A DNA stretch of 64,000 bases from Candidatus Terraquivivens yellowstonensis. GTDB lineage: Archaea; Thermoproteota; Nitrososphaeria_A; Caldarchaeales; Wolframiiraptoraceae. Positions 1 to 64,000 of this stretch are shown in pieces. The stretch lies in contig JAKCEW010000003.1 in the NCBI GenBank assembly GCA_023539445.1, forward strand, positions 71,948-135,947. Direction: 5' to 3'. Within the stretch, counting starts at the first letter, position 1, and the number at the start of each line of letters is the position of its first letter. Both the position numbers and the translations under genes were made by a program. The notes beneath the pieces were generated by a model, which saw only the letters and a list, made by a program, of their open reading frames with translations, made no database searches and had not been told where the DNA came from.

Positions 1-1
1 G

Positions 2-349
2 CTCGGCACTCCAATAGGCGGTCTGACACTCCAAGCTAACTTCGACGGAAAACGCGTATATGACGGGGTCATTGATAAAAAAGGCATAAGGCTGAGCGCG
101 CCATATCCGGGTGAACTTGCCATCTCAGTGTTTATGGATGGAAAACTCTTGCAAAAGCGCATAATTCAGTTAACAGGCCCTGAAGAACTCAGGATAAGAA
201 TAGGCGATAAGCTCAGCATAGGCGGGTCGTTGGTGGATGTGGCGTTAATCGTTCAAGTCATAACACTCGTGTCATTCGTTGCATCCCTATCAGGCCTAGC
301 ATACGTACTTTTGAGCTGGTGGAGGGGTAAAGCTTATAGAAAAACCTAG
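2..349 (+). CDS. C-terminal part of a membrane-anchored surface protein (5' end outside window)
   Basis: The frame is open from base 2 without a start, so the window holds only the last ~115 residues of a longer gene. The visible part first looks like a beta-rich extracellular repeat (GLTLQANFDGKRVYDG, then an FMDGKLL stretch). It ends in one hydrophobic segment (VALIVQVITLVSFVASLSGL) and a short positive tail (WWRGKAYRKT). That is the layout of a single-pass protein whose body faces outside. The first ATG in the frame, at 128, is an internal Met. No family is recognised; S-layer-like, Ig-like or sensor proteins would all fit. A divergent antisense frame over the same bases is a shadow. Confidence 0.6.
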   Translation, partial: LGTPIGGLTLQANFDGKRVYDGVIDKKGIRLSAPYPGELAISVFMDGKLLQKRIIQLTGPEELRIRIGDKLSIGGSLVDVALIVQVITLVSFVASLSGLAYVLLSWWRGKAYRKT

Positions 350-419
350 TTTTACGGCAATACGCTGGCATTTTTAACCGACAAACATTATTAAGCCTGT
401 AATGTAGACTATCTATACC

Positions 420-2960
420 GTGGCTCAATATTCTTACAGAGCACAACAGACGTCTTTGGAAGACTGGGCGAATGGTGGAGAGAAGACGTTGTATCTGTTA
501 TCGTCAGCCTACGACGGCCATACGGGTAAAGCATACCTTAAGATGCTCGACCCTGAAAAGAACGAGGTACTTATTCTTTATGATGAAAGCGGGCATAAGC
601 CGTATTGCTATTCGAAACTGAGTATTGAGGAGCTTTCCAACAACCAAGAGCTGAAGGCTAGAGGGGCCGTAGGGTTCGCTGAAGAAAAGAAGTACGACCT
701 TTTGCATGACAAGGAAGTCACCCTAACAAAGATTATCGCTAACGACCCCCTTGCAATCGGGGGAAGGTCTAATTCGATAAGGGAGTTCATCATGGCTTGG
801 GAGGCGGACATACCTTACCATCTCTGCTACCTGTACGACAAGGGCTTGATACCAGGCATGCCCTATACGATTACCGATGGAAGGCTTGACATGGTAACAG
901 CCAACGATTGGACCGTTAACCAAATAATGAGTATGGCCAAACAACTTGCCGAGGCAAAGGGTGAAGATGCCGAAGAAGTTCGAAGATGGCTCTCGATTCT
1001 GGAGGCACAATACCCGAAGATAAAGCATGTTTCCATCGATATAGAAGTCCTAGCGCCAGTAACTACCAGAGTTCCCTCACCGAGCAAGGCCGAAGACCCT
1101 GTCGTGGCAATATCGTTCGTCGGATCCGATGGTTTCAAGGCCGTATTTCTGCTAAAAAGAGAAAAAACCACTACCAACACTACTACCGATGAGGGGTTCG
1201 AATTAAAGCTCTTCGACGATGAAAAGAACATGTTACGTGAGGCGTTCAACGTAATAAGCTCGTACCCTATGGTTGCCACGTTCAACGGTGACGACTTTGA
1301 CTTGCCGTACTTGAAGAACAGGGGCGATAAGCTTGGCATACCTAAGGAAGAGAATCCAATAATCATTAGCAGAGAGGGGGCAACATTACGCAAAGGAATA
1401 CATGTAGATCTTTACAGGCTATTCCTGAACAAGTCCGTACAGGTATACGCTTTCGACAACAAATATCGGGAGAACACGCTGGAGGCGATCTCAAGAGCGC
1501 TTGTAGGAAAAGGCAAGGTGGAGCTAAACAAGCCGATGAGCGAATTGAGTCTAGAGGAATTAGCTAGGTACAGCTTCTGGGACGCCGCGTTGGTCCATGA
1601 GCTACTGACCTTTAATGACTCGCTTCTGATAAAACTACTCATAATCTTGGCGAGAATAAGTAGAATGCCCATCGAGGACGTATGCAGGCATGGGGTCTCG
1701 GGATGGATAAAGAGCCTGCTCTACTATGAGCACAGAAGGAGAGGCTACCTGATACCGAGACAGGATGAATTACTCCAAGAAAAGGGAGCCACCACGACCA
1801 AGGCGGTTATTGAGGGCAAGAAGTACAGGGGTGCTTTGGTTGCAGAACCAATGCCTGGTGTACACTTCGGAGTCACGGTCCTAGACTTTGCAAGCCTGTA
1901 TCCCTCAGCCCTCAAAGAGTGGAACCTAAGCTACGAAACTGTGAGATGCGTCCATGAAGAGTGCAAAGACAACATCATCCCAGAAACTGGCCATTGGGTT
2001 TGTAAGAAAAGGCGCGGCCTCCAAAGCCTCGTGATAGGCGCGCTGAGGGATATAAGGATTGGCTGGTATAAACCAAAGAGCGGTGACAAGACGCTACAGC
2101 CCGAAGTGAGAAGCTGGTACGAGGTCGTCCAGCGCGCTCTGAAGGTTTTGCTTAATGCCAGCTACGGCGTATTCGGATTCTCCAACTTCCAGCTTTATTG
2201 TCCGCCCGTAGCTGAGAGTACTGCGGCGATAGGAAGGTACGCATTCAAGATGACTTTGAAGAAGGCCAAAGAGTTGGGAATACAGGTAGTTTACGGTGAC
2301 ACGGATTCCCTCTTCCTGAAGACGAACAATCCGAAGCTCATAGAGGAACTCATCTCTTGGGCGAAGAATACGCTAAGGCTGGATCTCGAGGTTGACAAGG
2401 TTTACAGGTACGTGGTCTTCTCAACAAGAAAGAAGAACTACCTTGGCGTGACGACAAAAGATGTTGTGGATGTCAAGGGTCTGACTGGGAAGAAGAGACA
2501 TATACCAACATTCATAAAGGAGGCCTTCGATAAAATGCTGGAGGAATTCAAGAAAGTACAGACAGAAGAGGACTTCGAGCGGGCAAAGCAGAACTTGCAA
2601 AACCTCTTGAGAACTTGGTACTATAAGCTGAAGAATGGGCAGTTTGAATTGGATGACCTAGCGTTCAGGGTCATGCTCTCTAAGATGCCCGAGAAGTACA
2701 CGAAAACGACACCCCAGCATGTCAAGGCGGCAAGGAAACTGGAGGCGATCGGCATACAGTTGTCGGCCGGAGACGTAATAAGCTTTGTGAAAACCAAGGA
2801 TAAGGACGGCGTTAGACCGCTCCAGCTTGCAAGACCAGAGCATATTGACGTTGAAAAGTATATCGACTACATGAGGTCGACATTCGAGCAAGTTCTGGAT
2901 GCACTCGGCATAGACTTCGATAAGATGGTAGGCGTTAGTAGCTTAGAAAGTTTCATGTAA
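420..2960 (+). CDS. polB: DNA polymerase, family B
   Basis: Replicative or repair DNA polymerase of 846 residues with a 3'-5' exonuclease domain. Exonuclease motifs are visible: ExoI SIDIEV (~206), ExoII FNGDDFDLPYL (~287) and ExoIII YSFWDAALVHEL (~383). Polymerase motif A is LDFASLYPS (~488), motif B KVLLNASYGVFGFS (~575) and motif C YGDTDS (~624). All catalytic Asp residues are present, so the enzyme should be active. The GTG start at 420 sits close behind an AT-rich stretch (371-395), which suggests a leaderless or near-leaderless mRNA. Length and motifs fit archaeal PolB. Which archaeal subfamily it belongs to (B1 or B3) cannot be settled by eye. Confidence 0.97.
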   Translation: MAQYSYRAQQTSLEDWANGGEKTLYLLSSAYDGHTGKAYLKMLDPEKNEVLILYDESGHKPYCYSKLSIEELSNNQELKARGAVGFAEEKKYDLLHDKEVTLTKIIANDPLAIGGRSNSIREFIMAWEADIPYHLCYLYDKGLIPGMPYTITDGRLDMVTANDWTVNQIMSMAKQLAEAKGEDAEEVRRWLSILEAQYPKIKHVSIDIEVLAPVTTRVPSPSKAEDPVVAISFVGSDGFKAVFLLKREKTTTNTTTDEGFELKLFDDEKNMLREAFNVISSYPMVATFNGDDFDLPYLKNRGDKLGIPKEENPIIISREGATLRKGIHVDLYRLFLNKSVQVYAFDNKYRENTLEAISRALVGKGKVELNKPMSELSLEELARYSFWDAALVHELLTFNDSLLIKLLIILARISRMPIEDVCRHGVSGWIKSLLYYEHRRRGYLIPRQDELLQEKGATTTKAVIEGKKYRGALVAEPMPGVHFGVTVLDFASLYPSALKEWNLSYETVRCVHEECKDNIIPETGHWVCKKRRGLQSLVIGALRDIRIGWYKPKSGDKTLQPEVRSWYEVVQRALKVLLNASYGVFGFSNFQLYCPPVAESTAAIGRYAFKMTLKKAKELGIQVVYGDTDSLFLKTNNPKLIEELISWAKNTLRLDLEVDKVYRYVVFSTRKKNYLGVTTKDVVDVKGLTGKKRHIPTFIKEAFDKMLEEFKKVQTEEDFERAKQNLQNLLRTWYYKLKNGQFELDDLAFRVMLSKMPEKYTKTTPQHVKAARKLEAIGIQLSAGDVISFVKTKDKDGVRPLQLARPEHIDVEKYIDYMRSTFEQVLDALGIDFDKMVGVSSLESFM

Positions 2961-3010
2961 CCTAACACGGCTTAAAGCGCTAGCCTTTAATCCAAGATTG
3001 CTATTAGTGA

Positions 3011-3967
3011 TTGAATCGGGGTAAGCGATCTTTGGAGCGAGGGGCTGAGGGCATAATTGAGGAGATAAGGAAAGATGTGGAAAGGGGATCAGCAGAACTT
3101 GCGGTTAGGGCTATAGATGCCTTTATCGCTCTAGCAGACTATGTACGCGTAGATTCTGCAGAAGGTCTCAGACAATCGGTCGTCATGCTGGCACGCCAGA
3201 TAGCGGACTCCAGACCTTCGATGTTCTCTTTAAGGAATGTCGCGTTTGAGATAGCTTTCAAGTTTGTTGAGGCTTCACGGTATGTGGATAACCCTCAAAT
3301 TCTCAAAGAGTTGCTGAAACAGATAGCCGCAACTGTGTTTGAGGAGTATAGGGTCGCGGTCGAAAGACTCAGGAGGTTTGGGCGTGACCTACTTTCCGGA
3401 TTTAGCAGCGTTGCAACATTAAGCTATAGCTCAACGGTCTTAGCAGTCCTTAAGGAGGTCGGGAAGAAGGTTAAGGTTTACGTGGCAGAATCTAGGCCCC
3501 TCTTCGAAGGCAGAAAGATGGCTGCAGCCCTAGCGGAATCCGGAATCGAAACCGTGCTAACGACGGATGCCGCAATCGGCTACATGTTAAAAGAGGCAGA
3601 TGCAGCACTTGTTGGAGCGGATTCTATCCTCATGAACGGTTCTTTCGCTAATAAGGTCGGTACGTTTCAGCTAGCATGCACCTCCAAGTTTCTGGGAAAA
3701 CCGTTCTACGTTATCTCCACCACGTGGAAGGCCCTTCCCACATTAGAGTATTCGGAGGAGGAGCACGCCGCTGAAGAGGTACTGCCGGCAGAATCACCCC
3801 CTAACCAAAAGATAAAGGTAAGGAACCCCTACTTCGAGGTTGTGCCTGCAGAGCTCGTGACCGCATACATAACAGAGGAAGGTGTGCTAAAGCCGAGCCA
3901 GATTGTTGAACTCATAGAAGCCAGGTTCAAAAAGTATAGAGAGATGGAAAAGATTGTTTACGGTTAG
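3011..3967 (+). CDS. eIF2B alpha/beta/delta-family protein (aIF2B-like; not a canonical ribose-1,5-bisphosphate isomerase)
   Basis: Member of the eIF2B/methylthioribose-1-phosphate isomerase/ribose-1,5-bisphosphate isomerase superfamily: an N-terminal helical half (1-~125) and a C-terminal Rossmann-like half. Family marks are VYVAESRPLFEGRK (~156-169), LVGADSI (~200-206) and NGSFANKVGTFQLA. In ribose-1,5-bisphosphate isomerase the catalytic Cys lies in a THCHSKA motif and pairs with the Asp of GADS. Here the matching stretch is TLSYSST (~136-142), with Ser138 in place of the Cys, while Asp204 is kept. The SYS form resembles the HA/SYS stretch of eIF2B-type proteins, so a regulatory aIF2B-like role is more likely than sugar isomerisation. 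The start is a TTG with no good upstream alternative. Confidence 0.8.
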   Translation: MNRGKRSLERGAEGIIEEIRKDVERGSAELAVRAIDAFIALADYVRVDSAEGLRQSVVMLARQIADSRPSMFSLRNVAFEIAFKFVEASRYVDNPQILKELLKQIAATVFEEYRVAVERLRRFGRDLLSGFSSVATLSYSSTVLAVLKEVGKKVKVYVAESRPLFEGRKMAAALAESGIETVLTTDAAIGYMLKEADAALVGADSILMNGSFANKVGTFQLACTSKFLGKPFYVISTTWKALPTLEYSEEEHAAEEVLPAESPPNQKIKVRNPYFEVVPAELVTAYITEEGVLKPSQIVELIEARFKKYREMEKIVYG

Positions 3968-3984
3968 TATGCGGGATGTGATGG

Positions 3985-4626
3985 TTGTTGTTACGTGTTG
4001 AAAAAGTTATTGTGGGACCACTGTCGAGCAATTCTTACCTCGTGTACGATTCTGACGTGAGGGAGGGAATTATAATCGATGCTGGTGGCGATGGTGACAA
4101 GATAGTAGCGCTTGTGGATAATGCTGGCGTTAGGGTCGGCTATCTATGCGCCACACATGCGCATTTTGACCACATACTAGCGGTCGATTATGTTAGGGAT
4201 GTTCTTGGTTGCAAGTTCTTGATGCATAAGGATGATGTATGGTTGTTGGAGGTAGCTGCTAAAAGTGCAAGGAAATACATAGGTGATGACGTACCTAACA
4301 TATCCGAGCCGGACGGTTACCTGTACGATGGATATATGTTGGAGATTGGCCAGCACTTACTTAGAGTTTTGCATACCCCCGGACACACTCCCGGGAGTGT
4401 GTCAATCGTAGGCGATGGGTTCGTGTTCACAGGCGATACACTATTCGCTGGTACAGTTGGCAGGACGGATTTTCCCGGCGGCAACGCTGAGCAGTTGGCG
4501 GACTCTCTATCCAAAAAGTTGATGTCGCTGCCAGATTATTACGTGGTGTATCCTGGACACGGAAGACCAACCACGATAGGCGCTGAAAGGAGAGGCAATC
4601 CATTCATAAATCTGACCAAGCGTTGA
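3985..4626 (+). CDS. Metallo-beta-lactamase fold hydrolase (glyoxalase II-like)
   Basis: A 213-residue zinc hydrolase of the glyoxalase II/persulfide dioxygenase-like branch. The metal-binding THAHFDH (57-63), TPGHTPGS (~129), GDTLFAGTVGRTDF (~151-164) and PGHG (~193) motifs are all in place. It lacks the C-terminal helical domain of true glyoxalase II, so the substrate is open; a thioester or persulfide is the usual guess. The TTG start at 3985 is the only in-frame start near the 5' end. Its stop overlaps the uracil-DNA glycosylase TTG start (TTGA, 4623-4626), so the two are probably translated together. Confidence 0.88.
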   Translation: MLLRVEKVIVGPLSSNSYLVYDSDVREGIIIDAGGDGDKIVALVDNAGVRVGYLCATHAHFDHILAVDYVRDVLGCKFLMHKDDVWLLEVAAKSARKYIGDDVPNISEPDGYLYDGYMLEIGQHLLRVLHTPGHTPGSVSIVGDGFVFTGDTLFAGTVGRTDFPGGNAEQLADSLSKKLMSLPDYYVVYPGHGRPTTIGAERRGNPFINLTKR

Positions 4627-5348
4627 GTAACGGAGAACATCTTATGCTGAACAGCTTAGAAGAGCTGGCAAAGACGATAATCTCGTGTAAGAAGTGCTCC
4701 AGACTCGTACATCATAGGTTATATGTGGCTGAGAACAGGCCAAAGAGGTATTTGAACGAGGAGTATTGGGCAAAGCCTATACCGGGTTTCGGTGACCCTA
4801 ACGCAAGACTCTTAGTCGTCGGCCTTGCACCGGCCGCTCATGGGGGAAACAGGACCGGGAGGATGTTCACGGGTGATTATTCCGCTGAGACCCTAATGAA
4901 AGCCCTGCATTCTGTAGGCTATGCATCTCAGCCCTACAGCATCAATAGGAATGATGGACTTAGGCTCGAGGACGTTTACCTCACCGCTATCGTTAGATGC
5001 GTACCACCAAAAAACATGCCTTCGAGAGAAGAGATCGAGAATTGTTCAGCATACCTAAAGAATGAGTTCTTCCTTCTCAAGAATGTAAGGGTAATGGTCG
5101 CGCTCGGCATGATAGCGTTCAATACTTGTGTAAAAATTTTGTCAGAACTTGGTGTTTCAATACCGAGGCCTGCTCCGAAGTTTTTACACGGAGCCGTTTA
5201 TAGGTTTGAAGGAGAGTTGTTCGGTAGGACCGCACCGTTGCTCATCGCATCCTACCATCCCAGCAGACAAAACACGCAGACAGGTAGGTTGACACAGAGT
5301 ATGCTGAATGACATATTCAAAAAGGCGAGACGGATGACTCTTGTCTGA
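4623..5348 (+). CDS. Uracil-DNA glycosylase, family 5 (UDGb) with Fe-S cluster
   Basis: Removes uracil and deaminated purines from DNA and starts base-excision repair; this family is common in hyperthermophiles. Motif A GLAPAAHGGNRTGR (67-80) is the family 5 signature, with Ala where other UDGs have the catalytic polar residue. Motif B is SYHPSRQNTQTGRLT near the C-terminus. Four Cys (22, 25, 126, 141) are placed as expected for the 4Fe-4S cluster. The TTG at 4623 overlaps the stop of the upstream hydrolase; an ATG at 4644 (MLNSLEEL) is an alternative start that would still keep Cys22. Confidence 0.93.
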   Translation: MSNGEHLMLNSLEELAKTIISCKKCSRLVHHRLYVAENRPKRYLNEEYWAKPIPGFGDPNARLLVVGLAPAAHGGNRTGRMFTGDYSAETLMKALHSVGYASQPYSINRNDGLRLEDVYLTAIVRCVPPKNMPSREEIENCSAYLKNEFFLLKNVRVMVALGMIAFNTCVKILSELGVSIPRPAPKFLHGAVYRFEGELFGRTAPLLIASYHPSRQNTQTGRLTQSMLNDIFKKARRMTLV

Positions 5349-5377
5349 GTGCTTAGAATTTTTGCACAATAATCAGG

Positions 5378-6589
5378 GTGAAAAACATTTTAATTGTGGT
5401 ACACACTCAGGGCAACACGAAATTGAGTGAACCCATATCCAAGGAATCTGCGGAATTCTTGCGGTTGCTCAGCGTTTCCACCTTCGTCATAGGCCTTGGC
5501 ATATCTTCAGGCATATACTTCGTCCCGATACAGGCTGAGATTCTTGGCGCATCTTACATGGAGATAGGTATGCTCGGCTTCGTGAGGGCTTTGCCGTATA
5601 CTTTCCTACCAGCCCTTCTCGGACATTTTTTAGCAGGTGCCAATAAAGTTAGGCTATACTTGATTTGTCCCATAATGGCTGTAATTTTTTATACTGTTGT
5701 CTCGCTGATTAAGAGCGTACCCGCGATTATTGCGGCTCAAATTCTGATAGGTCTGGCATTTGTTTTCTACTGGCCTGTAGGGGAAACGATGGTTGCTGCG
5801 AGCTCGACTGTTCAGAATAGGGTCAAGGCATTTGCAATCTATAGCATATCGTGGAACGCTGGTTATCTGCTCGGACCCAGTATCGGAGGCTACGTAGCTG
5901 AGAATTTCGGCATATATGCCGCATTCTGGTTATCCTTGGCAATATTGGTGGCCGCGATACCGATGGTCCTTTTGCTGAGACAGCCGATTGTCTTAGAGCA
6001 AAAAGAACCGGGTGAAAAAGGGGATGGAAAAATTTCCCTCCTCAAACTCGCTCCATTCTACAGCATGCTTGTTATACAGTCTATGGTCTACGCGACGCTC
6101 TTAGTAATATTCCCCAATTATGCTTGGGATTTGGGAATAAGTGAGTTTTACGTCGGAACGATATTCACAGTCTTCAGTATCGCTAGGCTAACATCATTTT
6201 TGGTGGTGGGAAAGGTGTTTAGGTCACAACCAAGGTTTGCCTTCACGATGTCTTCCGTATTTTTTGCTATTCCAATGCTCTTGATAGCATGTTTCCCGTC
6301 TTTGGTCGTTTTTTACGTCGCCGTTGCGATGTATGCTGCAACGTTGAGTTACTTTACGTCCTTACTCTTTAACACGCTAACTTGTAATGTGCCCGCCGAG
6401 AAGTATGGCTTTGTTGTAGGCCTTTACGAGGGGATTTTCGGCTTCGGTTTCGCATTCGGTCCGTTGCTGGCCGGATACGTGTCCGAGGTCATAGGTTTAC
6501 GGGAAAGCTTCCTCTTACAAGCAGTCATGGCCGCAGCGATGTCATGTATCGCAATCGCCTCAGGAGCCGAAAGGAGGCAAAAAGGATAG
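5378..6589 (+). CDS. Major facilitator superfamily transporter
   Basis: A 403-residue polytopic membrane protein with about 12 hydrophobic segments in two halves. The halves are split by a charged loop (QKEPGEKGDGK, ~207-217). The second segment is followed by the loop HFLAGANKVRLYLI, and GYLLGPSIGGYVAENFG resembles the MFS motif C region. The substrate cannot be read from sequence. The GTG at 5378 gives a long hydrophilic N-terminus (MKNILIVVHTQGNTK), so the true start may be a little downstream, before SKESAEFLRLLS. It follows the UDG gene by 29 bases on the same strand, but no functional link is evident. Confidence 0.85.
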   Translation: MKNILIVVHTQGNTKLSEPISKESAEFLRLLSVSTFVIGLGISSGIYFVPIQAEILGASYMEIGMLGFVRALPYTFLPALLGHFLAGANKVRLYLICPIMAVIFYTVVSLIKSVPAIIAAQILIGLAFVFYWPVGETMVAASSTVQNRVKAFAIYSISWNAGYLLGPSIGGYVAENFGIYAAFWLSLAILVAAIPMVLLLRQPIVLEQKEPGEKGDGKISLLKLAPFYSMLVIQSMVYATLLVIFPNYAWDLGISEFYVGTIFTVFSIARLTSFLVVGKVFRSQPRFAFTMSSVFFAIPMLLIACFPSLVVFYVAVAMYAATLSYFTSLLFNTLTCNVPAEKYGFVVGLYEGIFGFGFAFGPLLAGYVSEVIGLRESFLLQAVMAAAMSCIAIASGAERRQKG

Positions 6590-6634
6590 AAAATCTTATT
6601 AAACCAATTGACTGGTTACTTTTTTGAGGGGGCC

Positions 6635-7723
6635 ATGGTAAAGTTTGGTTTACACCTAACTGTCCTACCCGTGGCGGATCTGGTACATGCCGGCGTGCTT
6701 GCCGAAAAATACGGCTTTACGTCCGCATGGGTTCCAGATCACTACACGGATATGCCACCTTCAGGTGATAAAGTCGACCCTTGGGTAACCCTAACCGCCA
6801 TAGGTGTGCAGACAAAGAACATGAGGCTTGCAACTGATGTGACGGACGTTATCAGGGCACATCCGACAAAAGTTGCGCATATTGCGGCTACGCTCGACGA
6901 ATTGACCGGCGGCAGGGTAATACTCGGGCTTGGAGCCGGTGAAGCGATGAACATAGTGGCTTACGGTTTACCATGGGAAGATCCAGAAACGAGGGTTTCG
7001 AGGTTAAAGGAGGCAATCGAGGTAATCAGACTCTGCTGGAAGTCCAGCAGGGCAAGCCCTGTCAACTTTGAAGGGAAGTTCTACAAACTTAAGAACGCTT
7101 GGATAGATCAAGTTCCTGTACAGAAGCCTGCCCCGCCAATATACGTGGGCGCATTGGGATCTCCAAGATCTCTCAGTTTGGTGGGGGAGGTTGCTGATGG
7201 TTGGAAGCCTTGGCTTGCCACACCTGAGCTCTACCAGAAAAGGCTAGAGATAATAAAGGATGCCGCAAAGAGGGCGGGAAGGGATTTCGAGAGCATAGAC
7301 AAGATTGCCTTCATCTACACTGCCGTAACAGACGACCCGGGAATGAGGAAAGCTGTGGTTGACGCCATAAAGCCAGAGATCATAATGTTAACACATAGAA
7401 AGACTTTGAAGGAGCTTGGATTTGAGGTGCCGGTACCCGAGACCGTAGATTACTCCTACCAGAGGGCACCACCCATCGAGCAGGTTGTCGAGTATCCAAG
7501 AAAGGCTGCCGAGGCCATGCCTGACAAAATAGCTGAGAAGTTCTTGGCTGTAGGAACACCAGATGAGGTGATTGCGGGCATAGAGAAGTTCCTAAAGGCT
7601 GGAGCGAAGAACGTTGTCATAAAGGACTTGGTCGGCCTCTACGTAACTGGCGACGTTAGGAAGCTGGAGGAGCAGATAAAGCTCATAGGCGAGAAGGTCA
7701 TACCATACTTCAAAGAAAAGTAG
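6635..7723 (+). CDS. Luciferase-like (LLM class) F420-dependent oxidoreductase
   Basis: TIM-barrel oxidoreductase of the bacterial-luciferase superfamily, close in style to F420-dependent methylene-H4MPT reductase and F420-dependent dehydrogenases. Marks seen: AEKYGFTSAWVPDHY, TDVIRAHPTKVAHIAATLDELTGGR (20-residue core conserved), LGLGAGEAMN, and PPIYVGALGSPRSL. I chose the ATG at 6635 because a GAGGGG ribosome-binding site (6625-6630) precedes it. The longer TTG frame from 6608 would add nine residues with no homology. The true substrate is not decidable: Mer-like, alcohol or sugar-phosphate oxidation are all possible. A T-rich terminator follows. Confidence 0.85.
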   Translation: MVKFGLHLTVLPVADLVHAGVLAEKYGFTSAWVPDHYTDMPPSGDKVDPWVTLTAIGVQTKNMRLATDVTDVIRAHPTKVAHIAATLDELTGGRVILGLGAGEAMNIVAYGLPWEDPETRVSRLKEAIEVIRLCWKSSRASPVNFEGKFYKLKNAWIDQVPVQKPAPPIYVGALGSPRSLSLVGEVADGWKPWLATPELYQKRLEIIKDAAKRAGRDFESIDKIAFIYTAVTDDPGMRKAVVDAIKPEIIMLTHRKTLKELGFEVPVPETVDYSYQRAPPIEQVVEYPRKAAEAMPDKIAEKFLAVGTPDEVIAGIEKFLKAGAKNVVIKDLVGLYVTGDVRKLEEQIKLIGEKVIPYFKEK

Positions 7724-7736
7724 CAACGGTCCACCT

Positions 7737-7757
7737 TCTTTTTTATTTTTTTATTTA
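7737..7757 (+). terminator. T-rich archaeal terminator after the F420 oxidoreductase
   Basis: The short convergent spacer between the + strand oxidoreductase (stop 7723) and the - strand radical-SAM gene (stop 7751) carries runs of six and seven T broken by single A. Oligo-T tracts without a strong hairpin are the usual archaeal termination signal. The tract extends a few bases into the 3' end of the opposing gene. Confidence 0.5.
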
Positions 7758-8599
7758 CGCATACTATTCGGAAGAGAGCAGCATGCCTCGATTGTCGGTC
7801 CTGGAATTGATGTGTAAGGCACAGTGATCCTGTCAACCAGACCTCTGCGCATCAGCTCGTTTTCAAGGGTTTGCGTATAACTGCCCCTGACCCTCATGCA
7901 ACCTAGAGCAAGTTCCGTGTTCTCCAACTTTTTCCTAGCAGTAGCAAAAAGGTTCACTAAATCGCTGATTGATGGTGGCTTGACATGAGCCATGGGCGTA
8001 CCTTCTATCGGAACCAGTATCAAAAATATTAAAACGTAAGGGTCGTAATCCCTCAGCACATCAATGGCCTCGTATTCCCAAGAAATTTTACCATAATCCG
8101 AGCCTACAGTTATATGTGGCGAGACGTAACGCGGACCGTACGTGTAAATCGTATCAAGGGCTTTCAATACGTCATCCTTGCTTAACTTTGTATGCATGAC
8201 TTTCCTTAGAACGCTATCGCTGAGAACGACGTAGAATTCTGTTATATCTATTCCGGAGTCCTTTAGCTGGGTCGCACCGTCTTTATCTAAAACACCAGGA
8301 TGTATGCTGAGCGTCAGACCCAAATCTCTCTTCGCATACTTTATGGCCTCGATGTAAGATTCAAACGGCAACCTACCTTCCTTATTAAAACCGCCGCTGA
8401 TTAGGCATCCTATACCACCTCTTTCCTTCAACCTTTTACAAAAGGACAGAAACCTGTCAGGATTCTCTATCTGTACCATCGTCCTCAAGACAAGACCGCG
8501 GCAATAGTCGCATTTCAGATCACATTTACTGCCAGTTATGGACACCGTAGGGTATTTCGGGTGGGGTACGTATACCTTAGGCACGGCACATAAACCCAT
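7751..8599 (-). CDS. Radical SAM protein, COG1856-like (LipS2-type lipoyl synthase candidate)
   Basis: A 282-residue radical SAM enzyme with the CDLKCDYC cluster motif written C26-x3-C30-x2-C33. Beyond that it shows the pattern I associate with the archaeal biotin-synthase-like family COG1856: GCLISGGFNKEGRLP, IHPGVLD, SPHITVGSDYGKI, LVPIEGTPM and LGCMRVRG. Members of that family have been shown in Thermococcus to be LipS2, one of two radical SAM proteins that together insert the sulfurs of lipoate. The partner LipS1 is not in this window. It lies 7 bases downstream of the nitrilase-family gene on the same strand, so the two form an operon. A lipoyl acceptor, the glycine-cleavage H protein, is encoded at 46.1 kb. 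Confidence 0.65.
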   Translation of the reverse strand: MGLCAVPKVYVPHPKYPTVSITGSKCDLKCDYCRGLVLRTMVQIENPDRFLSFCKRLKERGGIGCLISGGFNKEGRLPFESYIEAIKYAKRDLGLTLSIHPGVLDKDGATQLKDSGIDITEFYVVLSDSVLRKVMHTKLSKDDVLKALDTIYTYGPRYVSPHITVGSDYGKISWEYEAIDVLRDYDPYVLIFLILVPIEGTPMAHVKPPSISDLVNLFATARKKLENTELALGCMRVRGSYTQTLENELMRRGLVDRITVPYTSIPGPTIEACCSLPNSMRK

Positions 8600-8606
8600 C
8601 TTCCAT

Positions 8607-9449
8607 CTAAAAACCTTTTTCTAGCTTGTTGAATTTTAACCGTCTATTCCTGAAGAAGGCTTTCCATCTGAACTCGGAGTATCGCTTCAGGTCTATGTCT
8701 GCGACCAATATCTCTTCTTCCTTACCTGCCTTCGCCTTTATCAGCCTCTCTTCCGTGAACATGTTTTCGCCACTATAAGGTCTCACGATAAACTCATCCA
8801 TGTTCGCAACGTCTTCGGGCACGACAATTATGCTGTGTCCTCCGTATCTCGGTTCCAACTCAAAATCTGCGTAAACTAATCGTGATTTAACCCATTCGGC
8901 AGTGTTAACACCCACTATGGGCATCCAATTCTCCCAAGAGCGAACTAAAATTATGCGATGCCAAAGATGGATTACATTCGCGTTCCAATTTGAGACAACG
9001 AATATTATATCGGCCCCCATCATACTCAGCATCGACATGGGTTCTGGGTAGATTATCTCGGAGCATCTCAATATTCCTACTTTACCATGAAAGGTATCGT
9101 GTAACGGTAAAGAATCTACTGGTTCAAAAAGCCCTTCCTCGAAAACCCAAAGGAGTGTGGTCTTGCCCTGCCTACCTATCACTTCACCCTCAGGGCTTAT
9201 GAGTATGCATGCGCTCCCATACTTGCCGGCCTGTGTTTTTTGGAGCATCGTGGCTATAACGTAAGAGTTTATTTCTCGAGCCTTCTTGCAGAGCTCCTTC
9301 TCGCCTGTTGATGGATATCCCTCTGGAAAAGCAGCTATATCGACCTCCAACTTCGCCACACTATCGAGCAGCTCAAGCGCTCGAGGCAAGTTCTTTTCGG
9401 TGAATAGCGCTCCGGCGGGTTTAGCCTGTATTGCAGCCACTCTGACCAA
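8607..9449 (-). CDS. Carbon-nitrogen hydrolase (nitrilase superfamily)
   Basis: A 280-residue amidase or nitrilase with the complete catalytic triad: Glu43 in FPEG, Lys96 in RQGKTTLL and Cys129 in GILRCSEIIYPE. It should hydrolyse a small amide or nitrile by a thioester intermediate. The substrate is unknown. It is the first gene of a two-gene unit with the downstream COG1856-like radical SAM protein (7-base gap). Because nitrilase-superfamily biotinidase can also cleave lipoyl-lysine, a role in lipoate handling is worth testing; this is inference from context only. Confidence 0.85.
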   Translation of the reverse strand: MVRVAAIQAKPAGALFTEKNLPRALELLDSVAKLEVDIAAFPEGYPSTGEKELCKKAREINSYVIATMLQKTQAGKYGSACILISPEGEVIGRQGKTTLLWVFEEGLFEPVDSLPLHDTFHGKVGILRCSEIIYPEPMSMLSMMGADIIFVVSNWNANVIHLWHRIILVRSWENWMPIVGVNTAEWVKSRLVYADFELEPRYGGHSIIVVPEDVANMDEFIVRPYSGENMFTEERLIKAKAGKEEEILVADIDLKRYSEFRWKAFFRNRRLKFNKLEKGF

Positions 9450-9480
9450 ACACCATCAGCCGGTTCCTTTTTGAATGAAT

Positions 9481-9492
9481 CTTTTATAAAAA
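9481..9492 (+). promoter_or_regulatory. TATA box for the 117-aa unknown gene (leaderless start)
   Basis: CTTTTATAAAAA lies about 23 bases before the ATG at 9509, the normal distance from TATA centre to transcription start. The mRNA would therefore begin at or next to this ATG, favouring it over the TTG at 9494. The site is in the divergent spacer from the nitrilase gene. Confidence 0.5.
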
Positions 9493-9508
9493 TTTGAGTA
9501 AACTTATT

Positions 9509-9847
9509 ATGAAGTGTTTACCCCCTATACCTAACAGGAGTGTGTATATTATGGGCGTTCTACCAGGTCAGAAATTCGTATGGCTCAAAGCAAAAAGCGA
9601 CCCGAACGTACCGTCTGATTCCGTCGTAATAAACAATAAGTACATGGCGTTGCTCAAAGTACCCGAGAACGAAGCTGTGGAGGTAGTGTACGAGGGCGAG
9701 CTTCTATTCAAAGCCAACGTTAAATACGATGCTAACGTGCAAAGAGGTTACGCGTTCATAAACAAAAATAAAATGGTTGAATTCAAGATACCGGAAGAAG
9801 AGGCCGTCATCATCGCAGAGCCGAGGGAAAAAGCTGAGTCCGAGTGA
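9509..9847 (+). CDS. Conserved-looking small protein of unknown function
   Basis: About 112 residues starting MKCLPPIPNR, with no family I can name. It has alternating hydrophobic strands, two similar valine-rich hairpins (YMALLKVPENEAVEVVYEG and VEFKIPEEEAVIIAEP), no membrane segment and a charged tail (REKAESE). The two half-repeats suggest a small beta-barrel of pseudo-twofold symmetry, perhaps double-psi-like; this is inference. Its TATA box predicts a leaderless message starting at the ATG 9509, and a TTG five codons upstream is the alternative. It is divergent from the nitrilase/radical-SAM pair and ends 3 bases before the convergent saccharopine-dehydrogenase-like gene. Confidence 0.7.
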   Translation: MKCLPPIPNRSVYIMGVLPGQKFVWLKAKSDPNVPSDSVVINNKYMALLKVPENEAVEVVYEGELLFKANVKYDANVQRGYAFINKNKMVEFKIPEEEAVIIAEPREKAESE

Positions 9848-9849
9848 CG

Positions 9850-11010
9850 TCATAATTCTGCTGAAGTTTGATACGTCTCTTGTATCACAACACCATTTTC
9901 TTTAATTTCTTTTAAGAAGATCTCCGGTTCTATGCATCCCTCTGGTGCGAAGACACCTTTTGCTTTCACTTGTCCGCGTCCTAACATTATGGCACCTATC
10001 ACAGCGGATATGGCGGTAGCAAACTCATGTCCGACGTCGGAGAATTTGTACACGTATTTCGTTGGATTTTTGCCCTTCTTTCCGCTAACCGCTATCCTCA
10101 TCTCGAAGAGGGGTTCCGCGGCATCGAACTTGAAGAGTTCCATAGCGATGTCCATCGGCAATGATGCAAAACGCGCCATGATGAAGTCTCTTGGTGATAC
10201 CTTAACACCTTTAACGTTTATGGGCTCGAGCTGCACGAGCTGCAGTTTGTTCAGCATCCTGTAAATCTCGACAACCTCACCGGGCACCATTCCGGCTTTG
10301 CACGTTACTTTCTTTGCCTTTATGTATCTTGGGATAGTTACGGGCTCCGGGTGGCCTACATGGTAGACCTCCACGTTACCGAGCTCGAGAAAGTCCTGAA
10401 CCTCCCTTCCGTCAACCATTGGTACGACTTCCTTCCAGTCTCCGTTTTCATAAGTTAACACCTTTCCGCTAGTGACGTTGAACATGTGAGCAGTAACCGC
10501 CTCAGAGGCAACTCCGGCTGCTGTCGTGAAGATCCAAGAGACGTCTATACTTTCAACTTCGTCAAGCTTCGATGCACCGTATTTTGCCAGAACGTTCGAA
10601 AGACCGGGTGTCGAGCCCAGACCTATAACGACGCTAATGTTCTTCCTCTTTGCTTCATCGAAAAGTGCTTTGTCCTCAAGAACTTCCTTAGAGGGTAGCG
10701 GGTCGTCCATTATATCCACAAAGTTAACACCAGCCTCAACCGCAGCCTTCACTATCGGCACGCCGAATTTATAGTAAGGACCTACACAACCCACAACCAC
10801 ATCTGCCTTCTGCATCTGGGCAATCAGCGATGGGCGGTCTGTTACGTCCACCTTCAGGGCTTTGGCCTTCTTTATTTTGCTGGCCAGCTTCTCAGCCTTG
10901 TCTACGAGTATGTCTCCTAGAACCACTTCGTCCACGTCTGGATATTTTGCTAGGTGTTCGGCTACTTCAGAACCTATTATCCCCGCTCCGCCCAGTACAA
11001 GTACACGCAT
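9850..11010 (-). CDS. Saccharopine dehydrogenase-like oxidoreductase
   Basis: A 386-residue NAD(P)-dependent enzyme of the saccharopine dehydrogenase/saccharopine reductase fold. The Rossmann GGAGIIGSEVAEHL loop is at residues 8-21, followed by KADVVVGCVGPYYKFGVPIVKAAVEAG and VIGLGSTPGLSNVLAKYGA, both typical of the family. The reaction is not proven: lysine catabolism, carboxynorspermidine-type chemistry and unknown amino-acid condensations all occur here. It lies 34 bases behind the class III aminotransferase on the same strand. That gap contains a TATAAAA box at the aminotransferase stop and a T-run, so it may have its own promoter as well as being co-regulated. Confidence 0.82.
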   Translation of the reverse strand: MRVLVLGGAGIIGSEVAEHLAKYPDVDEVVLGDILVDKAEKLASKIKKAKALKVDVTDRPSLIAQMQKADVVVGCVGPYYKFGVPIVKAAVEAGVNFVDIMDDPLPSKEVLEDKALFDEAKRKNISVVIGLGSTPGLSNVLAKYGASKLDEVESIDVSWIFTTAAGVASEAVTAHMFNVTSGKVLTYENGDWKEVVPMVDGREVQDFLELGNVEVYHVGHPEPVTIPRYIKAKKVTCKAGMVPGEVVEIYRMLNKLQLVQLEPINVKGVKVSPRDFIMARFASLPMDIAMELFKFDAAEPLFEMRIAVSGKKGKNPTKYVYKFSDVGHEFATAISAVIGAIMLGRGQVKAKGVFAPEGCIEPEIFLKEIKENGVVIQETYQTSAEL

Positions 11011-11044
11011 ATCTCATCACTCAACAAAAAATAAAAAAATTGTT

Positions 11045-12490
11045 TTATATCATTTTGTCGACTTCTTCGATGGCTTTGTCCAGTATGTCGATTGCCCTGT
11101 CTACCTCGTCTTCAGTCACGACAAGCGGCGGCATCAGCGTTATGTTGTTGGCAGCGAATGTGGATACTAGCAACCTCCTCTCAATACATTTAACGGCCAC
11201 GATCTTACTCGGTATCTTAGCACCCTCCTCATGCCAGAAGTAGAACCTGTCCTGTGGGAATATCGGCTCTTTCGTCTCCTTGTTCTTTACCAGCTCTATA
11301 CCCCATATGAGTCCCATTCCGCTTACATTTCCTACAGATTTGTGTCTGTCTTGGATACCTTTGAGTCCCTCTTCGAGTCTCTTGGCAATCTTCCTTGCGT
11401 GATCAGGTATGAGCTTCTCCTCCTTGTATACGTTTAGTGTTGCGTAGGCTGCGGCCATACCGAGCGGATGGGATGCAAACGTACTCGCGTGCCACCACTT
11501 TTTCTCATCAAACCACTTTGCTATTTCAGGGCTAACAGCGACACCTCCAACAGGGATGTGAGAGCTTGTTACACCTTTAGCGAATGTAACTATGTCCGGC
11601 TTGATGTCCCAGTTCTGGTATCCAAACCAAGGCACAGTCCTTCCGAAACCGCAGATAACCTCGTCATCTATCCAGAGGACTCCAAGTTCCTTCGTTATTT
11701 GTCTCAACTGTGGGTTGTACTCAGGCGGCGGGGCGAAAACACCACAGCTTCCCTGCACAACCTCTGTTATGACTGCGGCGACATATGGTTGATAAGCAAG
11801 TATCAACTCCTTGAGTACATTGATGCAAGCCAGCATTCCTTTTCTATCCTTGCAGTCAGGGTACGTGTGTCCTATTGGGCATCGGTAGCAGTAGGGCGGC
11901 GGGGCTATCGCAGTGTACGGAAGTATACCACCAACCGGCGTATGAATCTCTGGTGCTTCACCCGGCTTCGTTGGCTTTATTGCCAAGTCTCTCAGGTACG
12001 GTATTATGGTGTTAGCAACCGCACCGGCGGTCCAGCCGTGATAGTCATACCACCTAGTAATCACGTAAGGTTTGCCTGTGTAAACCCTAGCTATCATCAG
12101 CGCATACTCGACGGCTTCGCTTCCGCTGTTCACGAAGCCGACCCTAGCCATATCTCCCTTGAAAGCTTCCTCTATGAGGAATTTGCAGACCTTCGGCCTC
12201 ATCTGCTCTAAGAAACCACCTTCATACAGATAGCCGAAGTGGTCGGCGTATTCCTTTATTGCTTGGGCTATCTTAGGATGGTAGGCGCCTGCGTTCGCAC
12301 AGTGCAGAACCGACATAAAGTCTAGAATCTTAACGTTCTCAGAAGTCACCAGATAGGCGCCCTCTGCTCTCGCTATCGGTAAGGGGGAATATTCCTTCGC
12401 CGTTGATATTGGTCTCAGGAAGTACTTCTTGTCTATCTCTATTAGTTCTTCCCAATTTACTTCATCAGGTGGTGTTACAAATTTTGACAT
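11045..12490 (-). CDS. Class III pyridoxal-phosphate aminotransferase
   Basis: A 481-residue omega-type aminotransferase. The PLP lysine is in TFAKGVTSSHIPVGG (about residue 303), preceded by the cofactor-binding WIDDEVICGFGRTVPWFG stretch. GFVNSGSEAVEYALMIAR and WYDYHGWTAGA are the usual pyridine-ring and phosphate contacts. An extra Cys-containing insert (YCYRCPIGHTYPDCK) looks like a possible small metal-binding loop. The donor could be 4-aminobutyrate, a beta-amino acid, taurine or a diamine. Pairing with the saccharopine-dehydrogenase-like gene hints at amino-acid or diamine metabolism. A ribosome-binding GAGGGAG lies just before the ATG. Confidence 0.88.
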   Translation of the reverse strand: MSKFVTPPDEVNWEELIEIDKKYFLRPISTAKEYSPLPIARAEGAYLVTSENVKILDFMSVLHCANAGAYHPKIAQAIKEYADHFGYLYEGGFLEQMRPKVCKFLIEEAFKGDMARVGFVNSGSEAVEYALMIARVYTGKPYVITRWYDYHGWTAGAVANTIIPYLRDLAIKPTKPGEAPEIHTPVGGILPYTAIAPPPYCYRCPIGHTYPDCKDRKGMLACINVLKELILAYQPYVAAVITEVVQGSCGVFAPPPEYNPQLRQITKELGVLWIDDEVICGFGRTVPWFGYQNWDIKPDIVTFAKGVTSSHIPVGGVAVSPEIAKWFDEKKWWHASTFASHPLGMAAAYATLNVYKEEKLIPDHARKIAKRLEEGLKGIQDRHKSVGNVSGMGLIWGIELVKNKETKEPIFPQDRFYFWHEEGAKIPSKIVAVKCIERRLLVSTFAANNITLMPPLVVTEDEVDRAIDILDKAIEEVDKMI

Positions 12491-12513
12491 ATTACTCCCT
12501 CGGAGGTAGGATA

Positions 12514-12533
12514 GCCCCGGGGCGTATAAAAAT
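12514..12533 (-). promoter_or_regulatory. TATA box with adjacent GC palindrome upstream of the class III aminotransferase
   Basis: Read on the minus strand, a TTTTTATACG box (12533-12524) is followed directly by the perfect 10-base palindrome GCCCCGGGGC (12523-12514). The palindrome falls between the TATA box and the predicted transcription start, where a bound repressor would block initiation. Such a GC-rich palindrome stands out in this AT-rich spacer. The operator role is inferred. Confidence 0.4.
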
Positions 12534-12594
12534 CTTACGGGATTCTGTAAAACAATTTATAAAAATTCTCGTGCTTAAAAATGATGAAAACGTG

Positions 12595-14271
12595 TTATTT
12601 ACACACAGCGCCTTCTGATGCTGAGGATGCGTACTTTGCGTATCTTGCTAGCACACCCTTTCCGTACTTAGGCACAGGCCTCTTCCAAGATGCGAGTCTC
12701 TTCCTTATTTCGTCCTCGTCAAGCTCAACGTCCAATATCTTCCGCTCCGCGTCAATCTTTACCCAGTCGCCATTCCTAATAACCGCTATCGGCCCTCCCT
12801 CGAAAGCCTCGGGAGACACGTGCCCAACCATTAAGCCCCTAGTGGCACCCGAGAATCTACCATCAGTCACTAACGCCACAGATTCTCCCATACCCCTACC
12901 CACTATCGCAGACGTGACGCTTAACATCTCCCTCATGCCGGGGCCCCCTTTTGGACCCTCATACCTTATCACGACGACATCTCCCTCTTTGATGTCTCCT
13001 TGCTTAACTGCAGCATAAGCATCTTCCTCACAATCAAAGACCTTTGCGGGTCCTTCGTGCTTGAGTTTCTTTACGCCAGAAATTTTCACGACTGCACCAT
13101 CCGGTGCCAGACTTCCCTTAAGGATTACTATACTTCCCGTTGGGCGTACCGGATCCTCGACTGGCCTTATGACTTTCACGTTCGTAGGTTGGGTAAATTC
13201 TTTCAAATTCTCTGCTAAAGTTTTGCCCGTTATCGTTGTAACAGACCCATCGATTAAGCCAGCATCGAGTAACTTCTTCATTATGGCTGGAACGCCACCA
13301 GCCATATCCAAATCCTGCATTGCATAAGTTCCCCCTGGAATCAGCTCCACGAGTTGTGGCGTCCTGCTACTGATTTCGTCGAAATCATCGAGCGTCAGCT
13401 TTATGTCAAGTTCTTTAGCTATTGCCATCAAATGCAGCACAGCATTCGTCGATCCGCCTATTGCTGCATCAACCGCTATGGCATTTCTAAAAGCTTCGTA
13501 TGTCATGATGTCGCTGGGTTTCAAATCGGTCTCTAAAGCCTTCATGACGGTCTCGCCGGTCTTTTCTGCTATGTATAACCTCCTTACGTCAATCGCAGGT
13601 ATCGTAGAGCTACCCGGTAGACTCATTCCTAAGGCCTCTATCAGAACCGCCATCGTGTTAGCGGTGTAAAGACCAGCACAAGAGCCAGGGCCCGGGCATG
13701 CAACCTTTTCAATTTCATAAAGTTCTTCAAGCGTAATTTGACCCTTGTAATAAGCACCTAAAGCCTCAAACACGCTACCCGTAGCAAAACGCTTACCTTT
13801 GCTTTCGCCCACCAGCATGGGGCCGCCGTTTATGAAGATCGATGGAAGGTTCAACCTTGCTAGGGCCATCATCATGCCTGGCTCTATCTTGTCGCAACTG
13901 GCAATTGCCACGATGGCGTCGTACTGATGCGCCATGACCATCAGCTCTACGGAGTCCGCTATCACATCACGGCTTGGAAGGGATGCTCTCATGCCCTCAT
14001 GCGCCATTGCTATGCCGTCACATATCGCTATCGTGTTAAATTCAAAGGGCCTACCGCCTGCGCGTCTCACCCCCACCTTCACCCTCTCAGCCAACTCTCT
14101 TAGATGTATATGCCCGGGCACTATCTCGTTCCAGCTGTTCGCGATGGCTATGAATGGTCTCGAAATTTCTTCATCTGTCAGCCCTAAGGCCTTAAGCAGC
14201 GCCCTATGCGGTGCCCTATCCACACCCTCCGATATTTGTCGACTTCTGTGCTTTAACATAACACTGTCCAA
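12595..14271 (-). CDS. ilvD: Dihydroxy-acid dehydratase
   Basis: Dehydrates dihydroxy-isovalerate and dihydroxy-methylvalerate to the 2-oxo acids in valine, leucine and isoleucine synthesis. The 558-residue length is normal. Fe-S and active-site stretches are intact: [46 protein letters not shown]-like (here [17 protein letters not shown]) and the C-terminal [16 protein letters not shown]. The frame starts [12 protein letters not shown]; the second Met may be the real start, since homology begins at [19 protein letters not shown]. It precedes no other ilv gene here, but leuC and leuD lie 4-6 kb away on the same strand. Confidence 0.96.
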
Positions 14272-14289
14272 CCTAAATTCCCTTCAAAA

Positions 14290-15339
14290 TCAAGCTTTCT
14301 CAATCGATATAATGTTTGAGGTGGTTCTCGTAAGTCTGTTGAAAGCTACTTCAGCTATTACCTCGCAGTTACGCACTATACACATAAAGCCCCAGATGAC
14401 AGTTTTAAGTGATGATGCGAGTCTCTCTCCATTTACCGTCAGTAGCACGTCATCGGTCAGCCTGTCCTGTTGCTCCAGCACATATGAAATGTTATTTAGG
14501 ATGTCGTTCAGCAGGTCTGCGTCTAGGTTGAGGAGCGCTTTCATCGTCTTGCTAAATAGCGTCTGGATCGTCATGCCAAGCTCTTCCAACTTCTTAGCAA
14601 TCTCAGGACTTATTTTGAGGGGAGGCTTATATATTGAATTCAACCCCTTTGCTATACTTTCAATTATATCGCCCATCTCTTCAAGCGCTTTTGCTACAAG
14701 TCGCACACCAGCTGCGTAAATTGGACTATCTATTCCAAGAGCCATACTGAGGTGCCATTTACGTAACGCTAGGAATATTTGCCTAATCGTTAAAAAGTAC
14801 AGCTCGTCCACCTTGCTCTCCTGTCTGGTTATCTCGCTGATGTTCATGGGGGTGCCTTCGGATATCGAAGAAACGACCTGATTTAGCATGGAGGCCACTA
14901 ATATCTGCAACCTTTTCAACATAACCTCGACGGGGAACTTTGATGGGTCTATGAAACTTTGGATGGTCACCATCCTGTATGTCTGCTCTGTGATTTCGAG
15001 GCCGGGCAGTCTATCGACGGTCGCTTGAATCTCATTAACCGTATCCGTCGTCAGGGCGTTGTTCGAGATTATCTTTATAACGTCCGCTCCTTGCAGGTAC
15101 GCACCTATTATAAGTCGTGATAACATACGGTTAGAGTTGCAGAGGTCGTAATTGATCGTGAATATTGTATTTTCTGCTTTTTTGGCCTCGCCTACATCCA
15201 AGCGCAAAGAGCCGTCCTCATTCTCTATTAGCGTAACAATGTCCCCGGGCTTTAGGCCCTTTTTCAGCACCCACCTCTTGGGCAAGGATACCGTTAAGGT
15301 GGCCGCACCCACTTTTTGCAATTTCCTTATCTCAATCAA
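14290..15339 (-). CDS. PhoU-domain regulator with N-terminal AbrB/SpoVT-type DNA-binding domain
   Basis: A 349-residue archaeal phosphate-uptake-regulator-like protein. Residues 1-~50 form a swapped-hairpin AbrB domain (VGAATLTVSLPKRWVLKKGL, then KPGDIVTLIENEDGSLRL). The rest is all-helical, with two PhoU-like three-helix repeats and conserved acidic patches (EEMGDIIESIAKGLN). The N-terminal domain suggests that it binds DNA directly, unlike bacterial PhoU. No pst transporter genes are in the window. The spacer in front of the gene holds a perfect inverted repeat over its TATA region (15348-15371), a good candidate for autoregulation. Confidence 0.82.
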   Translation of the reverse strand: MIEIRKLQKVGAATLTVSLPKRWVLKKGLKPGDIVTLIENEDGSLRLDVGEAKKAENTIFTINYDLCNSNRMLSRLIIGAYLQGADVIKIISNNALTTDTVNEIQATVDRLPGLEITEQTYRMVTIQSFIDPSKFPVEVMLKRLQILVASMLNQVVSSISEGTPMNISEITRQESKVDELYFLTIRQIFLALRKWHLSMALGIDSPIYAAGVRLVAKALEEMGDIIESIAKGLNSIYKPPLKISPEIAKKLEELGMTIQTLFSKTMKALLNLDADLLNDILNNISYVLEQQDRLTDDVLLTVNGERLASSLKTVIWGFMCIVRNCEVIAEVAFNRLTRTTSNIISIEKA

Positions 15340-15347
15340 CCCATCTG

Positions 15348-15371
15348 TATATATAGCAATTACTATATATA
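15348..15371. promoter_or_regulatory. Perfect 9+9 inverted repeat in the divergent PhoU-like/zinc-ribbon promoter
   Basis: TATATATAG, a 6-base spacer CAATTA, then CTATATATA: the two 9-base arms are exact reverse complements. The repeat lies 9 bases upstream of the PhoU-AbrB start codon (15339) and covers the expected TATA position of that leaderless gene. It lies about 45 bases upstream of the divergent zinc-ribbon ATG (15416). AbrB-type dimers bind such AT-rich symmetric sites, so it could be an operator for the neighbouring regulator; binding is inferred. Confidence 0.5.
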
Positions 15372-15415
15372 GATAACGTTTAATAATCGTAATTTTTACG
15401 AATATTTGATAAAAA

Positions 15416-15613
15416 ATGAGCGCGACAAGAAAAGTCAGGAGAAGTTACGCAAATGGGTACAAGTACTGTTCGAGGTGCAGGACATATCATCTCACTGACA
15501 AGGTTAGGTGTCCCTATTGCGGGACATTGCTGAGGAACTCGCCGAGGAAGAAGAAGCAGAGTAGCAACGAAAAGTACGTTGAGGTACCTGCTGAGATACT
15601 CCTGACGGTCTAA
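15416..15613 (+). CDS. Small zinc-ribbon protein
   Basis: A 65-residue basic protein with one Cys4 zinc ribbon: C18-x2-C21 (YCSRC) and C32-x2-C35 (CPYCG). It is followed by a lysine/arginine-rich linker (NSPRKKKQSS) and a hydrophobic C-terminus. The spacing is that of a nucleic-acid-binding or ribosome-associated ribbon. No specific function can be named. It is divergent from the PhoU-AbrB regulator and shares its promoter region. The ATG at 15416 is preceded by an AT-rich stretch. Confidence 0.75.
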   Translation: MSATRKVRRSYANGYKYCSRCRTYHLTDKVRCPYCGTLLRNSPRKKKQSSNEKYVEVPAEILLTV

Positions 15614-15681
15614 ACTTAAAGGGGTAACAAGTCAGTTAACCTTATTTAAGGTTATATCGATGATGTTTCATTGAATGTCTA

Positions 15682-16857
15682 ATGTCTATGGATGTACATA
15701 TAGATAGGGAATTTTTGCTGAGCTTAGCCTCTGCGCTCGTGCGGATAAATACGGAGAACCCACCCGGTAGGGAGCTGGAGGCCGCTAGTTTTTTAGCGGA
15801 ACGGTTAGCGGATCTTGGCATAAAGTCCACAATAGATAGGCTAGACGGTGTTAGGGCGAATGCTGTTTGTATTCTGGAAGGGGGAAGCGCGGGGCCCACC
15901 CTACTTTTCAACTCCCACCTAGATACCGTACCCGTAGGTGAGCGGGATAAGTGGCAGGTGGAGCCTCTTGGTGGCCTTATTAGGGATGGCAGGCTCTATG
16001 GTAGGGGCTCAGCCGATGCGAAAGGTTCGATAGCGGCGATGGCGGCAAGCCTGAAGGCTCTTCTTAACGTTCAGGACAGGATATGCGGTAAAGTTGTGCT
16101 CGCTGCGGTCGCCGATGAGGAGGTCAGCAGTATCGGCACTAAGGCGCTTCTATCAAAGTACGGCAAATTCGACTTTGCGGTCGTGGGCGAGCCGACAGGG
16201 TTGAGGGTCTGTACCGCCCATAAGGGCAGGCTGGAGGTAAAGGTTAGGGTAAAGGGCAAGCCCGCACATGCCAGCATGCCCCAAGAGGGGATTAACGCCA
16301 TAATTGCAGCCGTCTCTTACTGTAACGAAATAGAGCAGATGGCTGAGTCGCTATCAAGGGGCAACGGGCACCCCTTGCTAGGTAAGCCAACAGTGGCCGT
16401 TACCATGATAAGCGGCGGTATAAAACCCAATGTCATCCCCGATGAATGTGTGCTGATTATCGACCGGAGGCTGATACCGGGCGAGGACCCCGAGGTAGTT
16501 AAGGCATCCTTTGAGGGGGTCGCATCCAAGCTTATGGCAGAGAGACGCGGCACAGAGTTTATAATATCTATCACACAGTACCATAGGGCTACCGAGGTTA
16601 GCGTTTCTGAGCCGATAGCCCAAGCGGCCTTGGAGGCCGTTTCGAGGACGCTTAAGGTTAAGGCTGAGCCGTCCGGCCTTCCGGCCTATACGGACCTCGG
16701 ATGGATAGTTGCTGCCGGAACGCCAGGTGTCGTGTTGGGGCCAGGAGATCTTTCCCAAGCGCATACCTACAACGAGAGCGTTCCGATCGATGAGCTTGAG
16801 GCAGCCGCAAAAATTTACTACGATATAGCCCTGAGGCTTTTAGGTAAGCGAGAATAG
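15682..16857 (+). CDS. M20 family metallopeptidase (ArgE/DapE/CPG2-like)
   Basis: A 391-residue di-zinc amidohydrolase. Metal ligands are visible: His in FNSHLDTVP (~78), Asp in GRGSADAKG (~113), Glu-Glu in VADEEVSSIGT (~147), Glu/Asp in VVGEPTG (~172) and the C-terminal His in QAHTYNESVP. Possible substrates are N-acetyl-ornithine, N-succinyl-diaminopimelate, LysW-linked lysine or a dipeptide. The neighbourhood has no arginine or lysine genes that would decide. It starts at an ATG (MSMDVHID). The next gene is 127 bases away, so it is probably a separate unit. Confidence 0.88.
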   Translation: MSMDVHIDREFLLSLASALVRINTENPPGRELEAASFLAERLADLGIKSTIDRLDGVRANAVCILEGGSAGPTLLFNSHLDTVPVGERDKWQVEPLGGLIRDGRLYGRGSADAKGSIAAMAASLKALLNVQDRICGKVVLAAVADEEVSSIGTKALLSKYGKFDFAVVGEPTGLRVCTAHKGRLEVKVRVKGKPAHASMPQEGINAIIAAVSYCNEIEQMAESLSRGNGHPLLGKPTVAVTMISGGIKPNVIPDECVLIIDRRLIPGEDPEVVKASFEGVASKLMAERRGTEFIISITQYHRATEVSVSEPIAQAALEAVSRTLKVKAEPSGLPAYTDLGWIVAAGTPGVVLGPGDLSQAHTYNESVPIDELEAAAKIYYDIALRLLGKRE

Positions 16858-16984
16858 ACGTATTTCCAGAGTCATATACTAGCGATATGTACTTTAACAA
16901 ACTAAAGCACGGTTATGGTCACGCTTATCTTTTGCCGCGGAATATATTACAGCAGTATGCCTGAAGCCGGCGCATAGGTCGGAG

Positions 16985-18202
16985 TTGATGCAGGGCATGC
17001 CTGCCGCTTCTAACACGGTCCACCGAGGCTCTAATGCGGATTATAGAAAATACTTTGACGAACTTAAAAGGGCCAGCGACCTTTTTAGATCATCGACCAG
17101 CAGGGCTCTTGTAATACATCATGACGATGCTGATGGCATATGCTCAGCGGCGATTGCGTTATCAGCCTTTGAGTCTTTAGGCATCAAGACGGACAGGGTT
17201 TGTATCGAAAAGGTGCATCCAACAATACTATTTAAGATTCACAGCATCGATTACGACGCATATGTTTATACAGACATAGGCTCGGGAAAGGCCGAGCTGA
17301 TAGAGAAATTGGCTGGTGATAAACTCGTTATAATACTAGACCATCATGACCCGGTTATGGTTAGCAAGCCTAATGTCCTGAATCTTAATCCCGAGCTTTA
17401 TGGCTTCAGTGGTGAGAAAGATGTAAGCGGCGCTACAGCCACGTACCTTTTTGCGGAGAAGCTTACGGATGTAAAACATGTCGCATGGGCATCCGTAGTA
17501 GGTTCGGCAGAGCTTGGGGGGAGTTTGACATCACTGAACAGAATACCACTTGAACATGCGATTGAGGTTGGCGATGTTGAGATTAGAGAGTCGGCAGGAA
17601 GGGAAAGGTATTATGTGATACCTTTCGGGGAATCTTGGGATAAGTTATCAACAATGCTGACAATACTCGGAAGCGTAGGCTATTATGCCGATGGTCCGAG
17701 AAAGGCGGTAGAGTCATGTATCAAAAAGAGTCTGGATAAAAATGAAGTAGAGGTTTTGGAGGAGCGCAGGAAGCAGATTTTCAGCAGGGTCATGGCTAAT
17801 TTAAGAAGGTATGGCATCAATCGTGGTGATAAGGTTCAGTGGTTCTCTGTCGGCGATAGTTTTGCAGGTATGGGAACTAAGGTCTTAGGAACGTTTACAT
17901 CCATTCTGGTGTATCGGGGATTCATCGACCAAAAGAAGTATCTTGTTGGCTTCATGAACTTTCCACGAATGATACCTGAGTTGGGTGAGGTGGAAGGCGA
18001 ATGGATTAAGGTTTCCGCAAGGGCGCCTAAATTGCTGACGGAACTCATAAACAGAGGGGTGATGCCCCCTGTATCAAAGTTGGTCGTAGAAGCTGCCGAC
18101 TACGTCGGAGGTTACGGCGACGGGCATTCAACTGCCGCATCAGGTTTGATACCAAAAGGTGCTGAAGATTATTTTTTGAAAAAGATGGAAGAACTCATCT
18201 AA
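16985..18202 (+). CDS. DHH-family phosphoesterase, RecJ-like
   Basis: A 405-residue archaeal RecJ-like nuclease or phosphodiesterase. DHH motif I is IHHDDADGICSA (~44-55), the name-giving DHH is in ILDHHDP (~117-122), and the DHHA1 substrate-binding glycine loop is GGYGDGHSTAASG near residue 378. Archaeal relatives act as single-strand exonucleases, partnering GINS/CMG, or degrade short oligonucleotides. Metal ligands are intact. The TTG at 16985 is directly followed by ATG 16988, so either gives almost the same protein; an ATG at 16997 is also possible. Confidence 0.85.
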   Translation: MMQGMPAASNTVHRGSNADYRKYFDELKRASDLFRSSTSRALVIHHDDADGICSAAIALSAFESLGIKTDRVCIEKVHPTILFKIHSIDYDAYVYTDIGSGKAELIEKLAGDKLVIILDHHDPVMVSKPNVLNLNPELYGFSGEKDVSGATATYLFAEKLTDVKHVAWASVVGSAELGGSLTSLNRIPLEHAIEVGDVEIRESAGRERYYVIPFGESWDKLSTMLTILGSVGYYADGPRKAVESCIKKSLDKNEVEVLEERRKQIFSRVMANLRRYGINRGDKVQWFSVGDSFAGMGTKVLGTFTSILVYRGFIDQKKYLVGFMNFPRMIPELGEVEGEWIKVSARAPKLLTELINRGVMPPVSKLVVEAADYVGGYGDGHSTAASGLIPKGAEDYFLKKMEELI

Positions 18203-18213
18203 AAATAAAAAAA
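18201..18213 (-). terminator. T-rich terminator downstream of the leuC-leuD-small gene string
   Basis: On the minus strand the sequence is seven T, one A and five T, about 22 bases past the stop of the lysine-rich mini-gene. It overlaps the stop codon of the convergent DHH gene. It is placed to end minus-strand transcripts from leuC, leuD and the two mini-genes. Confidence 0.45.
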
Positions 18214-18234
18214 TTGATTTTGTGATACATGGGA

Positions 18235-18294
18235 TTACTTTTTCTTCTTACATCGTGAGCTCTTTTTCTTTGAACGTTTTTTAGCCTTAGCCAA
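18235..18294 (-). CDS. Putative lysine-rich mini-protein (19 aa)
   Basis: A 19-codon frame that starts with TTG and reads MAKAKKRSKKKSSRCKKKK, ten of its residues being Lys. A TATA-like GTTATATACC (18334-18326) lies about 35 bases upstream, and a T-rich terminator lies downstream. The composition resembles tiny basic ribosome-bound or nucleic-acid-bound archaeal peptides, but no family is recognised. At this length chance cannot be excluded. The tight fit of promoter, frame and terminator in an otherwise empty gap is the reason for listing it. Confidence 0.35.
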   Translation of the reverse strand: MAKAKKRSKKKSSRCKKKK

Positions 18295-18335
18295 TTCTAC
18301 TCAAACTCTTATTGAAAAGTTTAGGGTATATAACT

Positions 18336-18485
18336 TTAACTCATCGGCGACTGCCACTTTCTTCTATCGCCCTCTAGCAATCCCTTACCTATGTGGGCCA
18401 TATCGATGTGTTTTGAGAGAGATTCTTCCGTATCGAAGGATTGCTCGCAATAAGGGCATCTGTACTTTTTCTGTTCCATTCTCAT
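18336..18485 (-). CDS. C2H2 zinc-finger mini-protein (49 aa), translationally coupled to leuD
   Basis: An unlisted 49-residue frame encoding one classical C2H2 finger: C10-x2-C13 (RCPYCEQ), F17 and L23 of the hydrophobic core, then H26-x4-H31 (KHIDMAH). The C-terminal tail is basic (LLEGDRRKWQSPMS). The start ATG overlaps the leuD stop as ATGA (18485-18482), so ribosomes can pass from leuD to it. A second in-frame ATG follows at 18479. Single archaeal C2H2 fingers of 45-60 residues are known and mostly uncharacterised. DNA, RNA or protein binding are all possible. Confidence is high that the finger is real because all core positions match. Confidence 0.8.
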   Translation of the reverse strand: MRMEQKKYRCPYCEQSFDTEESLSKHIDMAHIGKGLLEGDRRKWQSPMS

Positions 18486-18997
18486 ACACCTTCCGTTTCG
18501 TATCTAAACATGAATATGCCGCCGGCCTTGATTATCTTCATCACCAACTCTGGTATTGGTCGTATATTGTAGAACTCATTCTTAGTCAAGTTTCTGATGA
18601 TTCCTTTCGATACATCAACTTCGATCTCGTCACCGTCAGATAACTTCTCGTAAACGCTGTCGTCTATTTCGATTGGTATAAGGTGACCTCCGTCGATGGC
18701 GTTCCTGTAGAATATTCTAGCGAAGGATTTTGCTAAGACCGCCTTGATGCCGGCATATCTAAGGGCGATAGGTGCATGCTCTCTGCTAGAGCCGCAACCG
18801 AAGTTCCTACCAGCAACAACGAAGTCTCCTGGCTTTACTTTCTTAACAAAGTTCGGGTCAATGCCCTCCATGGCATGTTCGGCGAGTTTCTTTGGGTCCA
18901 TCTCCTTTAGGAATCTTCCTGGTATTATGCTGTCTGTGTCAACATTGTCGCCGTATTTGTGGACGCGCCCCCTTAATATTTCTTCCAAACCACTCAC
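18482..18997 (-). CDS. leuD: 3-isopropylmalate dehydratase small subunit (LeuD/HacB-like)
   Basis: Small subunit of the aconitase-family hydro-lyase, 171 residues. NVDTDSIIPGRFLKEMDP (~18-35) is the substrate-recognition loop, and GRNFGCGSSREHAPIAL (~62-78) is the family signature. It overlaps the leuC stop by 4 bases, so the two subunits are made together. The loop reads FLKE where characterised archaeal enzymes carry YLRT-type (homoaconitase, dual) or other residues (isopropylmalate isomerase). Leucine synthesis is the first choice, but a role in the homoaconitase step cannot be excluded. Its own stop overlaps the zinc-finger mini-gene. Confidence 0.88.
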   Translation of the reverse strand: MSGLEEILRGRVHKYGDNVDTDSIIPGRFLKEMDPKKLAEHAMEGIDPNFVKKVKPGDFVVAGRNFGCGSSREHAPIALRYAGIKAVLAKSFARIFYRNAIDGGHLIPIEIDDSVYEKLSDGDEIEVDVSKGIIRNLTKNEFYNIRPIPELVMKIIKAGGIFMFRYETEGV

Positions 18998-20274
18998 CCA
19001 CCCAAGTCTCTGGGGTCTGTTATCTTACCGGTTACCGCCGTCGCCGCAGCCGTTAAGGGCGATGCTAAGTATGTCTTAGATTCTCTGTCACCCATTCTGC
19101 CTGGGAAGTTCCTATTAGTCGTCGAGATGCAAACCTCATCCTTCCTAAGCACACCCATGTGACCCCCAAAGCAAAGGCCGCATGTTGGCGCACCAACCAA
19201 TGCACCAGATTGCAGGAATATCTCTATCAATCCTTCTCTTAGAGCTTGCATGTATGTTTTTTGGGTTGCTGGAACTATTTCAGTCCTAACCTTCACCTTC
19301 CTCCCCTTCAGGATGCTTGCGGCCATTCTCAAATCCGTTATCTTGCCTCCTGTGCATGAGCCTATGTAAACCCTGTTAACCTCTACATCGCTAAGCTCCC
19401 TTGCAGACGATACGTTTCCAGGAGAGTATGGTTTTGCGACGAGGGGTTCTATAGTCCTCGCATCTATGTCATAGACTTCAAAGAATTCGGCATCCTCATC
19501 ACCGTAAACAGGCTTTAGTTGGGAGCTTGTTCTACTTCTCAAGTATTGAAGCAGGCGCTCATCCGGCTCGATTATGGCGTTCTTGGCTCCTGCCTCCGTT
19601 GACATATTGGTTAAGGTAGCCCTTTCATCCACATCCATCGCCTTAATGGCGGAGCCGGAAAACTGCATCGCCTTATAGTTAGCACCATCCGTTCCGATTT
19701 CGCGTATTATGGCAAGCGACAGGTCTTTAGCCGTAGAGTAAGGCTGAAGCTCGCCTTCAACCCTGAATAGCAGAGTTTCTGGAACCCTGAACCAAGTTTT
19801 TCCATGGACTAGCACGTATGCTATGTCGGTGTGGCCCAAGCCCGCTGCGAATGCGCCGACCACCCCTGCCGTATTCGTATGAGAGTCTGTGCCTACGTAC
19901 ACCTCACCGGGCAACACCAGCGCCTCCTCATAAGAGAGCGTGTGACAGACGCCGTACTGACCCAAGCCGTATTTGAAATACTTGCGTATTCCATACTTCT
20001 TGGCAAAGTCTTCGAGTATCTTTATGTTTTCAGCGGATTGCTTATCTATCGGAGGAACGAAATGGTCCTCGGTCAGCCACACCTTATCTGGGTCCCATAT
20101 CTTTTCAACCTCGCCTATGATCGGTTTTAGGTCCTGAAATACTGCCCAAACGCCTGGACCACCGACGTCATGCATCATGACTTTATCAACGTTCGCAAAA
20201 ACCACGTCGCCTGGGCTCACATTACGCTTGCCGCTTGCCCTAGCCAATATCTTCTCGGTTATTGTCATGCCCAC
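18994..20274 (-). CDS. leuC: 3-isopropylmalate dehydratase large subunit (LeuC/HacA-like)
   Basis: Large catalytic subunit with a 4Fe-4S cluster, 426 residues, the usual archaeal length. Cluster ligands are Cys in YIGSCTGGKITDLRMA (~302) and the pair in APTCGLCFGGHMG (~362, 365). VYVGTDSHTNTAGVVGAFAAG and the C-terminal TTNRNFPGRMGDRESKTYLAS are family signatures. It isomerises 2-isopropylmalate to 3-isopropylmalate, or acts on homocitrate in the lysine/2-oxoadipate route. The start ATG is preceded by a spacer with a TATA-like AT stretch; leuD follows with a 4-base overlap. Confidence 0.9.
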   Translation of the reverse strand: MGMTITEKILARASGKRNVSPGDVVFANVDKVMMHDVGGPGVWAVFQDLKPIIGEVEKIWDPDKVWLTEDHFVPPIDKQSAENIKILEDFAKKYGIRKYFKYGLGQYGVCHTLSYEEALVLPGEVYVGTDSHTNTAGVVGAFAAGLGHTDIAYVLVHGKTWFRVPETLLFRVEGELQPYSTAKDLSLAIIREIGTDGANYKAMQFSGSAIKAMDVDERATLTNMSTEAGAKNAIIEPDERLLQYLRSRTSSQLKPVYGDEDAEFFEVYDIDARTIEPLVAKPYSPGNVSSARELSDVEVNRVYIGSCTGGKITDLRMAASILKGRKVKVRTEIVPATQKTYMQALREGLIEIFLQSGALVGAPTCGLCFGGHMGVLRKDEVCISTTNRNFPGRMGDRESKTYLASPLTAAATAVTGKITDPRDLGG

Positions 20275-20341
20275 TTTTGTAAAACCTCCTTTAAAGTAAT
20301 GAACTATGCATGGCTTGGTTAAATTTTTTACTTATATATTC

Positions 20342-20368
20342 AAAAAAAATTGGAGGTGGCAACCCACC
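20342..20368 (-). terminator. Hairpin plus T-tract behind malate dehydrogenase
   Basis: On the minus strand, 20 bases after the mdh stop, a GGTGG-GTTG-CCACC hairpin (20368-20355) is followed by TCCAA and an eight-T run (20349-20342). That is an intrinsic-terminator layout. It separates mdh from the downstream leuC promoter on the same strand. Confidence 0.55.
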
Positions 20369-20387
20369 AGCTCATCGGGACGGGGCG

Positions 20388-21311
20388 TCAGAATTGGAGC
20401 TGAGATATTGCTGATTTAATAGTCTCGATGCTCTTGAGGAATGCTGTCCTCTCCTCATCATTTAATGGAAGCTCTAAGATTTTCTCAACACCGTTCTTAC
20501 CGATTATGGTCGGAACGACTGCGCAGACGTCTGAAACACCATACTCTCCCTGCAAGTAAGTCGAAACTGGTATGACGGACTTTGTATCCTTGATGATTGC
20601 CTCTGCCATCATGGCAACACCAGCGCCAACCGCATGCGATGCTGACCACTTTTTCAGCTTTATGATTTCGGCACCCATTTTCTTTGTGCGCTCTATTATT
20701 TGCTGGATTTTCTCTTTTGGCATCAAGGATTCTAACGGAACACCACCGACCGTCGTGAAACGCGGCAAAAGAACCATAGTGTCTCCATGCTCTCCGATTA
20801 TCGTTGTGTAAACAGATGAAGCTGCAACGCCCAACTCTTTGGCTATCAGGCTCCTATACCTCGATGTATCGAGTAGGCCGCTAAACCCGAACACCCTATT
20901 CCTCTCGAAACCCGTGACCTTATAGGCAAGATAGGTCATAACGTCAAGCGGATTTGTTACTATGATGACTTTTGAGTTTGGTGCGTACTCCTTAATGCCC
21001 TTTGAGACCGTCTTTATAACCTCTGAGTTTTTATTGAGTAAGTCAAGCCTGCTCATATCTGCTGTCCTTATGAAGCCTGCGGGAACTATCACGAGCTCGG
21101 ATCCGCTCATGTCCCTATAATCATTCGACCCGGAGATGTCTATATCGATGCCAAGCGTGGTACACATGTGGGTAAGGTCTAAAGCCTCACCTTGTGGCAA
21201 ACCTTCAATGATGTCTATCAACATAAGATCATCCAGTCCCTTGATGGCTAGGTGGGTTGCTACTGCAACGCCAACCCTTCCAGTACCCACTATCGTTATC
21301 ATAAGGGTCAA
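20388..21311 (-). CDS. mdh: Malate dehydrogenase (LDH/MDH family)
   Basis: A 307-residue NAD-dependent oxidoreductase interconverting malate and oxaloacetate. Rossmann GTGRVG is at 9-14, and Asp33 after the second strand (LMLIDI) points to NAD. The mobile-loop residue that separates malate from lactate enzymes is Arg82 (AGFIRTADMSRLDLL), so malate is expected. Further catalytic residues are Arg88, Arg151 (LDTSRYR) and His175 (IGEHGDT). SucC and SucD lie 2-4 kb away on the same strand, so part of the TCA cycle is encoded locally, although not as one operon. Confidence 0.93.
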   Translation of the reverse strand: MTLMITIVGTGRVGVAVATHLAIKGLDDLMLIDIIEGLPQGEALDLTHMCTTLGIDIDISGSNDYRDMSGSELVIVPAGFIRTADMSRLDLLNKNSEVIKTVSKGIKEYAPNSKVIIVTNPLDVMTYLAYKVTGFERNRVFGFSGLLDTSRYRSLIAKELGVAASSVYTTIIGEHGDTMVLLPRFTTVGGVPLESLMPKEKIQQIIERTKKMGAEIIKLKKWSASHAVGAGVAMMAEAIIKDTKSVIPVSTYLQGEYGVSDVCAVVPTIIGKNGVEKILELPLNDEERTAFLKSIETIKSAISQLQF

Positions 21312-21396
21312 AATCTTTGCATGACGATCTCTGTTAAAAAGTTTGTGTGCCCAGCATAGTTAAATAATCGCGGGAGACTTTTGTAGATGAAAGAGC

Positions 21397-22305
21397 TTGA
21401 TAGAACGGGTTCAAGAAGGTGTTTACCTCATAGATACGATGGCACTGGGTGTCAGGAAATTTGTCGCTGCGTATCTTCTGGTTGACGAAAAGGCAGCTCT
21501 TATCGATACTGGTTATGCCTCATCCCTAGGTGTTCTCTTATCCAGTATTAGGAGTGCGGGTTTGGAGCCGTCAATGCTTGATTACATCATAGTTACGCAC
21601 GTTCATTTGGACCATGCAGGCGCCGCCGGCTCGTTGATAAAAACTGCTGAAAATGCAAAGGTCATCGCTCACCCAAGGGGTATAAAGCACCTCATAGACC
21701 CAACGAGGCTAGTTTCCAGCGTAGAAGAAATCTACGGTCAGGCGGCAGTTCACTTTGGAAAGGTCGAGCCCATACCTCCCGAGCGGATATCTGGTGTTGA
21801 GGATTGTGCTCATATATCTTTGGGGAAGTTACGGCTTAGGTTTGTGTACACACAAGGTCACGCGCCTCATCACCTTTGCGTTTACGAGGAGACGAACTCT
21901 TTACTATTCACGGGTGATTCCGTATCTGGGACGTATCAGGGATTCCCGGTATTTGTACCACCCTCCGTCCCTCCGAGCTTTGACCATCTTGTTTTAATAG
22001 AGGACCTCAAGCGCTTGATGATGCTGGAACCGAAGCTTTTGATGACACCACACTTTGGCGTCAGGCAAGGCTCTAAAAAACTCTTTGAGGATGAAATCTC
22101 CTTGCTGAACTGGTGGAAAGATTTTATCTCTTCTGAAAAGGAAAAGGGTGGTGACATTAAGTCGATTACTGATGCGGCCCTTGAGGCTCTAGTTAAAAAG
22201 TTCGGCGTGAAAGTAAAGGAAGTACCGGATTATGTGAAGGTGAGCATAAGGCTGGCGGTCGAGGGCATGTTAGGATACTTGGAAAGGTCAGCTACCAAAG
22301 GCTGA
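21397..22305 (+). CDS. Metallo-beta-lactamase fold hydrolase
   Basis: A 302-residue zinc hydrolase with THVHLDHAGAAGSL (~67-80), the HAPHHLCVYEE stretch replacing GHTPGS, LLFTGDSVSG and a late TPHFG. The missing TPGHSxG spacing and the helical C-terminal third (~215-302) set it apart from the glyoxalase-like paralogue at 4 kb. It belongs to the broad MBL group that includes lactonases and thioesterases; the substrate is unknown. It starts with TTG at 21397, since the overlapping ATG at 21387 is in another frame. Its last 14 bases overlap the convergent phosphatase gene. Confidence 0.85.
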   Translation: MIERVQEGVYLIDTMALGVRKFVAAYLLVDEKAALIDTGYASSLGVLLSSIRSAGLEPSMLDYIIVTHVHLDHAGAAGSLIKTAENAKVIAHPRGIKHLIDPTRLVSSVEEIYGQAAVHFGKVEPIPPERISGVEDCAHISLGKLRLRFVYTQGHAPHHLCVYEETNSLLFTGDSVSGTYQGFPVFVPPSVPPSFDHLVLIEDLKRLMMLEPKLLMTPHFGVRQGSKKLFEDEISLLNWWKDFISSEKEKGGDIKSITDAALEALVKKFGVKVKEVPDYVKVSIRLAVEGMLGYLERSATKG

Positions 22306-23092
22306 GTATCTTGATTTCGCTTTCCTTCAGAAGTGCGGCAGCAGGTTTTATCCCATAGTATCTGCAGGAGAATAGGGAAAGCAGCTTATTCCCGAACATG
22401 AACCTGAACCCTTCAGGCTGTGGCTCATGCGCCCTTACGAGCATCTTAAGCCCATTCCTATTCAGGAAATTTTCAAGAACCGATGCGCCGAAGAGTCTGA
22501 TGCCCGGACCCCTGTAACTTGGAGCGAAATCCATAACGTTCTCGTCCGGGTCGTTCCATAACACCTGAACGTATATCGGGTCCACAGGGTCCTCATCACC
22601 CTTTGGAAGTCTCCTTAATTGTTCTATGCTTTCCAGACCCTCGGCTATGCCTCCGTGGAGACATATTATCTTTCCGTCGAGTATCGCGCAAACTGGCATT
22701 TTGGAAAAAACGTCAATAAAGAGCTCGTAGAGGGCTTGTGAGTACCTATTCAACACGACGTTATAGAACCCATAGTAAAGGTTCATGCTCCTCGATTCAT
22801 GGTTTCCCCTAAGCAGGACGAGTCTCGATGGATTCTCTATTTTTGCTTTCAGTAATGCAGATATGCTTTCTAGTTGGTACGGTCCTCTGTCAACGTAGTC
22901 TCCTAAAAAGACTAGGACTCTATTTTGCTCGAGCAGATTCAGCGCCTTAATGACCGAGTCCTTATCGCCGTGTATATCGCCGATGGCTACACATTCACCC
23001 TCTACATCCAACACTTGGGGTTCGCTCTCGAATATTTCCGAGGATTTTACGAGGAGTTTTATGAGTTCCCTTTCGTCCAATGGTTCATCCAT
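22292..23092 (-). CDS. Serine/threonine protein phosphatase, PPP family
   Basis: A 266-residue PP1/PP2A-type metallophosphatase. All signature blocks are present: GDIHGD (38-43), GDYVDRG (~64-70), LLRGNHES (~93-100), the catalytic LHGGIAEGLESIEQL block and VRAHEPQPEGF. It should dephosphorylate Ser or Thr residues in the cytoplasm; archaeal homologues show broad specificity in vitro. No kinase gene is nearby. It lies 9 bases downstream of sucD on the same strand and could be cotranscribed with sucC-sucD. Its 3' end overlaps the convergent MBL gene by 14 bases. Confidence 0.93.
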   Translation of the reverse strand: MDEPLDERELIKLLVKSSEIFESEPQVLDVEGECVAIGDIHGDKDSVIKALNLLEQNRVLVFLGDYVDRGPYQLESISALLKAKIENPSRLVLLRGNHESRSMNLYYGFYNVVLNRYSQALYELFIDVFSKMPVCAILDGKIICLHGGIAEGLESIEQLRRLPKGDEDPVDPIYVQVLWNDPDENVMDFAPSYRGPGIRLFGASVLENFLNRNGLKMLVRAHEPQPEGFRFMFGNKLLSLFSCRYYGIKPAAALLKESEIKILSLW

Positions 23093-23101
23093 TCTGCAGC
23101 C

Positions 23102-23980
23102 CTAACCTTTCAAAACATCCTTCAGCAGCTTAGCGACCTCTACCGGTGTTGACGCAACCTTTACGCCACTCGCCTCGAGTGCCCTTATCTTGCTCTCAGC
23201 ATCGCCAGTACCCATGGAAATTATGGCGCCCGCGTGTCCCATTCTCTTCCCGGGCGGCGCGGTCCTGCCCGCGACGAATGCTACAACTGGCTTCTCGTAG
23301 TTGATTCTCCTTATGTATTCTGCAGCTCTTTCCTCCATGTCCCCACCTATCTCACCTATCAGAACGATTGCCTCGGTTTCGTCATCTTCTCTGAACCGCT
23401 CTAACATATCGATCATGTTCATGCCGGTGATTGGATCACCGCCGATACCCACTGCGGTAGATTGTCCCAGCCCTGCTTTTGTTATGGCATAGGCTATCTC
23501 GTAAGTTAGGGTGCCGCTCCTCGACACTATACCGACCTTCCCCTTGGAGAATACGTGACCGGGCATTATGCCTACCTTAGACTCTCCCGGCGATATTATT
23601 CCTGGGCAGTTGGGGCCGATTATAGAAACACCCCTCAGCTTTGCATATCTTATGAACCTCATGGAATCATGAACCGGTATGTGCTCCGTTATGAGCACAA
23701 TGACGTCTATTCCTGCCTCTATGGCTTCATAAACGGCATCTGGGGCGTACGGTGATGGCACGAATATAATCGACGTGTTAATCTCGGGGTGCTTGCTCAC
23801 GGCCTCGTAAACAGAGTCGTAGACTGGGACACCGTAGACGCTCTGGCCACCTTTACCAGGTGTGACGCCCGCTACAACTTTAGTGCCGTAATCCAGCATC
23901 GCCTTGGTGTGGAAGCTACCTTCCCTTCCGGTTATGCCTTGAACGACGACGTGCGTATTTTTGTCCACCAGCACAGTCAT
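23102..23980 (-). CDS. sucD: Succinyl-CoA synthetase alpha subunit (ADP-forming)
   Basis: CoA-binding and phosphohistidine subunit, 292 residues. The Rossmann CoA-binding start is [18 protein letters not shown], with [19 protein letters not shown] next. The phosphorylated His is in [19 protein letters not shown]. With SucC it converts succinyl-CoA to succinate and ATP, or the reverse in carbon fixation. It begins 2 bases after the sucC stop, so the two are a tight operon. Confidence 0.96.
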
Positions 23981-23982
23981 TC

Positions 23983-25116
23983 TTACATCACCTTAACAAG
24001 TGCGACCGCATTTTTGGCCGCATCTTCCATGGAGTCGAACGCTGATATGCCGGCATCACTTAATATCCTCTTTCCTTCTTCTTCGTTGGTCCCCGTGAGC
24101 CTAACGACTAGTTTTTTGTCCTTACCGTAGGTCTTTAGGGCGTTTACGAGGCCCTTTGCAACTTCATCGCACCTCGTTATTCCACCTAAGACGTTGACGA
24201 GTAGGACCTTTACCTTTGGATGCTTCAATAGTAAGGACGCGGCTTTCTCCACGACTTCCGCTCTAGCACCACCACCTATGTCCAAAAAGTTGGCCGGCTT
24301 TCCGCCGTACAGTTTGACGAGGTCCATCGTCGCCATGGTCAGACCAGCACCGTTTCCGATTATCCCGATGTTACCATCAAGCTCAACGTAACTAAAGCCA
24401 TGCTTCTTTGCTTCTAACTCAAAATCACTTAACTCTGCAGACACGCGCTCAGCAAACTCCTTCCTTCGGAACAAGGCGTTATCGTCTATTATGACCTTAG
24501 CATCTACCGGGACGAGTTTGCCTTCTTTATCCACAGCCAAAGGATTTATCTCCGCAAGCTCGCAGTCAAAGTCCACGAACAATCTGTAGAGGTTCAGTAT
24601 GATGTCTTGGAGTACTTTCTTCTGCTCATCAGAAAGATTGATCGTCTCAGTTATCCTTCTAACGTGGTAGGGCTTTAAGCCTACCAACGGGTCCACGTAG
24701 ACCCTTATAATCTTCTCTGGGGACTTGGCCGCGAGCTCCTCGATGTCTATGCCTCCCTCAGAAGATGCCAGTATCGATGCTGCACCAACAGACCTGTCTA
24801 TCACAATGCTGAGGTAAAGCTCCCTATCTATACCCACGATTTTACTTACGAGTAAAGAGTTAACCTTCTCGCCCTTTATCTCCGTGCCCAAAAGCTCCTT
24901 GGCAAGCTCGTACGCTTCCTGCGGACTTTCGGCGAATTTTATGCCACCTGCCTTCCCCCTTCCCGCCACCAATACCTGAGCCTTTAGGACGGATTTGCCG
25001 CCCAGCCTCTCGGTGATATCTCTCGCCTCTTCTGGCGTTCTCGCTAACCCATACTCCGGCACCGGGATGCTATATAGGGAGAACAGCTGCTTTGCCTCAT
25101 ACTCGTACAGCTTCAA
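23983..25116 (-). CDS. sucC: Succinyl-CoA synthetase beta subunit
   Basis: ATP-grasp subunit, 377 residues. The N-terminal [20 protein letters not shown] start is classic. [20 protein letters not shown] binds nucleotide, [10 protein letters not shown] holds the metal-binding Glu/Asn, and [14 protein letters not shown] with [13 protein letters not shown] contacts CoA and phosphate. It is the first gene of the sucC-sucD unit. The upstream spacer (25117-25237) is shared with the divergent DUF424 gene. Confidence 0.96.
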
Positions 25117-25237
25117 CTTTTTCTCATAATGCCGTCCATGTTGTTAGGTATAAACGTTAATTTTTTTATGTAAGACGCGCCAACGTCGGATAGCCAAAGT
25201 TTAAAAACCTTGCGATAAATCATCTTGGTGGAATCCG

Positions 25238-25549
25238 ATGAGCGAATGGGGAAGGTTCTGGGTTAAGCTGCACCATTCAAAGACTGGGGAGGTAGTTGCG
25301 GCGATCTGCGACGAGGAGCTTCTCGGCAAGAGAATAACTACAGAGAAGGGTTTCGAGATAAAGGTTGACAACTCGTTTTATGGGGGCGTCTTGGTTGAGG
25401 GTGAGGGGGTTATCCGCTACATAGAGCAAGCCACAATAATAAACCTCCTTGGAAATAGGATAGTCGGCATGCTGATAAGCAAGGGCCTCATCCGTGAGAG
25501 CGCCACAATAAGGGTCGGCGGCATAATGCATGTGCAGATGTTCTACTAA
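25238..25549 (+). CDS. DUF424 family protein
   Basis: A 103-residue archaeal protein matching the DUF424 pattern: FWVKLHHSKTGEVVAAICDEELLGK at the start (family core GEVVAACDEELLGK), NSFYGG, an ATIINLLGNRIVGM helix, then IRVGGIMHVQ at the end. The family is widespread in archaea and small; its function is unknown, and RNA or tRNA metabolism is sometimes suspected. The ATG is preceded by a GGTGG motif. It converges on larC with a 4-base overlap. Confidence 0.8.
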   Translation: MSEWGRFWVKLHHSKTGEVVAAICDEELLGKRITTEKGFEIKVDNSFYGGVLVEGEGVIRYIEQATIINLLGNRIVGMLISKGLIRESATIRVGGIMHVQMFY

Positions 25550-26769
25550 TTCAGTTGTTTCTTTACGATGTTCTCTACCTCTCTTATGGATAGCCCAGTT
25601 TCCCGTGCTATCGTTCTGAGGTCTTCAAACTCCGGCTTCAAGGTTAAGGGCTCTCCCCCGGGAAGGAAGGACCTCTTGACCCTCACCTTAAAAATTCTGC
25701 CAGCCACACATACGTCAACCAAGGATTCTTCCCTCGCGGCTACAAACCTTCCAACTGTTAAGAACCTAACACCTAACGTACCGAGCTCCCGCATTATCAT
25801 ACGTGCAAAGTTCGCCTCGTAACCCTTTTTGCTCAATACCCTAAGTATGCTGGTAGGTCTTCCCTTCTTGCCGATTGCCTGTATAACGCTCACGTCCAAG
25901 GCGCCCTCAGACAACAACTTCTCTGCAACGTAAGCGAGTGATTCGCCGGGAACGTCGTCGACGTTCGTCTCGAGCATCATTATCTCCTCAACATTTCCAC
26001 GAACCTCCTGCTCCTGACCGAGTAACAAGCGTAGCACAGATGGTCTTCCAGCATGCAACATCGAGCCTGCTCCGTAGCCTATTTTCTCCACGACCATCGG
26101 CGGATAATCTTGGATTATTCTGCTTGATATGGATGCCAAAAGTGCCACACCAGTGGGCGTAGCCAGCTCACCCTCAACAGGACCGCCGCTGAAAGGGATT
26201 CCAGAAAGCCTAAGGAGCTCCAAAGTGACCGGGGCTGGTGCCGGAAAAGTTCCATGGGACATTCTTAAAATCCCACTACCTACCGCCACCCTCGTCGTCG
26301 CTATCATTTCTCTGCTCAAACCAAGAGAGTCTAAAGCAACTGCCACGCCGATTATGTCCGCAACGGTGTCTGCCATTCCGAGCTCATGAAGGTGTACGGA
26401 TTCGATGGGTTCACCATGGACGTTGGCCTCGGCCCTTGCGAGAAGCTCTATGGCATCGATGGCGATGGTGGCTGTACGCTTTGACAGGTTTAGGTCAGAT
26501 ACGCAGCCCTTAACAGCATCGAGTAGCGCGGTGGCTGGTCTTGAATCCACAACATCCTCGACAATTATCTTGACCCTTTTCGCCCTTAATTCGTCAACGT
26601 AAACATCCTCCGACCTGAACGTCACATTCTTGCAACCGTCCAAGAATTTAGGAATACGTTCGATAGCTCGCTTGACAGCTTCTTCATCCGCGCCGATATC
26701 TAGCAAAGCTGCTAGAAGCATATCGCCAGATATGCCGGAAAATGAGCAATCAACGATCATGAGTTTCAA
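25546..26769 (-). CDS. larC: Nickel pincer cofactor biosynthesis protein LarC
   Basis: A 407-residue protein of the LarC/DUF111 family. Marks are GISGDMLLAALLDIGAD (~13-29), SVHLHELGMADTVADIIGVA, the GPVEGELATPTGVALL stretch, and the C-terminal METNVDDVPGE / GALDVSVIQAIGKKGRP domain. In Lactiplantibacillus LarC inserts nickel into the pincer cofactor of lactate racemase and needs a ribosomal frameshift; here it is one uninterrupted frame. LarB and LarE are not in the window, so either they lie elsewhere or this homologue has another nickel task. Confidence 0.88.
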   Translation of the reverse strand: MKLMIVDCSFSGISGDMLLAALLDIGADEEAVKRAIERIPKFLDGCKNVTFRSEDVYVDELRAKRVKIIVEDVVDSRPATALLDAVKGCVSDLNLSKRTATIAIDAIELLARAEANVHGEPIESVHLHELGMADTVADIIGVAVALDSLGLSREMIATTRVAVGSGILRMSHGTFPAPAPVTLELLRLSGIPFSGGPVEGELATPTGVALLASISSRIIQDYPPMVVEKIGYGAGSMLHAGRPSVLRLLLGQEQEVRGNVEEIMMLETNVDDVPGESLAYVAEKLLSEGALDVSVIQAIGKKGRPTSILRVLSKKGYEANFARMIMRELGTLGVRFLTVGRFVAAREESLVDVCVAGRIFKVRVKRSFLPGGEPLTLKPEFEDLRTIARETGLSIREVENIVKKQLN

Positions 26770-26827
26770 GGTCTTTCAATCTTCGAGTTTTATCGTCTTC
26801 CTCGTTAATAATATTTGTCACGTAACT

Positions 26828-27844
26828 TCAAGGTTTTAGAAGCAGCCTACCGACAGATTCTTTCCGGCGCATCTTTTCCATAGCATCATAGATTTTCTCG
26901 AGTGGATAGACAGTTACCACAGGCCTTACCTTTCCATCTGCAGTGAGCTTGAGCGCATCCTCCAAATCCTTCTTTGTGGCGGCTATCGTGCCTGCTATGG
27001 AATTCGCCTTTAAGATTATCAGCCCAAGCGGAACCTCAACGGATGACGCAGTTACATTGCCCACTACGACCATCCTGCCACCCCATGCCAAACACCTCAG
27101 GCTCTTTTCAAAGGTAGGCTGACCAACCGCCTCCAGTACGACATCTACACCATCATCGCCAGTAAGCCTTTTGACCTTCTCGACCATCTTGTCGTCAGAG
27201 AGTAGAACCTCGTCAGCTCCCGCTTCCATTATATACTTGAACTTTTCTTCCGAGCTCGTTGCTGCTATTACCTTACAGCCAAGGGCCTTTGCGACTTGAA
27301 CCGCATGGATTCCTACACCGCCACCAGCACCCGTTATTAGCACAGATTCGTCCTGCTTGACCTTTGCTACATGTCTGAACGCGCGCAGCACCATGCCCGT
27401 CACGCATGATGCTATCGCCGCTCCCTCTGGAGTGACGTTATCCGGCACCTTCACTAGGCTCCTCTCATGGACCTTCACCATCTGGGCAAACGAGCCATTT
27501 ATCTCCTCGCCGAATGTGAGCCTTTGCTTGCATAGGTTCTCATTTCCAGATTTGCAATACTTGCACTTGCCACACGGAATGTACGTCAGCGATGCAACCC
27601 TGTCGCCAGGCTTGAAGTCCACGACGTCTTCACCGACCGCTAACACCTTTCCGGCTATCTCGTGGCCCAAGATTATTGGAAGCTTCGTTCTTGGGAAATA
27701 TCCATCAATCGTTAGCAAGTCCCTGTAACAAAGACCAGACATCTCAACTTCTAGCAGAACCTCATTAGAACCTAAAGACGGGTCGAGCTCAAGATCCGTT
27801 AATTCAGGCAACTCCTTAAACTTCTTGAGAAGGACTGCCCTCAA
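26828..27844 (-). CDS. Zinc-type medium-chain dehydrogenase, acryloyl-CoA reductase-like
   Basis: A 338-residue MDR enzyme. Catalytic zinc ligands fit Cys38 (SGLCYRDLL), His in LGHEIAG and Cys in ASCVTGM; the structural zinc site is CGKCKYCKSGNENLC. The NAD(P) loop is GAGGGVGIHAVQVAKALG. The blocks CYRDLLTIDGYFPR, VTGM and GIHAVQVAKALGCKVI are those I recall from the acryloyl-CoA reductase of Sulfolobus/Metallosphaera, which makes propionyl-CoA in the 3-hydroxypropionate/4-hydroxybutyrate cycle. Simple alcohol oxidation remains possible. It follows the winged-helix regulator gene by 49 bases on the same strand. Confidence 0.8.
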   Translation of the reverse strand: MRAVLLKKFKELPELTDLELDPSLGSNEVLLEVEMSGLCYRDLLTIDGYFPRTKLPIILGHEIAGKVLAVGEDVVDFKPGDRVASLTYIPCGKCKYCKSGNENLCKQRLTFGEEINGSFAQMVKVHERSLVKVPDNVTPEGAAIASCVTGMVLRAFRHVAKVKQDESVLITGAGGGVGIHAVQVAKALGCKVIAATSSEEKFKYIMEAGADEVLLSDDKMVEKVKRLTGDDGVDVVLEAVGQPTFEKSLRCLAWGGRMVVVGNVTASSVEVPLGLIILKANSIAGTIAATKKDLEDALKLTADGKVRPVVTVYPLEKIYDAMEKMRRKESVGRLLLKP

Positions 27845-27893
27845 TATTCATCAGACGGTTTTCTTAACATGGCCATATATATGTTGACCGGTT

Positions 27894-28523
27894 CTAACGT
27901 TCCTTTCCCAAAAGCTCGTAAGCAGCTGCCAACGCACCATACAATGCCTTAATCCTATCGTTCGAGCCTGCTATGAGTACGACATCACCATCGGATGGTT
28001 TAAAGGAAGACATTATCATCGATGCAAAGTTCGGTTGCTCCTCGCTCAGATTGCTGACGCCTGGCATTAGCAGATTCCCTTCTTGCATAGCTATTACCAT
28101 GGCGGCATCCGCGCCTGCCCTTATCGCGGCATCCCTCTCTTCCAAACCCGTCCTCAATAGTTTGGCCATGCCCTTCACTTTTACACCAATGCTGTACCGA
28201 TAGTTCCAAGGCATATTCCCATTAAGCTCAACGAATTCGCCTATCTTTTTCCTCAATGCTTCATAAAGCTCCCTACCTTTCTCGGTTAAGCTACAACCCG
28301 AGCGGTCTACCTTGACGAGAGAGTGTTTCTTAAGCCTATTGATAACTGTCCTGATAGCACCCTCGCCTATACCGAGCTCTTCTGTGAACCTTTTCCTACC
28401 GAGGCTCCCCTTATCTCCCAAAACAAGGAGCGCCATGATAATGTGCGGAGCTGTGAAGGATGGTGATGGGCCTGGTGCTTTTCCTCTAGCGAGCTGACCT
28501 ATCTGCTCGTGAATGCTCAGCAC
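27894..28523 (-). CDS. Winged-helix transcriptional regulator with DUF4443-like C-terminal domain
   Basis: A 209-residue protein. Residues ~25-90 form a winged helix (IIMALLVLGDKGSLGRKRFTEEL, recognition helix GAIRTVINRLKKHSLV, wing DRSGCSLTEKGRELYEAL). The C-terminal ~110 residues form a small alpha/beta ligand-binding-like domain (DAAIRAGADAAMVIAMQEG, DGDVVLIAGSND). The layout resembles archaeal DUF4443 proteins. The ligand is unknown. Position directly upstream of the dehydrogenase suggests that gene as a target. Confidence 0.72.
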   Translation of the reverse strand: MLSIHEQIGQLARGKAPGPSPSFTAPHIIMALLVLGDKGSLGRKRFTEELGIGEGAIRTVINRLKKHSLVKVDRSGCSLTEKGRELYEALRKKIGEFVELNGNMPWNYRYSIGVKVKGMAKLLRTGLEERDAAIRAGADAAMVIAMQEGNLLMPGVSNLSEEQPNFASMIMSSFKPSDGDVVLIAGSNDRIKALYGALAAAYELLGKER

Positions 28524-28587
28524 GTCAGAGATTATTTTGACCCGAAATATAGAGATTTAATGCCGCGGTAGAGGAATTTGTAGCATT

Positions 28588-29505
28588 TTAGGAGGCGCGG
28601 CCGAGCACCATGTTAATCAGCCTTTTTTTATTCAAGGGTTCGAGATCGCCTAGCCCTTGCCCGGTTCCTACGAACAGTATCGGCTTCCCCGTCATGTAGC
28701 TGACGGATATCGCAGAACCTCCCTTCGTGTCAGCATCCAACTTCGCCAGAATTATATAATCTATACCGACGTACTCATTGAACCTCCTAACCTGCTCGAC
28801 GACGACGTTGCCTGCGAGAGCGTCACCTACGTATATTACCACATCCGGATTTGATACCTTCTTGATTTTCCTCATCTCTTCGAGAAGGTTCTTGTCGACC
28901 TCCGTCCTGCCCGCAGTATCTATTAGAACTGTGCTGACTTTCGCCGCCTTTGCGGCTTCTATAGCATCCAAAGCTACGGCCGCCGGGTCTCCGCCATATT
29001 TATGGCTTACAACCCTTACTCCAACCCTTTCGGCAAGACCCTTTAGCTGTTCGACTGCTCCAGCCCTGTATGTATCGCTGCATGCTATTATCGAATTCAG
29101 ACCCTTAGACTTCAGGTAGTTCGATACCTTTACAACGCTCGTCGTCTTTCCGCCACCGTTCGGGCCGACGAAGAGTACGACTGTAGGCTTGCCCGAGCGG
29201 TAATTGGACATGACCAAGTTTACGAAGGAGCTGTCCGGATCAACCTCCAATATCACTGAGCTGATGCTCTCTTCTAAAACTTGCATGACTGCTTCCTTGT
29301 GTTCCGAGAATCTAGGAACCTTCAACGTTCTCAGACGTTCTACGACTTCCATCGCCAACTTCTCGGCAACCTCAACAGCCACATCGCTAGCAATCAGTTG
29401 TAGCTTGAAGTCCTCGACATACTTTTTTATATCGCCTTCTGAAAGTGTGGTCGTCTTTATCCTATCCGCAAGGCTTGCGAACGCTCTCTTAACGCCCTCC
29501 AGCAT
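28588..29505 (-). CDS. ftsY: Signal recognition particle receptor FtsY
   Basis: GTPase of 305 residues that receives the SRP-ribosome complex at the membrane. An N-domain helical bundle (1-~95) is followed by the G domain: G1 GPNGGGKTTSVVKV (~118), DTYRAGAVEQLKGLA, G3 DTAGRTEVDKNLLEEM, G4 LAKLDADTKGGSAI and the closing GVGQGLxDL-like FVGTGQGLGDLEPL. No long acidic A domain is present, as in other archaea. Its ATG overlaps the last base of the prefoldin stop, a conserved archaeal gene order. Confidence 0.97.
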   Translation of the reverse strand: MLEGVKRAFASLADRIKTTTLSEGDIKKYVEDFKLQLIASDVAVEVAEKLAMEVVERLRTLKVPRFSEHKEAVMQVLEESISSVILEVDPDSSFVNLVMSNYRSGKPTVVLFVGPNGGGKTTSVVKVSNYLKSKGLNSIIACSDTYRAGAVEQLKGLAERVGVRVVSHKYGGDPAAVALDAIEAAKAAKVSTVLIDTAGRTEVDKNLLEEMRKIKKVSNPDVVIYVGDALAGNVVVEQVRRFNEYVGIDYIILAKLDADTKGGSAISVSYMTGKPILFVGTGQGLGDLEPLNKKRLINMVLGRAS

Positions 29506-29915
29506 TACTCGGTCCTCACACTCTCCAAAAACCTTCTAAGCTCTGCAGCTCTATTGAGATGTTCCTGAAGCCTTTGCAAATATGCTTCCTTCATGCGTAT
29601 CAGGTTGTCCTTTCTCTTCAGCATTATTTGATAACCCTCGTCCAAGGACTTTGTAATAATGACGTCGGCGCCCACGCTCACCTCCATCTTATCAGTAGAC
29701 GTTATGATACCATGTACGAAGTTTCCGCCACCTATCGGTATCAAGACCTCCATACTGCCCTCAGCCTTCTTCATTTCTTCTATGAATGATATAGCGTTCT
29801 CATGCTCCCTCAGCGCCGCATCAAGTGTTGCTAATCTTAGCTGAAATTCGTTGACTATCTGCTCTATTATCTGAAGTTCTGCAATCGCCCTAGCAACTTG
29901 CTCCTTAGACGCCAC
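29505..29915 (-). CDS. pfdA: Prefoldin subunit alpha
   Basis: A 136-residue coiled-coil chaperone subunit that delivers unfolded proteins to the thermosome. Two long heptad helices (ARAIAELQIIEQIVNEFQLR and KRKDNLIRMKEAYLQRLQEH) flank the beta-hairpin insert EVLIPIGGGNFVHGIITSTD, which is diagnostic of the alpha class. It is translationally coupled to ftsY. The ribosomal LX gene that often precedes pfdA in archaea is absent here. Confidence 0.92.
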   Translation of the reverse strand: MASKEQVARAIAELQIIEQIVNEFQLRLATLDAALREHENAISFIEEMKKAEGSMEVLIPIGGGNFVHGIITSTDKMEVSVGADVIITKSLDEGYQIMLKRKDNLIRMKEAYLQRLQEHLNRAAELRRFLESVRTE

Positions 29916-29992
29916 AACCTAAACCTCCAACAGCGATACATAACCCGATTTATTTCTTATTTTTAAATGTGTTTGATAACTTTTTAGCCATC

Positions 29993-31030
29993 TCATGCTA
30001 TATAATAGAGCTTTTGTCTCGCATCCCGAAGAAGCGGCTTCCTTTTTACCATTCCCTTGCCTATCAACAGCGCCAAGGCCTGCCTCATCGTCCTGTCGGG
30101 CAACATTGTCTTCCTTACCAGCTCCCTATGCGTAAGGGGTCCTTCGTACTCGAGTGTCTTAAGGATCAGTTTAGCACTTGGAGGTATTTTTAATAACTCC
30201 TCGGCGAGCTGCACCTTCTTCGCCATCTTCTCCAAAACGTAGGAGCTGCCCGGTAACCTCACCAGCCGTGCCGGGACGTCATGCTTTTTGATGCACACTT
30301 TGTTACTGACTTTGAGTCTAATCGTGCCGTCTATGACCACCTCGCACCTCGCTCTTGCATGTATGCCATTTATGAAGATTTTAGAGTCATCCGGTACGAT
30401 CAACGGTCTTCTTGTGACGTCTAAGGAGTTAACGGGCACTATCACGAGCACCTTTGACCTGTGAGCAACCATAGGCCCACCGGCGGATAATGCGTAAGCG
30501 CTCGAGCCTAAAGGTGTCGATATTATCACACCATCGCTATAATCCCTCCACACGATTTCATCATCGACCGTCAATGTGTACTCCATTATTGTAGCACTCT
30601 TCGAGGGGAAGATTGCAGCTTCATTCACCGCAGGCAGAACGTTTTTGTCATCCACAGAGACCGAGAGACGTGTGTTCTCCTCAACGACGAATCTCTTTTT
30701 TTGTAAATTCTCGAGTGCACGCGGTAGGTCCTTTACTGATATCTCTGTTAAGAACCCCCTAGTCTCCGTTTCGCATACGCCAAGCACGGGCACGTGCCTT
30801 GAGCCGAGCTCATGGAAAGCCTTTAGGACGTCGCTATCCGTTCCGACAACGATTGCTATATCATCCTCCGTGTACTCGGCGTCTGCTAGACTTTTCAAGG
30901 CCCTGTATTCCATGTTGAATGTCTCTATGGTTGCGCATACCTCCGCGGCCAGCTTTTCAGATCTGTTCGGTATCCTAATGTAGAGCAAAGACACGCACCG
31001 GCTTCCAACCAAGAATGGAGTTTTAACCAA
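29993..31030 (-). CDS. NAD kinase-like domain fused to a C-terminal winged helix
   Basis: Residues ~1-265 follow the NAD kinase fold: PVLGVCETETRGFLTEI, VNEAAIF (N136-E137), SDGVIISTPLGSSAYALSAGGP (~165-184; 20-residue core kept), and a LVLDG-like EVVIDG strand. The ATP-binding GGDGT of NAD kinases reads GTDSD (63-67): the central Asp is kept but the flanking Gly and Thr are lost. Residues ~275-345 form a winged helix (SAKLILKTLEYEGPLTHREL, PDRTMRQALALLIGKGMV). It may be a kinase with an unusual loop or an NAD(P)-sensing regulator. The TTG at 31030 is upstream of the expected leaderless start; GTG 30997 is a likely alternative. Confidence 0.8.
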   Translation of the reverse strand: MVKTPFLVGSRCVSLLYIRIPNRSEKLAAEVCATIETFNMEYRALKSLADAEYTEDDIAIVVGTDSDVLKAFHELGSRHVPVLGVCETETRGFLTEISVKDLPRALENLQKKRFVVEENTRLSVSVDDKNVLPAVNEAAIFPSKSATIMEYTLTVDDEIVWRDYSDGVIISTPLGSSAYALSAGGPMVAHRSKVLVIVPVNSLDVTRRPLIVPDDSKIFINGIHARARCEVVIDGTIRLKVSNKVCIKKHDVPARLVRLPGSSYVLEKMAKKVQLAEELLKIPPSAKLILKTLEYEGPLTHRELVRKTMLPDRTMRQALALLIGKGMVKRKPLLRDARQKLYYIA

Positions 31031-31044
31031 TCGTTATAAAAGCC

Positions 31045-31311
31045 TTATACCACTAAAGCTTCAGCCATACTGACAGACCCTTTACCGGCACCCACCACGC
31101 ATATATTTCGAATCCTTGAGAGGTCTTACTTTAAACGGCCGACATTCAACGTCTGACCTTTAATAAAAACAATTCTCCTGACGAGTTCATAGGAGTTCAC
31201 GGCCTTGATGGCATACTCAATTATATCCAGCGCAATCCTCCTTCCTTCCACATTACCATGGGAAAGTAATGCCTGCTTGTTCTTAATAACAGATTGACTT
31301 TGCCACTGCAT
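31045..31311 (-). pseudogene. N-terminal remnant of a glycerate 2-kinase (MOFRL/DUF4147 family)
   Basis: A minus-strand frame from ATG 31311 reads RRIALDIIEYAIKAVNSYEL, then FIKGQTLNVGRLK and a TAA at 31128-31126. In the same frame homology continues with DLSRIRNICVVGAGKGSVSM, the nucleotide-binding start of class II glycerate kinases, before a second TAA at 31047-31045. The first stop sits where relatives have Tyr before DLS. Only about 85 of the ~430-450 residues remain, so the gene is both interrupted and 3'-truncated. It lies between L15e and the NAD-kinase fusion gene. Confidence 0.75.
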
Positions 31312-31347
31312 CTTTAAAGACGTTTAGAAATTTCGTGATCGATGCTC

Positions 31348-31848
31348 TTACTTAATCTTTGCTGGTAAGGACAGGTTTCTGTCGGATACGACCGATGGAT
31401 GGTGGGGATCGACCATTATAACTTCGTACCATTTGTAAAGGCCGTCGCTCGCTACCCAGTAGGCTCCGAGCGGGTAGAGGTTCGGATACTTCTTCCTAGC
31501 TCTGTTTATGGCCTCTTCTTTCATGGATACGTTGACTTTGTGCTTCACGACACCGAGTGCCTTCGGCCTTCTGCCGGACCTCGGCCTCGGTCTTGCGAAG
31601 CCTCCCTTTCTTACCCTAACCCTTAAGACCACATAGCCTTGCTTGTCCCTATAGCCGAGACTCCTCGCCCTGTCAAGTCTCAAAGGTTTATCGATTCTCA
31701 TGACCGCGGGCTGCCTGCGCCACTCTATCAGCCTCTTTCTCATGAGCTGCTTTAGCTCTTCTGGTTTCTCCCTCCAAAGTTTTGAAAGGTGCGCGTACAA
31801 GCCCGTCATGCCGGTACCCAACCGTTTGTAGGTCTGGTAGTGTTCCAT
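31348..31848 (-). CDS. rpl15e: 50S ribosomal protein L15e
   Basis: Ribosomal protein of 166 residues. The family core RLDRARSLGYRDKQGYVVLR, VRKGGFARPRPRSGRRPKALG and YPNLYPLGAYWVASDGLYKW / EVIMVDPHHPSV is intact. The N-terminus runs MEHYQTYKRLGTGMTGLYAH. It ends soon after the HHP segment, without the long basic tail (RGLTSAGKKGRG type) of crenarchaeal and eukaryotic L15e, a short form that fits a thaumarchaeal-like lineage. It is divergent from the RNA-binding/RNase P operon. Confidence 0.95.
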   Translation of the reverse strand: MEHYQTYKRLGTGMTGLYAHLSKLWREKPEELKQLMRKRLIEWRRQPAVMRIDKPLRLDRARSLGYRDKQGYVVLRVRVRKGGFARPRPRSGRRPKALGVVKHKVNVSMKEEAINRARKKYPNLYPLGAYWVASDGLYKWYEVIMVDPHHPSVVSDRNLSLPAKIK

Positions 31849-31891
31849 TTAATAAGCTTATCAGTAGCTTCTACCATCACATAATCCGGTT

Positions 31892-32305
31892 ATGAGGGTT
31901 TTAGGCGTAACCGCTAGGGTCTTATGCCACGCCACAGAAGACGAGAAAAAGGTACTAAGAGCTCTCGAGAACGTTTTGGGTAGCATAGAAGGAGGGAGGC
32001 TTAAGAGGGAGCAGCTGGTCGGCCATTATGGAGACCCCATAATCCTGCTAACTTTAGAGTTAAGCGATGAGGAGAGGGCCAAAGCCGTGCTGGAGAAATT
32101 GAAGAAAGGCTTGAGCGTCGTCGAGAAGTTAACGCTGGTCTCCGAGGCGTTCGAAGAAAAAGGTCAGGAGGGCATACTCTACGTAAGGCTTGATAAGCAG
32201 AGCGCATACCTTGGAAACTTGAAGCTCTCGGAGAGAGATTCCATAAAGCTCGAGTTTAGAATTGCTGGGAGTTTAAACGATTTGAAGTATGAGATGGGTG
32301 TGTAG
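31892..32305 (+). CDS. Exosome-associated RNA-binding protein (COG1325-like)
   Basis: A 137-residue archaeal RNA-binding protein with the L5-like alpha/beta fold. Typical stretches are ARVLCHATEDEKKVLRALEN, LVGHYGDPIILLTLEL and LYVRLDKQSAYLGNLKLSE. Homologues sit beside RNase P and exosome genes in archaea and are thought to bind structured RNA. It starts an operon: its TAG is followed after 2 bases by the GTG of Rpp30. Confidence 0.85.
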   Translation: MRVLGVTARVLCHATEDEKKVLRALENVLGSIEGGRLKREQLVGHYGDPIILLTLELSDEERAKAVLEKLKKGLSVVEKLTLVSEAFEEKGQEGILYVRLDKQSAYLGNLKLSERDSIKLEFRIAGSLNDLKYEMGV

Positions 32306-32307
32306 CG

Positions 32308-32985
32308 GTGGGTAGTAGGACCTTCGTCGACTTTTGGATAAGGCCCCCCGATGTTACCATTGCAAAGGAGATGTGTAAAAGGGCATCCGAATTGGGATAT
32401 TCAGCGCTTGTCGTCGAGGCACCCAAATCCATGCTCGATGAGCTAAAGGGGATCGCCAAGGAATACGGTTTAGAGCTTTACAGCAAAGCCGTCATATCCG
32501 CTAAGACTAGGAGCGATGTGCTTAAGATGGTAACAAAACTTAGGCACTCTTACGACGCGATTGCTGTGCATTGTTTGACAAGGGATGCTGCTTTGGTGGC
32601 CTTAAGGGATGGAAGGGTTGATACTGTTGTGTTCAGGGCAAACGGTTTCATGACAATCGATAAGCACATGTTATCCGTAACGCGGAACTCCATAGAGCTC
32701 ACACTCATAGATGCCATTTCTGATAGAGTGGCGCTCCAAAAGATGAGGGGCATTGTACGGTTGATCGATGCAAAAGGTCTAAGCGTCATTTTCTCCTCCT
32801 GCGCCTCCAATCCTGTGGAACAGAGGGGGCCGTTCGAGACCTCATGCATAATCAACGCATTTGGCCTCAACTTCGAGCGCTCGCTCGATGCAATCTCGAC
32901 CGTACCGCTGAACATACTGCTTAGAAACAGAGCCAAGCTATCCGGCGAGATTGTGCAGGAGGGTGTGTGGCTTGTTAAGGGCTAG
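32308..32985 (+). CDS. rnp3: Ribonuclease P protein component 3 (Rpp30)
   Basis: A 225-residue PHP-like TIM-barrel protein subunit of archaeal RNase P, which matures tRNA 5' ends. Family marks are the early FVDFWIRPPDV, LGYSALVVEAPKSM and the late DAISTVPLNILLRNRAKL. It starts with GTG 2 bases after the RNA-binding protein. Its 3' end overlaps the Pop5 start, so Rpp30 and its RNase P partner Pop5 are cotranslated. Confidence 0.93.
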   Translation: MGSRTFVDFWIRPPDVTIAKEMCKRASELGYSALVVEAPKSMLDELKGIAKEYGLELYSKAVISAKTRSDVLKMVTKLRHSYDAIAVHCLTRDAALVALRDGRVDTVVFRANGFMTIDKHMLSVTRNSIELTLIDAISDRVALQKMRGIVRLIDAKGLSVIFSSCASNPVEQRGPFETSCIINAFGLNFERSLDAISTVPLNILLRNRAKLSGEIVQEGVWLVKG

Positions 32986-33292
32986 GTACCGCTACGTTTT
33001 CGTAAAACCCTTTCCGGGAGATGTTAGACTTGATAAACTTGAAATATGGAAGGCCGTACAATCGAGTCTTCAGTATCTTGTCGGCGCTTTGGGCTATGCG
33101 GATGTCAATCCGTATCTGGTCAGGGTTCAGAAGGATTTGGACGGCCTTGTGATGAGATGCAATTCAAAGCACATTAGAACGTTTGTAGCGGCCATCGCCC
33201 TCGTCAATAATGTCGGAGGGGAGCGCGTAGCTTTGGATATTAAAAAGGTATCGGGCACGTTAAAAGCGTTGCTTAGAAAATTAAAATGCTAA
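32972..33292 (+). CDS. rnp2: Ribonuclease P protein component 2 (Pop5)
   Basis: RRM-like RNase P subunit of about 106 residues that pairs with Rpp30. I place the start at the TTG 32972 because a GGAGGG ribosome-binding site lies ~9 bases upstream and the resulting MLRARYRYVFVKP matches the family's usual beginning. The longer frame (from 32951) would add seven residues without homology. LEIWKAVQSSLQYLVGALGYA and VMRCNSKHIRTFVAAIALV are the expected helices and strand. It overlaps rnp3 by 14 bases. Confidence 0.92.
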   Translation: MLRARYRYVFVKPFPGDVRLDKLEIWKAVQSSLQYLVGALGYADVNPYLVRVQKDLDGLVMRCNSKHIRTFVAAIALVNNVGGERVALDIKKVSGTLKALLRKLKC

Positions 33293-33320
33293 ATACGGCT
33301 CGCCTAATTTTATACATAGG

Positions 33321-33770
33321 ATGAGGATAGCAGTAGGAAGCGATGAGAGGACTAAGCTGACAGACTTCGTTATCGAGGAGCTGAAAAGGAGGGGACATAC
33401 CGTCAAGCTTTACGGCGCCCTTGTCAGGGACGTAGCTCCATGGCCAGACGTGGCACTCGAAGTTGCCGAGAGCATCTTAAAGAAAGAGGCGGACGAGGGG
33501 ATATTATTCTGTTGGACCGGTACCGGTGTAACGATAGCGGCCAACAAGGTTCCAGGCATAAGGGCAGCCCTTTGTAGCAGTGGAGAAATAGCCAAGGGTG
33601 CGAGGAAGTGGAATAAGCCCAACATTCTAGTGATGAGCCTTTCTGAGACGACCGAGGAGAAGGCAAAGGAGATACTGGATGCGTGGTTCTCAACAGACTT
33701 CGACCCCTCCGAAGAGGAGAACATAAAGAGGTTGGAGGAGATAGAGAGGAGGTTTCTAAGAAAAGAATGA
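33321..33770 (+). CDS. rpiB: RpiB/LacA/LacB-family sugar-phosphate isomerase
   Basis: A 149-residue isomerase fold. CWTGTGVTIAANKVPGIRAAL (core GTGVTIAANK; Cys kept at the catalytic position) and EIAKGARKWNKPNILVMS are family marks. The N-terminus reads GSDERTKL instead of GSDHAGF, so the substrate-binding His is replaced. Ribose-5-phosphate/ribulose-5-phosphate interconversion is the default call; another phosphosugar is possible. Most archaea use RpiA, so an RpiB form is notable. It follows pop5 by 28 bases and converges on the GGPP synthase gene with 2 bases between stops. Confidence 0.82.
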   Translation: MRIAVGSDERTKLTDFVIEELKRRGHTVKLYGALVRDVAPWPDVALEVAESILKKEADEGILFCWTGTGVTIAANKVPGIRAALCSSGEIAKGARKWNKPNILVMSLSETTEEKAKEILDAWFSTDFDPSEEENIKRLEEIERRFLRKE

Positions 33771-33772
33771 AG

Positions 33773-34747
33773 CTATCTCAGCCCGCTTAGCATAGAATTG
33801 ACGCAGTATCTTGGAAACTCCATCAGCATAGATTTGTAGCGGGAGTCCGGTATCGCTGGATTGGAGATTAGTTCTTTTGCCCTAGTTATGTAATCATTTA
33901 TTTCCTTTACGAATATGTCGCTTCTTCTTATGTCGAATAGGGATTTTGGTATGATTGCGCGAAGGTTACCAGTCTTGGTCGCTATATAAAACTGCTTTAT
34001 CATATCCTCGAATTGCCTGAGTACGAAGATTGGAAAGTTCAAGCGTCTTCTGTCGCTCAATATATCAACATAGTCGTCAGCAAGCTGGTATGCCATACCA
34101 ACCGTCTCGCCATACTCTCTCATCAGCTCTCTTACCTTCCCATCAGCGTGCGCAAGCACAGCAGCGCTCTCGGTTGCCGCCGCGAAGAGCGAGGCAGTCT
34201 TCTCTTTGACTATCCTTGTATAGAGCTTCTTGGAGAATTCTTCTCCCGAAAATATCTCTTCCAGAATCCCTGTTGAGGCATCGTCCCATGCCTTTAAAAA
34301 TATTCTAGCAAGCTCGACTCCCTTCTCGAGCACTGTCTGGAACGCGAGGTTAATAATCCTGTGCCCTTGTATGATAGCATTCGCCACACCTATCCGCCTC
34401 CAAAGCGCTGGCCTACCCCTTCTCTCCATATCGCCGTCGATTATATCATCATGAATCAAGCTCGCATTATGCGCAAGCTCTAAGGCACAGGCAACCTCAA
34501 GCGCCGCATCCCTATCTTTACCCCCAAGGGCATCGTAGGCGAGTAGAAGCAGTATAGACCTTAATCTCTTACCACCGGATAATGCGTTTTTTATGATCGC
34601 CCTATCGCTCCTGCTCTTAATCTTCTCTGAGAGCTTTTCATCTATCTCTGCCCTCGCTAACTTCACGTACTCGATTAGATCAGCCCATGCCAAGGAGGTC
34701 AAATTTTTGCGACCAGCCTTCTTTCTATCCCGGCTATTGTAAGGCAC
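33773..34747 (-). CDS. Polyprenyl synthetase (geranylgeranyl diphosphate synthase)
   Basis: A 324-residue all-helical isoprenyl chain elongase supplying C20 units for archaeal ether lipids. The first aspartate motif is HDDIIDGD (~99-106) with the following RRGRPALWRR. The second is MAYQLADDYVDILSD near residue 225. GGKRLRSILLLLAYD binds IPP. Product length (C15, C20, C25) cannot be fixed by eye. Two further lipid genes in the window, the CDP-alcohol transferase and the flavoprotein reductase, may act on its products. Confidence 0.92.
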   Translation of the reverse strand: MPYNSRDRKKAGRKNLTSLAWADLIEYVKLARAEIDEKLSEKIKSRSDRAIIKNALSGGKRLRSILLLLAYDALGGKDRDAALEVACALELAHNASLIHDDIIDGDMERRGRPALWRRIGVANAIIQGHRIINLAFQTVLEKGVELARIFLKAWDDASTGILEEIFSGEEFSKKLYTRIVKEKTASLFAAATESAAVLAHADGKVRELMREYGETVGMAYQLADDYVDILSDRRRLNFPIFVLRQFEDMIKQFYIATKTGNLRAIIPKSLFDIRRSDIFVKEINDYITRAKELISNPAIPDSRYKSMLMEFPRYCVNSMLSGLR

Positions 34748-34802
34748 AAGCTTCTTATTAAAGCGTATTTTGTGAATTGTCGTCTTTCTGGCAGATATTG
34801 TT

Positions 34803-35219
34803 TTAAAGGTAACTGTTCAGCCTCGCTTCTATCTGCCTTTTCGGCATCGCGCCGATTATCCTATCAACCGGCTGCCCATTCTTAAAAACTATCAGGGTCG
34901 GTATGCCCATTATCCCGAACTTTGCCGTGGTCATTGGATTCTCATCCACGTTGAGCTTCCCAAAAACTATCTTCCCGGCATATTCCTTCGCAAGTTCTTC
35001 AATGACCGGTGCGAGCATCCTGCAAGGCATACACCATTCTGCCCAAAAGTCTACGACCACCAGCTTGTTGCTCGAGACGAAGTCGTCAAAGTTTTCGTCG
35101 GTAAGTGTAACAGGCTCAGAAGGAGCGTGCGTTACAGAACCGCTCCCTACTCCTGACGTCTTCTTCATAAGCTCGGCAAGTTTACGCTGCTTTATTTTTT
35201 CCAATTCATCGTCTTGCAT
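34803..35219 (-). CDS. trx: Thioredoxin with a charged N-terminal helix
   Basis: A 138-residue disulfide reductase. The active site is WAEWCMPCRMLAPV (Cys63, Cys66), and the cis-Pro loop is GIMGIPTLIVFKNG. About 35 residues precede the thioredoxin fold: a charged helix (DDELEKIKQRKLAELMKK) and a Gly/Ser/Thr linker. The same helix pattern opens the PDCD5-like protein at 45.7 kb. The extension could tether the protein to a partner. CMPC rather than CGPC should shift its redox potential somewhat. Confidence 0.93.
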   Translation of the reverse strand: MQDDELEKIKQRKLAELMKKTSGVGSGSVTHAPSEPVTLTDENFDDFVSSNKLVVVDFWAEWCMPCRMLAPVIEELAKEYAGKIVFGKLNVDENPMTTAKFGIMGIPTLIVFKNGQPVDRIIGAMPKRQIEARLNSYL

Positions 35220-35256
35220 GACGCGTTGATGTAAAACATCCCCATTAATAAACCGT

Positions 35257-36252
35257 TTATTCGTACTGCTCCGACGTTTTATACGCGCCTATTTCGGATG
35301 GATATGTCTTGAAAATCGCTTCCGCTTCATATCCGAGTTCTTTTAAGCGGTCTAAAACGTATCCCAAGGCCTCGTCTATTACCTGAGAATGCCGCGATAT
35401 GCTGTACCACAAGATCCTTGACGGGCCGGCACCGCTTATCGTCTCTGCGATGCCGTACTTTTTGAATAGGTATAACTTCTCCTCCTCCAAAAACTTCCAG
35501 TCTATACCGCTTCCGTACACTTGAGAGTCTGCTCTAGACCTCTCAACGACGGTATCCCATGCTATATTTCTCAGGATACAATCCACGTCACCCGTGACGA
35601 AGCCTACAGATACCGCAGCAACCCTAGAAACGTTCCCAACCATATCGCTCTTGTGGACGAAGTCGGGGACAGCCTTCCTTGCATCCCTCGTGGATTTCTT
35701 CTCGACGTTCGGAACTATGACGACGGTACCTAGGTCGGATGGTGGTCTGAAACTATAAACGCGTGGCATACCGGTGATGTAATCCCTTACCACGATGTTA
35801 AACCCTCCGCATACCGAGGCAGAAACATTGTCCATATGCCCTTCTGGCTCACCATATGATGCATAATGAACCATATCATCTTTTGAGAGGCCCAAAGATA
35901 ACAACTCGTTCGCCGCTACAACAGCACCAGCAGCCTCCGCGCCGGATAGTCCGAGGCCTTTCTTCGGAGGTATGTCAACATACACTACCATCTCAAGCCC
36001 TTCATTGATGTCGTACTTGGCCATAAGTGCCCTGAGGGCCCTGCAACCGGAGTGGGTTTCTGGATCGGCATTGACAGATCCTCCATACTTGCCCTTGAGT
36101 AAAACCCTTATCCCATCGCCGTCGCTGAGCGACAGGCTCACCCTTAGGGACGGTTCCCTGAGCGCTATGGAAAGCACGTCGAAACCCGGCCCGAGGTTGG
36201 CAGAGCTAGAAGGGACCCATACGGTTACGGCGTTCCACCTTCTCATACGCAT
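35257..36252 (-). CDS. thrB: Homoserine kinase (GHMP family)
   Basis: Phosphorylates homoserine in threonine synthesis. GHMP motif 1 is VPSSSANLGPGFDVLSIAL, the ATP-binding motif 2 is KKGLGLSGAEAAGAVVAAN, and motif 3 is TISGAGPSRILWY. The frame extends to 36312, but that would add 20 residues (MSYSETASRLCLDTAHKLLC) without homology. I start at ATG 36252 (MRMRRWNAVTVWVPS), giving 331 residues; the family is usually about 300-320. It is divergent from the trp operon. Confidence 0.9.
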   Translation of the reverse strand: MRMRRWNAVTVWVPSSSANLGPGFDVLSIALREPSLRVSLSLSDGDGIRVLLKGKYGGSVNADPETHSGCRALRALMAKYDINEGLEMVVYVDIPPKKGLGLSGAEAAGAVVAANELLSLGLSKDDMVHYASYGEPEGHMDNVSASVCGGFNIVVRDYITGMPRVYSFRPPSDLGTVVIVPNVEKKSTRDARKAVPDFVHKSDMVGNVSRVAAVSVGFVTGDVDCILRNIAWDTVVERSRADSQVYGSGIDWKFLEEEKLYLFKKYGIAETISGAGPSRILWYSISRHSQVIDEALGYVLDRLKELGYEAEAIFKTYPSEIGAYKTSEQYE

Positions 36253-36409
36253 GCATAACAGCTTATGGGCAGTATCTAAGCATAACCGTGAGGCCGTCTC
36301 CGAATATGACAAAAATGTGCATTCAGGAGGGGGTGTTTGAATTATTCCGGGTTAGAAAGTTGCTTTTTGAGACGTATCCTCGGTTTTACGTTGAGCATTT
36401 TTGTGCACC

Positions 36410-36475
36410 AATTATTAAATACAATCGATTTTTGTAAAAACCCCAAGGTTGTGGGGCATGTGCCTTTGGCAGTAA
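36410..36475 (+). promoter_or_regulatory. trp operon promoter and leader with hairpin and a Trp-containing mini-frame
   Basis: A TATA-like TTATTAAATAC (36410-36420) predicts transcription from about 36440-36445. The leader then holds CCCCA-AGGTTG-TGGGG, a 5-bp stem with 6-base loop (36441-36456). A five-codon frame ATG TGC CTT TGG CAG TAA (36458-36475) follows and encodes MCLWQ with one tryptophan codon. TrpE begins shortly after. The promoter is plausible. The leader peptide may be chance, since archaea are not known to use ribosome-stalling attenuation. Confidence 0.3.
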
Positions 36476-36487
36476 CCAAGAATATGA

Positions 36488-37835
36488 ATGCCCGAAGTTT
36501 AAGGACGTATACACAGAATTATCACCGATTGAAGTCTTCATAAACCTGAGCGAGCATTACGAGTACGCATATCTCATAGAGTTTGCAAATTCAAAAAGCA
36601 GAGTTGCTCGGCATTGCTTAGTAGGCTTTGACCCTCTGAAGACCATCGTATTCAAGGATAGCGAGTGTATCGTTAAGTCGCCTGATGGGGTATTACGTAA
36701 AAGAACGTTTGAACCCTTGCAAAGCCTGAGAGAGTTTGCGAGTCCGATACGCCGCGACAGAATGCGGTTAGGTTTTGCTGGCGGTGCTGTTGGTTACGTG
36801 TCCTATGATTTGGTTAGATACTTAGAAAGGTTGCCTCGGAGAAGTATTGACGATCATGGATTTCCAGATATGGAATTTGGAGTATATTACGATGGGCTGT
36901 TGTTCGATGGAAAGAACGGAAAGGTATGCTACTACTATCTTGGAAAGGATAGACTTGACGATGTTATGCATTTACTCGTAAAAAGACCCGACCGACAATT
37001 CTTTTCGCATACAGAGCTTAGGCCCAATGTCAGAAAGGAAGAATTCATGTCCATGGTAGAGGTTACTAAAGAATACATAGCCGCTGGCGATGTGTTCCAA
37101 GTTGTCTTATCAAAAAAATACAGTTTTAATGTTGAAGGAAACGTTGTAGCGTTTTATTCAGCACTGCGCAATCTCAATCCCTCTCCGTACATGTACATCC
37201 TAAAGATGGGGAAGAGGTACATCGTCGGCTCCAGTCCAGAGGCGCTCTTCAGGTTACATGACGGTTTTGTCGAAACGATGCCCATCGCTGGTACGAGACC
37301 GCGTGGAAATGATAGGAAGTTGAGAAAAGATTTGCTTAGTGATCCGAAAGAACTTTCAGAACACATGATGCTCGTCGACCTTGCAAGGAACGATCTGGGC
37401 AAGATTTCAAAGTTTGGTAGCGTACGGGTCTTGGAGTTGAAGAAGGTCTACAAGTACAGTCATGTGCTCCATATGGTTTCAAGGGTCGTTGGTGAGCTTA
37501 GGGAGGGTTACGATTGTTACGATGCGCTCAGAGCCGTGTTTCCAGCAGGCACAGTAACGGGGGCACCAAAGGTGAGGGCCATGGAAATCATAGAAGAGTT
37601 AGAACCTACGAGAAGAGGACCTTATGCTGGCGCAGTCGGTTACGTATCCTTTAACGGCGATTCCAACTTTGCAATAACAATCAGGACGATGTTCGTTAAC
37701 GATGGTAGGGCCTACATTCAAGCAGGCGCAGGCATAGTTGCGGACTCGAATCCAGAAAAAGAATGGATGGAGACTGAGCATAAACTTGCCCCACTTGTGG
37801 AGGCGTTAAAAATATCCAGCGGTGAGAAGTTATGA
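36488..37835 (+). CDS. trpE: Anthranilate synthase component I, with an apparent +1 frameshift near its 5' end
   Basis: Makes anthranilate from chorismate with TrpG. The main frame shows SPEALFRLHDGFVETMPIAGT, the catalytic AVFPAGTVTGAPKVRAMEII and GPYAGAVGYVSFNGD. The first regular start in this frame is TTG 36717, but clear TrpE homology runs upstream to 36507 (VYTELSPIEVFINLSEHYEY) with no ATG, GTG or TTG. Dropping one T from the TTT at 36498-36500 joins it to ATG 36488 and gives MPEVKDVYTELSP and a normal ~448 residues. The regulatory LLES motif for tryptophan inhibition reads LIEF, with Phe in place of Ser. The 3' end overlaps trpG by 4 bases. Confidence 0.9.
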
Positions 37836-38413
37836 AGGTCCTTATCATAGACAACTACGACTCTTTCGTTTACAACTTAGTCCAGTACGTCGGCGAATTG
37901 GGTGGAAACCCCATCGTGTACAGAAACGATGAAATAACTTTAGAGCACGTTAGGATTCTGGAACCTGATAGGATAATCATATCACCAGGCCCTGGATGTC
38001 CCCAAGACCCAAAGTACATCGGTTCATGTATTGATATAATCAGAGAACTAGGTCCCAAGATACCTATACTAGGCGTTTGCTTAGGACATCAGAGCATAAT
38101 CTACGCTTTCGGCGGTAAGATTGTAAAGGCAAAAAGGCTCATGCATGGAAAGACCAGCCTTATCAAGCACGATGGTACGGGTCTTTTCAGAAACGTTAAG
38201 AATCCTTTAAGGGTCGCTCGATATCACTCTCTCTGCGGAGATAGAGAATCTCTACCCTCATGCCTCGTAATTACGGCTGAATCGATCGAGGACCATGAAA
38301 TCATGGGCGTTCGTCATGTAGAGTATCCCATAGAGGGCGTACAGTTCCATCCAGAATCCGTGATGAGCGAGGAAGGGAAAAAGATTCTGAAGAATTTCTT
38401 GGAGGGTTTTTGA
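37832..38413 (+). CDS. trpG: Anthranilate synthase component II (glutamine amidotransferase)
   Basis: A 193-residue class I amidotransferase that supplies ammonia to TrpE. Family marks are IIDNYDSFVYNLVQY, the oxyanion SPGPGCPQDP, the nucleophile Cys in LGVCLGHQSI (~81), and the His-Glu pair in QFHPESV (~172). Its start overlaps the trpE stop (ATGA). Only 1 base separates it from trpD. Confidence 0.97.
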   Translation: MKVLIIDNYDSFVYNLVQYVGELGGNPIVYRNDEITLEHVRILEPDRIIISPGPGCPQDPKYIGSCIDIIRELGPKIPILGVCLGHQSIIYAFGGKIVKAKRLMHGKTSLIKHDGTGLFRNVKNPLRVARYHSLCGDRESLPSCLVITAESIEDHEIMGVRHVEYPIEGVQFHPESVMSEEGKKILKNFLEGF

Positions 38414-38414
38414 T

Positions 38415-39464
38415 ATGTTTACGGAAATTCTTAGAAAGCTTGTTGAAGGTTACGACTTACGCTATGATGAAGCCGAGGGTGCTATGAGGAGCATAATGGA
38501 TGGAAATGTTACTAATGCTCAGCTCGCAAGTTTCTTGACAGCTATCAGAATGAAAGGAGAGACCGTCACGGAGCTCACAGCATTCATAAAAGTTATGAAA
38601 GAATACTGTCGCAAGGTTAGACCTAAGATAAACGAGAGACTTGTAGACGTATGCGGAACCGGCGGTGACAGGATTAAAACATTCAACATAAGCACCGTCG
38701 CGGCTTTCGTTATCGCTGGGGCGGGCGTCAAGGTAGCAAAGCATGGAAATAGAGCGGTTTCCGGGAAATGCGGCAGCGCCGATTTGCTTGAAATGTTTGG
38801 CTTAAACCTTGAGCAAGATCCTAAATCGGTCGAAAGGGCTATCGAAGAGATCGGTATAGGTTTCATGTACGCCCCGCATTTCCATCCAGCTATGAGTAAC
38901 GCTCAACAAGTAAGAAAGGAGATAGGTATAAGGACCGTATTCAACCTTATCGGGCCGCTTGCGAACCCGGCTGATGTGAAAGCACAGTTATTGGGTGTAT
39001 GCGATGAGAGAGTCATGGATACGCTAATACGTGTCATGATGAACCTAGGATGCGAGGAGGCCTTTGTCGTACACGGTCTTAATGGTTTGGACGAGGTTTC
39101 GATAATTGGTAAAACGAAGGTCATTTGGTTAAGGAACAAAGATGTAAGGACGCTAGAGTTGATGCCAAAGGATTTTGGCGTCGAGTCCTGCAAACAGGAA
39201 GAGCTAGAAATCAGAACACGAGAAGAGGCAGCACAGGTAGCTTTCATGGTTCTGAATGGTGAGAATGGCCCTAAAAAAGATGCGGTCTTAGTCAATGCGG
39301 CTTTAGGCATAATATTGGGGGGACGGGCTGACGACTTTCTTGAAGGCATGGAGTTGGCGAGAGAATCCTTGGACAGCGGTAGGGCATACAAAAAGCTGAA
39401 GGATTTGATAAAACTCAACGGCGATCCGTCAAAACTTGAGAGGATGGAGGAGATTTATGGGTAA
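38415..39464 (+). CDS. trpD: Anthranilate phosphoribosyltransferase
   Basis: Transfers phosphoribose from PRPP to anthranilate; 349 residues. The PRPP loop is VCGTGGDRIKTFNISTVAA, followed by KHGNRAVSGKCGSADLLE and the phosphate- and anthranilate-contacting NVRKEIGIRTVFNLIGPLANP-type stretch (here QQVRKEIGIRTVFNLIGP). All key positions match. Its last bases overlap the TrpC ATG. Confidence 0.97.
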   Translation: MFTEILRKLVEGYDLRYDEAEGAMRSIMDGNVTNAQLASFLTAIRMKGETVTELTAFIKVMKEYCRKVRPKINERLVDVCGTGGDRIKTFNISTVAAFVIAGAGVKVAKHGNRAVSGKCGSADLLEMFGLNLEQDPKSVERAIEEIGIGFMYAPHFHPAMSNAQQVRKEIGIRTVFNLIGPLANPADVKAQLLGVCDERVMDTLIRVMMNLGCEEAFVVHGLNGLDEVSIIGKTKVIWLRNKDVRTLELMPKDFGVESCKQEELEIRTREEAAQVAFMVLNGENGPKKDAVLVNAALGIILGGRADDFLEGMELARESLDSGRAYKKLKDLIKLNGDPSKLERMEEIYG

Positions 39465-40251
39465 TTTCCTTAAAGTCTTGGTCGAAAAGGCCATCGAGCG
39501 TGTAAAGAATGGTTATTATGATATACTCCCATCAATAACTTTTTCAAGAGCTCCGAGTTTAAAAGGCGCGATACTCTCTTGCAAAGCCATACCCATCATA
39601 GCTGAGCTGAAACAAGCATCACCGACTATGGGATGGCGTGTGTATGGGGATGTTAAAGCCATAGTTAAGGCCATGGAGCATGGTGGAGCCGTAGGCATAT
39701 CGGTTTTGACTGAGAAAGAGTTTTTTGATGGCTCGTTGGAGAAGTTAAGGGTCGTCAGAGAAACCGTCAGCATACCCATACTTATGAAGGATATAATCGT
39801 TAACGAGATACAATTGAGGGCAGCATCAAGGCTGGGAGCGAGTGCCGTCCTTCTAATCAAAAAGGTTTACGACCAAAGGATGTGTGGCGAAGATTTGGAC
39901 GAGATGATAAAAATTGCTCACTCATTAGGTCTTGAGGTGCTTTTGGAGACGCATACTGAAGAAGAATTTCTTTCGGGTATGGATACGGAGGCGGACATGC
40001 TGGGAATAAACAATCGCGATTTGGAGACGCTAAGGGTCGACGTCGGTGTTTCCGAGCGCATACTTAGTAACGTGAAGGCCAAACGTAAACCGGTCGTATG
40101 CGAGAGCGGTATAAGCAGTCCTGACCAAGTTATTCTTCTAAAAAATCTTGGAGCGGATGCGTTCTTGATTGGGACGTCCATAATGACATCAGTCGATATC
40201 GAGAGCAAGGTAAGGGAATTTGTGAGGGCCTATGACTTACGTCAAGGTTAA
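39457..40251 (+). CDS. trpC: Indole-3-glycerol phosphate synthase
   Basis: TIM-barrel enzyme closing the indole ring. I use ATG 39457 (MGNFLKVL), which overlaps the trpD stop by 8 bases; the upstream frame to 39436 lies inside trpD. Catalytic residues appear in IIAELKQASPTMGW (Lys), VLTEKEFFDGSLEKL (Glu), LMKDIIV (Lys), LLETHTEEE, INNRDLETL and CESGISS. About 264 residues, normal. The 3' end overlaps trpF by 20 bases. Confidence 0.96.
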   Translation: MGNFLKVLVEKAIERVKNGYYDILPSITFSRAPSLKGAILSCKAIPIIAELKQASPTMGWRVYGDVKAIVKAMEHGGAVGISVLTEKEFFDGSLEKLRVVRETVSIPILMKDIIVNEIQLRAASRLGASAVLLIKKVYDQRMCGEDLDEMIKIAHSLGLEVLLETHTEEEFLSGMDTEADMLGINNRDLETLRVDVGVSERILSNVKAKRKPVVCESGISSPDQVILLKNLGADAFLIGTSIMTSVDIESKVREFVRAYDLRQG

Positions 40252-40876
40252 AATCTGTGGTATAACGCGTGAACAAGACTTGGCGGCCGCTGTGGATGCT
40301 GGTGCCGATGCTGTAGGGTTCGTTGTAGCCTCGCCATTATCACCAAGAAATTTGACATATGAAATGGCCAAGGATTTGATAAAGAGCGTGCCACTATTCG
40401 TGGATAGCGTGGTAGTGACTGTTACGTCAAACATCGATGAGCTGCTTAGAATTTGTAATGTGCTTAGACCCTCTGCGCTACAGGTACACAGCAATAATCT
40501 TCCGGATGCAGAAAAATTGCGGAGTATGTTACGTGGTATCAGGTTGATAAAAGCGGTTAACGTCCGTGAAATCTTCGATATCGAATATCTGAAGCATTCG
40601 GTCAGCGAATTCGACGCCATATTGCTCGATTCTCTCGCCGGAGGATATGGTGGCCAAGGTAAGGTTCACGACTGGGAGCTAAGTAGGAAGATCGTTGAAT
40701 ATCTTTATCCTAAACCTGTGATGCTAGCCGGTGGCCTAACGCCTGAAAACGTGGCGGATGCCGTACGGATTGTGAGACCTTATGCCGTTGACGTATCGTC
40801 TGGCGTAGAAACAGATCCCGGAATAAAGGACAAAAGGAAGATTTTTGAATTCGTAAAGAATGCGAGGCGGTGTTGA
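40232..40876 (+). CDS. trpF: Phosphoribosylanthranilate isomerase
   Basis: A 214-residue TIM-barrel isomerase. The start VKICGITREQDLAAAVDAGA carries the catalytic Cys. VDSVVVTVTSNIDELL, QVHSNN, LLDSLAGGYGGQGKVHDWEL (catalytic Asp) and MLAGGLTPENV / VDVSSGVETDPGIKD are the family blocks. Its TGA (40874-40876) is followed in the very same frame by the open 5' part of trpA. It also overlaps a TTG (TTGA) that is probably the trpA start. Confidence 0.96.
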   Translation: MTYVKVKICGITREQDLAAAVDAGADAVGFVVASPLSPRNLTYEMAKDLIKSVPLFVDSVVVTVTSNIDELLRICNVLRPSALQVHSNNLPDAEKLRSMLRGIRLIKAVNVREIFDIEYLKHSVSEFDAILLDSLAGGYGGQGKVHDWELSRKIVEYLYPKPVMLAGGLTPENVADAVRIVRPYAVDVSSGVETDPGIKDKRKIFEFVKNARRC

Positions 40877-41650
40877 GGTACGTTAGGCACACAAGAAATT
40901 ACGAAAAAGAAGAAATTTCTGGTCGCATACATGACTTTGGGTTATCCGACGCCCGACGCATTCATGGAATATTCTGACATACTCAAAAGCTCCGGTGCCG
41001 ATATATTGGAGCTCGGCATACCACCAAAAATTGCCATTTACGACGGTACGAGCATAAGGTTGTCGTACTGGAGAGTAAGGGAGCAAGGCATAGAGAAGGA
41101 TACAGCATTAGAAATAGCTAGAAACGTAAGCGCAAGAAAGATCCTCTTGTCTTACCTAAACACCGCTGGACAGTTAACGGAATTCATGTACTCTGTGGCA
41201 AAGAGCGGGGCTTTAGGTGCTCTCATACCGGATCTGGGCATGATGGGGGTTGTGGCCTTAGAGGAATATGCGAAAGCATGCGATGCTGCATCTCTTGAAA
41301 AATTCTTCTTCGCAAACTACAACTATCCAGATAACATAATTAGGAGCATGGCGAGCTACAACCCTGCGTTCGTCTATATTGGGATATCATCCATTACGGG
41401 CGAGGTAGCTTACATAGAGCCAGCCAAGTCCATCAGTAGGGCTAGGGAATTAATCGGCAACACACCTCTGGCGGTCGGTTTCGGTATAAGGGATCCGTCC
41501 TATGCGAAAAAGTTAGCGAGTATTGTCGATGGGATAGTCGTAGGTAGCGAAATCGTCAACATAATAGAAGAGAATGCTGCTGCAGTTGCAAAAAAGAAAG
41601 TATCAGACTTTGTAGCTTCGCTTAAGTCCGTTTTGGAAGACGTATCCTAA
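40873..41650 (+). CDS. trpA: Tryptophan synthase alpha subunit (Sulfolobus-type), with an apparent +1 frameshift near the 5' end
   Basis: Cleaves indole-glycerol phosphate to indole. The catalytic Glu is in ILELGIPPKIAIYDG, which also holds the Asp. The first regular start in the main frame is ATG 40931, but the first beta-strand (KKKKFLVAYMTLGYP) lies upstream, with no ATG, GTG or TTG before the trpF stop. Removing one A from the A5 run at 40904-40908 links it to the TTG at 40873, which overlaps the trpF stop as TTGA, the usual coupling in this genome. GIPPK in place of GIPFSDP marks the crenarchaeal-type TrpA. No trpB follows; the next gene is convergent. Confidence 0.88.
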
Positions 41651-42381
41651 AGCTTGATTCTCGAAAGCGCTTTTAGGACTGCCTTTCCTGCCTTCTCGAC
41701 GTAGGGCTTGAGGTACTCAGCATTTACCATGGGCGTCATCTCTGCCAAGTTATCGCTTATGATAAGCATAGCACCTGTCTTGACACCGCGCAGCATCCCG
41801 AGGCCGAAAATCGTCGCGCACTCCATCTCGACTGATATGTAGCCTTTACTCGCCCACCTTTTGACGAACTCCGGGTCCTCGGCGTAAAATGCGTCGCTGG
41901 AGAACACAGGGCCGATATGGTACGTCAAACCCTCTTCCTTTGCGGCATTCACCAATTCGTTCATCACGTCAAAGCTGGGAACGGGGGTTATGTGAGCGTC
42001 GGGTATGTACTGCGCAAGCGTCCCTCCCAAATACGCCGCTCCAGTTGGGATGACCACCTCGCCGATCTTCATGTGCTTTAGGAATGCCCCGGTCGTGCCA
42101 AGCCTAATGATGGCCTTAGCACCCAGCATCACAAGCTCCTCGAAAACTATCGCGGAGGATGGACCGCCAACACCGTGGCAAGAAACGGTTATTGGCGTGC
42201 CATTAAAGTAACCCGTGTAGGTCAAAAAACCGCGGTTTTCGTTAACGAGTTTCGGCCTTTCTAACATTCTAGAAAGTTGAACAACCCTTGCCGGGTCTCC
42301 CGCAACCACAACCCTCTCTGCGATGTCGCCTTTTGCGGATTTTATATGCTGTGGCTGGCCTATCATGTCCCGCTTGACCAA
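41647..42381 (-). CDS. Nucleoside phosphorylase (uridine/purine, PNP_UDP_1 family)
   Basis: A 244-residue phosphorolytic enzyme that splits nucleosides to base and ribose-1-phosphate. Phosphate-binding GDPARVVQLSRML (~28-40), RLGTTGAFLKHMKIGEVVIPTGA and the ribose-binding VEMECATIFGLG are present, with Asp in IISDNLAEM near the end. Uridine phosphorylase is the nearest call; purine or methylthioadenosine substrates are also found in archaeal relatives. The ATG/GTG start region (MVKRDMIGQPQHI) looks natural. It converges on trpA with a 4-base overlap. Confidence 0.88.
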   Translation of the reverse strand: MVKRDMIGQPQHIKSAKGDIAERVVVAGDPARVVQLSRMLERPKLVNENRGFLTYTGYFNGTPITVSCHGVGGPSSAIVFEELVMLGAKAIIRLGTTGAFLKHMKIGEVVIPTGAAYLGGTLAQYIPDAHITPVPSFDVMNELVNAAKEEGLTYHIGPVFSSDAFYAEDPEFVKRWASKGYISVEMECATIFGLGMLRGVKTGAMLIISDNLAEMTPMVNAEYLKPYVEKAGKAVLKALSRIKL

Positions 42382-42485
42382 AGGATTGGCGGAGCAGATT
42401 TATAAAAGCTTTGCAATTATGTCGCAAGTTTATGCAACATTAGGAAAACCCTTTAATAGACATGTTTTTGGAACTATATTGAGGG

Positions 42486-42770
42486 ATGGGTTCAGCTCGT
42501 ATGAGCGCTACGCTCGCAGACATCGAGGAAGAGCTGAAGTTTTGCCAGATGTCCGTGGAGAGCGAGAGTAGGCTCGAGTTTGTAGTGGGGGTCCTTCAGG
42601 AGGTAAGCTCAAAGCTGGAGGATCTCATGCTCGGGCAAAAGCTCTCGGAGAGCGAGATGGAGCTAGCTAAGAGCCTCTATCAAAAGGCAAGGTTGCTTCT
42701 ACATAGAGCCCAAGCCATACTTAGCATAAGGGATAAAGAGCAGGAGAAGTTCCTTCCGAAGAGGGTTTAA
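42486..42770 (+). CDS. Small helical protein of unknown function
   Basis: 94 residues, almost wholly alpha-helical, with heptad-like leucines (IEEELKFCQMSVESESRLEF, VLQEVSSKLEDLMLG, LAKSLYQKARLLLHRAQAIL). No family is recognised. It precedes tldD by 30 bases on the same strand, so they may be cotranscribed. The start could be ATG 42486 or ATG 42501 (MSATLADIEE). A TTTAATA stretch at ~42450 is a possible TATA box. It is probably an oligomeric or partner-binding protein; this is inference. Confidence 0.65.
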   Translation: MGSARMSATLADIEEELKFCQMSVESESRLEFVVGVLQEVSSKLEDLMLGQKLSESEMELAKSLYQKARLLLHRAQAILSIRDKEQEKFLPKRV

Positions 42771-42800
42771 AAGATAATTAAAAATTTTGGGTGTTAAGTC

Positions 42801-44249
42801 ATGGTAATGGAGGATGTTCTAAATTATGCGGTCAATTATGCGATGAAGTTGGGTGCTACCTATGCGGAGGCAAGGTATCAGTCGGATACTTTTGAGGAGT
42901 TCACTCTAAGGAACGGAGTGCCTGAGGCGCCTGCGTTCGGCACGAGTAGGGGCCTGTCCGTAAGGGTCATAGTTTCTGGCTCCATGGGTTTTGCTTCAAC
43001 AAATCTGACAAGAAAGACGGATGTAAGAGATGCCGTCAATAGGGCTATAACACTCGCGAAAGCTTCCTCGAAAGCCGTCAAAAACCCCATCAGGATGGCT
43101 GATGTAAAGACAGTAAGAGCGGAGTGCGTGATTAAGCCGAGAATAAAACCCGAGTATGTCGATCCCGACTCTAAGGTCGAGCTGCTTAAGGATGTTGATG
43201 AGAGAAGCGTTGCGATAACTTCTCGGGACGATGTAAAGCTTCCTTCAAGGGTTTTAAGCGTAGGTTACCTAATGACAGAGAAGCAAATAATCACGTCCGA
43301 GGGGTCGAGCGTTTATAGCCGCATACCAAGGGTTATGTTCTCTTACATGCTAACAGCGGCAAAGGCCGGGAAGGGAACGGCACAAAGGTTCGAGAACATG
43401 GGAGAGTCTGGAGGTTGGGAAAGGGTTGAGAGGTGGCTCCTCGAGGATAAGGTTTCGGAAGAGGCGAGCAAGCTCGCTAATATTTTGACAGAGGCAACGG
43501 AGCCGCCTACGGACACGCTCGACGTCGTGCTGGGACCTGAGCTCGTTGGGATAATCTGTCACGAGTCTGCCGGACATCCATTAGAAGCCGATAGGGTCTT
43601 GGGAAGGGAGGCGGCACAAGGCGGCGAGACGTACGTGAGTCGTGAGCTCATCGGTGAGCGCATAGGCTCGGAGCACGTTACGATCGTGGATGACCCAAGA
43701 TTGCCGAATTCCTTCGGTTACTATCTTTACGATGATGAGTGTGTCGAAGCTAGAGAAAGAGTGCTCATCGAGAATGGAAGGATAAATGAATTGTTGCACA
43801 ACAGGGAAACGGCTACCGAGTTTGGCACGGTCAGCAACGGTTCCTCGAGGGCGAGCCTTTATGGTGTCGAGCCGATAGTGCGCATGGCAAACACTTACAT
43901 GAAGCCAGGAGATTATTCGCTCGAAGAACTGATAGAGGGTATAAGGTATGGTGTATACATAAGCTCGTACATGGAGTGGAACATCGATGACAGAAGATGG
44001 AATCAGAGATACGTTGGGCTGGAGGCATATCTGATAAAGAATGGCAAGCTTGATGCCATGCTAAGGAATCCGACGATCGAGCTGACCACGAAAGGTCTTT
44101 ACTCGTCAGTAGATGCCGTGGGCAAAGAGGTTAAGTTTTATGCAGGCTACTGTGGTAAAAGCGAGCCCATGCAGAGCATGCCTGTCTGGTTCGGCGGTCC
44201 GGCCATAAGGCTCAGAAACGTAAGACTCGGCAGGTCACCAGTTTCTTAA
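42801..44249 (+). CDS. tldD: TldD/PmbA-family metallopeptidase, TldD type
   Basis: A 482-residue subunit with the TldD zinc motif HESAGHPLEAD (His254, Glu255, His259). PmbA/TldE partners lack this motif, so this is the catalytic type. Other marks are RGLSVRVIVSGSMGFASTN, the PLEADRVLGREAAQGGETYV stretch and SSRASLYGVEPIVRMANTYM. Known TldD-TldE pairs process peptides and antibiotics such as microcin. No TldE partner is in the window. It is followed after 3 bases by pyrFE. Confidence 0.93.
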   Translation: MVMEDVLNYAVNYAMKLGATYAEARYQSDTFEEFTLRNGVPEAPAFGTSRGLSVRVIVSGSMGFASTNLTRKTDVRDAVNRAITLAKASSKAVKNPIRMADVKTVRAECVIKPRIKPEYVDPDSKVELLKDVDERSVAITSRDDVKLPSRVLSVGYLMTEKQIITSEGSSVYSRIPRVMFSYMLTAAKAGKGTAQRFENMGESGGWERVERWLLEDKVSEEASKLANILTEATEPPTDTLDVVLGPELVGIICHESAGHPLEADRVLGREAAQGGETYVSRELIGERIGSEHVTIVDDPRLPNSFGYYLYDDECVEARERVLIENGRINELLHNRETATEFGTVSNGSSRASLYGVEPIVRMANTYMKPGDYSLEELIEGIRYGVYISSYMEWNIDDRRWNQRYVGLEAYLIKNGKLDAMLRNPTIELTTKGLYSSVDAVGKEVKFYAGYCGKSEPMQSMPVWFGGPAIRLRNVRLGRSPVS

Positions 44250-44252
44250 ACT

Positions 44253-45638
44253 ATGACGGAACAAAAGGTTCACAATATAGATAATATAAGGGTCCTGTAT
44301 CCATATGAGCGAAGAGATGGTGTGCTGATGTCGTTCTTAGGGAAGTATGCTGAGCTTAGGAGGCGAAAGGGTAGCATAATGTGCATCTCGCTGGACGTGA
44401 AAAGGAAAGGGGAGAGTAGGAAGGAGTATTTGGAAAGATTGAGGCAGCTCGTTGAGCGGACGGCACCTTATGTTGTAGCATTCAAGATAAACGAGAATTA
44501 CACCAGGCACTTGAGTGTGGAGGATCATCAAGAGATCACGCAGCTTTGTAAATCGCTCGGTACGCTAACCATATACGACTGCAAACTCTCGGACATAACG
44601 AGTACGGCTACGGCCGGTATCAATATAGTCAAGGACATGGGCTACGATGGTCTCACGGTAAACCCAATATTCGGGAACCTAAGCCAAATCGCCGAAGTGG
44701 CTCATGGACTAGGGATGGCCCTGTTCTCAGTTACCTTGCCATCAAACCCTGAGTCCGCGAGGCTTTTCAAGCTGGACGTAGGAGGTAAAAAGCTATTTGA
44801 AGTATTTGCAGAGGATGCAAAGATTTCGAGGGTGGATGGTCTCGTCGTCAGCGCTACGGAGACGGCCTCTGCAGACGACATAAACACTATAAGGAAAATT
44901 GTCGGTGAGGAGCCAATAATTCTCTTTCCCGGCATAGGAGCGCAAAGCGGCGATATAGAGAAGGCAATAATTTATGGTGGCTGGAACGTGCTATTGAACG
45001 TTGGCAGGTCCATAGTCGAATCCCCTGAGCCAGAAAAAGCGGCGGCCGAGTACAGGAACGTTTTAACAGATTCTTGGATACGCGTGAACGCTGCCTTGGA
45101 AATTATTAGAACTCCTGGTGTCTACCACTACTCGCCAGAAAAACCGTTCATATTATCGAGCGGAAAGGAGAGCGACTACTACGTTGATATTAGAGCCCTT
45201 TACTCGCACCCGGAGCCGAGGGGCAAGATAGCTGAGCTCATGCTTGTGAAGATAAGCATGGAAGGGAACGTGAATGTCGATAAGGTGGCCACGACGGAGA
45301 CCGCCGGCATACCCATAGCTTCGATAGTTGCCGATAGGTTATGCAAAGGTCTGGTGTACGTCAGGCATAAGGAGAAGGGCTACGGGACTGGAAGAAAGGT
45401 CGAGGGGATTGTGCAACGCGGTGATAGGGTGATTTGTGTCGACGACCTGACGACGACTGGTGAGACCGCGGAAGCTTGTGTCAAGGCAGTGTCGGAGCTT
45501 GGCGGGAAAGTGCTGGCATATTATGTGGTATTCGACAGGGAAGAGGGCGCGGCGGATAGACTTAGCCGTATCGGTGTGAGGCTAAGCTACCTTACCAACA
45601 CTTCCACGCTTAAAGGTCTAATGAAAAAGGCCGCTTAG
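44253..45638 (+). CDS. pyrFE: Bifunctional orotidine-5'-phosphate decarboxylase / orotate phosphoribosyltransferase (PyrF-PyrE order)
   Basis: Carries the last two steps of UMP synthesis in one 461-residue chain. Residues ~30-280 are OMP decarboxylase, with FKINENYTRH and the catalytic DCKLSD (D-x-K-x-x-D, ~110-115), then the phosphate-binding LFPGIGAQ and NVGRSI. Residues ~285-461 are orotate phosphoribosyltransferase, with SSGKESDYYVDIR, RHKEKGYGTG and the PRPP motif VDDLTTTGET (~396-405). The order is opposite to eukaryotic UMP synthase. No other pyr genes are present. The ATG follows the tldD stop by 3 bases. Confidence 0.95.
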   Translation: MTEQKVHNIDNIRVLYPYERRDGVLMSFLGKYAELRRRKGSIMCISLDVKRKGESRKEYLERLRQLVERTAPYVVAFKINENYTRHLSVEDHQEITQLCKSLGTLTIYDCKLSDITSTATAGINIVKDMGYDGLTVNPIFGNLSQIAEVAHGLGMALFSVTLPSNPESARLFKLDVGGKKLFEVFAEDAKISRVDGLVVSATETASADDINTIRKIVGEEPIILFPGIGAQSGDIEKAIIYGGWNVLLNVGRSIVESPEPEKAAAEYRNVLTDSWIRVNAALEIIRTPGVYHYSPEKPFILSSGKESDYYVDIRALYSHPEPRGKIAELMLVKISMEGNVNVDKVATTETAGIPIASIVADRLCKGLVYVRHKEKGYGTGRKVEGIVQRGDRVICVDDLTTTGETAEACVKAVSELGGKVLAYYVVFDREEGAADRLSRIGVRLSYLTNTSTLKGLMKKAA

Positions 45639-45691
45639 AGCGTATAAACCGGAAAAGCCTATATGTAGATTATGGCACCTCTGCATCGGCT

Positions 45692-46054
45692 ATGTCCGGA
45701 AATGACTTGGAACTCAAGAGGATACAGATGAGGAAGTTACGCCAGCTGATGCAAAGTGCTCAGAAGATTGAGCAACCCAAGGCCGAAGCGACGCCTATGG
45801 AAAAGCTCAGACCGTTCCTCGGTGATAGGGCAGAAGAAGTGCTTAACGCCGCCCTTGAGCAATACCCCGAGCAGGCAAGGGTCGTGATAAATAAACTGGC
45901 AGAGCTAGCAGACAAAGGCGCTCTGCAAGATAAGATCGATGGGGGAACGCTCCTCCAGCTATTCAGAAGGCTGGGCATGCGGGTAAAGCTTGAGACTGAG
46001 ATCCTGTTTTATAAAGAAGGCGAGTATAAAAGGCTCAGCGAGATGCTAAAATAA
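45692..46054 (+). CDS. PDCD5-like DNA-binding protein
   Basis: A 120-residue helical protein resembling the archaeal/eukaryotic PDCD5 (TFAR19) family: an N-terminal charged helix (NDLELKRIQMRKLRQLMQS), a three-helix core (PMEKLRPFLGDRAEEVLNAA, YPEQARVVINKLAELADKGA, GGTLLQLFRRLGM) and a positively charged end. Archaeal members bind double-stranded DNA weakly, and some associate with ribosome or tubulin-chaperone functions. The match is by pattern, moderately sure. A TATA-like CTATATG at ~45660 gives a nearly leaderless message. Confidence 0.65.
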   Translation: MSGNDLELKRIQMRKLRQLMQSAQKIEQPKAEATPMEKLRPFLGDRAEEVLNAALEQYPEQARVVINKLAELADKGALQDKIDGGTLLQLFRRLGMRVKLETEILFYKEGEYKRLSEMLK

Positions 46055-46100
46055 GGTATTAGGAAATTTTAAATACAAGATTCTATTGCGGGCGCTTTAG

Positions 46101-46538
46101 GTGGCACCGTGCGTGTCTGAAAGTTTTGAGGTACCGGAAGACTTGATATATAGTAAGGACCACCTATGGATTAAGATCGTCAAGAAAAAGGTAGCGATGC
46201 TCGGCATAACGGACTACGCGCAAAAGAAGCTACGTGACATAATGTATCTCGAGTTGCCGAACGTTAACCAGAAGATCAGGCAGGGAGATACTCTCTGCAC
46301 AATAGAATCAGTAAAGGCAGTGACGGAAGTATATTCCCCAATTACAGGAAAGGTTGTTGAGGTAAACAGCAACTTAATCGATAAGCCGGAGTTGATAAAC
46401 GATTCACCGTACGAAGATGGTTGGATAGTGAAGGTAGAGATTTCTGACCCTAGCGAGTTAGAGAAGTTGATGGATGCCGACGAATACAGGCGGTATATTG
46501 AGGGCTTGGAAGAGGAAGCGAGAGGAGAGGAAGAATAA
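46101..46538 (+). CDS. gcvH: Glycine cleavage system H protein
   Basis: A 145-residue lipoyl carrier. The lipoyl-lysine is Lys72 in CTIESVKAVTEVYSPITG. LIYSKDHLWIKI and NDSPYEDGWIVKVEIS are the usual flanks. It begins with GTG. GcvT and GcvP are not here, so it may serve a remote glycine cleavage system or act in lipoate assembly itself, since H proteins are the entry point for lipoate in several organisms. The LipS2-like gene at 8 kb would be the matching sulfur-insertion enzyme. Confidence 0.95.
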   Translation: MAPCVSESFEVPEDLIYSKDHLWIKIVKKKVAMLGITDYAQKKLRDIMYLELPNVNQKIRQGDTLCTIESVKAVTEVYSPITGKVVEVNSNLIDKPELINDSPYEDGWIVKVEISDPSELEKLMDADEYRRYIEGLEEEARGEEE

Positions 46539-46551
46539 GATTCCTAGGAAG

Positions 46552-46560
46552 TTTTTATAG
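46552..46560 (+). promoter_or_regulatory. TATA box of the first ADP-forming acyl-CoA synthetase
   Basis: TTTTTATAG lies 22-30 bases ahead of the GTG start at 46582, exactly the distance from TATA to transcription start in archaea. The message should be leaderless, consistent with the absence of a ribosome-binding site before the GTG. Confidence 0.5.
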
Positions 46561-46581
46561 CCGTACGGCATCCAGACTTCC

Positions 46582-48681
46582 GTGAAAGGTTTAGAATACC
46601 TCATAAGGCCTCGCACCGTAGCTGTCGTTGGAGCCTCGAGGGAGCCGACAAAGATCGGCCACGTAATACTCAAAAACATAATCGAGAACGGTTTCCCGAG
46701 TGAACGTGTCTTTCCGATCAACCCGAATGTTGATGAGGTGCTTGGTCTCAAGTGCTATCCGAGTCTGAAAGACGTACCATTTGAGGTTGACCTAGCGGTA
46801 ATTGTTGTGCCTGCCAGCATCGTTCCAAGGATTGTTGAGGATTGTGTCGAAAAAGGTGTGAAATTTGCGGCCATAATATCCTCTGGATTTAAAGAGGTCG
46901 GGAACGTTGAGGCTGAGAAGAAGCTGGTAGAGATTGCCAGAAAGGGTGGCGTTAGGATACTAGGGCCCAACATAGTGGGCCTGATAGACACCGTAGTCAA
47001 CCTGAACGCGAGCTTCTTGCCATACCTTCCAGACAAGGGAGAGATCGTCATGATATCCCAGAGCGGTGCCTTGGCTTCAGGACTGCTCACTTGGACGAAG
47101 GTCAGGGGCATAGGCCTTTTGGACATCGTAAGCTTAGGAAACAGGGCTGATATTGATGAGTGCGAGCTTCTCGAGTTCTTCTCCAAAGACCCCTACACCA
47201 AAGCCATAACACTTTACCTAGAAAGTGTCGAGGATGGAAAAAAGTTCATGGAAGTTGCTAAGAAAGTTGGCAAGGAAAAACCCATAATCATCTTGAAGGC
47301 TGGGAAGGGCAAGAAGGCGGCTGAGGCTGTAAAATCGCATACCGGCTCGCTGGCAGGTTCTGATGTTGCCTACGATGCGGCGTTCAAACAGTGTGGAGTC
47401 ATAAGGGCGAGCGATATACGAACGCTTTTCGACTATGCATTGTCTTTGGCCATGCTACCAGACCCAAAAGGGGAGAATGTCGTGATAGTGACGAATGGCG
47501 GCGGTGTAGGAATCATGTGCGCGGATGCCTGCGAGGAGCTAAACCTCCATTTGATGGGCATACCTGAGGATTTAGCTTCGGCTCTAAGGGAGTGGATGCC
47601 GAGTTTCGGCTCGGTTCTCAACCCAATAGACCTAACAGGCATGGCCACCGAAAAAGAATACTACGGAGCCCTATCGGTCTTGTTGAATGATGAAAGGGTC
47701 CATGCCGTCATAGCACTTTTTTCGCATCCGGCCATGCTCAATCCCATGAACGTCGCTGAGGCCATAGCGAGCTGTGTGAATAATGCGGGTAAAAACAAAC
47801 CAGTAGTTGCGGTATTCATAGGTGGAAAAGAGTGCGAGGATGCTACAAGGTTTCTCATAAAAAACGGCATACCTACCTTTGACACACCGGAAAGGGGGGC
47901 GGTTGCTCTCGCGACGAAGTACAGATACGCCTATTACAAAAGCAGGCCGGTGGGCAAGTATCTCGAAGTTAAGGGGGAAAAGGAGAAGGCATATGAGATC
48001 ATAGCAAGAGCCTTAAGGGAAGGTAGGAATCTCACACAATCCGAGTCGTGCGAAGTTGCAAGACTCTATGGAATACCCACACCGAAGAAATTCGTTGCGA
48101 AAAGTTTGGAGGAGGCCATAATGTTGGCGGAGCAAGTGGGATATCCCGTTGTCCTGGAGGTTGAGTCCCCGGACATAGTGCACAAGACTGACGTGGGAGC
48201 GATAAAGCTCAACATAAAAGACAGAAAAGAGTTGGAGTGCGCTTATCATGAGATCATCGATTCTGTTAGGGAGAAAGTTCCGAGTGCTAGGATAGAGGGC
48301 ATCGTGGTCAGGTCGTTCATTAAAGAGGGCGTACAGGTTGCCGTGGGAATGCATAGGGACGACGTTTTTGGACCAATCATTATGTTCGGCTCTGGGGGTG
48401 TTCTAGTAGAACTATACAAAGACGTGTCCTTCAGGGTCGCTCCACTCACGGATGTTGATGTTGAAGAGATTATGAATGAGACGAAGGTCTATCAGATATT
48501 GAAAGGCTTTAGAGGCCCTCCGAAGGACGTGCAATCCGTGAAGAATGTCTTGGCGGCGGTGGGCCAACTCGCACTGGACTTTGATGTTATAAGCGATGTC
48601 GATATAAACCCGCTATTCGTCTACGAAAGCGGTTGTATGGCCTTTGACGTAAAGATACTGTTGAGGCACGCTGTCGCATAG
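46582..48681 (+). CDS. ADP-forming acyl-CoA synthetase, fused alpha-beta (paralogue 1)
   Basis: A 699-residue enzyme that couples acyl-CoA hydrolysis to ATP formation or uses ATP to activate an acid. Domains: CoA-binding Rossmann (1-~130; TVAVVGASREPTKIGHVILK), succinyl-CoA-ligase-like (~150-450) with the phospho-His in KSHTGSLAGSD (~251-261), and ATP-grasp (~470-699; GYPVVLEVESPDIVHKTDVG, MFGSGGVLVELYKD, DVDINPLFVYE). Acetate-, 3-hydroxypropionate- and 4-hydroxybutyrate-CoA ligases share this layout in archaea, so the substrate is open. Its close paralogue lies 1.2 kb downstream. Confidence 0.92.
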   Translation: MKGLEYLIRPRTVAVVGASREPTKIGHVILKNIIENGFPSERVFPINPNVDEVLGLKCYPSLKDVPFEVDLAVIVVPASIVPRIVEDCVEKGVKFAAIISSGFKEVGNVEAEKKLVEIARKGGVRILGPNIVGLIDTVVNLNASFLPYLPDKGEIVMISQSGALASGLLTWTKVRGIGLLDIVSLGNRADIDECELLEFFSKDPYTKAITLYLESVEDGKKFMEVAKKVGKEKPIIILKAGKGKKAAEAVKSHTGSLAGSDVAYDAAFKQCGVIRASDIRTLFDYALSLAMLPDPKGENVVIVTNGGGVGIMCADACEELNLHLMGIPEDLASALREWMPSFGSVLNPIDLTGMATEKEYYGALSVLLNDERVHAVIALFSHPAMLNPMNVAEAIASCVNNAGKNKPVVAVFIGGKECEDATRFLIKNGIPTFDTPERGAVALATKYRYAYYKSRPVGKYLEVKGEKEKAYEIIARALREGRNLTQSESCEVARLYGIPTPKKFVAKSLEEAIMLAEQVGYPVVLEVESPDIVHKTDVGAIKLNIKDRKELECAYHEIIDSVREKVPSARIEGIVVRSFIKEGVQVAVGMHRDDVFGPIIMFGSGGVLVELYKDVSFRVAPLTDVDVEEIMNETKVYQILKGFRGPPKDVQSVKNVLAAVGQLALDFDVISDVDINPLFVYESGCMAFDVKILLRHAVA

Positions 48682-48742
48682 CTGTTGGATTTTTATTCTT
48701 TCTCGACAAGCTAATATACTTCTGAGTTCCTCCTATTGTCAA

Positions 48743-49075
48743 ATGGTTCTGGTGAAGGTTTACAGGATTTCCAGCACTAGCGACCCCGAGACAGGCAGGC
48801 CTGGAAGAATCATAGAGTTGGTCGAGGTCAGACGACAGAATGAAAGATCCACCGGACTTACCGAGGAAAGTTTGATGCTACAAAGGTTGATGCAAGGCGT
48901 ATTTCTTCAGATGCAATCTATGGGCTTGTTGCCCCATGCAAGAGAGATCATTATACCAAAGATGACGCTGTTTCTTACGGAGGAAGAGTACGAGATGCTC
49001 AACGTGAAGCTCGAAGTGAACTACATTTACGAACTGCAATTTAAGGACGGAAAAATAACGTTCATTCCTGTCTAA
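48743..49075 (+). CDS. Small protein of unknown function
   Basis: 110 residues: an N-terminal beta strand (VLVKVYRISSTSDPETGR), a middle helix rich in Met and Leu (ESLMLQRLMQGVFLQMQSMG) and a C-terminal beta hairpin (NVKLEVNYIYELQFKDGK). Pattern and size faintly recall the arcadin-1 group linked to archaeal actin, but I cannot support that assignment. No membrane segment is visible. It lies 62 bases after paralogue 1 and its stop is 1 base from the convergent CDP-alcohol transferase gene. Confidence 0.65.
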   Translation: MVLVKVYRISSTSDPETGRPGRIIELVEVRRQNERSTGLTEESLMLQRLMQGVFLQMQSMGLLPHAREIIIPKMTLFLTEEEYEMLNVKLEVNYIYELQFKDGKITFIPV

Positions 49076-49076
49076 C

Positions 49077-49703
49077 TCAGCGATTCCCTTTCAATCTAGA
49101 CCTAACGTGTAAGACTCTTTGGACGATCACTAAGACGTTTATTGCTACCAGTGCGATGGATACAAGCATTATACTGCAGGGAAAGAAGTATTCGGCTATC
49201 GATGCGGCGAATATTACAAGAATCCTCTCGGCCCTCTCGAACAACCCTATGCCCTTCATTTCTACGCCAAGTCCTTCCGCCCTCGCCCTTGAATAGCTAA
49301 CTAAGTACGAAGACAGCAACAGGAGCATACCTAGCAAGACATTTAGGAAGTTTGCGAGGGTCATCGCAACGATTATTGCTGCATCCTCTATCCTGTCGAG
49401 CATTGAGTCCGTGAATGCACCAAAGGCAGTAACTTTGCCTGCTGCTCTCGCTACTGCACCATCTATTGCGTCGAAGAAACCGGATACTAGCAGAGCGATG
49501 GCCGCTAAGATTATCAGCTCGCGTACGCTGGCGGCTAAAACGTAAAGAGAGGCCGAAACGATGGCAAAGGCGAGGCCAGACAGGCTTAGCGCTGTGGGGC
49601 TTACGCCGCATCTGGCCATATAGCTGACAAGCCTACCTACAACTGCTTCAAAGAGTTCCCTTCCCTTTCTTCCTAGCAACGATGTGTTTCCCAAGCGCAC
49701 CAT
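49077..49703 (-). CDS. CDP-alcohol phosphatidyltransferase (archaeal phospholipid synthesis)
   Basis: A 208-residue membrane enzyme. The full catalytic signature is visible: D78-x2-D81-G82-x2-A85-R86-x8-G95-x3-D99-x3-D103 (FFDAIDGAVARAAGKVTAFG followed by AFTDSMLDR). Six or so hydrophobic segments surround it. It attaches an alcohol head group, inositol-phosphate, glycerol-phosphate or serine, to CDP-archaeol. Archaetidylinositol-phosphate synthase is the commonest archaeal form. It sits on the minus strand between the two acyl-CoA synthetase paralogues. Confidence 0.92.
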   Translation of the reverse strand: MVRLGNTSLLGRKGRELFEAVVGRLVSYMARCGVSPTALSLSGLAFAIVSASLYVLAASVRELIILAAIALLVSGFFDAIDGAVARAAGKVTAFGAFTDSMLDRIEDAAIIVAMTLANFLNVLLGMLLLLSSYLVSYSRARAEGLGVEMKGIGLFERAERILVIFAASIAEYFFPCSIMLVSIALVAINVLVIVQRVLHVRSRLKGNR

Positions 49704-49875
49704 GCTGACTTCTGAGAAAATCCTTTAATAACTTATTCTCCTGAATGGATTTTGCAGATTCGGCATCTGTAATCTTGAAAAAAACTAAGTATCCGTATTT
49801 AACTTTAACTCACTAATGCTTCGATGCTTCTGAAAAAAGGTTTTTTATTGAGAGAAAACACGTCACTTCGAGAGA

Positions 49876-52005
49876 ATGAGCGCACTAACCGAAGTTTTAA
49901 CACAACTTCTCAGGCCAAACAGCATTGCAGTCATAGGAGCCGCGAGGGAGCCGACCAAAATCGGTCACGTCGTGCTAAAAAACATCTTGGAGTGCTCTTT
50001 TCCAAAGGAAAAGGTTTTCCCCGTAAATCCAAATGCTGAGGAGATTCTGGGCTTAAAGTGTTACAAGTCCATCAAGGATGTCCCGAATAACGTTGAGTTA
50101 GCTGTCATAACTGTTCCAGCGAAAATAGTGCCCCAAGTACTTAGGGAAAGTGTGGAGAAGGGTGTTAAAGCAATCGCCATAATCTCTGCAGGGTTTAAAG
50201 AGGTAGGCAACGTAAAAGAAGAGCTGGAGCTCGTTGAGATTGCGAGGAAAGGGAACGCAAGGATTTTGGGGCCAAACATAATTGGGATAGCAGACACCGT
50301 AAAAAAGGTAAACGCGAGCTTCATGCAGCAATTACCTAAGGAGGGAAGGATCGCGTTTGTTAGTCAAAGTGGGGCTCTTGCAATAGGTTTGGCTGGCTGG
50401 ACTTCATTAAAGCAGATCGGGCTGTCCGACCTAGTAAGCATAGGTAACAAAGCAGATCTAAACGAGACAGACTTCATAGAGTACTTCGGGGACGACAAGT
50501 ATACGAAGGTCATAACTCTTTACTTGGAAGGTGTGGACGATGGAAGGAGGTTCTTGGAGGTTTCCAAGAAAGTAAGCAAAAAGAAGCCGATAATAGCGCT
50601 AAAGCCAGGGAAGTCCGAAAGAACCACGCAAGCAATAAAGTCCCACACAGGCTCCTTGGCCGGTTCAGACATAGCCTACGAGGTGGCCTTTAAGCAAGCC
50701 GGGATAATAAGGGCGCCTACGATTATCGAGCTCTTTGACTGGGCTGTGGCTTTCGATCTGCTTCCATTACCTCGCGGTGAAAACTCCGTAATCTTAACAA
50801 ACGGAGGAGGAGCCGGAGTCATGGCAACAGATGCTGCAGAAGAGTTTAAAGTAAAGCTCATGGATATTCCGAAAGATCTGGCGGAGAAGCTCAGGAATTT
50901 CATGCCTCCCTTTGGTAGCGTATACAACCCGGTTGATCTAACTGGGATGGCCTCTCCGAGCGATTATGAGGGGGCATTAAAAACGCTACTAGAAGATGAT
51001 AACGTCCACAACGTAATAGTGCTGTACTGTCACACGGCGCAAACAAACCCAATAGACTTGGCAAACGCCCTCATAAGGGCAAAAAGATCTGTTAACAAAG
51101 AAAAGCCGATAACCGCATGCCTCATCGGAGGAAAGGAATGCGAGGAGGCCATAAGGCTGCTCATCTCAAACGGTATCCCAGCATACGATACGCCTGAGAA
51201 GGCAGTTGCCGCTCTCGGTCAACTGCTAAAGTATCGCAGGTTCTTGGAGAGGCAAAAGAAGGAAGAAGGTTTGCAAGATATCAAAGTGGACAAAGATAAA
51301 GCAGAGAAGGTAATAAGGGCTGTTATAGAGGAAAAAAGGAACATACTTCTGCCCTCCGAGGCTGCTGAGGTTGCAAAATCTTACGGAATACCAGTTGTTG
51401 AGAAGATTAGAGTCACCAGTGCGGAGGAGGCCGTAAGGGCAGCTAATAGCGTTGGTTACCCGGTAGTCTTAGAGGTAGAGTCTCCGAACATACTCCACAA
51501 GGTCGACGTAGGCGGGATAATACTCAACATCAAGAGTCAAGACGAGGTAAGGCAGGCTTATGAAAAGATCATGAAGAGCGTGAGGGAGAAGGCTCCAAAC
51601 GCCGAGATAAGGGGGATAATCGTCAGGAAGATGGCGCCACAGGGAAGAGAGGTGGCCGTAGGCATGCACAGAGACCCCATCTTCGGCCCACTGATAATGT
51701 TTGGAAGCGGCGGTACTCTGATTGAACTATACAAAGACGTGTCCTTCAGAGTCGCACCGTTGACAAAAGAGGATGCGGAAGAGATGATAAACGAGACAAA
51801 GGCGTCGAAACTTATTGAGGGCATAAGGGGCGAGAAGCCATCTGATAAGGAAAAGGTTAAGGAGATCATCATTAGGCTCGCAAAGCTTGCGGAAGATTTT
51901 CCAGAGATAGAGGATATTGACATAAACCCGCTATTCGTTTACGGCGTTGGCGATTATGAAACCCCGGCTCTTGCCGCTGACGTAAAGATAGTTTTGCGAC
52001 GCTAA
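49876..52005 (+). CDS. ADP-forming acyl-CoA synthetase, fused alpha-beta (paralogue 2)
   Basis: 709 residues with the same three-part structure as the gene at 46.6 kb: CoA-binding start SIAVIGAAREPTKIGHVVLK, phospho-His in KSHTGSLAGSD (~255-265), and ATP-grasp with GYPVVLEVESPNILHKVDVG and DIDINPLFVYG. The two are alike over their whole length, so they arose by duplication, but the acid-binding stretches differ (HPAMLNPMNVAEAI versus HTAQTNPIDLANAL). Different acids are therefore likely. It starts with ATG 49876 behind an AT-rich promoter region. The CDP-alcohol transferase on the other strand separates the copies. Confidence 0.92.
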   Translation: MSALTEVLTQLLRPNSIAVIGAAREPTKIGHVVLKNILECSFPKEKVFPVNPNAEEILGLKCYKSIKDVPNNVELAVITVPAKIVPQVLRESVEKGVKAIAIISAGFKEVGNVKEELELVEIARKGNARILGPNIIGIADTVKKVNASFMQQLPKEGRIAFVSQSGALAIGLAGWTSLKQIGLSDLVSIGNKADLNETDFIEYFGDDKYTKVITLYLEGVDDGRRFLEVSKKVSKKKPIIALKPGKSERTTQAIKSHTGSLAGSDIAYEVAFKQAGIIRAPTIIELFDWAVAFDLLPLPRGENSVILTNGGGAGVMATDAAEEFKVKLMDIPKDLAEKLRNFMPPFGSVYNPVDLTGMASPSDYEGALKTLLEDDNVHNVIVLYCHTAQTNPIDLANALIRAKRSVNKEKPITACLIGGKECEEAIRLLISNGIPAYDTPEKAVAALGQLLKYRRFLERQKKEEGLQDIKVDKDKAEKVIRAVIEEKRNILLPSEAAEVAKSYGIPVVEKIRVTSAEEAVRAANSVGYPVVLEVESPNILHKVDVGGIILNIKSQDEVRQAYEKIMKSVREKAPNAEIRGIIVRKMAPQGREVAVGMHRDPIFGPLIMFGSGGTLIELYKDVSFRVAPLTKEDAEEMINETKASKLIEGIRGEKPSDKEKVKEIIIRLAKLAEDFPEIEDIDINPLFVYGVGDYETPALAADVKIVLRR

Positions 52006-52145
52006 ACGCCCTTAACATAACTGAATCGCGTTTGCTCTTTTAGTTAGGAAATTTCGCATATTTTTAACAACAGTTTTTAAACCCACGACGTATTCGTGAG
52101 ACTTATCGTTTAAATACACGGGCTAGCCGTTATTCATGAGACAAA

Positions 52146-53558
52146 ATGTCTTGTGTAAAAGATAACGAGCTCGATAGGATGAGGAGCGAAGTTTTGGAGA
52201 TTACAAAGGAAATCCTTAGGCTCGTCGCGAAACGACAGTCCCTTTGTGCTGAGATAGGAAAGCTGAAGCAATCAAAGGGTCTGAGCATCGAGGACCCGAG
52301 CGCCGAGAGGATTTTGAGGGAGGCTATCACCAAGGAAGCTCTGGCTCTCGGTATAGAGGAGGATTTTGCACAAAGGTTAACGACGCAACTTATTGAGGAG
52401 TGTATCAAAGTCCAGCCAAAGCCGCCAGAGAAGAAGGTCCTTACGCACAGGGATATAGCTAGGATGGCGGAGGCTCTCGAGAGGCAAGGCGTAAGGGTCA
52501 TCAGGATGGACGTAGGCGAGCCCGACTTCAGGGCACCAAGCGTCGTCGTGGAAAGGGCATACCAAGAGATGAAGGCGGGAAGGTCAAGGTACACGGAGCC
52601 GAAGGGAAAGCAGGAGTTGAGACAAGCAATCGCCGATTATGTAAAGATGAGGTTCGATGCGGATGTCAAGGCAGACCAGGTGATAGCAACTATGGGCGGC
52701 GCATTCGGCGTGTACTTAGCCCTCGCATCAACGGTATCTCCTGGCGACGAGGTCATAGTTATCGACCCATCGTGGCCGATTTACAAGTCTTGCGTCAGAT
52801 ATGTAGGTGGGAGGCCAATCGTGTTGGAGACGCGGTTGGAGGATGGTTGGGAGCCGAACCTTGATGAGCTTAATGAAAAGATAAGCGCGGCCACGAAGGC
52901 CATAATTATGAACTACCCAAGCAACCCAACTGGCAAGGCCTTAGGCAAGAAGACGTTCAAGGGAATTGTGGAGATAGCGCAGGACAGAAAGCTGACGCTG
53001 ATAAGTGACGAGGTCTATGCGGACTACAACTTCACGGGCTCTGAGCACAATACGGTCCTTAACTATCCTGAAGTGAGTTATGTTCTGATATCTTCCTTCT
53101 CCAAGAGCTGGGGTATGACAGGCTTTAGGGTCGGGTTCGTCATCTCCGACCTTGATAGAGCGAACAAGATGGCCGCAATACAGTCCATGCTCATAACCTG
53201 CATCCCGGAGTTCATACAATATGCAGCTATTGAGGCTCTGAAGTGCTTGGACGAAGCGAAGAAGAACTCGGAGGTGATGAGGGAGAGGGCCGAGGCTGTG
53301 TGTAAGGCCCTTGAACCATTACCCGTATCCTTCTACAAGCCAGACGGGGCTATGTACGTTTTTCCAAGGATTGACGTGAAGGGTATCGACGGGTCAGAAT
53401 TTGCCGTGAAACTCCTAGAGAATAAGAACGTTAGCGTGGCGCCCGGTGGTGCATTTGGCAACTACTTCAACTACTTCAGGATGTCACTCGGGCAACCGAA
53501 GGAAGTCCTAGTCGAGGGTGTGAAAAGGATAGGCGAGTTCCTTAGCACTCTGTCCTAA
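52146..53558 (+). CDS. Chorismate mutase (AroQ type) fused to a class I aromatic aminotransferase
   Basis: A 470-residue fusion. Residues ~1-95 are a three-helix AroQ chorismate mutase (MRSEVLEITKEILRLVAKRQ with active-site Arg and Lys, then IGKLKQSKG). Residues ~100-470 are a PLP aminotransferase with GEPDFRAP, the YTEPKGKQELRQAIADY start, NYPSNPTGK, DEVYADYNF and the PLP-lysine in SSFSKSWGMTGFRVGF (~319). It converts chorismate to prephenate and transaminates prephenate or the aryl-pyruvates. Prephenate dehydrogenase follows 78 bases later on the same strand, so the pair runs the tyrosine/phenylalanine branch. A TTTAAATAC box ~30 bases upstream suggests a short leader. Confidence 0.93.
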   Translation: MSCVKDNELDRMRSEVLEITKEILRLVAKRQSLCAEIGKLKQSKGLSIEDPSAERILREAITKEALALGIEEDFAQRLTTQLIEECIKVQPKPPEKKVLTHRDIARMAEALERQGVRVIRMDVGEPDFRAPSVVVERAYQEMKAGRSRYTEPKGKQELRQAIADYVKMRFDADVKADQVIATMGGAFGVYLALASTVSPGDEVIVIDPSWPIYKSCVRYVGGRPIVLETRLEDGWEPNLDELNEKISAATKAIIMNYPSNPTGKALGKKTFKGIVEIAQDRKLTLISDEVYADYNFTGSEHNTVLNYPEVSYVLISSFSKSWGMTGFRVGFVISDLDRANKMAAIQSMLITCIPEFIQYAAIEALKCLDEAKKNSEVMRERAEAVCKALEPLPVSFYKPDGAMYVFPRIDVKGIDGSEFAVKLLENKNVSVAPGGAFGNYFNYFRMSLGQPKEVLVEGVKRIGEFLSTLS

Positions 53559-53636
53559 AACCGGCCGTAAAATTACAGCAAGCCTTACCTAGGGAAAGTT
53601 ATTTTAGCCTAATCTTTCTTTAGACGTCGGAATCGT

Positions 53637-54488
53637 ATGAAGGCGGCTATTATCGGAGCAGGAAGGATGGGCAGCTGGTTCGCCAAATATTTTTACAAAA
53701 AAGGATACGAGGTAAAAGTTTTCGATAAAAGACAGAGCGCCGCATCCAAATTGGCAAAAGAAATCGGGGCGAGTACGAACAGAAGCATTGAGGGGGCGGT
53801 ACATGACGCTGATGTCACACTAGTCGCTGTTCCGCTAGATGTCACGACGTCTGTCGTTAAAGAGGTTTTAAAGTATGCAAAGCAAGGTAGCGTTATCGTC
53901 GAGGTCTCGTCATTAAAGGCGCATGTAGTTACATCGTTAAAGAGACTGAGACGTACACGTGCTGAGATACTTTCTGTTCATCCGCTATTCGGGCCGGGTG
54001 CAAGTGACATGAAGGGAAAGGTTATGGCATTGGTACCGATAAAGAGTAGAGGTTCTGAGTTACGCATAGCGAGGAGCATATTTGGCGATGCGAATATTAT
54101 TGTAGTCAACTGGAGGGAACATGACAGGGCCATGGCGTACGTCCTTTCATTATCGCATGTATTGGCAACGTCGCTGATTTTCGCTATGGATGACGTAACA
54201 CTCAAGAAGGCAAGGAGACTCTCGGGTACGACCTTTAAGCTTCAGATGCTTTCTGCTGCAACATCGTTATCGGAAAATCCGGAGCTTGTTATCTCGACCT
54301 TTAAGATGAACCCGTACGCATTTCGAGCGTTTTCATCCTACATGAAAAGACTTAATGAGCTTGTCAAGGTTATCAGGAATGGGGATGTCGATAAACTCAA
54401 GGAAATCTTCAAGGTGTGCAGAGCTAAAGTAGGTTCAGAATTGTATGAAGAGGCGTATGCGCTTCTTGAGCGACGCTCTTCTTTCTAA
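53637..54488 (+). CDS. tyrA: Prephenate dehydrogenase
   Basis: A 283-residue NAD(P)-dependent enzyme of tyrosine synthesis. The dinucleotide loop is IIGAGRMGSWFAKYF. VSSLKAHVV and LSVHPLFGPGASDMKGKVM (catalytic His) are the TyrA signature. The C-terminal half is the usual helical dimer domain (LSHVLATSLIFAM). No chorismate mutase or ACT domain is attached; the mutase is instead fused to the aminotransferase upstream. Its 3' end overlaps the convergent HPS gene by 4 bases. Confidence 0.93.
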   Translation: MKAAIIGAGRMGSWFAKYFYKKGYEVKVFDKRQSAASKLAKEIGASTNRSIEGAVHDADVTLVAVPLDVTTSVVKEVLKYAKQGSVIVEVSSLKAHVVTSLKRLRRTRAEILSVHPLFGPGASDMKGKVMALVPIKSRGSELRIARSIFGDANIIVVNWREHDRAMAYVLSLSHVLATSLIFAMDDVTLKKARRLSGTTFKLQMLSAATSLSENPELVISTFKMNPYAFRAFSSYMKRLNELVKVIRNGDVDKLKEIFKVCRAKVGSELYEEAYALLERRSSF

Positions 54489-55126
54489 ATGGCCGAGTCT
54501 ATCGCTTCCCTGATTTCGCGGGTTGCCTTTGCTGGGTCAGGTGCGCCGGATATAGCACCACCTATTACGACTATCTTCGCTCCGGCCTTAACGGCTATCG
54601 GAGCTGTTAGCACGGATAGACCACCCGCAACTGCTACAGGAATCTTGACGTAATCAACAATTTCTCTCAGCCATGTAAGCGGTGTCAAACCATCTTTTTG
54701 CAAGTCCTTCCCAATGTGCAATAATATGTAGTCTGCGCCCAAGGTCACAACCTCTTCGGCCCTTTTTCGTAGATCTCTGACTAGCATCAAGTCGACCATG
54801 AGCTTAGCGGAATGTTCATGTGCCGCATCCGCTGCCTCCTTAATCGTCCTGTCGGATGCTAGGCCCAACACCGTAACTACGCGTGCTCCGTGGCTTGCCG
54901 CCATTAGGGCCTCGAGATAACCTGTATCGATTGTCTTCATATCTGCCACGACCGTAACGTTCGGGAAACGCTCCACTACTAGCTTCACAGCGCTGATGCC
55001 TACTGACTTTATCAGCGGCGTACCGACCTCAAGCCAATCAGCACCTCCGCTCACGGCGGCCTCCGCAACCCGAAAAGCTTGCTCAAGCGAAGTAAAATCC
55101 AGAGCTACCTGAAGTATCGGCCTCAT
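54485..55126 (-). CDS. 3-hexulose-6-phosphate synthase (OMPDC superfamily)
   Basis: A 213-residue TIM barrel of the orotidine decarboxylase superfamily. The HPS mark is VVADMKTIDTG (D-x-K-x-x-D), with an early QVALDFTSLEQAF, DWLEVGTPLIKSVG and VAVAGGLSVLTAPIAVKAGA. In archaea lacking the oxidative pentose pathway it works backwards, splitting hexulose-6-phosphate to ribulose-5-phosphate and formaldehyde. The RpiB-like isomerase at 33 kb could then make ribose-5-phosphate. The isomerase partner PHI is not fused or adjacent. The ATG overlaps the stop of the RPA-like gene by 4 bases. Confidence 0.88.
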   Translation of the reverse strand: MRPILQVALDFTSLEQAFRVAEAAVSGGADWLEVGTPLIKSVGISAVKLVVERFPNVTVVADMKTIDTGYLEALMAASHGARVVTVLGLASDRTIKEAADAAHEHSAKLMVDLMLVRDLRKRAEEVVTLGADYILLHIGKDLQKDGLTPLTWLREIVDYVKIPVAVAGGLSVLTAPIAVKAGAKIVVIGGAISGAPDPAKATREIREAIDSAI

Positions 55127-56544
55127 GTTTCCAGTACGACCACTTTTGTATCCCTTTCAACGGCTATTTCCAGCTCACCGAAGACGTTCTGCCTGACCCC
55201 GACCCAGCGCAGTTGAACATGCTTGCCTATCGGTATTGAGTCTATCTCCCTAGCCTTAGACCTCCATGCAGAGCATAGCATAGTAGTCTCGCCGTCCCTC
55301 AACCAGAAGCTTATCTTTTCAACCCTGCCGAACTTCGTCTCGACCGTTCCCAACGGGGTCTTCGTGTGGAGTATTCCCTCGACTATTATATCGGATTCCT
55401 CGCTACTTAACTCGGCCAATCTCTTCTTTCTATCGACCATCGGAACGCTTCTCGCATCCTCATCTGTTGCCATCATCACTCCGTATTCCGGTGTTACTAT
55501 TGTTTTTCTACCGTTCCTCTCCGATACGAAGCCTTTGATTACCCTAACCGCATCACCCTCCTTAACTTTGACACCAACCAGAGAACTGCTTGAAAGCCTG
55601 TAAACCCATACGCCGTCTGAGAGTATGAACGTTACGAGCCCTGGTCGCTCAATCACGTCAAGCACCCTGAATATCTTGTTACTCACAAGCCTCTTTGATT
55701 CCGTCATCAGCTTCGACAGATCCAGTTTACTCTTGGTAGCCTTTGCGATGCATGTCCTAATGGTTGTCTGGAGCTGGCCTCCCTTAAACCTTACATCGGT
55801 CAGCATAAGTTCTGTTCCCGGCGCAACATTCGTTATCAACTCCACCTTGTCCCTCCAAGCTACCAAAACGGCTTCACCATACTCGTCAGCCAAAAGTGCC
55901 TCGACCGCGTTCACCGTACCTGACTTCGTCTGGATTGACCTCAGCTCGCCAATCATGATAAGCGTACCCCTTACGTCGAACGTCTCAGTTGTCAAAGCCC
56001 TGCTTGCCGGAATGAAGAAACTCTCTACATGTGGTAGGATTCCAGAATCCTCGACAAGCTTTACCGAGCTGTTCCTCCCAACATGTATCTCAGGTTTGCC
56101 ATCAGGACCGCTCCTTGTGTAAACATGCATCATCACGATTGTCATGCCGGGGGAGAGCCCTATCGCCGCCAGCTCCTCCGCTTTCTGTTCCCACGCAACG
56201 GTTGAGGCCTTACCTGTTTCGTCACCAACTTTCATCCTTAGGACGGGCCTACCGTTTACCATGACAAGCGGTGAGACGGCTATAACCCTGACGTAGAGCG
56301 ATACATCGTTTAGTCCCGAGACCAGCGAGGAAATTTTTGTAAACTCGCTCGCATCGAACGCTGGTGCAGAGCATCCAGATGTCTCAAAGACGCCTAACTC
56401 ATCCGCTAATAGAAGTAGCGCTCCGAGCCTACTAAGCATGGGCGAGTCCCTCAGCTTCTCCTCGACCTTCTTCTCTAACTCCTCCTCAGAAAGCTCCGGT
56501 CTCCTTTTCAGTATCCTTTTAACTAGCTCTTCGTACTCGGCCAT
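55123..56544 (-). CDS. Replication protein A-like OB-fold single-stranded DNA-binding protein
   Basis: 473 residues. A short helical N-terminus (EELVKRILKRRPELSEEELE) resembles the start of archaeal RPA. At least three OB-folds follow; clear cores are LYVRVIAVSPL, MKVGDETGKASTVAWEQKAEEL, LADEYGEAVLVAWRDKVELI and WLRDGETTMLCSAWRSKA. The GDETG/DEYGE-xx-V-AW pattern is typical of RPA OB domains. No zinc finger is visible. It should coat single-stranded DNA in replication and repair. It is cotranscribed with the HPS gene. Confidence 0.88.
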   Translation of the reverse strand: MAEYEELVKRILKRRPELSEEELEKKVEEKLRDSPMLSRLGALLLLADELGVFETSGCSAPAFDASEFTKISSLVSGLNDVSLYVRVIAVSPLVMVNGRPVLRMKVGDETGKASTVAWEQKAEELAAIGLSPGMTIVMMHVYTRSGPDGKPEIHVGRNSSVKLVEDSGILPHVESFFIPASRALTTETFDVRGTLIMIGELRSIQTKSGTVNAVEALLADEYGEAVLVAWRDKVELITNVAPGTELMLTDVRFKGGQLQTTIRTCIAKATKSKLDLSKLMTESKRLVSNKIFRVLDVIERPGLVTFILSDGVWVYRLSSSSLVGVKVKEGDAVRVIKGFVSERNGRKTIVTPEYGVMMATDEDARSVPMVDRKKRLAELSSEESDIIVEGILHTKTPLGTVETKFGRVEKISFWLRDGETTMLCSAWRSKAREIDSIPIGKHVQLRWVGVRQNVFGELEIAVERDTKVVVLET

Positions 56545-56577
56545 TAATCCTTGCCTTTCATTATGGCGTGCGTGCGG

Positions 56578-57342
56578 CTAAATAAATGCTTCTAAGAACT
56601 TCTTGAACCTCAGGGCATCGTCGGCCATCGAAACGTTATTAAAAAGTACGTAGCACGCGTCCCTGCCCTCCGATTCCTCCAAAACCATCTGCCTCAGCTT
56701 GGCCAAATCTTCGTCCGTGTACTTGTACGAATAATTCACCTCACCGCCCCCTATACCGTGCAACCTTGTGTAGAATAGTCTGTGTCTGTGGACAGGCCTC
56801 CAGCGGAATACGTCAGTCACGTGTATCAGGCCGTGCTTCTTACAAAGCTCCTTTACGGCGTCCGGATTTTCGCGCCAACTGCCCCTCGGCTCCCAGCCTA
56901 TCTCAAAGCCCTCACGCGGCGCCTCGCTGAAGAACCTGTCAGCATTCTCGAAGTTCTTCTCGCTGTAGCCGAACGAGGAAGGTGTCTGAACCACGATGAC
57001 CGCTGCCTCGATAGCCCTCGCCACCTCGACCGTCCTGCTCCAGGCCTCGAAGTTCTCCTTCGTCGGCTTCAGGTCTCCATATTTTTCCTTCGCACCCTCT
57101 GGAACCCTGATGCCGGCCCTCCTCCATGTAGGGCTGCTCGGCGGGTGCGTTACCGCCTGCCAAGCCTTCATGTTGAAGACGAAGTCCTTCGGTGCCAACT
57201 CTTTCCATTTCCTTGCGGTATCCAGCTTGGGCAGCTTGTAAAAAGTCTCCTGAAGTTCTATCGTTTTGAGCGCGTTATAGTATGCTTGCTTGCCGCCCTT
57301 TATAGCCCAGCCGCAACAGCCCACAAAGACTCGGCATTTCAT
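56578..57342 (-). CDS. DUF72 family protein
   Basis: 254 residues with the DUF72 TIM-barrel pattern: FVGCCGWAIKGGKQAYYNAL, TIELQETFYKLP, WKELAPKDFVFNMKAWQAVTH (core FVFNMKAWQAVTH), FEIGWEPRGSW and the closing YVLFNNVSMADDALRFKKFL. The family has no settled function; a nuclease or glycosidase role is guessed from the fold. It lies 33 bases upstream of the RPA-like gene on the same strand. Confidence 0.88.
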   Translation of the reverse strand: MKCRVFVGCCGWAIKGGKQAYYNALKTIELQETFYKLPKLDTARKWKELAPKDFVFNMKAWQAVTHPPSSPTWRRAGIRVPEGAKEKYGDLKPTKENFEAWSRTVEVARAIEAAVIVVQTPSSFGYSEKNFENADRFFSEAPREGFEIGWEPRGSWRENPDAVKELCKKHGLIHVTDVFRWRPVHRHRLFYTRLHGIGGGEVNYSYKYTDEDLAKLRQMVLEESEGRDACYVLFNNVSMADDALRFKKFLEAFI

Positions 57343-57403
57343 ACAAAGCCGAGATGCATATCCCGCATTAAAAGCGTATGCTACGCCTTCTAAGGTATTG
57401 TTA

Positions 57404-57490
57404 TGGGCCCGGTGGGACTCGAACCCACGACCTACAGGTTATGAGCCTCGGCTGATTACTGCCGCTCTAACCATGCTGAGCTACGGGCCC
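57404..57490 (-). tRNA. tRNA with anticodon CAT (elongator Met or Ile2), interrupted by a 12-base insert in the anticodon stem
   Basis: The minus strand folds as a tRNA: acceptor GGGCCCG (57490-57484) pairs with CGGGCCC, D-stem GCTC/GAGC, anticodon loop CTCATAA (57445-57439), T-arm GTGGG-TTCGAGT-CCCAC and discriminator A (57404). The 5' side of the anticodon stem reads GCAG, then 12 extra bases (TAATCAGCCGAG, 57458-57447), then G. Removing them gives GCAGG, which pairs fully with CCTGT and leaves a normal 75-base tRNA. The insert is thus a short intron at a non-canonical site, with one-base ambiguity. No CCA is encoded. Met and Ile2 cannot be separated by eye; an initiator is unlikely because the stem lacks three G-C pairs. 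Confidence 0.9.
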
Positions 57491-57695
57491 ACCTTTTCCT
57501 GTCCGAACATTCATATAACCTTCCTTACCTTATTCTTTTTGATGGACCTTGGAAAGGTTCAGCTACAGGCATACCCTATCTAAAAAAGCACTAAGACTAT
57601 ATGAATGTTTCGAGCTCTTCTCTATACTTTTTTGTATATTCTTTCAACATCGAACCGAAAAGTTCAGATAGCAATCTTAATGATAACTCAACAAC

Positions 57696-58142
57696 ATGAT
57701 AAAGGATGGTTGGAGCAGAATATACCGAAAATTGGCGTTGCTGAACGCAATTATAGCTGCGGCTTGGACACTAATACTTATAACACGTATTAAACCGCTC
57801 TCCTACCTTCTCCCCATTATGGCTGAAGGGGCCGGGAACGTGGCTTATTCTCGGATATACTTTATTTATTATAATCGGTTTTTATGACTTCATAGGCTTC
57901 TCAACACTCTATAAGCAGCTCGAAGAAGAAGGGCGCGTAGTGGACGAAGGGTTGGCCGCTATTGGTTTATTTATGCTCTTTATAGGCGCAACGCTGGCTA
58001 CTATGCTTCTTGGAGTTGGGGTGCGATAGGAGGATATGCTAGAAGTGTACAGCACCTACCTACACAGCAGGTTCAAACCATACTGGAGCCGTTTTAGATG
58101 TCATAACAGCTTTCACGATTATTGCTATATTAGGTGTTTGAT
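57696..58142 (+). pseudogene. Multiply frameshifted small integral membrane protein gene
   Basis: ATG 57696 opens MIKDGWSRIYRKLALLNAII and one membrane segment, then after PIMAEG the sense switches frame at a GGGG run (57828-57831). The second frame gives PGTWLILGYTLFIIIGFYDF, an EEEGRVVDEG loop and a third membrane segment (GLAAIGLFMLFIGATLATML), ending at TAG 58027-58029. Further plausible coding (GAIGGYAR, then PTYTAGSNHTGAVLDVITAF up to TGA 58142) continues in other frames. At least three shifts are needed, so the gene is probably dead. No family is recognised. The ~200 bases between it and the tRNA hold nothing I can name. Confidence 0.55.
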
Positions 58143-58210
58143 AACATTGTTATAAAAAACTTATCGGGGGATATTTTCGCAGAATTGTTATCAATATTGC
58201 CTCAGTTGCA
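58141..58210. repeat. Direct repeat copy 1 (about 70 bp), left border of the DsrE/SCP2/hemerythrin block
   Basis: It begins with the palindrome ATAACA-T-TGTTAT (58141-58153), continues AAAAAA, then TATTTTCGCAGAATTG and ATCAATATTGCCTCAGTTGC. Copy 2 at 59729-59793 matches along its length with a few substitutions and small gaps. This copy abuts the stop of the DsrE-like gene (58211) and overlaps the last two bases of the upstream pseudogene. Confidence 0.65.
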
Positions 58211-58615
58211 TTATATGTAGAGAATTTGAGCGCCTCTTGTTGCTTCCAAGAAAGCGGCGATGCCCATCACTTCATCGACTTCATTTATGAGTTCATCTCG
58301 CGTTACATCGTAGAAGGACATAGCAGCTATGCAAGCATATATTTTACCACGAAATCTCTTTAACTCATTTATTCCCTCTGATATACTACGTATAGTGCCT
58401 TTCTCCAATCCTTCTTTAATTTTTTGTCTTATGGTTGGGTCGGTTTCTTCGCCTACCTCGTCGATTCTACCCTTTATCAGCCTGAAAAGGGCACCATATG
58501 TGAAGAATGTAGAAACTTCTTTGCCTAATGCAGCATACATCGCCGCTAATGTTAGAGCGTAGCTCACCCGCTCGAATGAGCCGCTGTTTATTATCAGAGC
58601 GACTTTCTCACTCAA
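58211..58615 (-). CDS. DsrE/DsrF-like family protein
   Basis: A 134-residue alpha/beta protein of the DsrE superfamily: VALIINSGSFERVSYALTLA at the start (the LTLAAMYAALG helix is typical), a charged middle (RIDEVGEETDPTIRQKIKEG), and IYACIAAMSFYDVTRDEL with a single Cys before the end. DsrE proteins carry or sense sulfane sulfur, and many uncharacterised ones are regulatory. The Cys in KIYACIAAMS is near the position used by relatives. It is the last gene of a three-gene minus-strand set with the SCP2-like and hemerythrin genes (gaps 15 and 34 bases). Confidence 0.78.
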   Translation of the reverse strand: MSEKVALIINSGSFERVSYALTLAAMYAALGKEVSTFFTYGALFRLIKGRIDEVGEETDPTIRQKIKEGLEKGTIRSISEGINELKRFRGKIYACIAAMSFYDVTRDELINEVDEVMGIAAFLEATRGAQILYI

Positions 58616-58630
58616 GTTATACCCTTACCC

Positions 58631-59146
58631 TCATACATTCTTATGCATCTGATCAGCACTAACAATTTCGTCAGATAGGAAGTGCGTGGGCACCTGCCTA
58701 GCGATCTTGAAGATCCTATTACCGACGACGATTGCTCTGGCGGCAAACCTTGGGTTACGATAAAGCCTGCTCTGTGGCTCTACCTTGAACTGTTGGTTGA
58801 AAAAGGCGGTAGCTAAGTTGAGTTCTCCTGTAAATATCCGCTTGGCTACATCGTAGTTGCTTGAAACCGTGAAATCTATCTTTTCGTTTGGCACGTTAGT
58901 TCCGATTTGAAGCTTTTTAACACTTCCCTTCTCTAGCTTGATGAAGAAGCATATCTCATCTTTACCCAAATATAGCTGCCTTAAACCAGCTGGTAGCCCA
59001 GATATCTTATAGAGCAGGTTCAGACTGAAGTTTGAGGTCATCCGTTTAAACTCCTCATCGCCTATTCTAGCCGCTTGAACGACCTTTGTCACTTCATGAA
59101 TCCACTCCTGCGAAAGAAAGATCAGCTTATTCTCCAAACACCTCAC
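58631..59146 (-). CDS. SCP2 (sterol carrier)-like domain protein
   Basis: 171 residues. LIFLSQEWIHEVTKVVQAAR at the start and IDFTVSSNYDVAKRIFTGEL, then NLATAFFNQQFKVEPQSRLY fit the SCP2 fold, in which a late helix closes over a lipid cavity. Such archaeal proteins usually open with a F-x-S-x-E-W motif as here. The ligand is unknown; a fatty acid or an isoprenoid is possible. The start is given by ATG (MRCLENKL), though the next Met is far. It lies between the hemerythrin and the DsrE-like gene. Confidence 0.62.
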   Translation of the reverse strand: MRCLENKLIFLSQEWIHEVTKVVQAARIGDEEFKRMTSNFSLNLLYKISGLPAGLRQLYLGKDEICFFIKLEKGSVKKLQIGTNVPNEKIDFTVSSNYDVAKRIFTGELNLATAFFNQQFKVEPQSRLYRNPRFAARAIVVGNRIFKIARQVPTHFLSDEIVSADQMHKNV

Positions 59147-59180
59147 CGCCTAAAAAATAAGGAGGGTGGGTCTTTGCTAC

Positions 59181-59714
59181 TCAGCATAATGTTTTGGCTT
59201 TGAAGCCTCTTTCAGCTCTGACTTTGTCTTTTATTGTTTCGCCCCACTCTAGAAGCGGTATGCCTTCTTTTCGGCACCTTTCAAGTTCTACAGCCATCTT
59301 CTCTAACTCCTCTTTTGGAAGCTTAGTAGTGAGTAGGGTTATCCCGTCACATTCGATGGGGTGTGGTAGGACCTCGTTTCTGATGATTTCGGGCAGCACT
59401 TTAGCTTCCTCTTCTGTAATCTCACCCTTTGAAAGAATCGCTGCGAGTTCTTTCCCTCTCTTAACGATGCGGTCGTGTACGCCAAGTAGATACTCCAGAT
59501 ACTGCCGCCCAAAGATCTTCTCGTGCGCTGGATAAAAACTCTCCTCCTCCCATCTGAAGTGTGGTCCAGTCAGTTTATCTAATCGAATTAGTATCTCTAA
59601 GGCTCTTTCTGCATCTCTTTTGCTGATTGCGTCAATTAAGTCTAGTAGAATATCCCGCACCCGTGCGTGGTCTGACTTTATTTCGGCTATTACATCTAAT
59701 CCAGCCATTCCCAT
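59181..59714 (-). CDS. Hemerythrin-like (HHE) protein
   Basis: About 177 residues, a four-helix di-iron carrier. Metal ligands are His in IKSDHARVRDIL, His-x3-Glu in GPHFRWEEESFYPAHEKIFG, His in LLGVHDRIVKRG, and a late His in EVLPHPIECDG. It may bind oxygen, nitric oxide or react with oxidants. I start at ATG 59714 (MGMAGLDVIAE). The GTG at 59735 lies inside the promoter palindrome and would be upstream of the predicted transcription start. First gene of the three-gene set ending with DsrE. Confidence 0.8.
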   Translation of the reverse strand: MGMAGLDVIAEIKSDHARVRDILLDLIDAISKRDAERALEILIRLDKLTGPHFRWEEESFYPAHEKIFGRQYLEYLLGVHDRIVKRGKELAAILSKGEITEEEAKVLPEIIRNEVLPHPIECDGITLLTTKLPKEELEKMAVELERCRKEGIPLLEWGETIKDKVRAERGFKAKTLC

Positions 59715-59728
59715 CAAACCTATTATAT

Positions 59729-59793
59729 ATAACACTGTTATAAAAATCTTTCGGGATATTTCGTAAAATTGCTATCAATATTGCTTCAGTTGC
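59729..59793. repeat. Direct repeat copy 2, containing a promoter palindrome before the hemerythrin gene
   Basis: Copy of the element at 58141-58210. It holds the palindrome ATAACA-C-TGTTAT (59729-59741). On the minus strand the palindrome overlaps TTTTTATAAC, a good TATA box about 25-30 bases before ATG 59714. A bound dimer would therefore control the hemerythrin/SCP2/DsrE set. A second short dyad, ATTG-ATAG-CAAT, lies inside (minus-strand sense). Confidence 0.6.
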
Positions 59794-59827
59794 TGAAACG
59801 GATTCTTCTAACTTAGACTTTTTAAAA

Positions 59828-60823
59828 TTATCTTTCGGAGAATAATATGTTTTTGGGCAGGTATCTCGCGTTGTGTAGGTAATATTCAAAATCTTCCTTT
59901 GTGAAAACTTTAAATTTGTTGTAAAGGCTCCAATACTTTCTACCATCGTCAGCAAATATCAGTACCAATTTACCTTTACTGAGTCCCCCAGCAACTTCTT
60001 GGGCTGCTGCGTAGACTGCCCCACTAGATGGACCGACAAAAAGGTGTTCAGATTCGGCAAGGAACCTAACCGCTTCGAATGCTTTGTTATCGGTAATTTT
60101 GATCCACTCATCTATTAAATCGAGCCTTCTGCGGAGCAACTCAGGCATCATAGATTCCTCTAAGTTCCTTAAGCCTTGTATGTGATGGGACTTTTGAGGC
60201 TGTACACCAATAACTTTAACGTTCGGATTCTTCTTCTTAAGGTAGGCTGCGACGCCAGTTAATGTACCTCCCGTGCCCACTCCCGCCACAAAGTGTGTTA
60301 AATCTTTTAGGCTACCCCAGATCTCTGGACCAGTACTCTCGTAGTGCGCAAGAAAGTTCGCTTCGTTCGAATACTGATCAAGCATAACGTACTTTCCTGG
60401 TCTAGCCTTTATTATGGACTTCGCTAACGCTATACACTGATCTGTGTCAGGTCCTACTCGCGGGCAGAGATCGTCTTCGGTCTCGAGGACGGAGGCCCCA
60501 AGTCTTCTCATCAAAGCTTTGGTTTCTTCGCTGACTTTAGCCGGGACGACCAGTTCAGCGGTATAGCCGAGTGCCCTCGCTATGCCAGCTATAGCTATGC
60601 CTGTGTTACCTGATGTTGGTTCGATGAGTATGGTATGCCCTTTTCTCAGTATTCCCTTCTTCTCAGCGTCTTTGAACATCCATAACACCGCCCTATCCTT
60701 TATTGAGCCGAAGGGGTTGAACCACTCTAGCTTAGCATAAAGCTCTACCCTATTGTTAGGAGGAGAAAGTGGTATTTGTGGTGTATTACCCACACGTTTT
60801 AGGAGTTCATCGAAGTTCTGCAT
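59828..60823 (-). CDS. Cysteine synthase (PLP-dependent; O-acetylserine or O-phosphoserine type)
   Basis: A 331-residue beta-replacement enzyme. The PLP lysine is Lys42 in FNPFGSIKDRAV, the substrate loop is EPTSGNTGIAIAGIA, the phosphate cup is GVGTGGTLTGVAAYL, and the C-terminal PSSGAV binds the PLP ring. It makes cysteine from sulfide and an activated serine. Archaeal relatives often use O-phosphoserine; the ADDGRKYWS stretch with its Arg might favour that, but this is a guess. Its stop lies just beyond repeat copy 2; the DsrE gene on the same strand could link it to sulfur handling. Confidence 0.88.
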   Translation of the reverse strand: MQNFDELLKRVGNTPQIPLSPPNNRVELYAKLEWFNPFGSIKDRAVLWMFKDAEKKGILRKGHTILIEPTSGNTGIAIAGIARALGYTAELVVPAKVSEETKALMRRLGASVLETEDDLCPRVGPDTDQCIALAKSIIKARPGKYVMLDQYSNEANFLAHYESTGPEIWGSLKDLTHFVAGVGTGGTLTGVAAYLKKKNPNVKVIGVQPQKSHHIQGLRNLEESMMPELLRRRLDLIDEWIKITDNKAFEAVRFLAESEHLFVGPSSGAVYAAAQEVAGGLSKGKLVLIFADDGRKYWSLYNKFKVFTKEDFEYYLHNARYLPKNILFSER

Positions 60824-60930
60824 CTACTTCACTTAGAATTTACTCCTAAATAAATTTATACGATAAACCAATCTTTATTGCTTACGGCATCAAGGTTTAT
60901 TAAAAAATTAATCTGTAATGCTGTAGGAAC

Positions 60931-61956
60931 ATGCGTAAAATTGCCGTCGTCGGACTTGGTGTGGCAGGCTCCTACCTTGTCTCTAGGCTATCACATGAAT
61001 ACGAGGTCGTCGGGTTCGAGAGGTGTGACCGCTCAAATTGCTACCCGCCTTGTGCATGGGGCACATCCATTAGCGAGATGCAAAGGCTCCTCTCGCCCAT
61101 AGGCCTGAATTTCGAAGACTACGTGCTATACAAGGGCAAAGAGATGTGTGTGGACCTCGGAGGCTCGCGCTTCTGGATAAAGCTCAAGGGTCTATGCACG
61201 TTCGACAAGCTGTCCCTCGAGAGGGACCTAGTGGATGGGTACGACGTTAGGTTCGGCGTTCATATCAAGAATGCTGAGCAACTTGGGGACGAGTACGACC
61301 TCATAATAGACTCGACAGGGTTCCCGAGGACGCTGCTGCCAAAAATCAGCAAGGATTACGTAATCCAAACTCTGGAGTACAAGGTGAAGTACAGCAAAAT
61401 GCCGATAGATGACTTCTACATAAAGCCGATGAGGGCTGGCTATATCTGGTTCTTTCCACTCGGCGATTCCTACGCCCATGTTGGCTGTGGAGACTACTTC
61501 GGAAGGCAGAGATATTTCTTGGATTCCTTCATGCGAGAACATGGGGGCGAGATTGTCAAGGTTGTTGGCAGACCCCTTAGGATAACACCTCCGCTGATGT
61601 GCCAGCCTTACTATGTCGGAAAGGTCGTAGGTGTCGGCGAAAGCATAGGAACTGTTTTCTCCGTGCTGGGCGAGGGCATAATATCCAGCCTTCGGTGTGC
61701 CGAGATTTTCTCAAGGAACGTCGAAGACCCGGAGGCATACACAGCAGAAGTCCTAAGAAAGTTCTCCCCGTATAAGGAAGTGTTCGATGTCGTGGCGGAC
61801 AAGATACGCGGCAGGTTTAGCTTCATCAGAGACTTCCCGAAGCTGCTCAGAATCTTTCGTTACATGAAGCGCGAAGAGGAGCATTGTGGTGTCGAGATTA
61901 AGATGACCGATATCATCAAGATATTCTTCTCTAAAGCGACGAGTAGCAAAAGGTAA
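60931..61956 (+). CDS. FAD-dependent oxidoreductase, geranylgeranyl reductase-like
   Basis: 341 residues. The dinucleotide-binding VVGLGVAGSYLVSRL (6-20) opens the protein. DLIIDSTGFPRTLLP and GYIWFFPLGDSYAHVGCGDY are typical of the geranylgeranyl reductase family, with VGVGESIGTVFSVLGEGI as the second FAD contact. Relatives hydrogenate isoprenoid chains of archaeal lipids. An unusual Cys pair (RSNCYPPCAWG) replaces the common Cys-containing loop. Gene start: ATG 60931 (MRKIAVVG). The GGPP synthase at 34 kb could supply its substrate. Confidence 0.83.
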   Translation: MRKIAVVGLGVAGSYLVSRLSHEYEVVGFERCDRSNCYPPCAWGTSISEMQRLLSPIGLNFEDYVLYKGKEMCVDLGGSRFWIKLKGLCTFDKLSLERDLVDGYDVRFGVHIKNAEQLGDEYDLIIDSTGFPRTLLPKISKDYVIQTLEYKVKYSKMPIDDFYIKPMRAGYIWFFPLGDSYAHVGCGDYFGRQRYFLDSFMREHGGEIVKVVGRPLRITPPLMCQPYYVGKVVGVGESIGTVFSVLGEGIISSLRCAEIFSRNVEDPEAYTAEVLRKFSPYKEVFDVVADKIRGRFSFIRDFPKLLRIFRYMKREEEHCGVEIKMTDIIKIFFSKATSSKR

Positions 61957-62024
61957 GCGGTTTCGCATCTTGGATTAAAATTTATTAACAAGTAGTCACT
62001 CTAACAATTTTGAGGTGGTTCTAT

Positions 62025-62597
62025 TTGGTAGATGAATGGGATGAATTTTTCAGAAGGTTCAGACGCTTCCCATTCAGCTTCTTCGAGAAATACTGGGAAG
62101 ATTTCTTCAGGAAATTTGAGGAAGAGTTCAAGAGAATCGAGGAGATGGTCCCGAAGGAGCTCGTGAAAGAGAGGAAGACTGAGAGGGGCGTGGAAAGGAT
62201 AATCGGCCCGTTCGTTTACGGTTACTCGATCACGATAGGGCCTGACGGGAGACCCATCATAAGGGAGTTTGGCAACATAAAGCCTAGGTTCGGCATGAGA
62301 CCGTTGGAGCTCAAGGGCGAGAGGGAACCTTTAGTCGACATCATACCTGAGGAGAACGTGATAAGAGTAGTGGCCGAGTTGCCAGGTGTCGATAAGAATG
62401 ACATACAGCTGAACATTGCTGATAAGGTTTTGACAATAAAGGTGGACACGCCCGAGAGGAAGTACTACAAGGAGGTTGAGCTCCCTGAGGAGGTAGAGTC
62501 CGAGGGCGCGAAGGCTACGTATAAGAACGGTGTCTTGGAGGTCGTACTCAACAAGAAAAAGGCTAAGCCGAAGGGCGTCAGCATCAAGATCGAGTGA
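62025..62597 (+). CDS. hsp20: Small heat shock protein (Hsp20/alpha-crystallin)
   Basis: About 190 residues with an aromatic, charged N-terminal arm (DEWDEFFRRFRRFPFSFFEK), then the alpha-crystallin domain (~105-185: LVDIIPEENVIRVVAELPGV, KVLTIKVDTPERKYYKEVEL, YKNGVLEVVLNK) and the C-terminal I-x-I (SIKIE). I choose TTG 62025 because GAGGTGG (62012-62018) sits 6 bases before it; the frame also runs to TTG 62010, which would overlap that site. It prevents aggregation of heat-damaged proteins. Confidence 0.92.
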   Translation: MVDEWDEFFRRFRRFPFSFFEKYWEDFFRKFEEEFKRIEEMVPKELVKERKTERGVERIIGPFVYGYSITIGPDGRPIIREFGNIKPRFGMRPLELKGEREPLVDIIPEENVIRVVAELPGVDKNDIQLNIADKVLTIKVDTPERKYYKEVELPEEVESEGAKATYKNGVLEVVLNKKKAKPKGVSIKIE

Positions 62598-62691
62598 GTT
62601 TCTGCTGAGATACAATCCTCAATTTTTTGCAATAAGTCGCTTATTAAAACATTTATAATGAGCTCTTGGTAGCGGATTTGCTGAACGGGTT

Positions 62692-63960
62692 ATGAAGGTC
62701 AAACTCCCGCCGGAGTGGGGAGTCGAGCCCGTACCGAAGGACGAAAAAGTTCTTGGATTCTTGGACTACTTTGTCCTTTGGTCGTGTCTGGGCGTCGGGC
62801 TACTCGTCCTCTTGGCCGGCTCGCTGCTAGAAGGACTCTCATTCTTTGAGGTGCTTTTTGTATCGTTACTTGGCTCCATAATAGGTAGCATCATGTTAGC
62901 GCTTCCAGGAATTGTGGGTAGCAAATACGGCGTACCTACGATGGTTAGTCTCAGGCCCGTGCTCGGCATTAAGGCATCTTACTTTCCGACGGCCCTTAAC
63001 ATAGTGCAGTTGATAGGCTGGACAGCCTTCGAACTGATGATAATGGCGCAGGCGGCTACGCTATTAACCTCAAGCGTACTCGGCCATGCATCATACACCT
63101 TCTGGGTCATCTTCTTCGGAGCTTGGTGCATGCTCCTCGCACTCGGCGGACCTTTGGTTGTCGTGAGAAAGTGGTTGGAGAGGATTGCGATATGGTTGGT
63201 CTATGGCTCGACGGCCTGGATAACCTATCATGCGTTCACTTCTGGCGACTTCTGGAGCTGGATGTTCCACCATGGTGAAGGTTCCATGCCGTTGCTACTC
63301 GCTTTAGACCTCGTCATAGTAATGCCGATATCTTGGTGGCCGCTGATATCTGACTACAACAGGTTTGCCAAGAATGCTAAATCGGCGTTCCTCGGGACTG
63401 TTACCGGCTATACCCTGTCTAACACTTGGTTCTACATCTTAGGGGCCGCGTTGGTCGTGCTCTTGGGAATAAAAGACATTCTGGCATCCATAGCTGCCCT
63501 ATTCTTCGGAGGGGTTGCACTACTGCTCATACTGGTTGACGAGACCGACAACTGTTTTGCCGACATCTACTCGTCCGCCGTCTCATTCCAGAACATCTTC
63601 CCGAAGACCAGACAGTGGAAATTCATAGTCCTTGTGACGGGCATCGGTATCGCACTCGCCATGACTGTCCCTCTTGCAGAATACGAAGGGTTTCTGCTTA
63701 TGATAGGTGCCCTATTCGTCCCACTCCTTGGCGTTGCATCAGCCGAGTTCTTCGTGAACAGAGGCCGTTCCTCGATCGCGCTGGAGGAGTTTTATGAGAA
63801 AGCTAAGGCCGTGAAGTTAGGTAACGTGCTGGCTTGGATCATCGGTATAGTTGTCTATGCTACTGTCGTGACCTTCGTGCCAGAACTGGGTGCAAGCATT
63901 CCCTCGTTCGCGGCATCCTTCGCCTTTTCGATCGCGATAAACCGCCTAAAAATAGGTTGA
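62692..63960 (+). CDS. NCS1-family purine-cytosine permease-like transporter
   Basis: A 422-residue membrane protein with about 12 hydrophobic segments. The cytosine permease/NCS1 pattern shows as PPEWGVEPVPKDEKVLGFLD at the N-terminus, KYGVPTMVSLRPVLGIKASY after segment 2, VQLIGWTAFELMIMAQA, WWPLISDYNRFAKN, and VDETDNCFADIYSSAVS (core ETDNCFADIYSS). It probably takes up a nucleobase, hydroxymethylpyrimidine or related ring by sodium or proton symport. No thiamine or pyrimidine-salvage gene is adjacent. The final 40 bases of the window are non-coding as far as visible. Confidence 0.9.
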   Translation: MKVKLPPEWGVEPVPKDEKVLGFLDYFVLWSCLGVGLLVLLAGSLLEGLSFFEVLFVSLLGSIIGSIMLALPGIVGSKYGVPTMVSLRPVLGIKASYFPTALNIVQLIGWTAFELMIMAQAATLLTSSVLGHASYTFWVIFFGAWCMLLALGGPLVVVRKWLERIAIWLVYGSTAWITYHAFTSGDFWSWMFHHGEGSMPLLLALDLVIVMPISWWPLISDYNRFAKNAKSAFLGTVTGYTLSNTWFYILGAALVVLLGIKDILASIAALFFGGVALLLILVDETDNCFADIYSSAVSFQNIFPKTRQWKFIVLVTGIGIALAMTVPLAEYEGFLLMIGALFVPLLGVASAEFFVNRGRSSIALEEFYEKAKAVKLGNVLAWIIGIVVYATVVTFVPELGASIPSFAASFAFSIAINRLKIG

Positions 63961-64000
63961 TGCTAAATTACAATTTCTGTACTTTCTCTTCTTGGAATTC

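Follow-up and report, generated by a model that had tools for sequence, protein, structure and literature searches.

Why should an archaeon keep a second NAD kinase gene whose product has lost its ATP-holding motif and carries a C-terminal DNA-binding domain? This question is raised by a minus-strand gene in a 64,000-nucleotide stretch (hereafter the window) of contig JAKCEW010000003.1 from Candidatus Terraquivivens yellowstonensis (GCA_023539445.1). The initial annotation proposed that a kinase had either turned into an NAD(P)-sensing transcription factor or regulates its own gene. Here, we followed up this proposal by domain searches, structure prediction and genome comparisons across the phylum, and our results support the transcription-factor reading, although for the member encoded in the window the role is inferred from its relatives.

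We first asked whether the unusual architecture is real. Pfam detected NAD_kinase_C (2.4e-23), the NAD_kinase N-domain (5.7e-7) and a weak MarR-like winged helix at residues 282-339. The loop on the ATP side reads GTDSD in place of GGDGT, while the motifs of the NAD site are intact (Table 1). A structure predicted with AlphaFold from 15 homologues (mean pLDDT 84) shows an NAD-kinase fold followed by the helices and two strands of a winged helix, and the best PDB matches of the whole protein in Foldseek are solved NAD kinases. The predicted winged helix alone (pLDDT 85.7) matches MarR proteins, several of them DNA-bound. In line with this, MarR_2 matches 36 of 37 family members at E<=0.01, while the protein of the window itself remains below the Pfam cut-off. 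Chance or a sequencing error can be excluded, since all six Terraquivivens genomes and nine genomes of a family of the order (f3 in our numbering of families) carry the same fusion with a degenerate motif; the other families and genera of the order have only a canonical kinase.

Table 1. Coordinates of the features discussed in the text. Positions refer to the window unless stated otherwise.
Feature	Position	Strand	Residues	Remark
NAD-kinase-like/winged-helix fusion gene	29993..31030	-	345 aa	TTG at 31030; true start possibly the TTG near 30988, the first start codon conserved in the genus
Degenerate GGDGT loop	30830..30844	-	63-67	GTDSD; the Asp is kept
NE short motif	30620..30625	-	136-137	kept
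Conserved region II	30494..30535	-	166-179	DGVIISTPLGSSAY, kept
IDG motif	30326..30334	-	233-235	kept
Linker helix and MarR-type winged helix	29996..30241	-	264-345	
Conserved promoter-like element	31034..31049	-		TATAAGGCTTTTATAA, upstream of the fusion gene in the genus
Gene fragment upstream of the fusion	31129-31311	-	61 aa	matches the N-terminus of a 461-aa gene
Small winged-helix-like protein (by eye)	27894-28523	-	209 aa	follows ftsY in the same gene run, conserved in the genus
nadA-nadC-nadX of the window's genome	7358-9953 of region L120 (contig G000:C11)			

The initial annotation knew of no characterised protein with this architecture, but the fusion turned out to be widespread. A profile search of 398 genomes of the phylum yielded full-length matches including the winged helix in well over 100 genomes from many families. 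In a tree of the kinase domain, 37 fusions fall on one side of a branch supported 100/99 against 17 canonical kinases, so that the architecture represents an old and stable paralogue. None of 68 fusions inspected has GGDGT, compared to 15 of 17 canonical kinases. The fourth position of the motif is R in 39, K in 19, S in 8, C in 1 and G in 1 of the fusions, whereas N136, D163, D166, G167, G175, S176, Y179, D234 and G235 are invariant, E or D occupies position 137 and GS[ST][AG]Y is kept. It has been stated that the GGDG motif is present in all NAD kinases and that 124 of 127 archaeal ones have GGDGT (PMC8553519). This pattern fits a retained NAD pocket and a lost phosphate-donor loop. However, the Asp of the motif, which takes a proton from the NAD 2'-hydroxyl in Listeria NADK1 (PMC8553519), is also invariant in the 68 fusions, so that loss of kinase activity is inferred and residual catalysis remains possible. 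Within the genus, the winged helix is 97% identical, the NAD-side domain 86% and the ATP-side domain 78%, which is the order expected of a regulator.

A separate canonical kinase is present as well. The window's genome encodes an NAD kinase with GGDGT elsewhere (G000:C8), and 27 of 30 fusion genomes have at least two NAD_kinase_C genes; the three exceptions are draft genomes of 70, 89 and 91% completeness. Those second genes that were read over the motif carry GGDGT and no winged helix, while four further ones were not recognised by our motif pattern and one is truncated. Some genomes have a third NAD_kinase_C protein of about 350-420 aa.

To get hints on the function of the fusion, we then analysed its gene neighbourhood. 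In the first 39 fusion regions outside the window's genus, chosen only for family diversity, nadA lies next to the fusion in 10, from six families (f10, f29, f62, f6, f46 and f13), mostly in divergent orientation and followed by nadC and nadX. A second batch of regions, partly chosen for these families, brought the count to 22 of 62. NCBIfam confirmed NadA, NadC and NadX in one of these regions (L070). Where nadA is not adjacent, the divergent neighbour is often a transporter. MFS transporters nearest the aromatic acid/H+ symporter family (below NCBIfam cut-offs in regions L069, L104 and L102) are divergent from the fusion in three families, represented by L069, L104, L100 and L102, and are candidate nicotinate importers. 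An APC-like permease (our reading of the sequence, without NCBIfam match) takes this position in three genomes of family f21 that are probably Metallosphaera and carry the fusion but no nadA, and ABC parts were found in two further regions. These transporters could import NAD precursors. A strict co-occurrence of fusion and nadA had to be rejected, as many genomes have one without the other.

Upon inspection of the promoters, we noticed GGCAATAATTGCC in L069 and near-copies in other regions. With at most one mismatch in ten positions, the palindrome GGCAA-N3-TTGCC lies within 150 bp upstream of the fusion in 13 of 62 regions from 8 of 17 families, while the same pattern occurs 35 times in 825 kb overall; of the regions with MFS transporters, L069 and L104 carry the palindrome. 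The palindrome was found by eye, and we tested it on other promoters, namely those of nadA in genomes in which the fusion lies elsewhere. It is present in 18 of 20 (nine exact) against 0.2 expected, but in none of 20 nadA promoters from genomes without the fusion, as judged by canonical-level scores in the profile search (Fisher p 3e-9). The 20 test genomes comprise 13 of family f7, 3 of f45, 2 of f41 and 2 of f13; they are not independent and Fisher's p overstates independence, but three families other than f7 contribute. A whole-genome scan of eight genomes with the tighter form GGCAATNATTGC yielded intergenic copies only at the fusion promoter, in five genomes of f10 and f44, whereas the other hits are inside genes.

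The palindrome could not be found at the promoters examined in the genus of the window. Upstream of the fusion, there is no conserved palindrome but only a promoter-like element, and the best match to GGCAA-N3-TTGCC at this place in the window has 4 mismatches. The palindrome is also absent upstream of nadA in the window's genome. That genome has no exact copy of GGCAANNNTTGCC, and the single-mismatch copies checked (about 40 of 51) all lie inside genes; exact hits in sister genomes lie in genes except one without an obvious NAD target. Moreover, the window's genome is the only one of six Terraquivivens genomes with nadA-nadC-nadX, possibly due to acquisition, loss or a mis-binned contig. The other five, and apparently the f3 genomes, have no nadA match although they keep the fusion, so nadA cannot be its target there. 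In this genus, the fusion gene lies between the L15e gene (with an enolase gene in between in two species) and prefoldin/ftsY genes. The 461-aa gene matched by the upstream fragment (glycerate-2-kinase-like, by eye) is whole and followed by an enolase gene in two Terraquivivens genomes, whereas the enolase gene is missing here in the window and two others; the DNA upstream of the fusion hence looks like a deletion scar.

Taken together, we suggest, with a probability of roughly 0.8, that the protein is a transcription factor derived from NAD kinase. In this reading, the NAD-kinase domain, with a crippled phosphate-donor loop but an intact NAD site, senses NAD or NADP, and the winged helix binds DNA as part of the dimer or tetramer typical of NAD kinases. 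Within the family, the palindrome would be bound in promoters of nadA-nadC-nadX, and in some lineages in the protein's own promoter or that of a divergent transporter. Most likely, NAD synthesis or precursor uptake is repressed when NAD(P) is plentiful, although ligand, DNA binding, direction of regulation and loss of kinase activity are inferred, and the role of the window's own member is inferred from the family. In a broader form, which we consider only slightly more likely than not, a new class of NAD(P)-responsive transcription factors made from a kinase-dead NAD kinase controls NAD synthesis across much of the phylum Thermoproteota/Nitrososphaerota, probably including ammonia oxidisers. 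The K or R replacing the fourth residue of GGDG could then read the 2'-phosphate of NADP and turn the protein into an NADP sensor, which is speculation.

But, could the protein still be an enzyme? A bifunctional protein, i.e. an active, perhaps slow, or polyphosphate- or otherwise fuelled NAD kinase that also represses NAD genes, would agree with the invariant catalytic Asp and NAD site, and the known regulators NadR and NrtR keep enzyme activity in some species (PMC6800001). We regard this as unlikely, since the fourth residue of GGDG, a Gly in all NAD kinases according to PMC8553519, is K, R or S in 66 of 68 members, canonical kinases are present and the ATP-side half evolves fastest. Even less probable is an ordinary second NAD kinase with the winged helix as a mere structural or oligomerisation appendage. 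Winged helices can mediate protein contacts and the NAD-kinase fold is intact, but the winged helix is the most conserved part in the genus and matches DNA-bound MarR structures, while gene linkage and palindrome distribution track nadA. It also appears improbable that the palindrome belongs to another NAD regulator that happens to co-occur with the fusion. No binding data link protein and palindrome, and in families f24, f55 and f42 no site was found near the fusion; however, the site lies in the divergent promoter of the fusion in several families and is absent from nadA promoters of the genomes lacking the fusion. Genes annotated as a second NAD kinase in these archaea are probably not simply kinases.

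Three types of NAD regulators, NadR, NiaR and NrtR, are described from bacteria (PMC6800001). Our searches, limited to open-licence literature, revealed neither an archaeal one nor an NAD kinase fused to a winged helix, so this would be the first archaeal NAD regulator that we can find, on a scaffold not known to sense NAD for transcription and with a predicted operator. Compared to canonical NAD kinase (NadK/PpnK), the fold, NE motif, conserved region II and IDG are shared, but GGDG is lost, PVNSxDxTRRPL replaces the canonical stretch and a C-terminal winged helix is added. NadR is an NAD-liganded repressor fused to enzyme domains of NAD metabolism, one of them a kinase (PMC6800001), but its NMN adenylyltransferase and ribosylnicotinamide kinase domains, which follow an N-terminal DNA-binding domain, found no match in our protein in Pfam or NCBIfam. 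Closest in logic is NrtR, an enzyme-derived DNA-binding protein whose gene lies opposite nadABC with an operator in between and of which some members have lost enzyme activity (PMC6800001); the fusion family resembles NrtR in logic but does not belong to it, as no Nudix domain was detected by Pfam and its scaffold is that of an NAD kinase.
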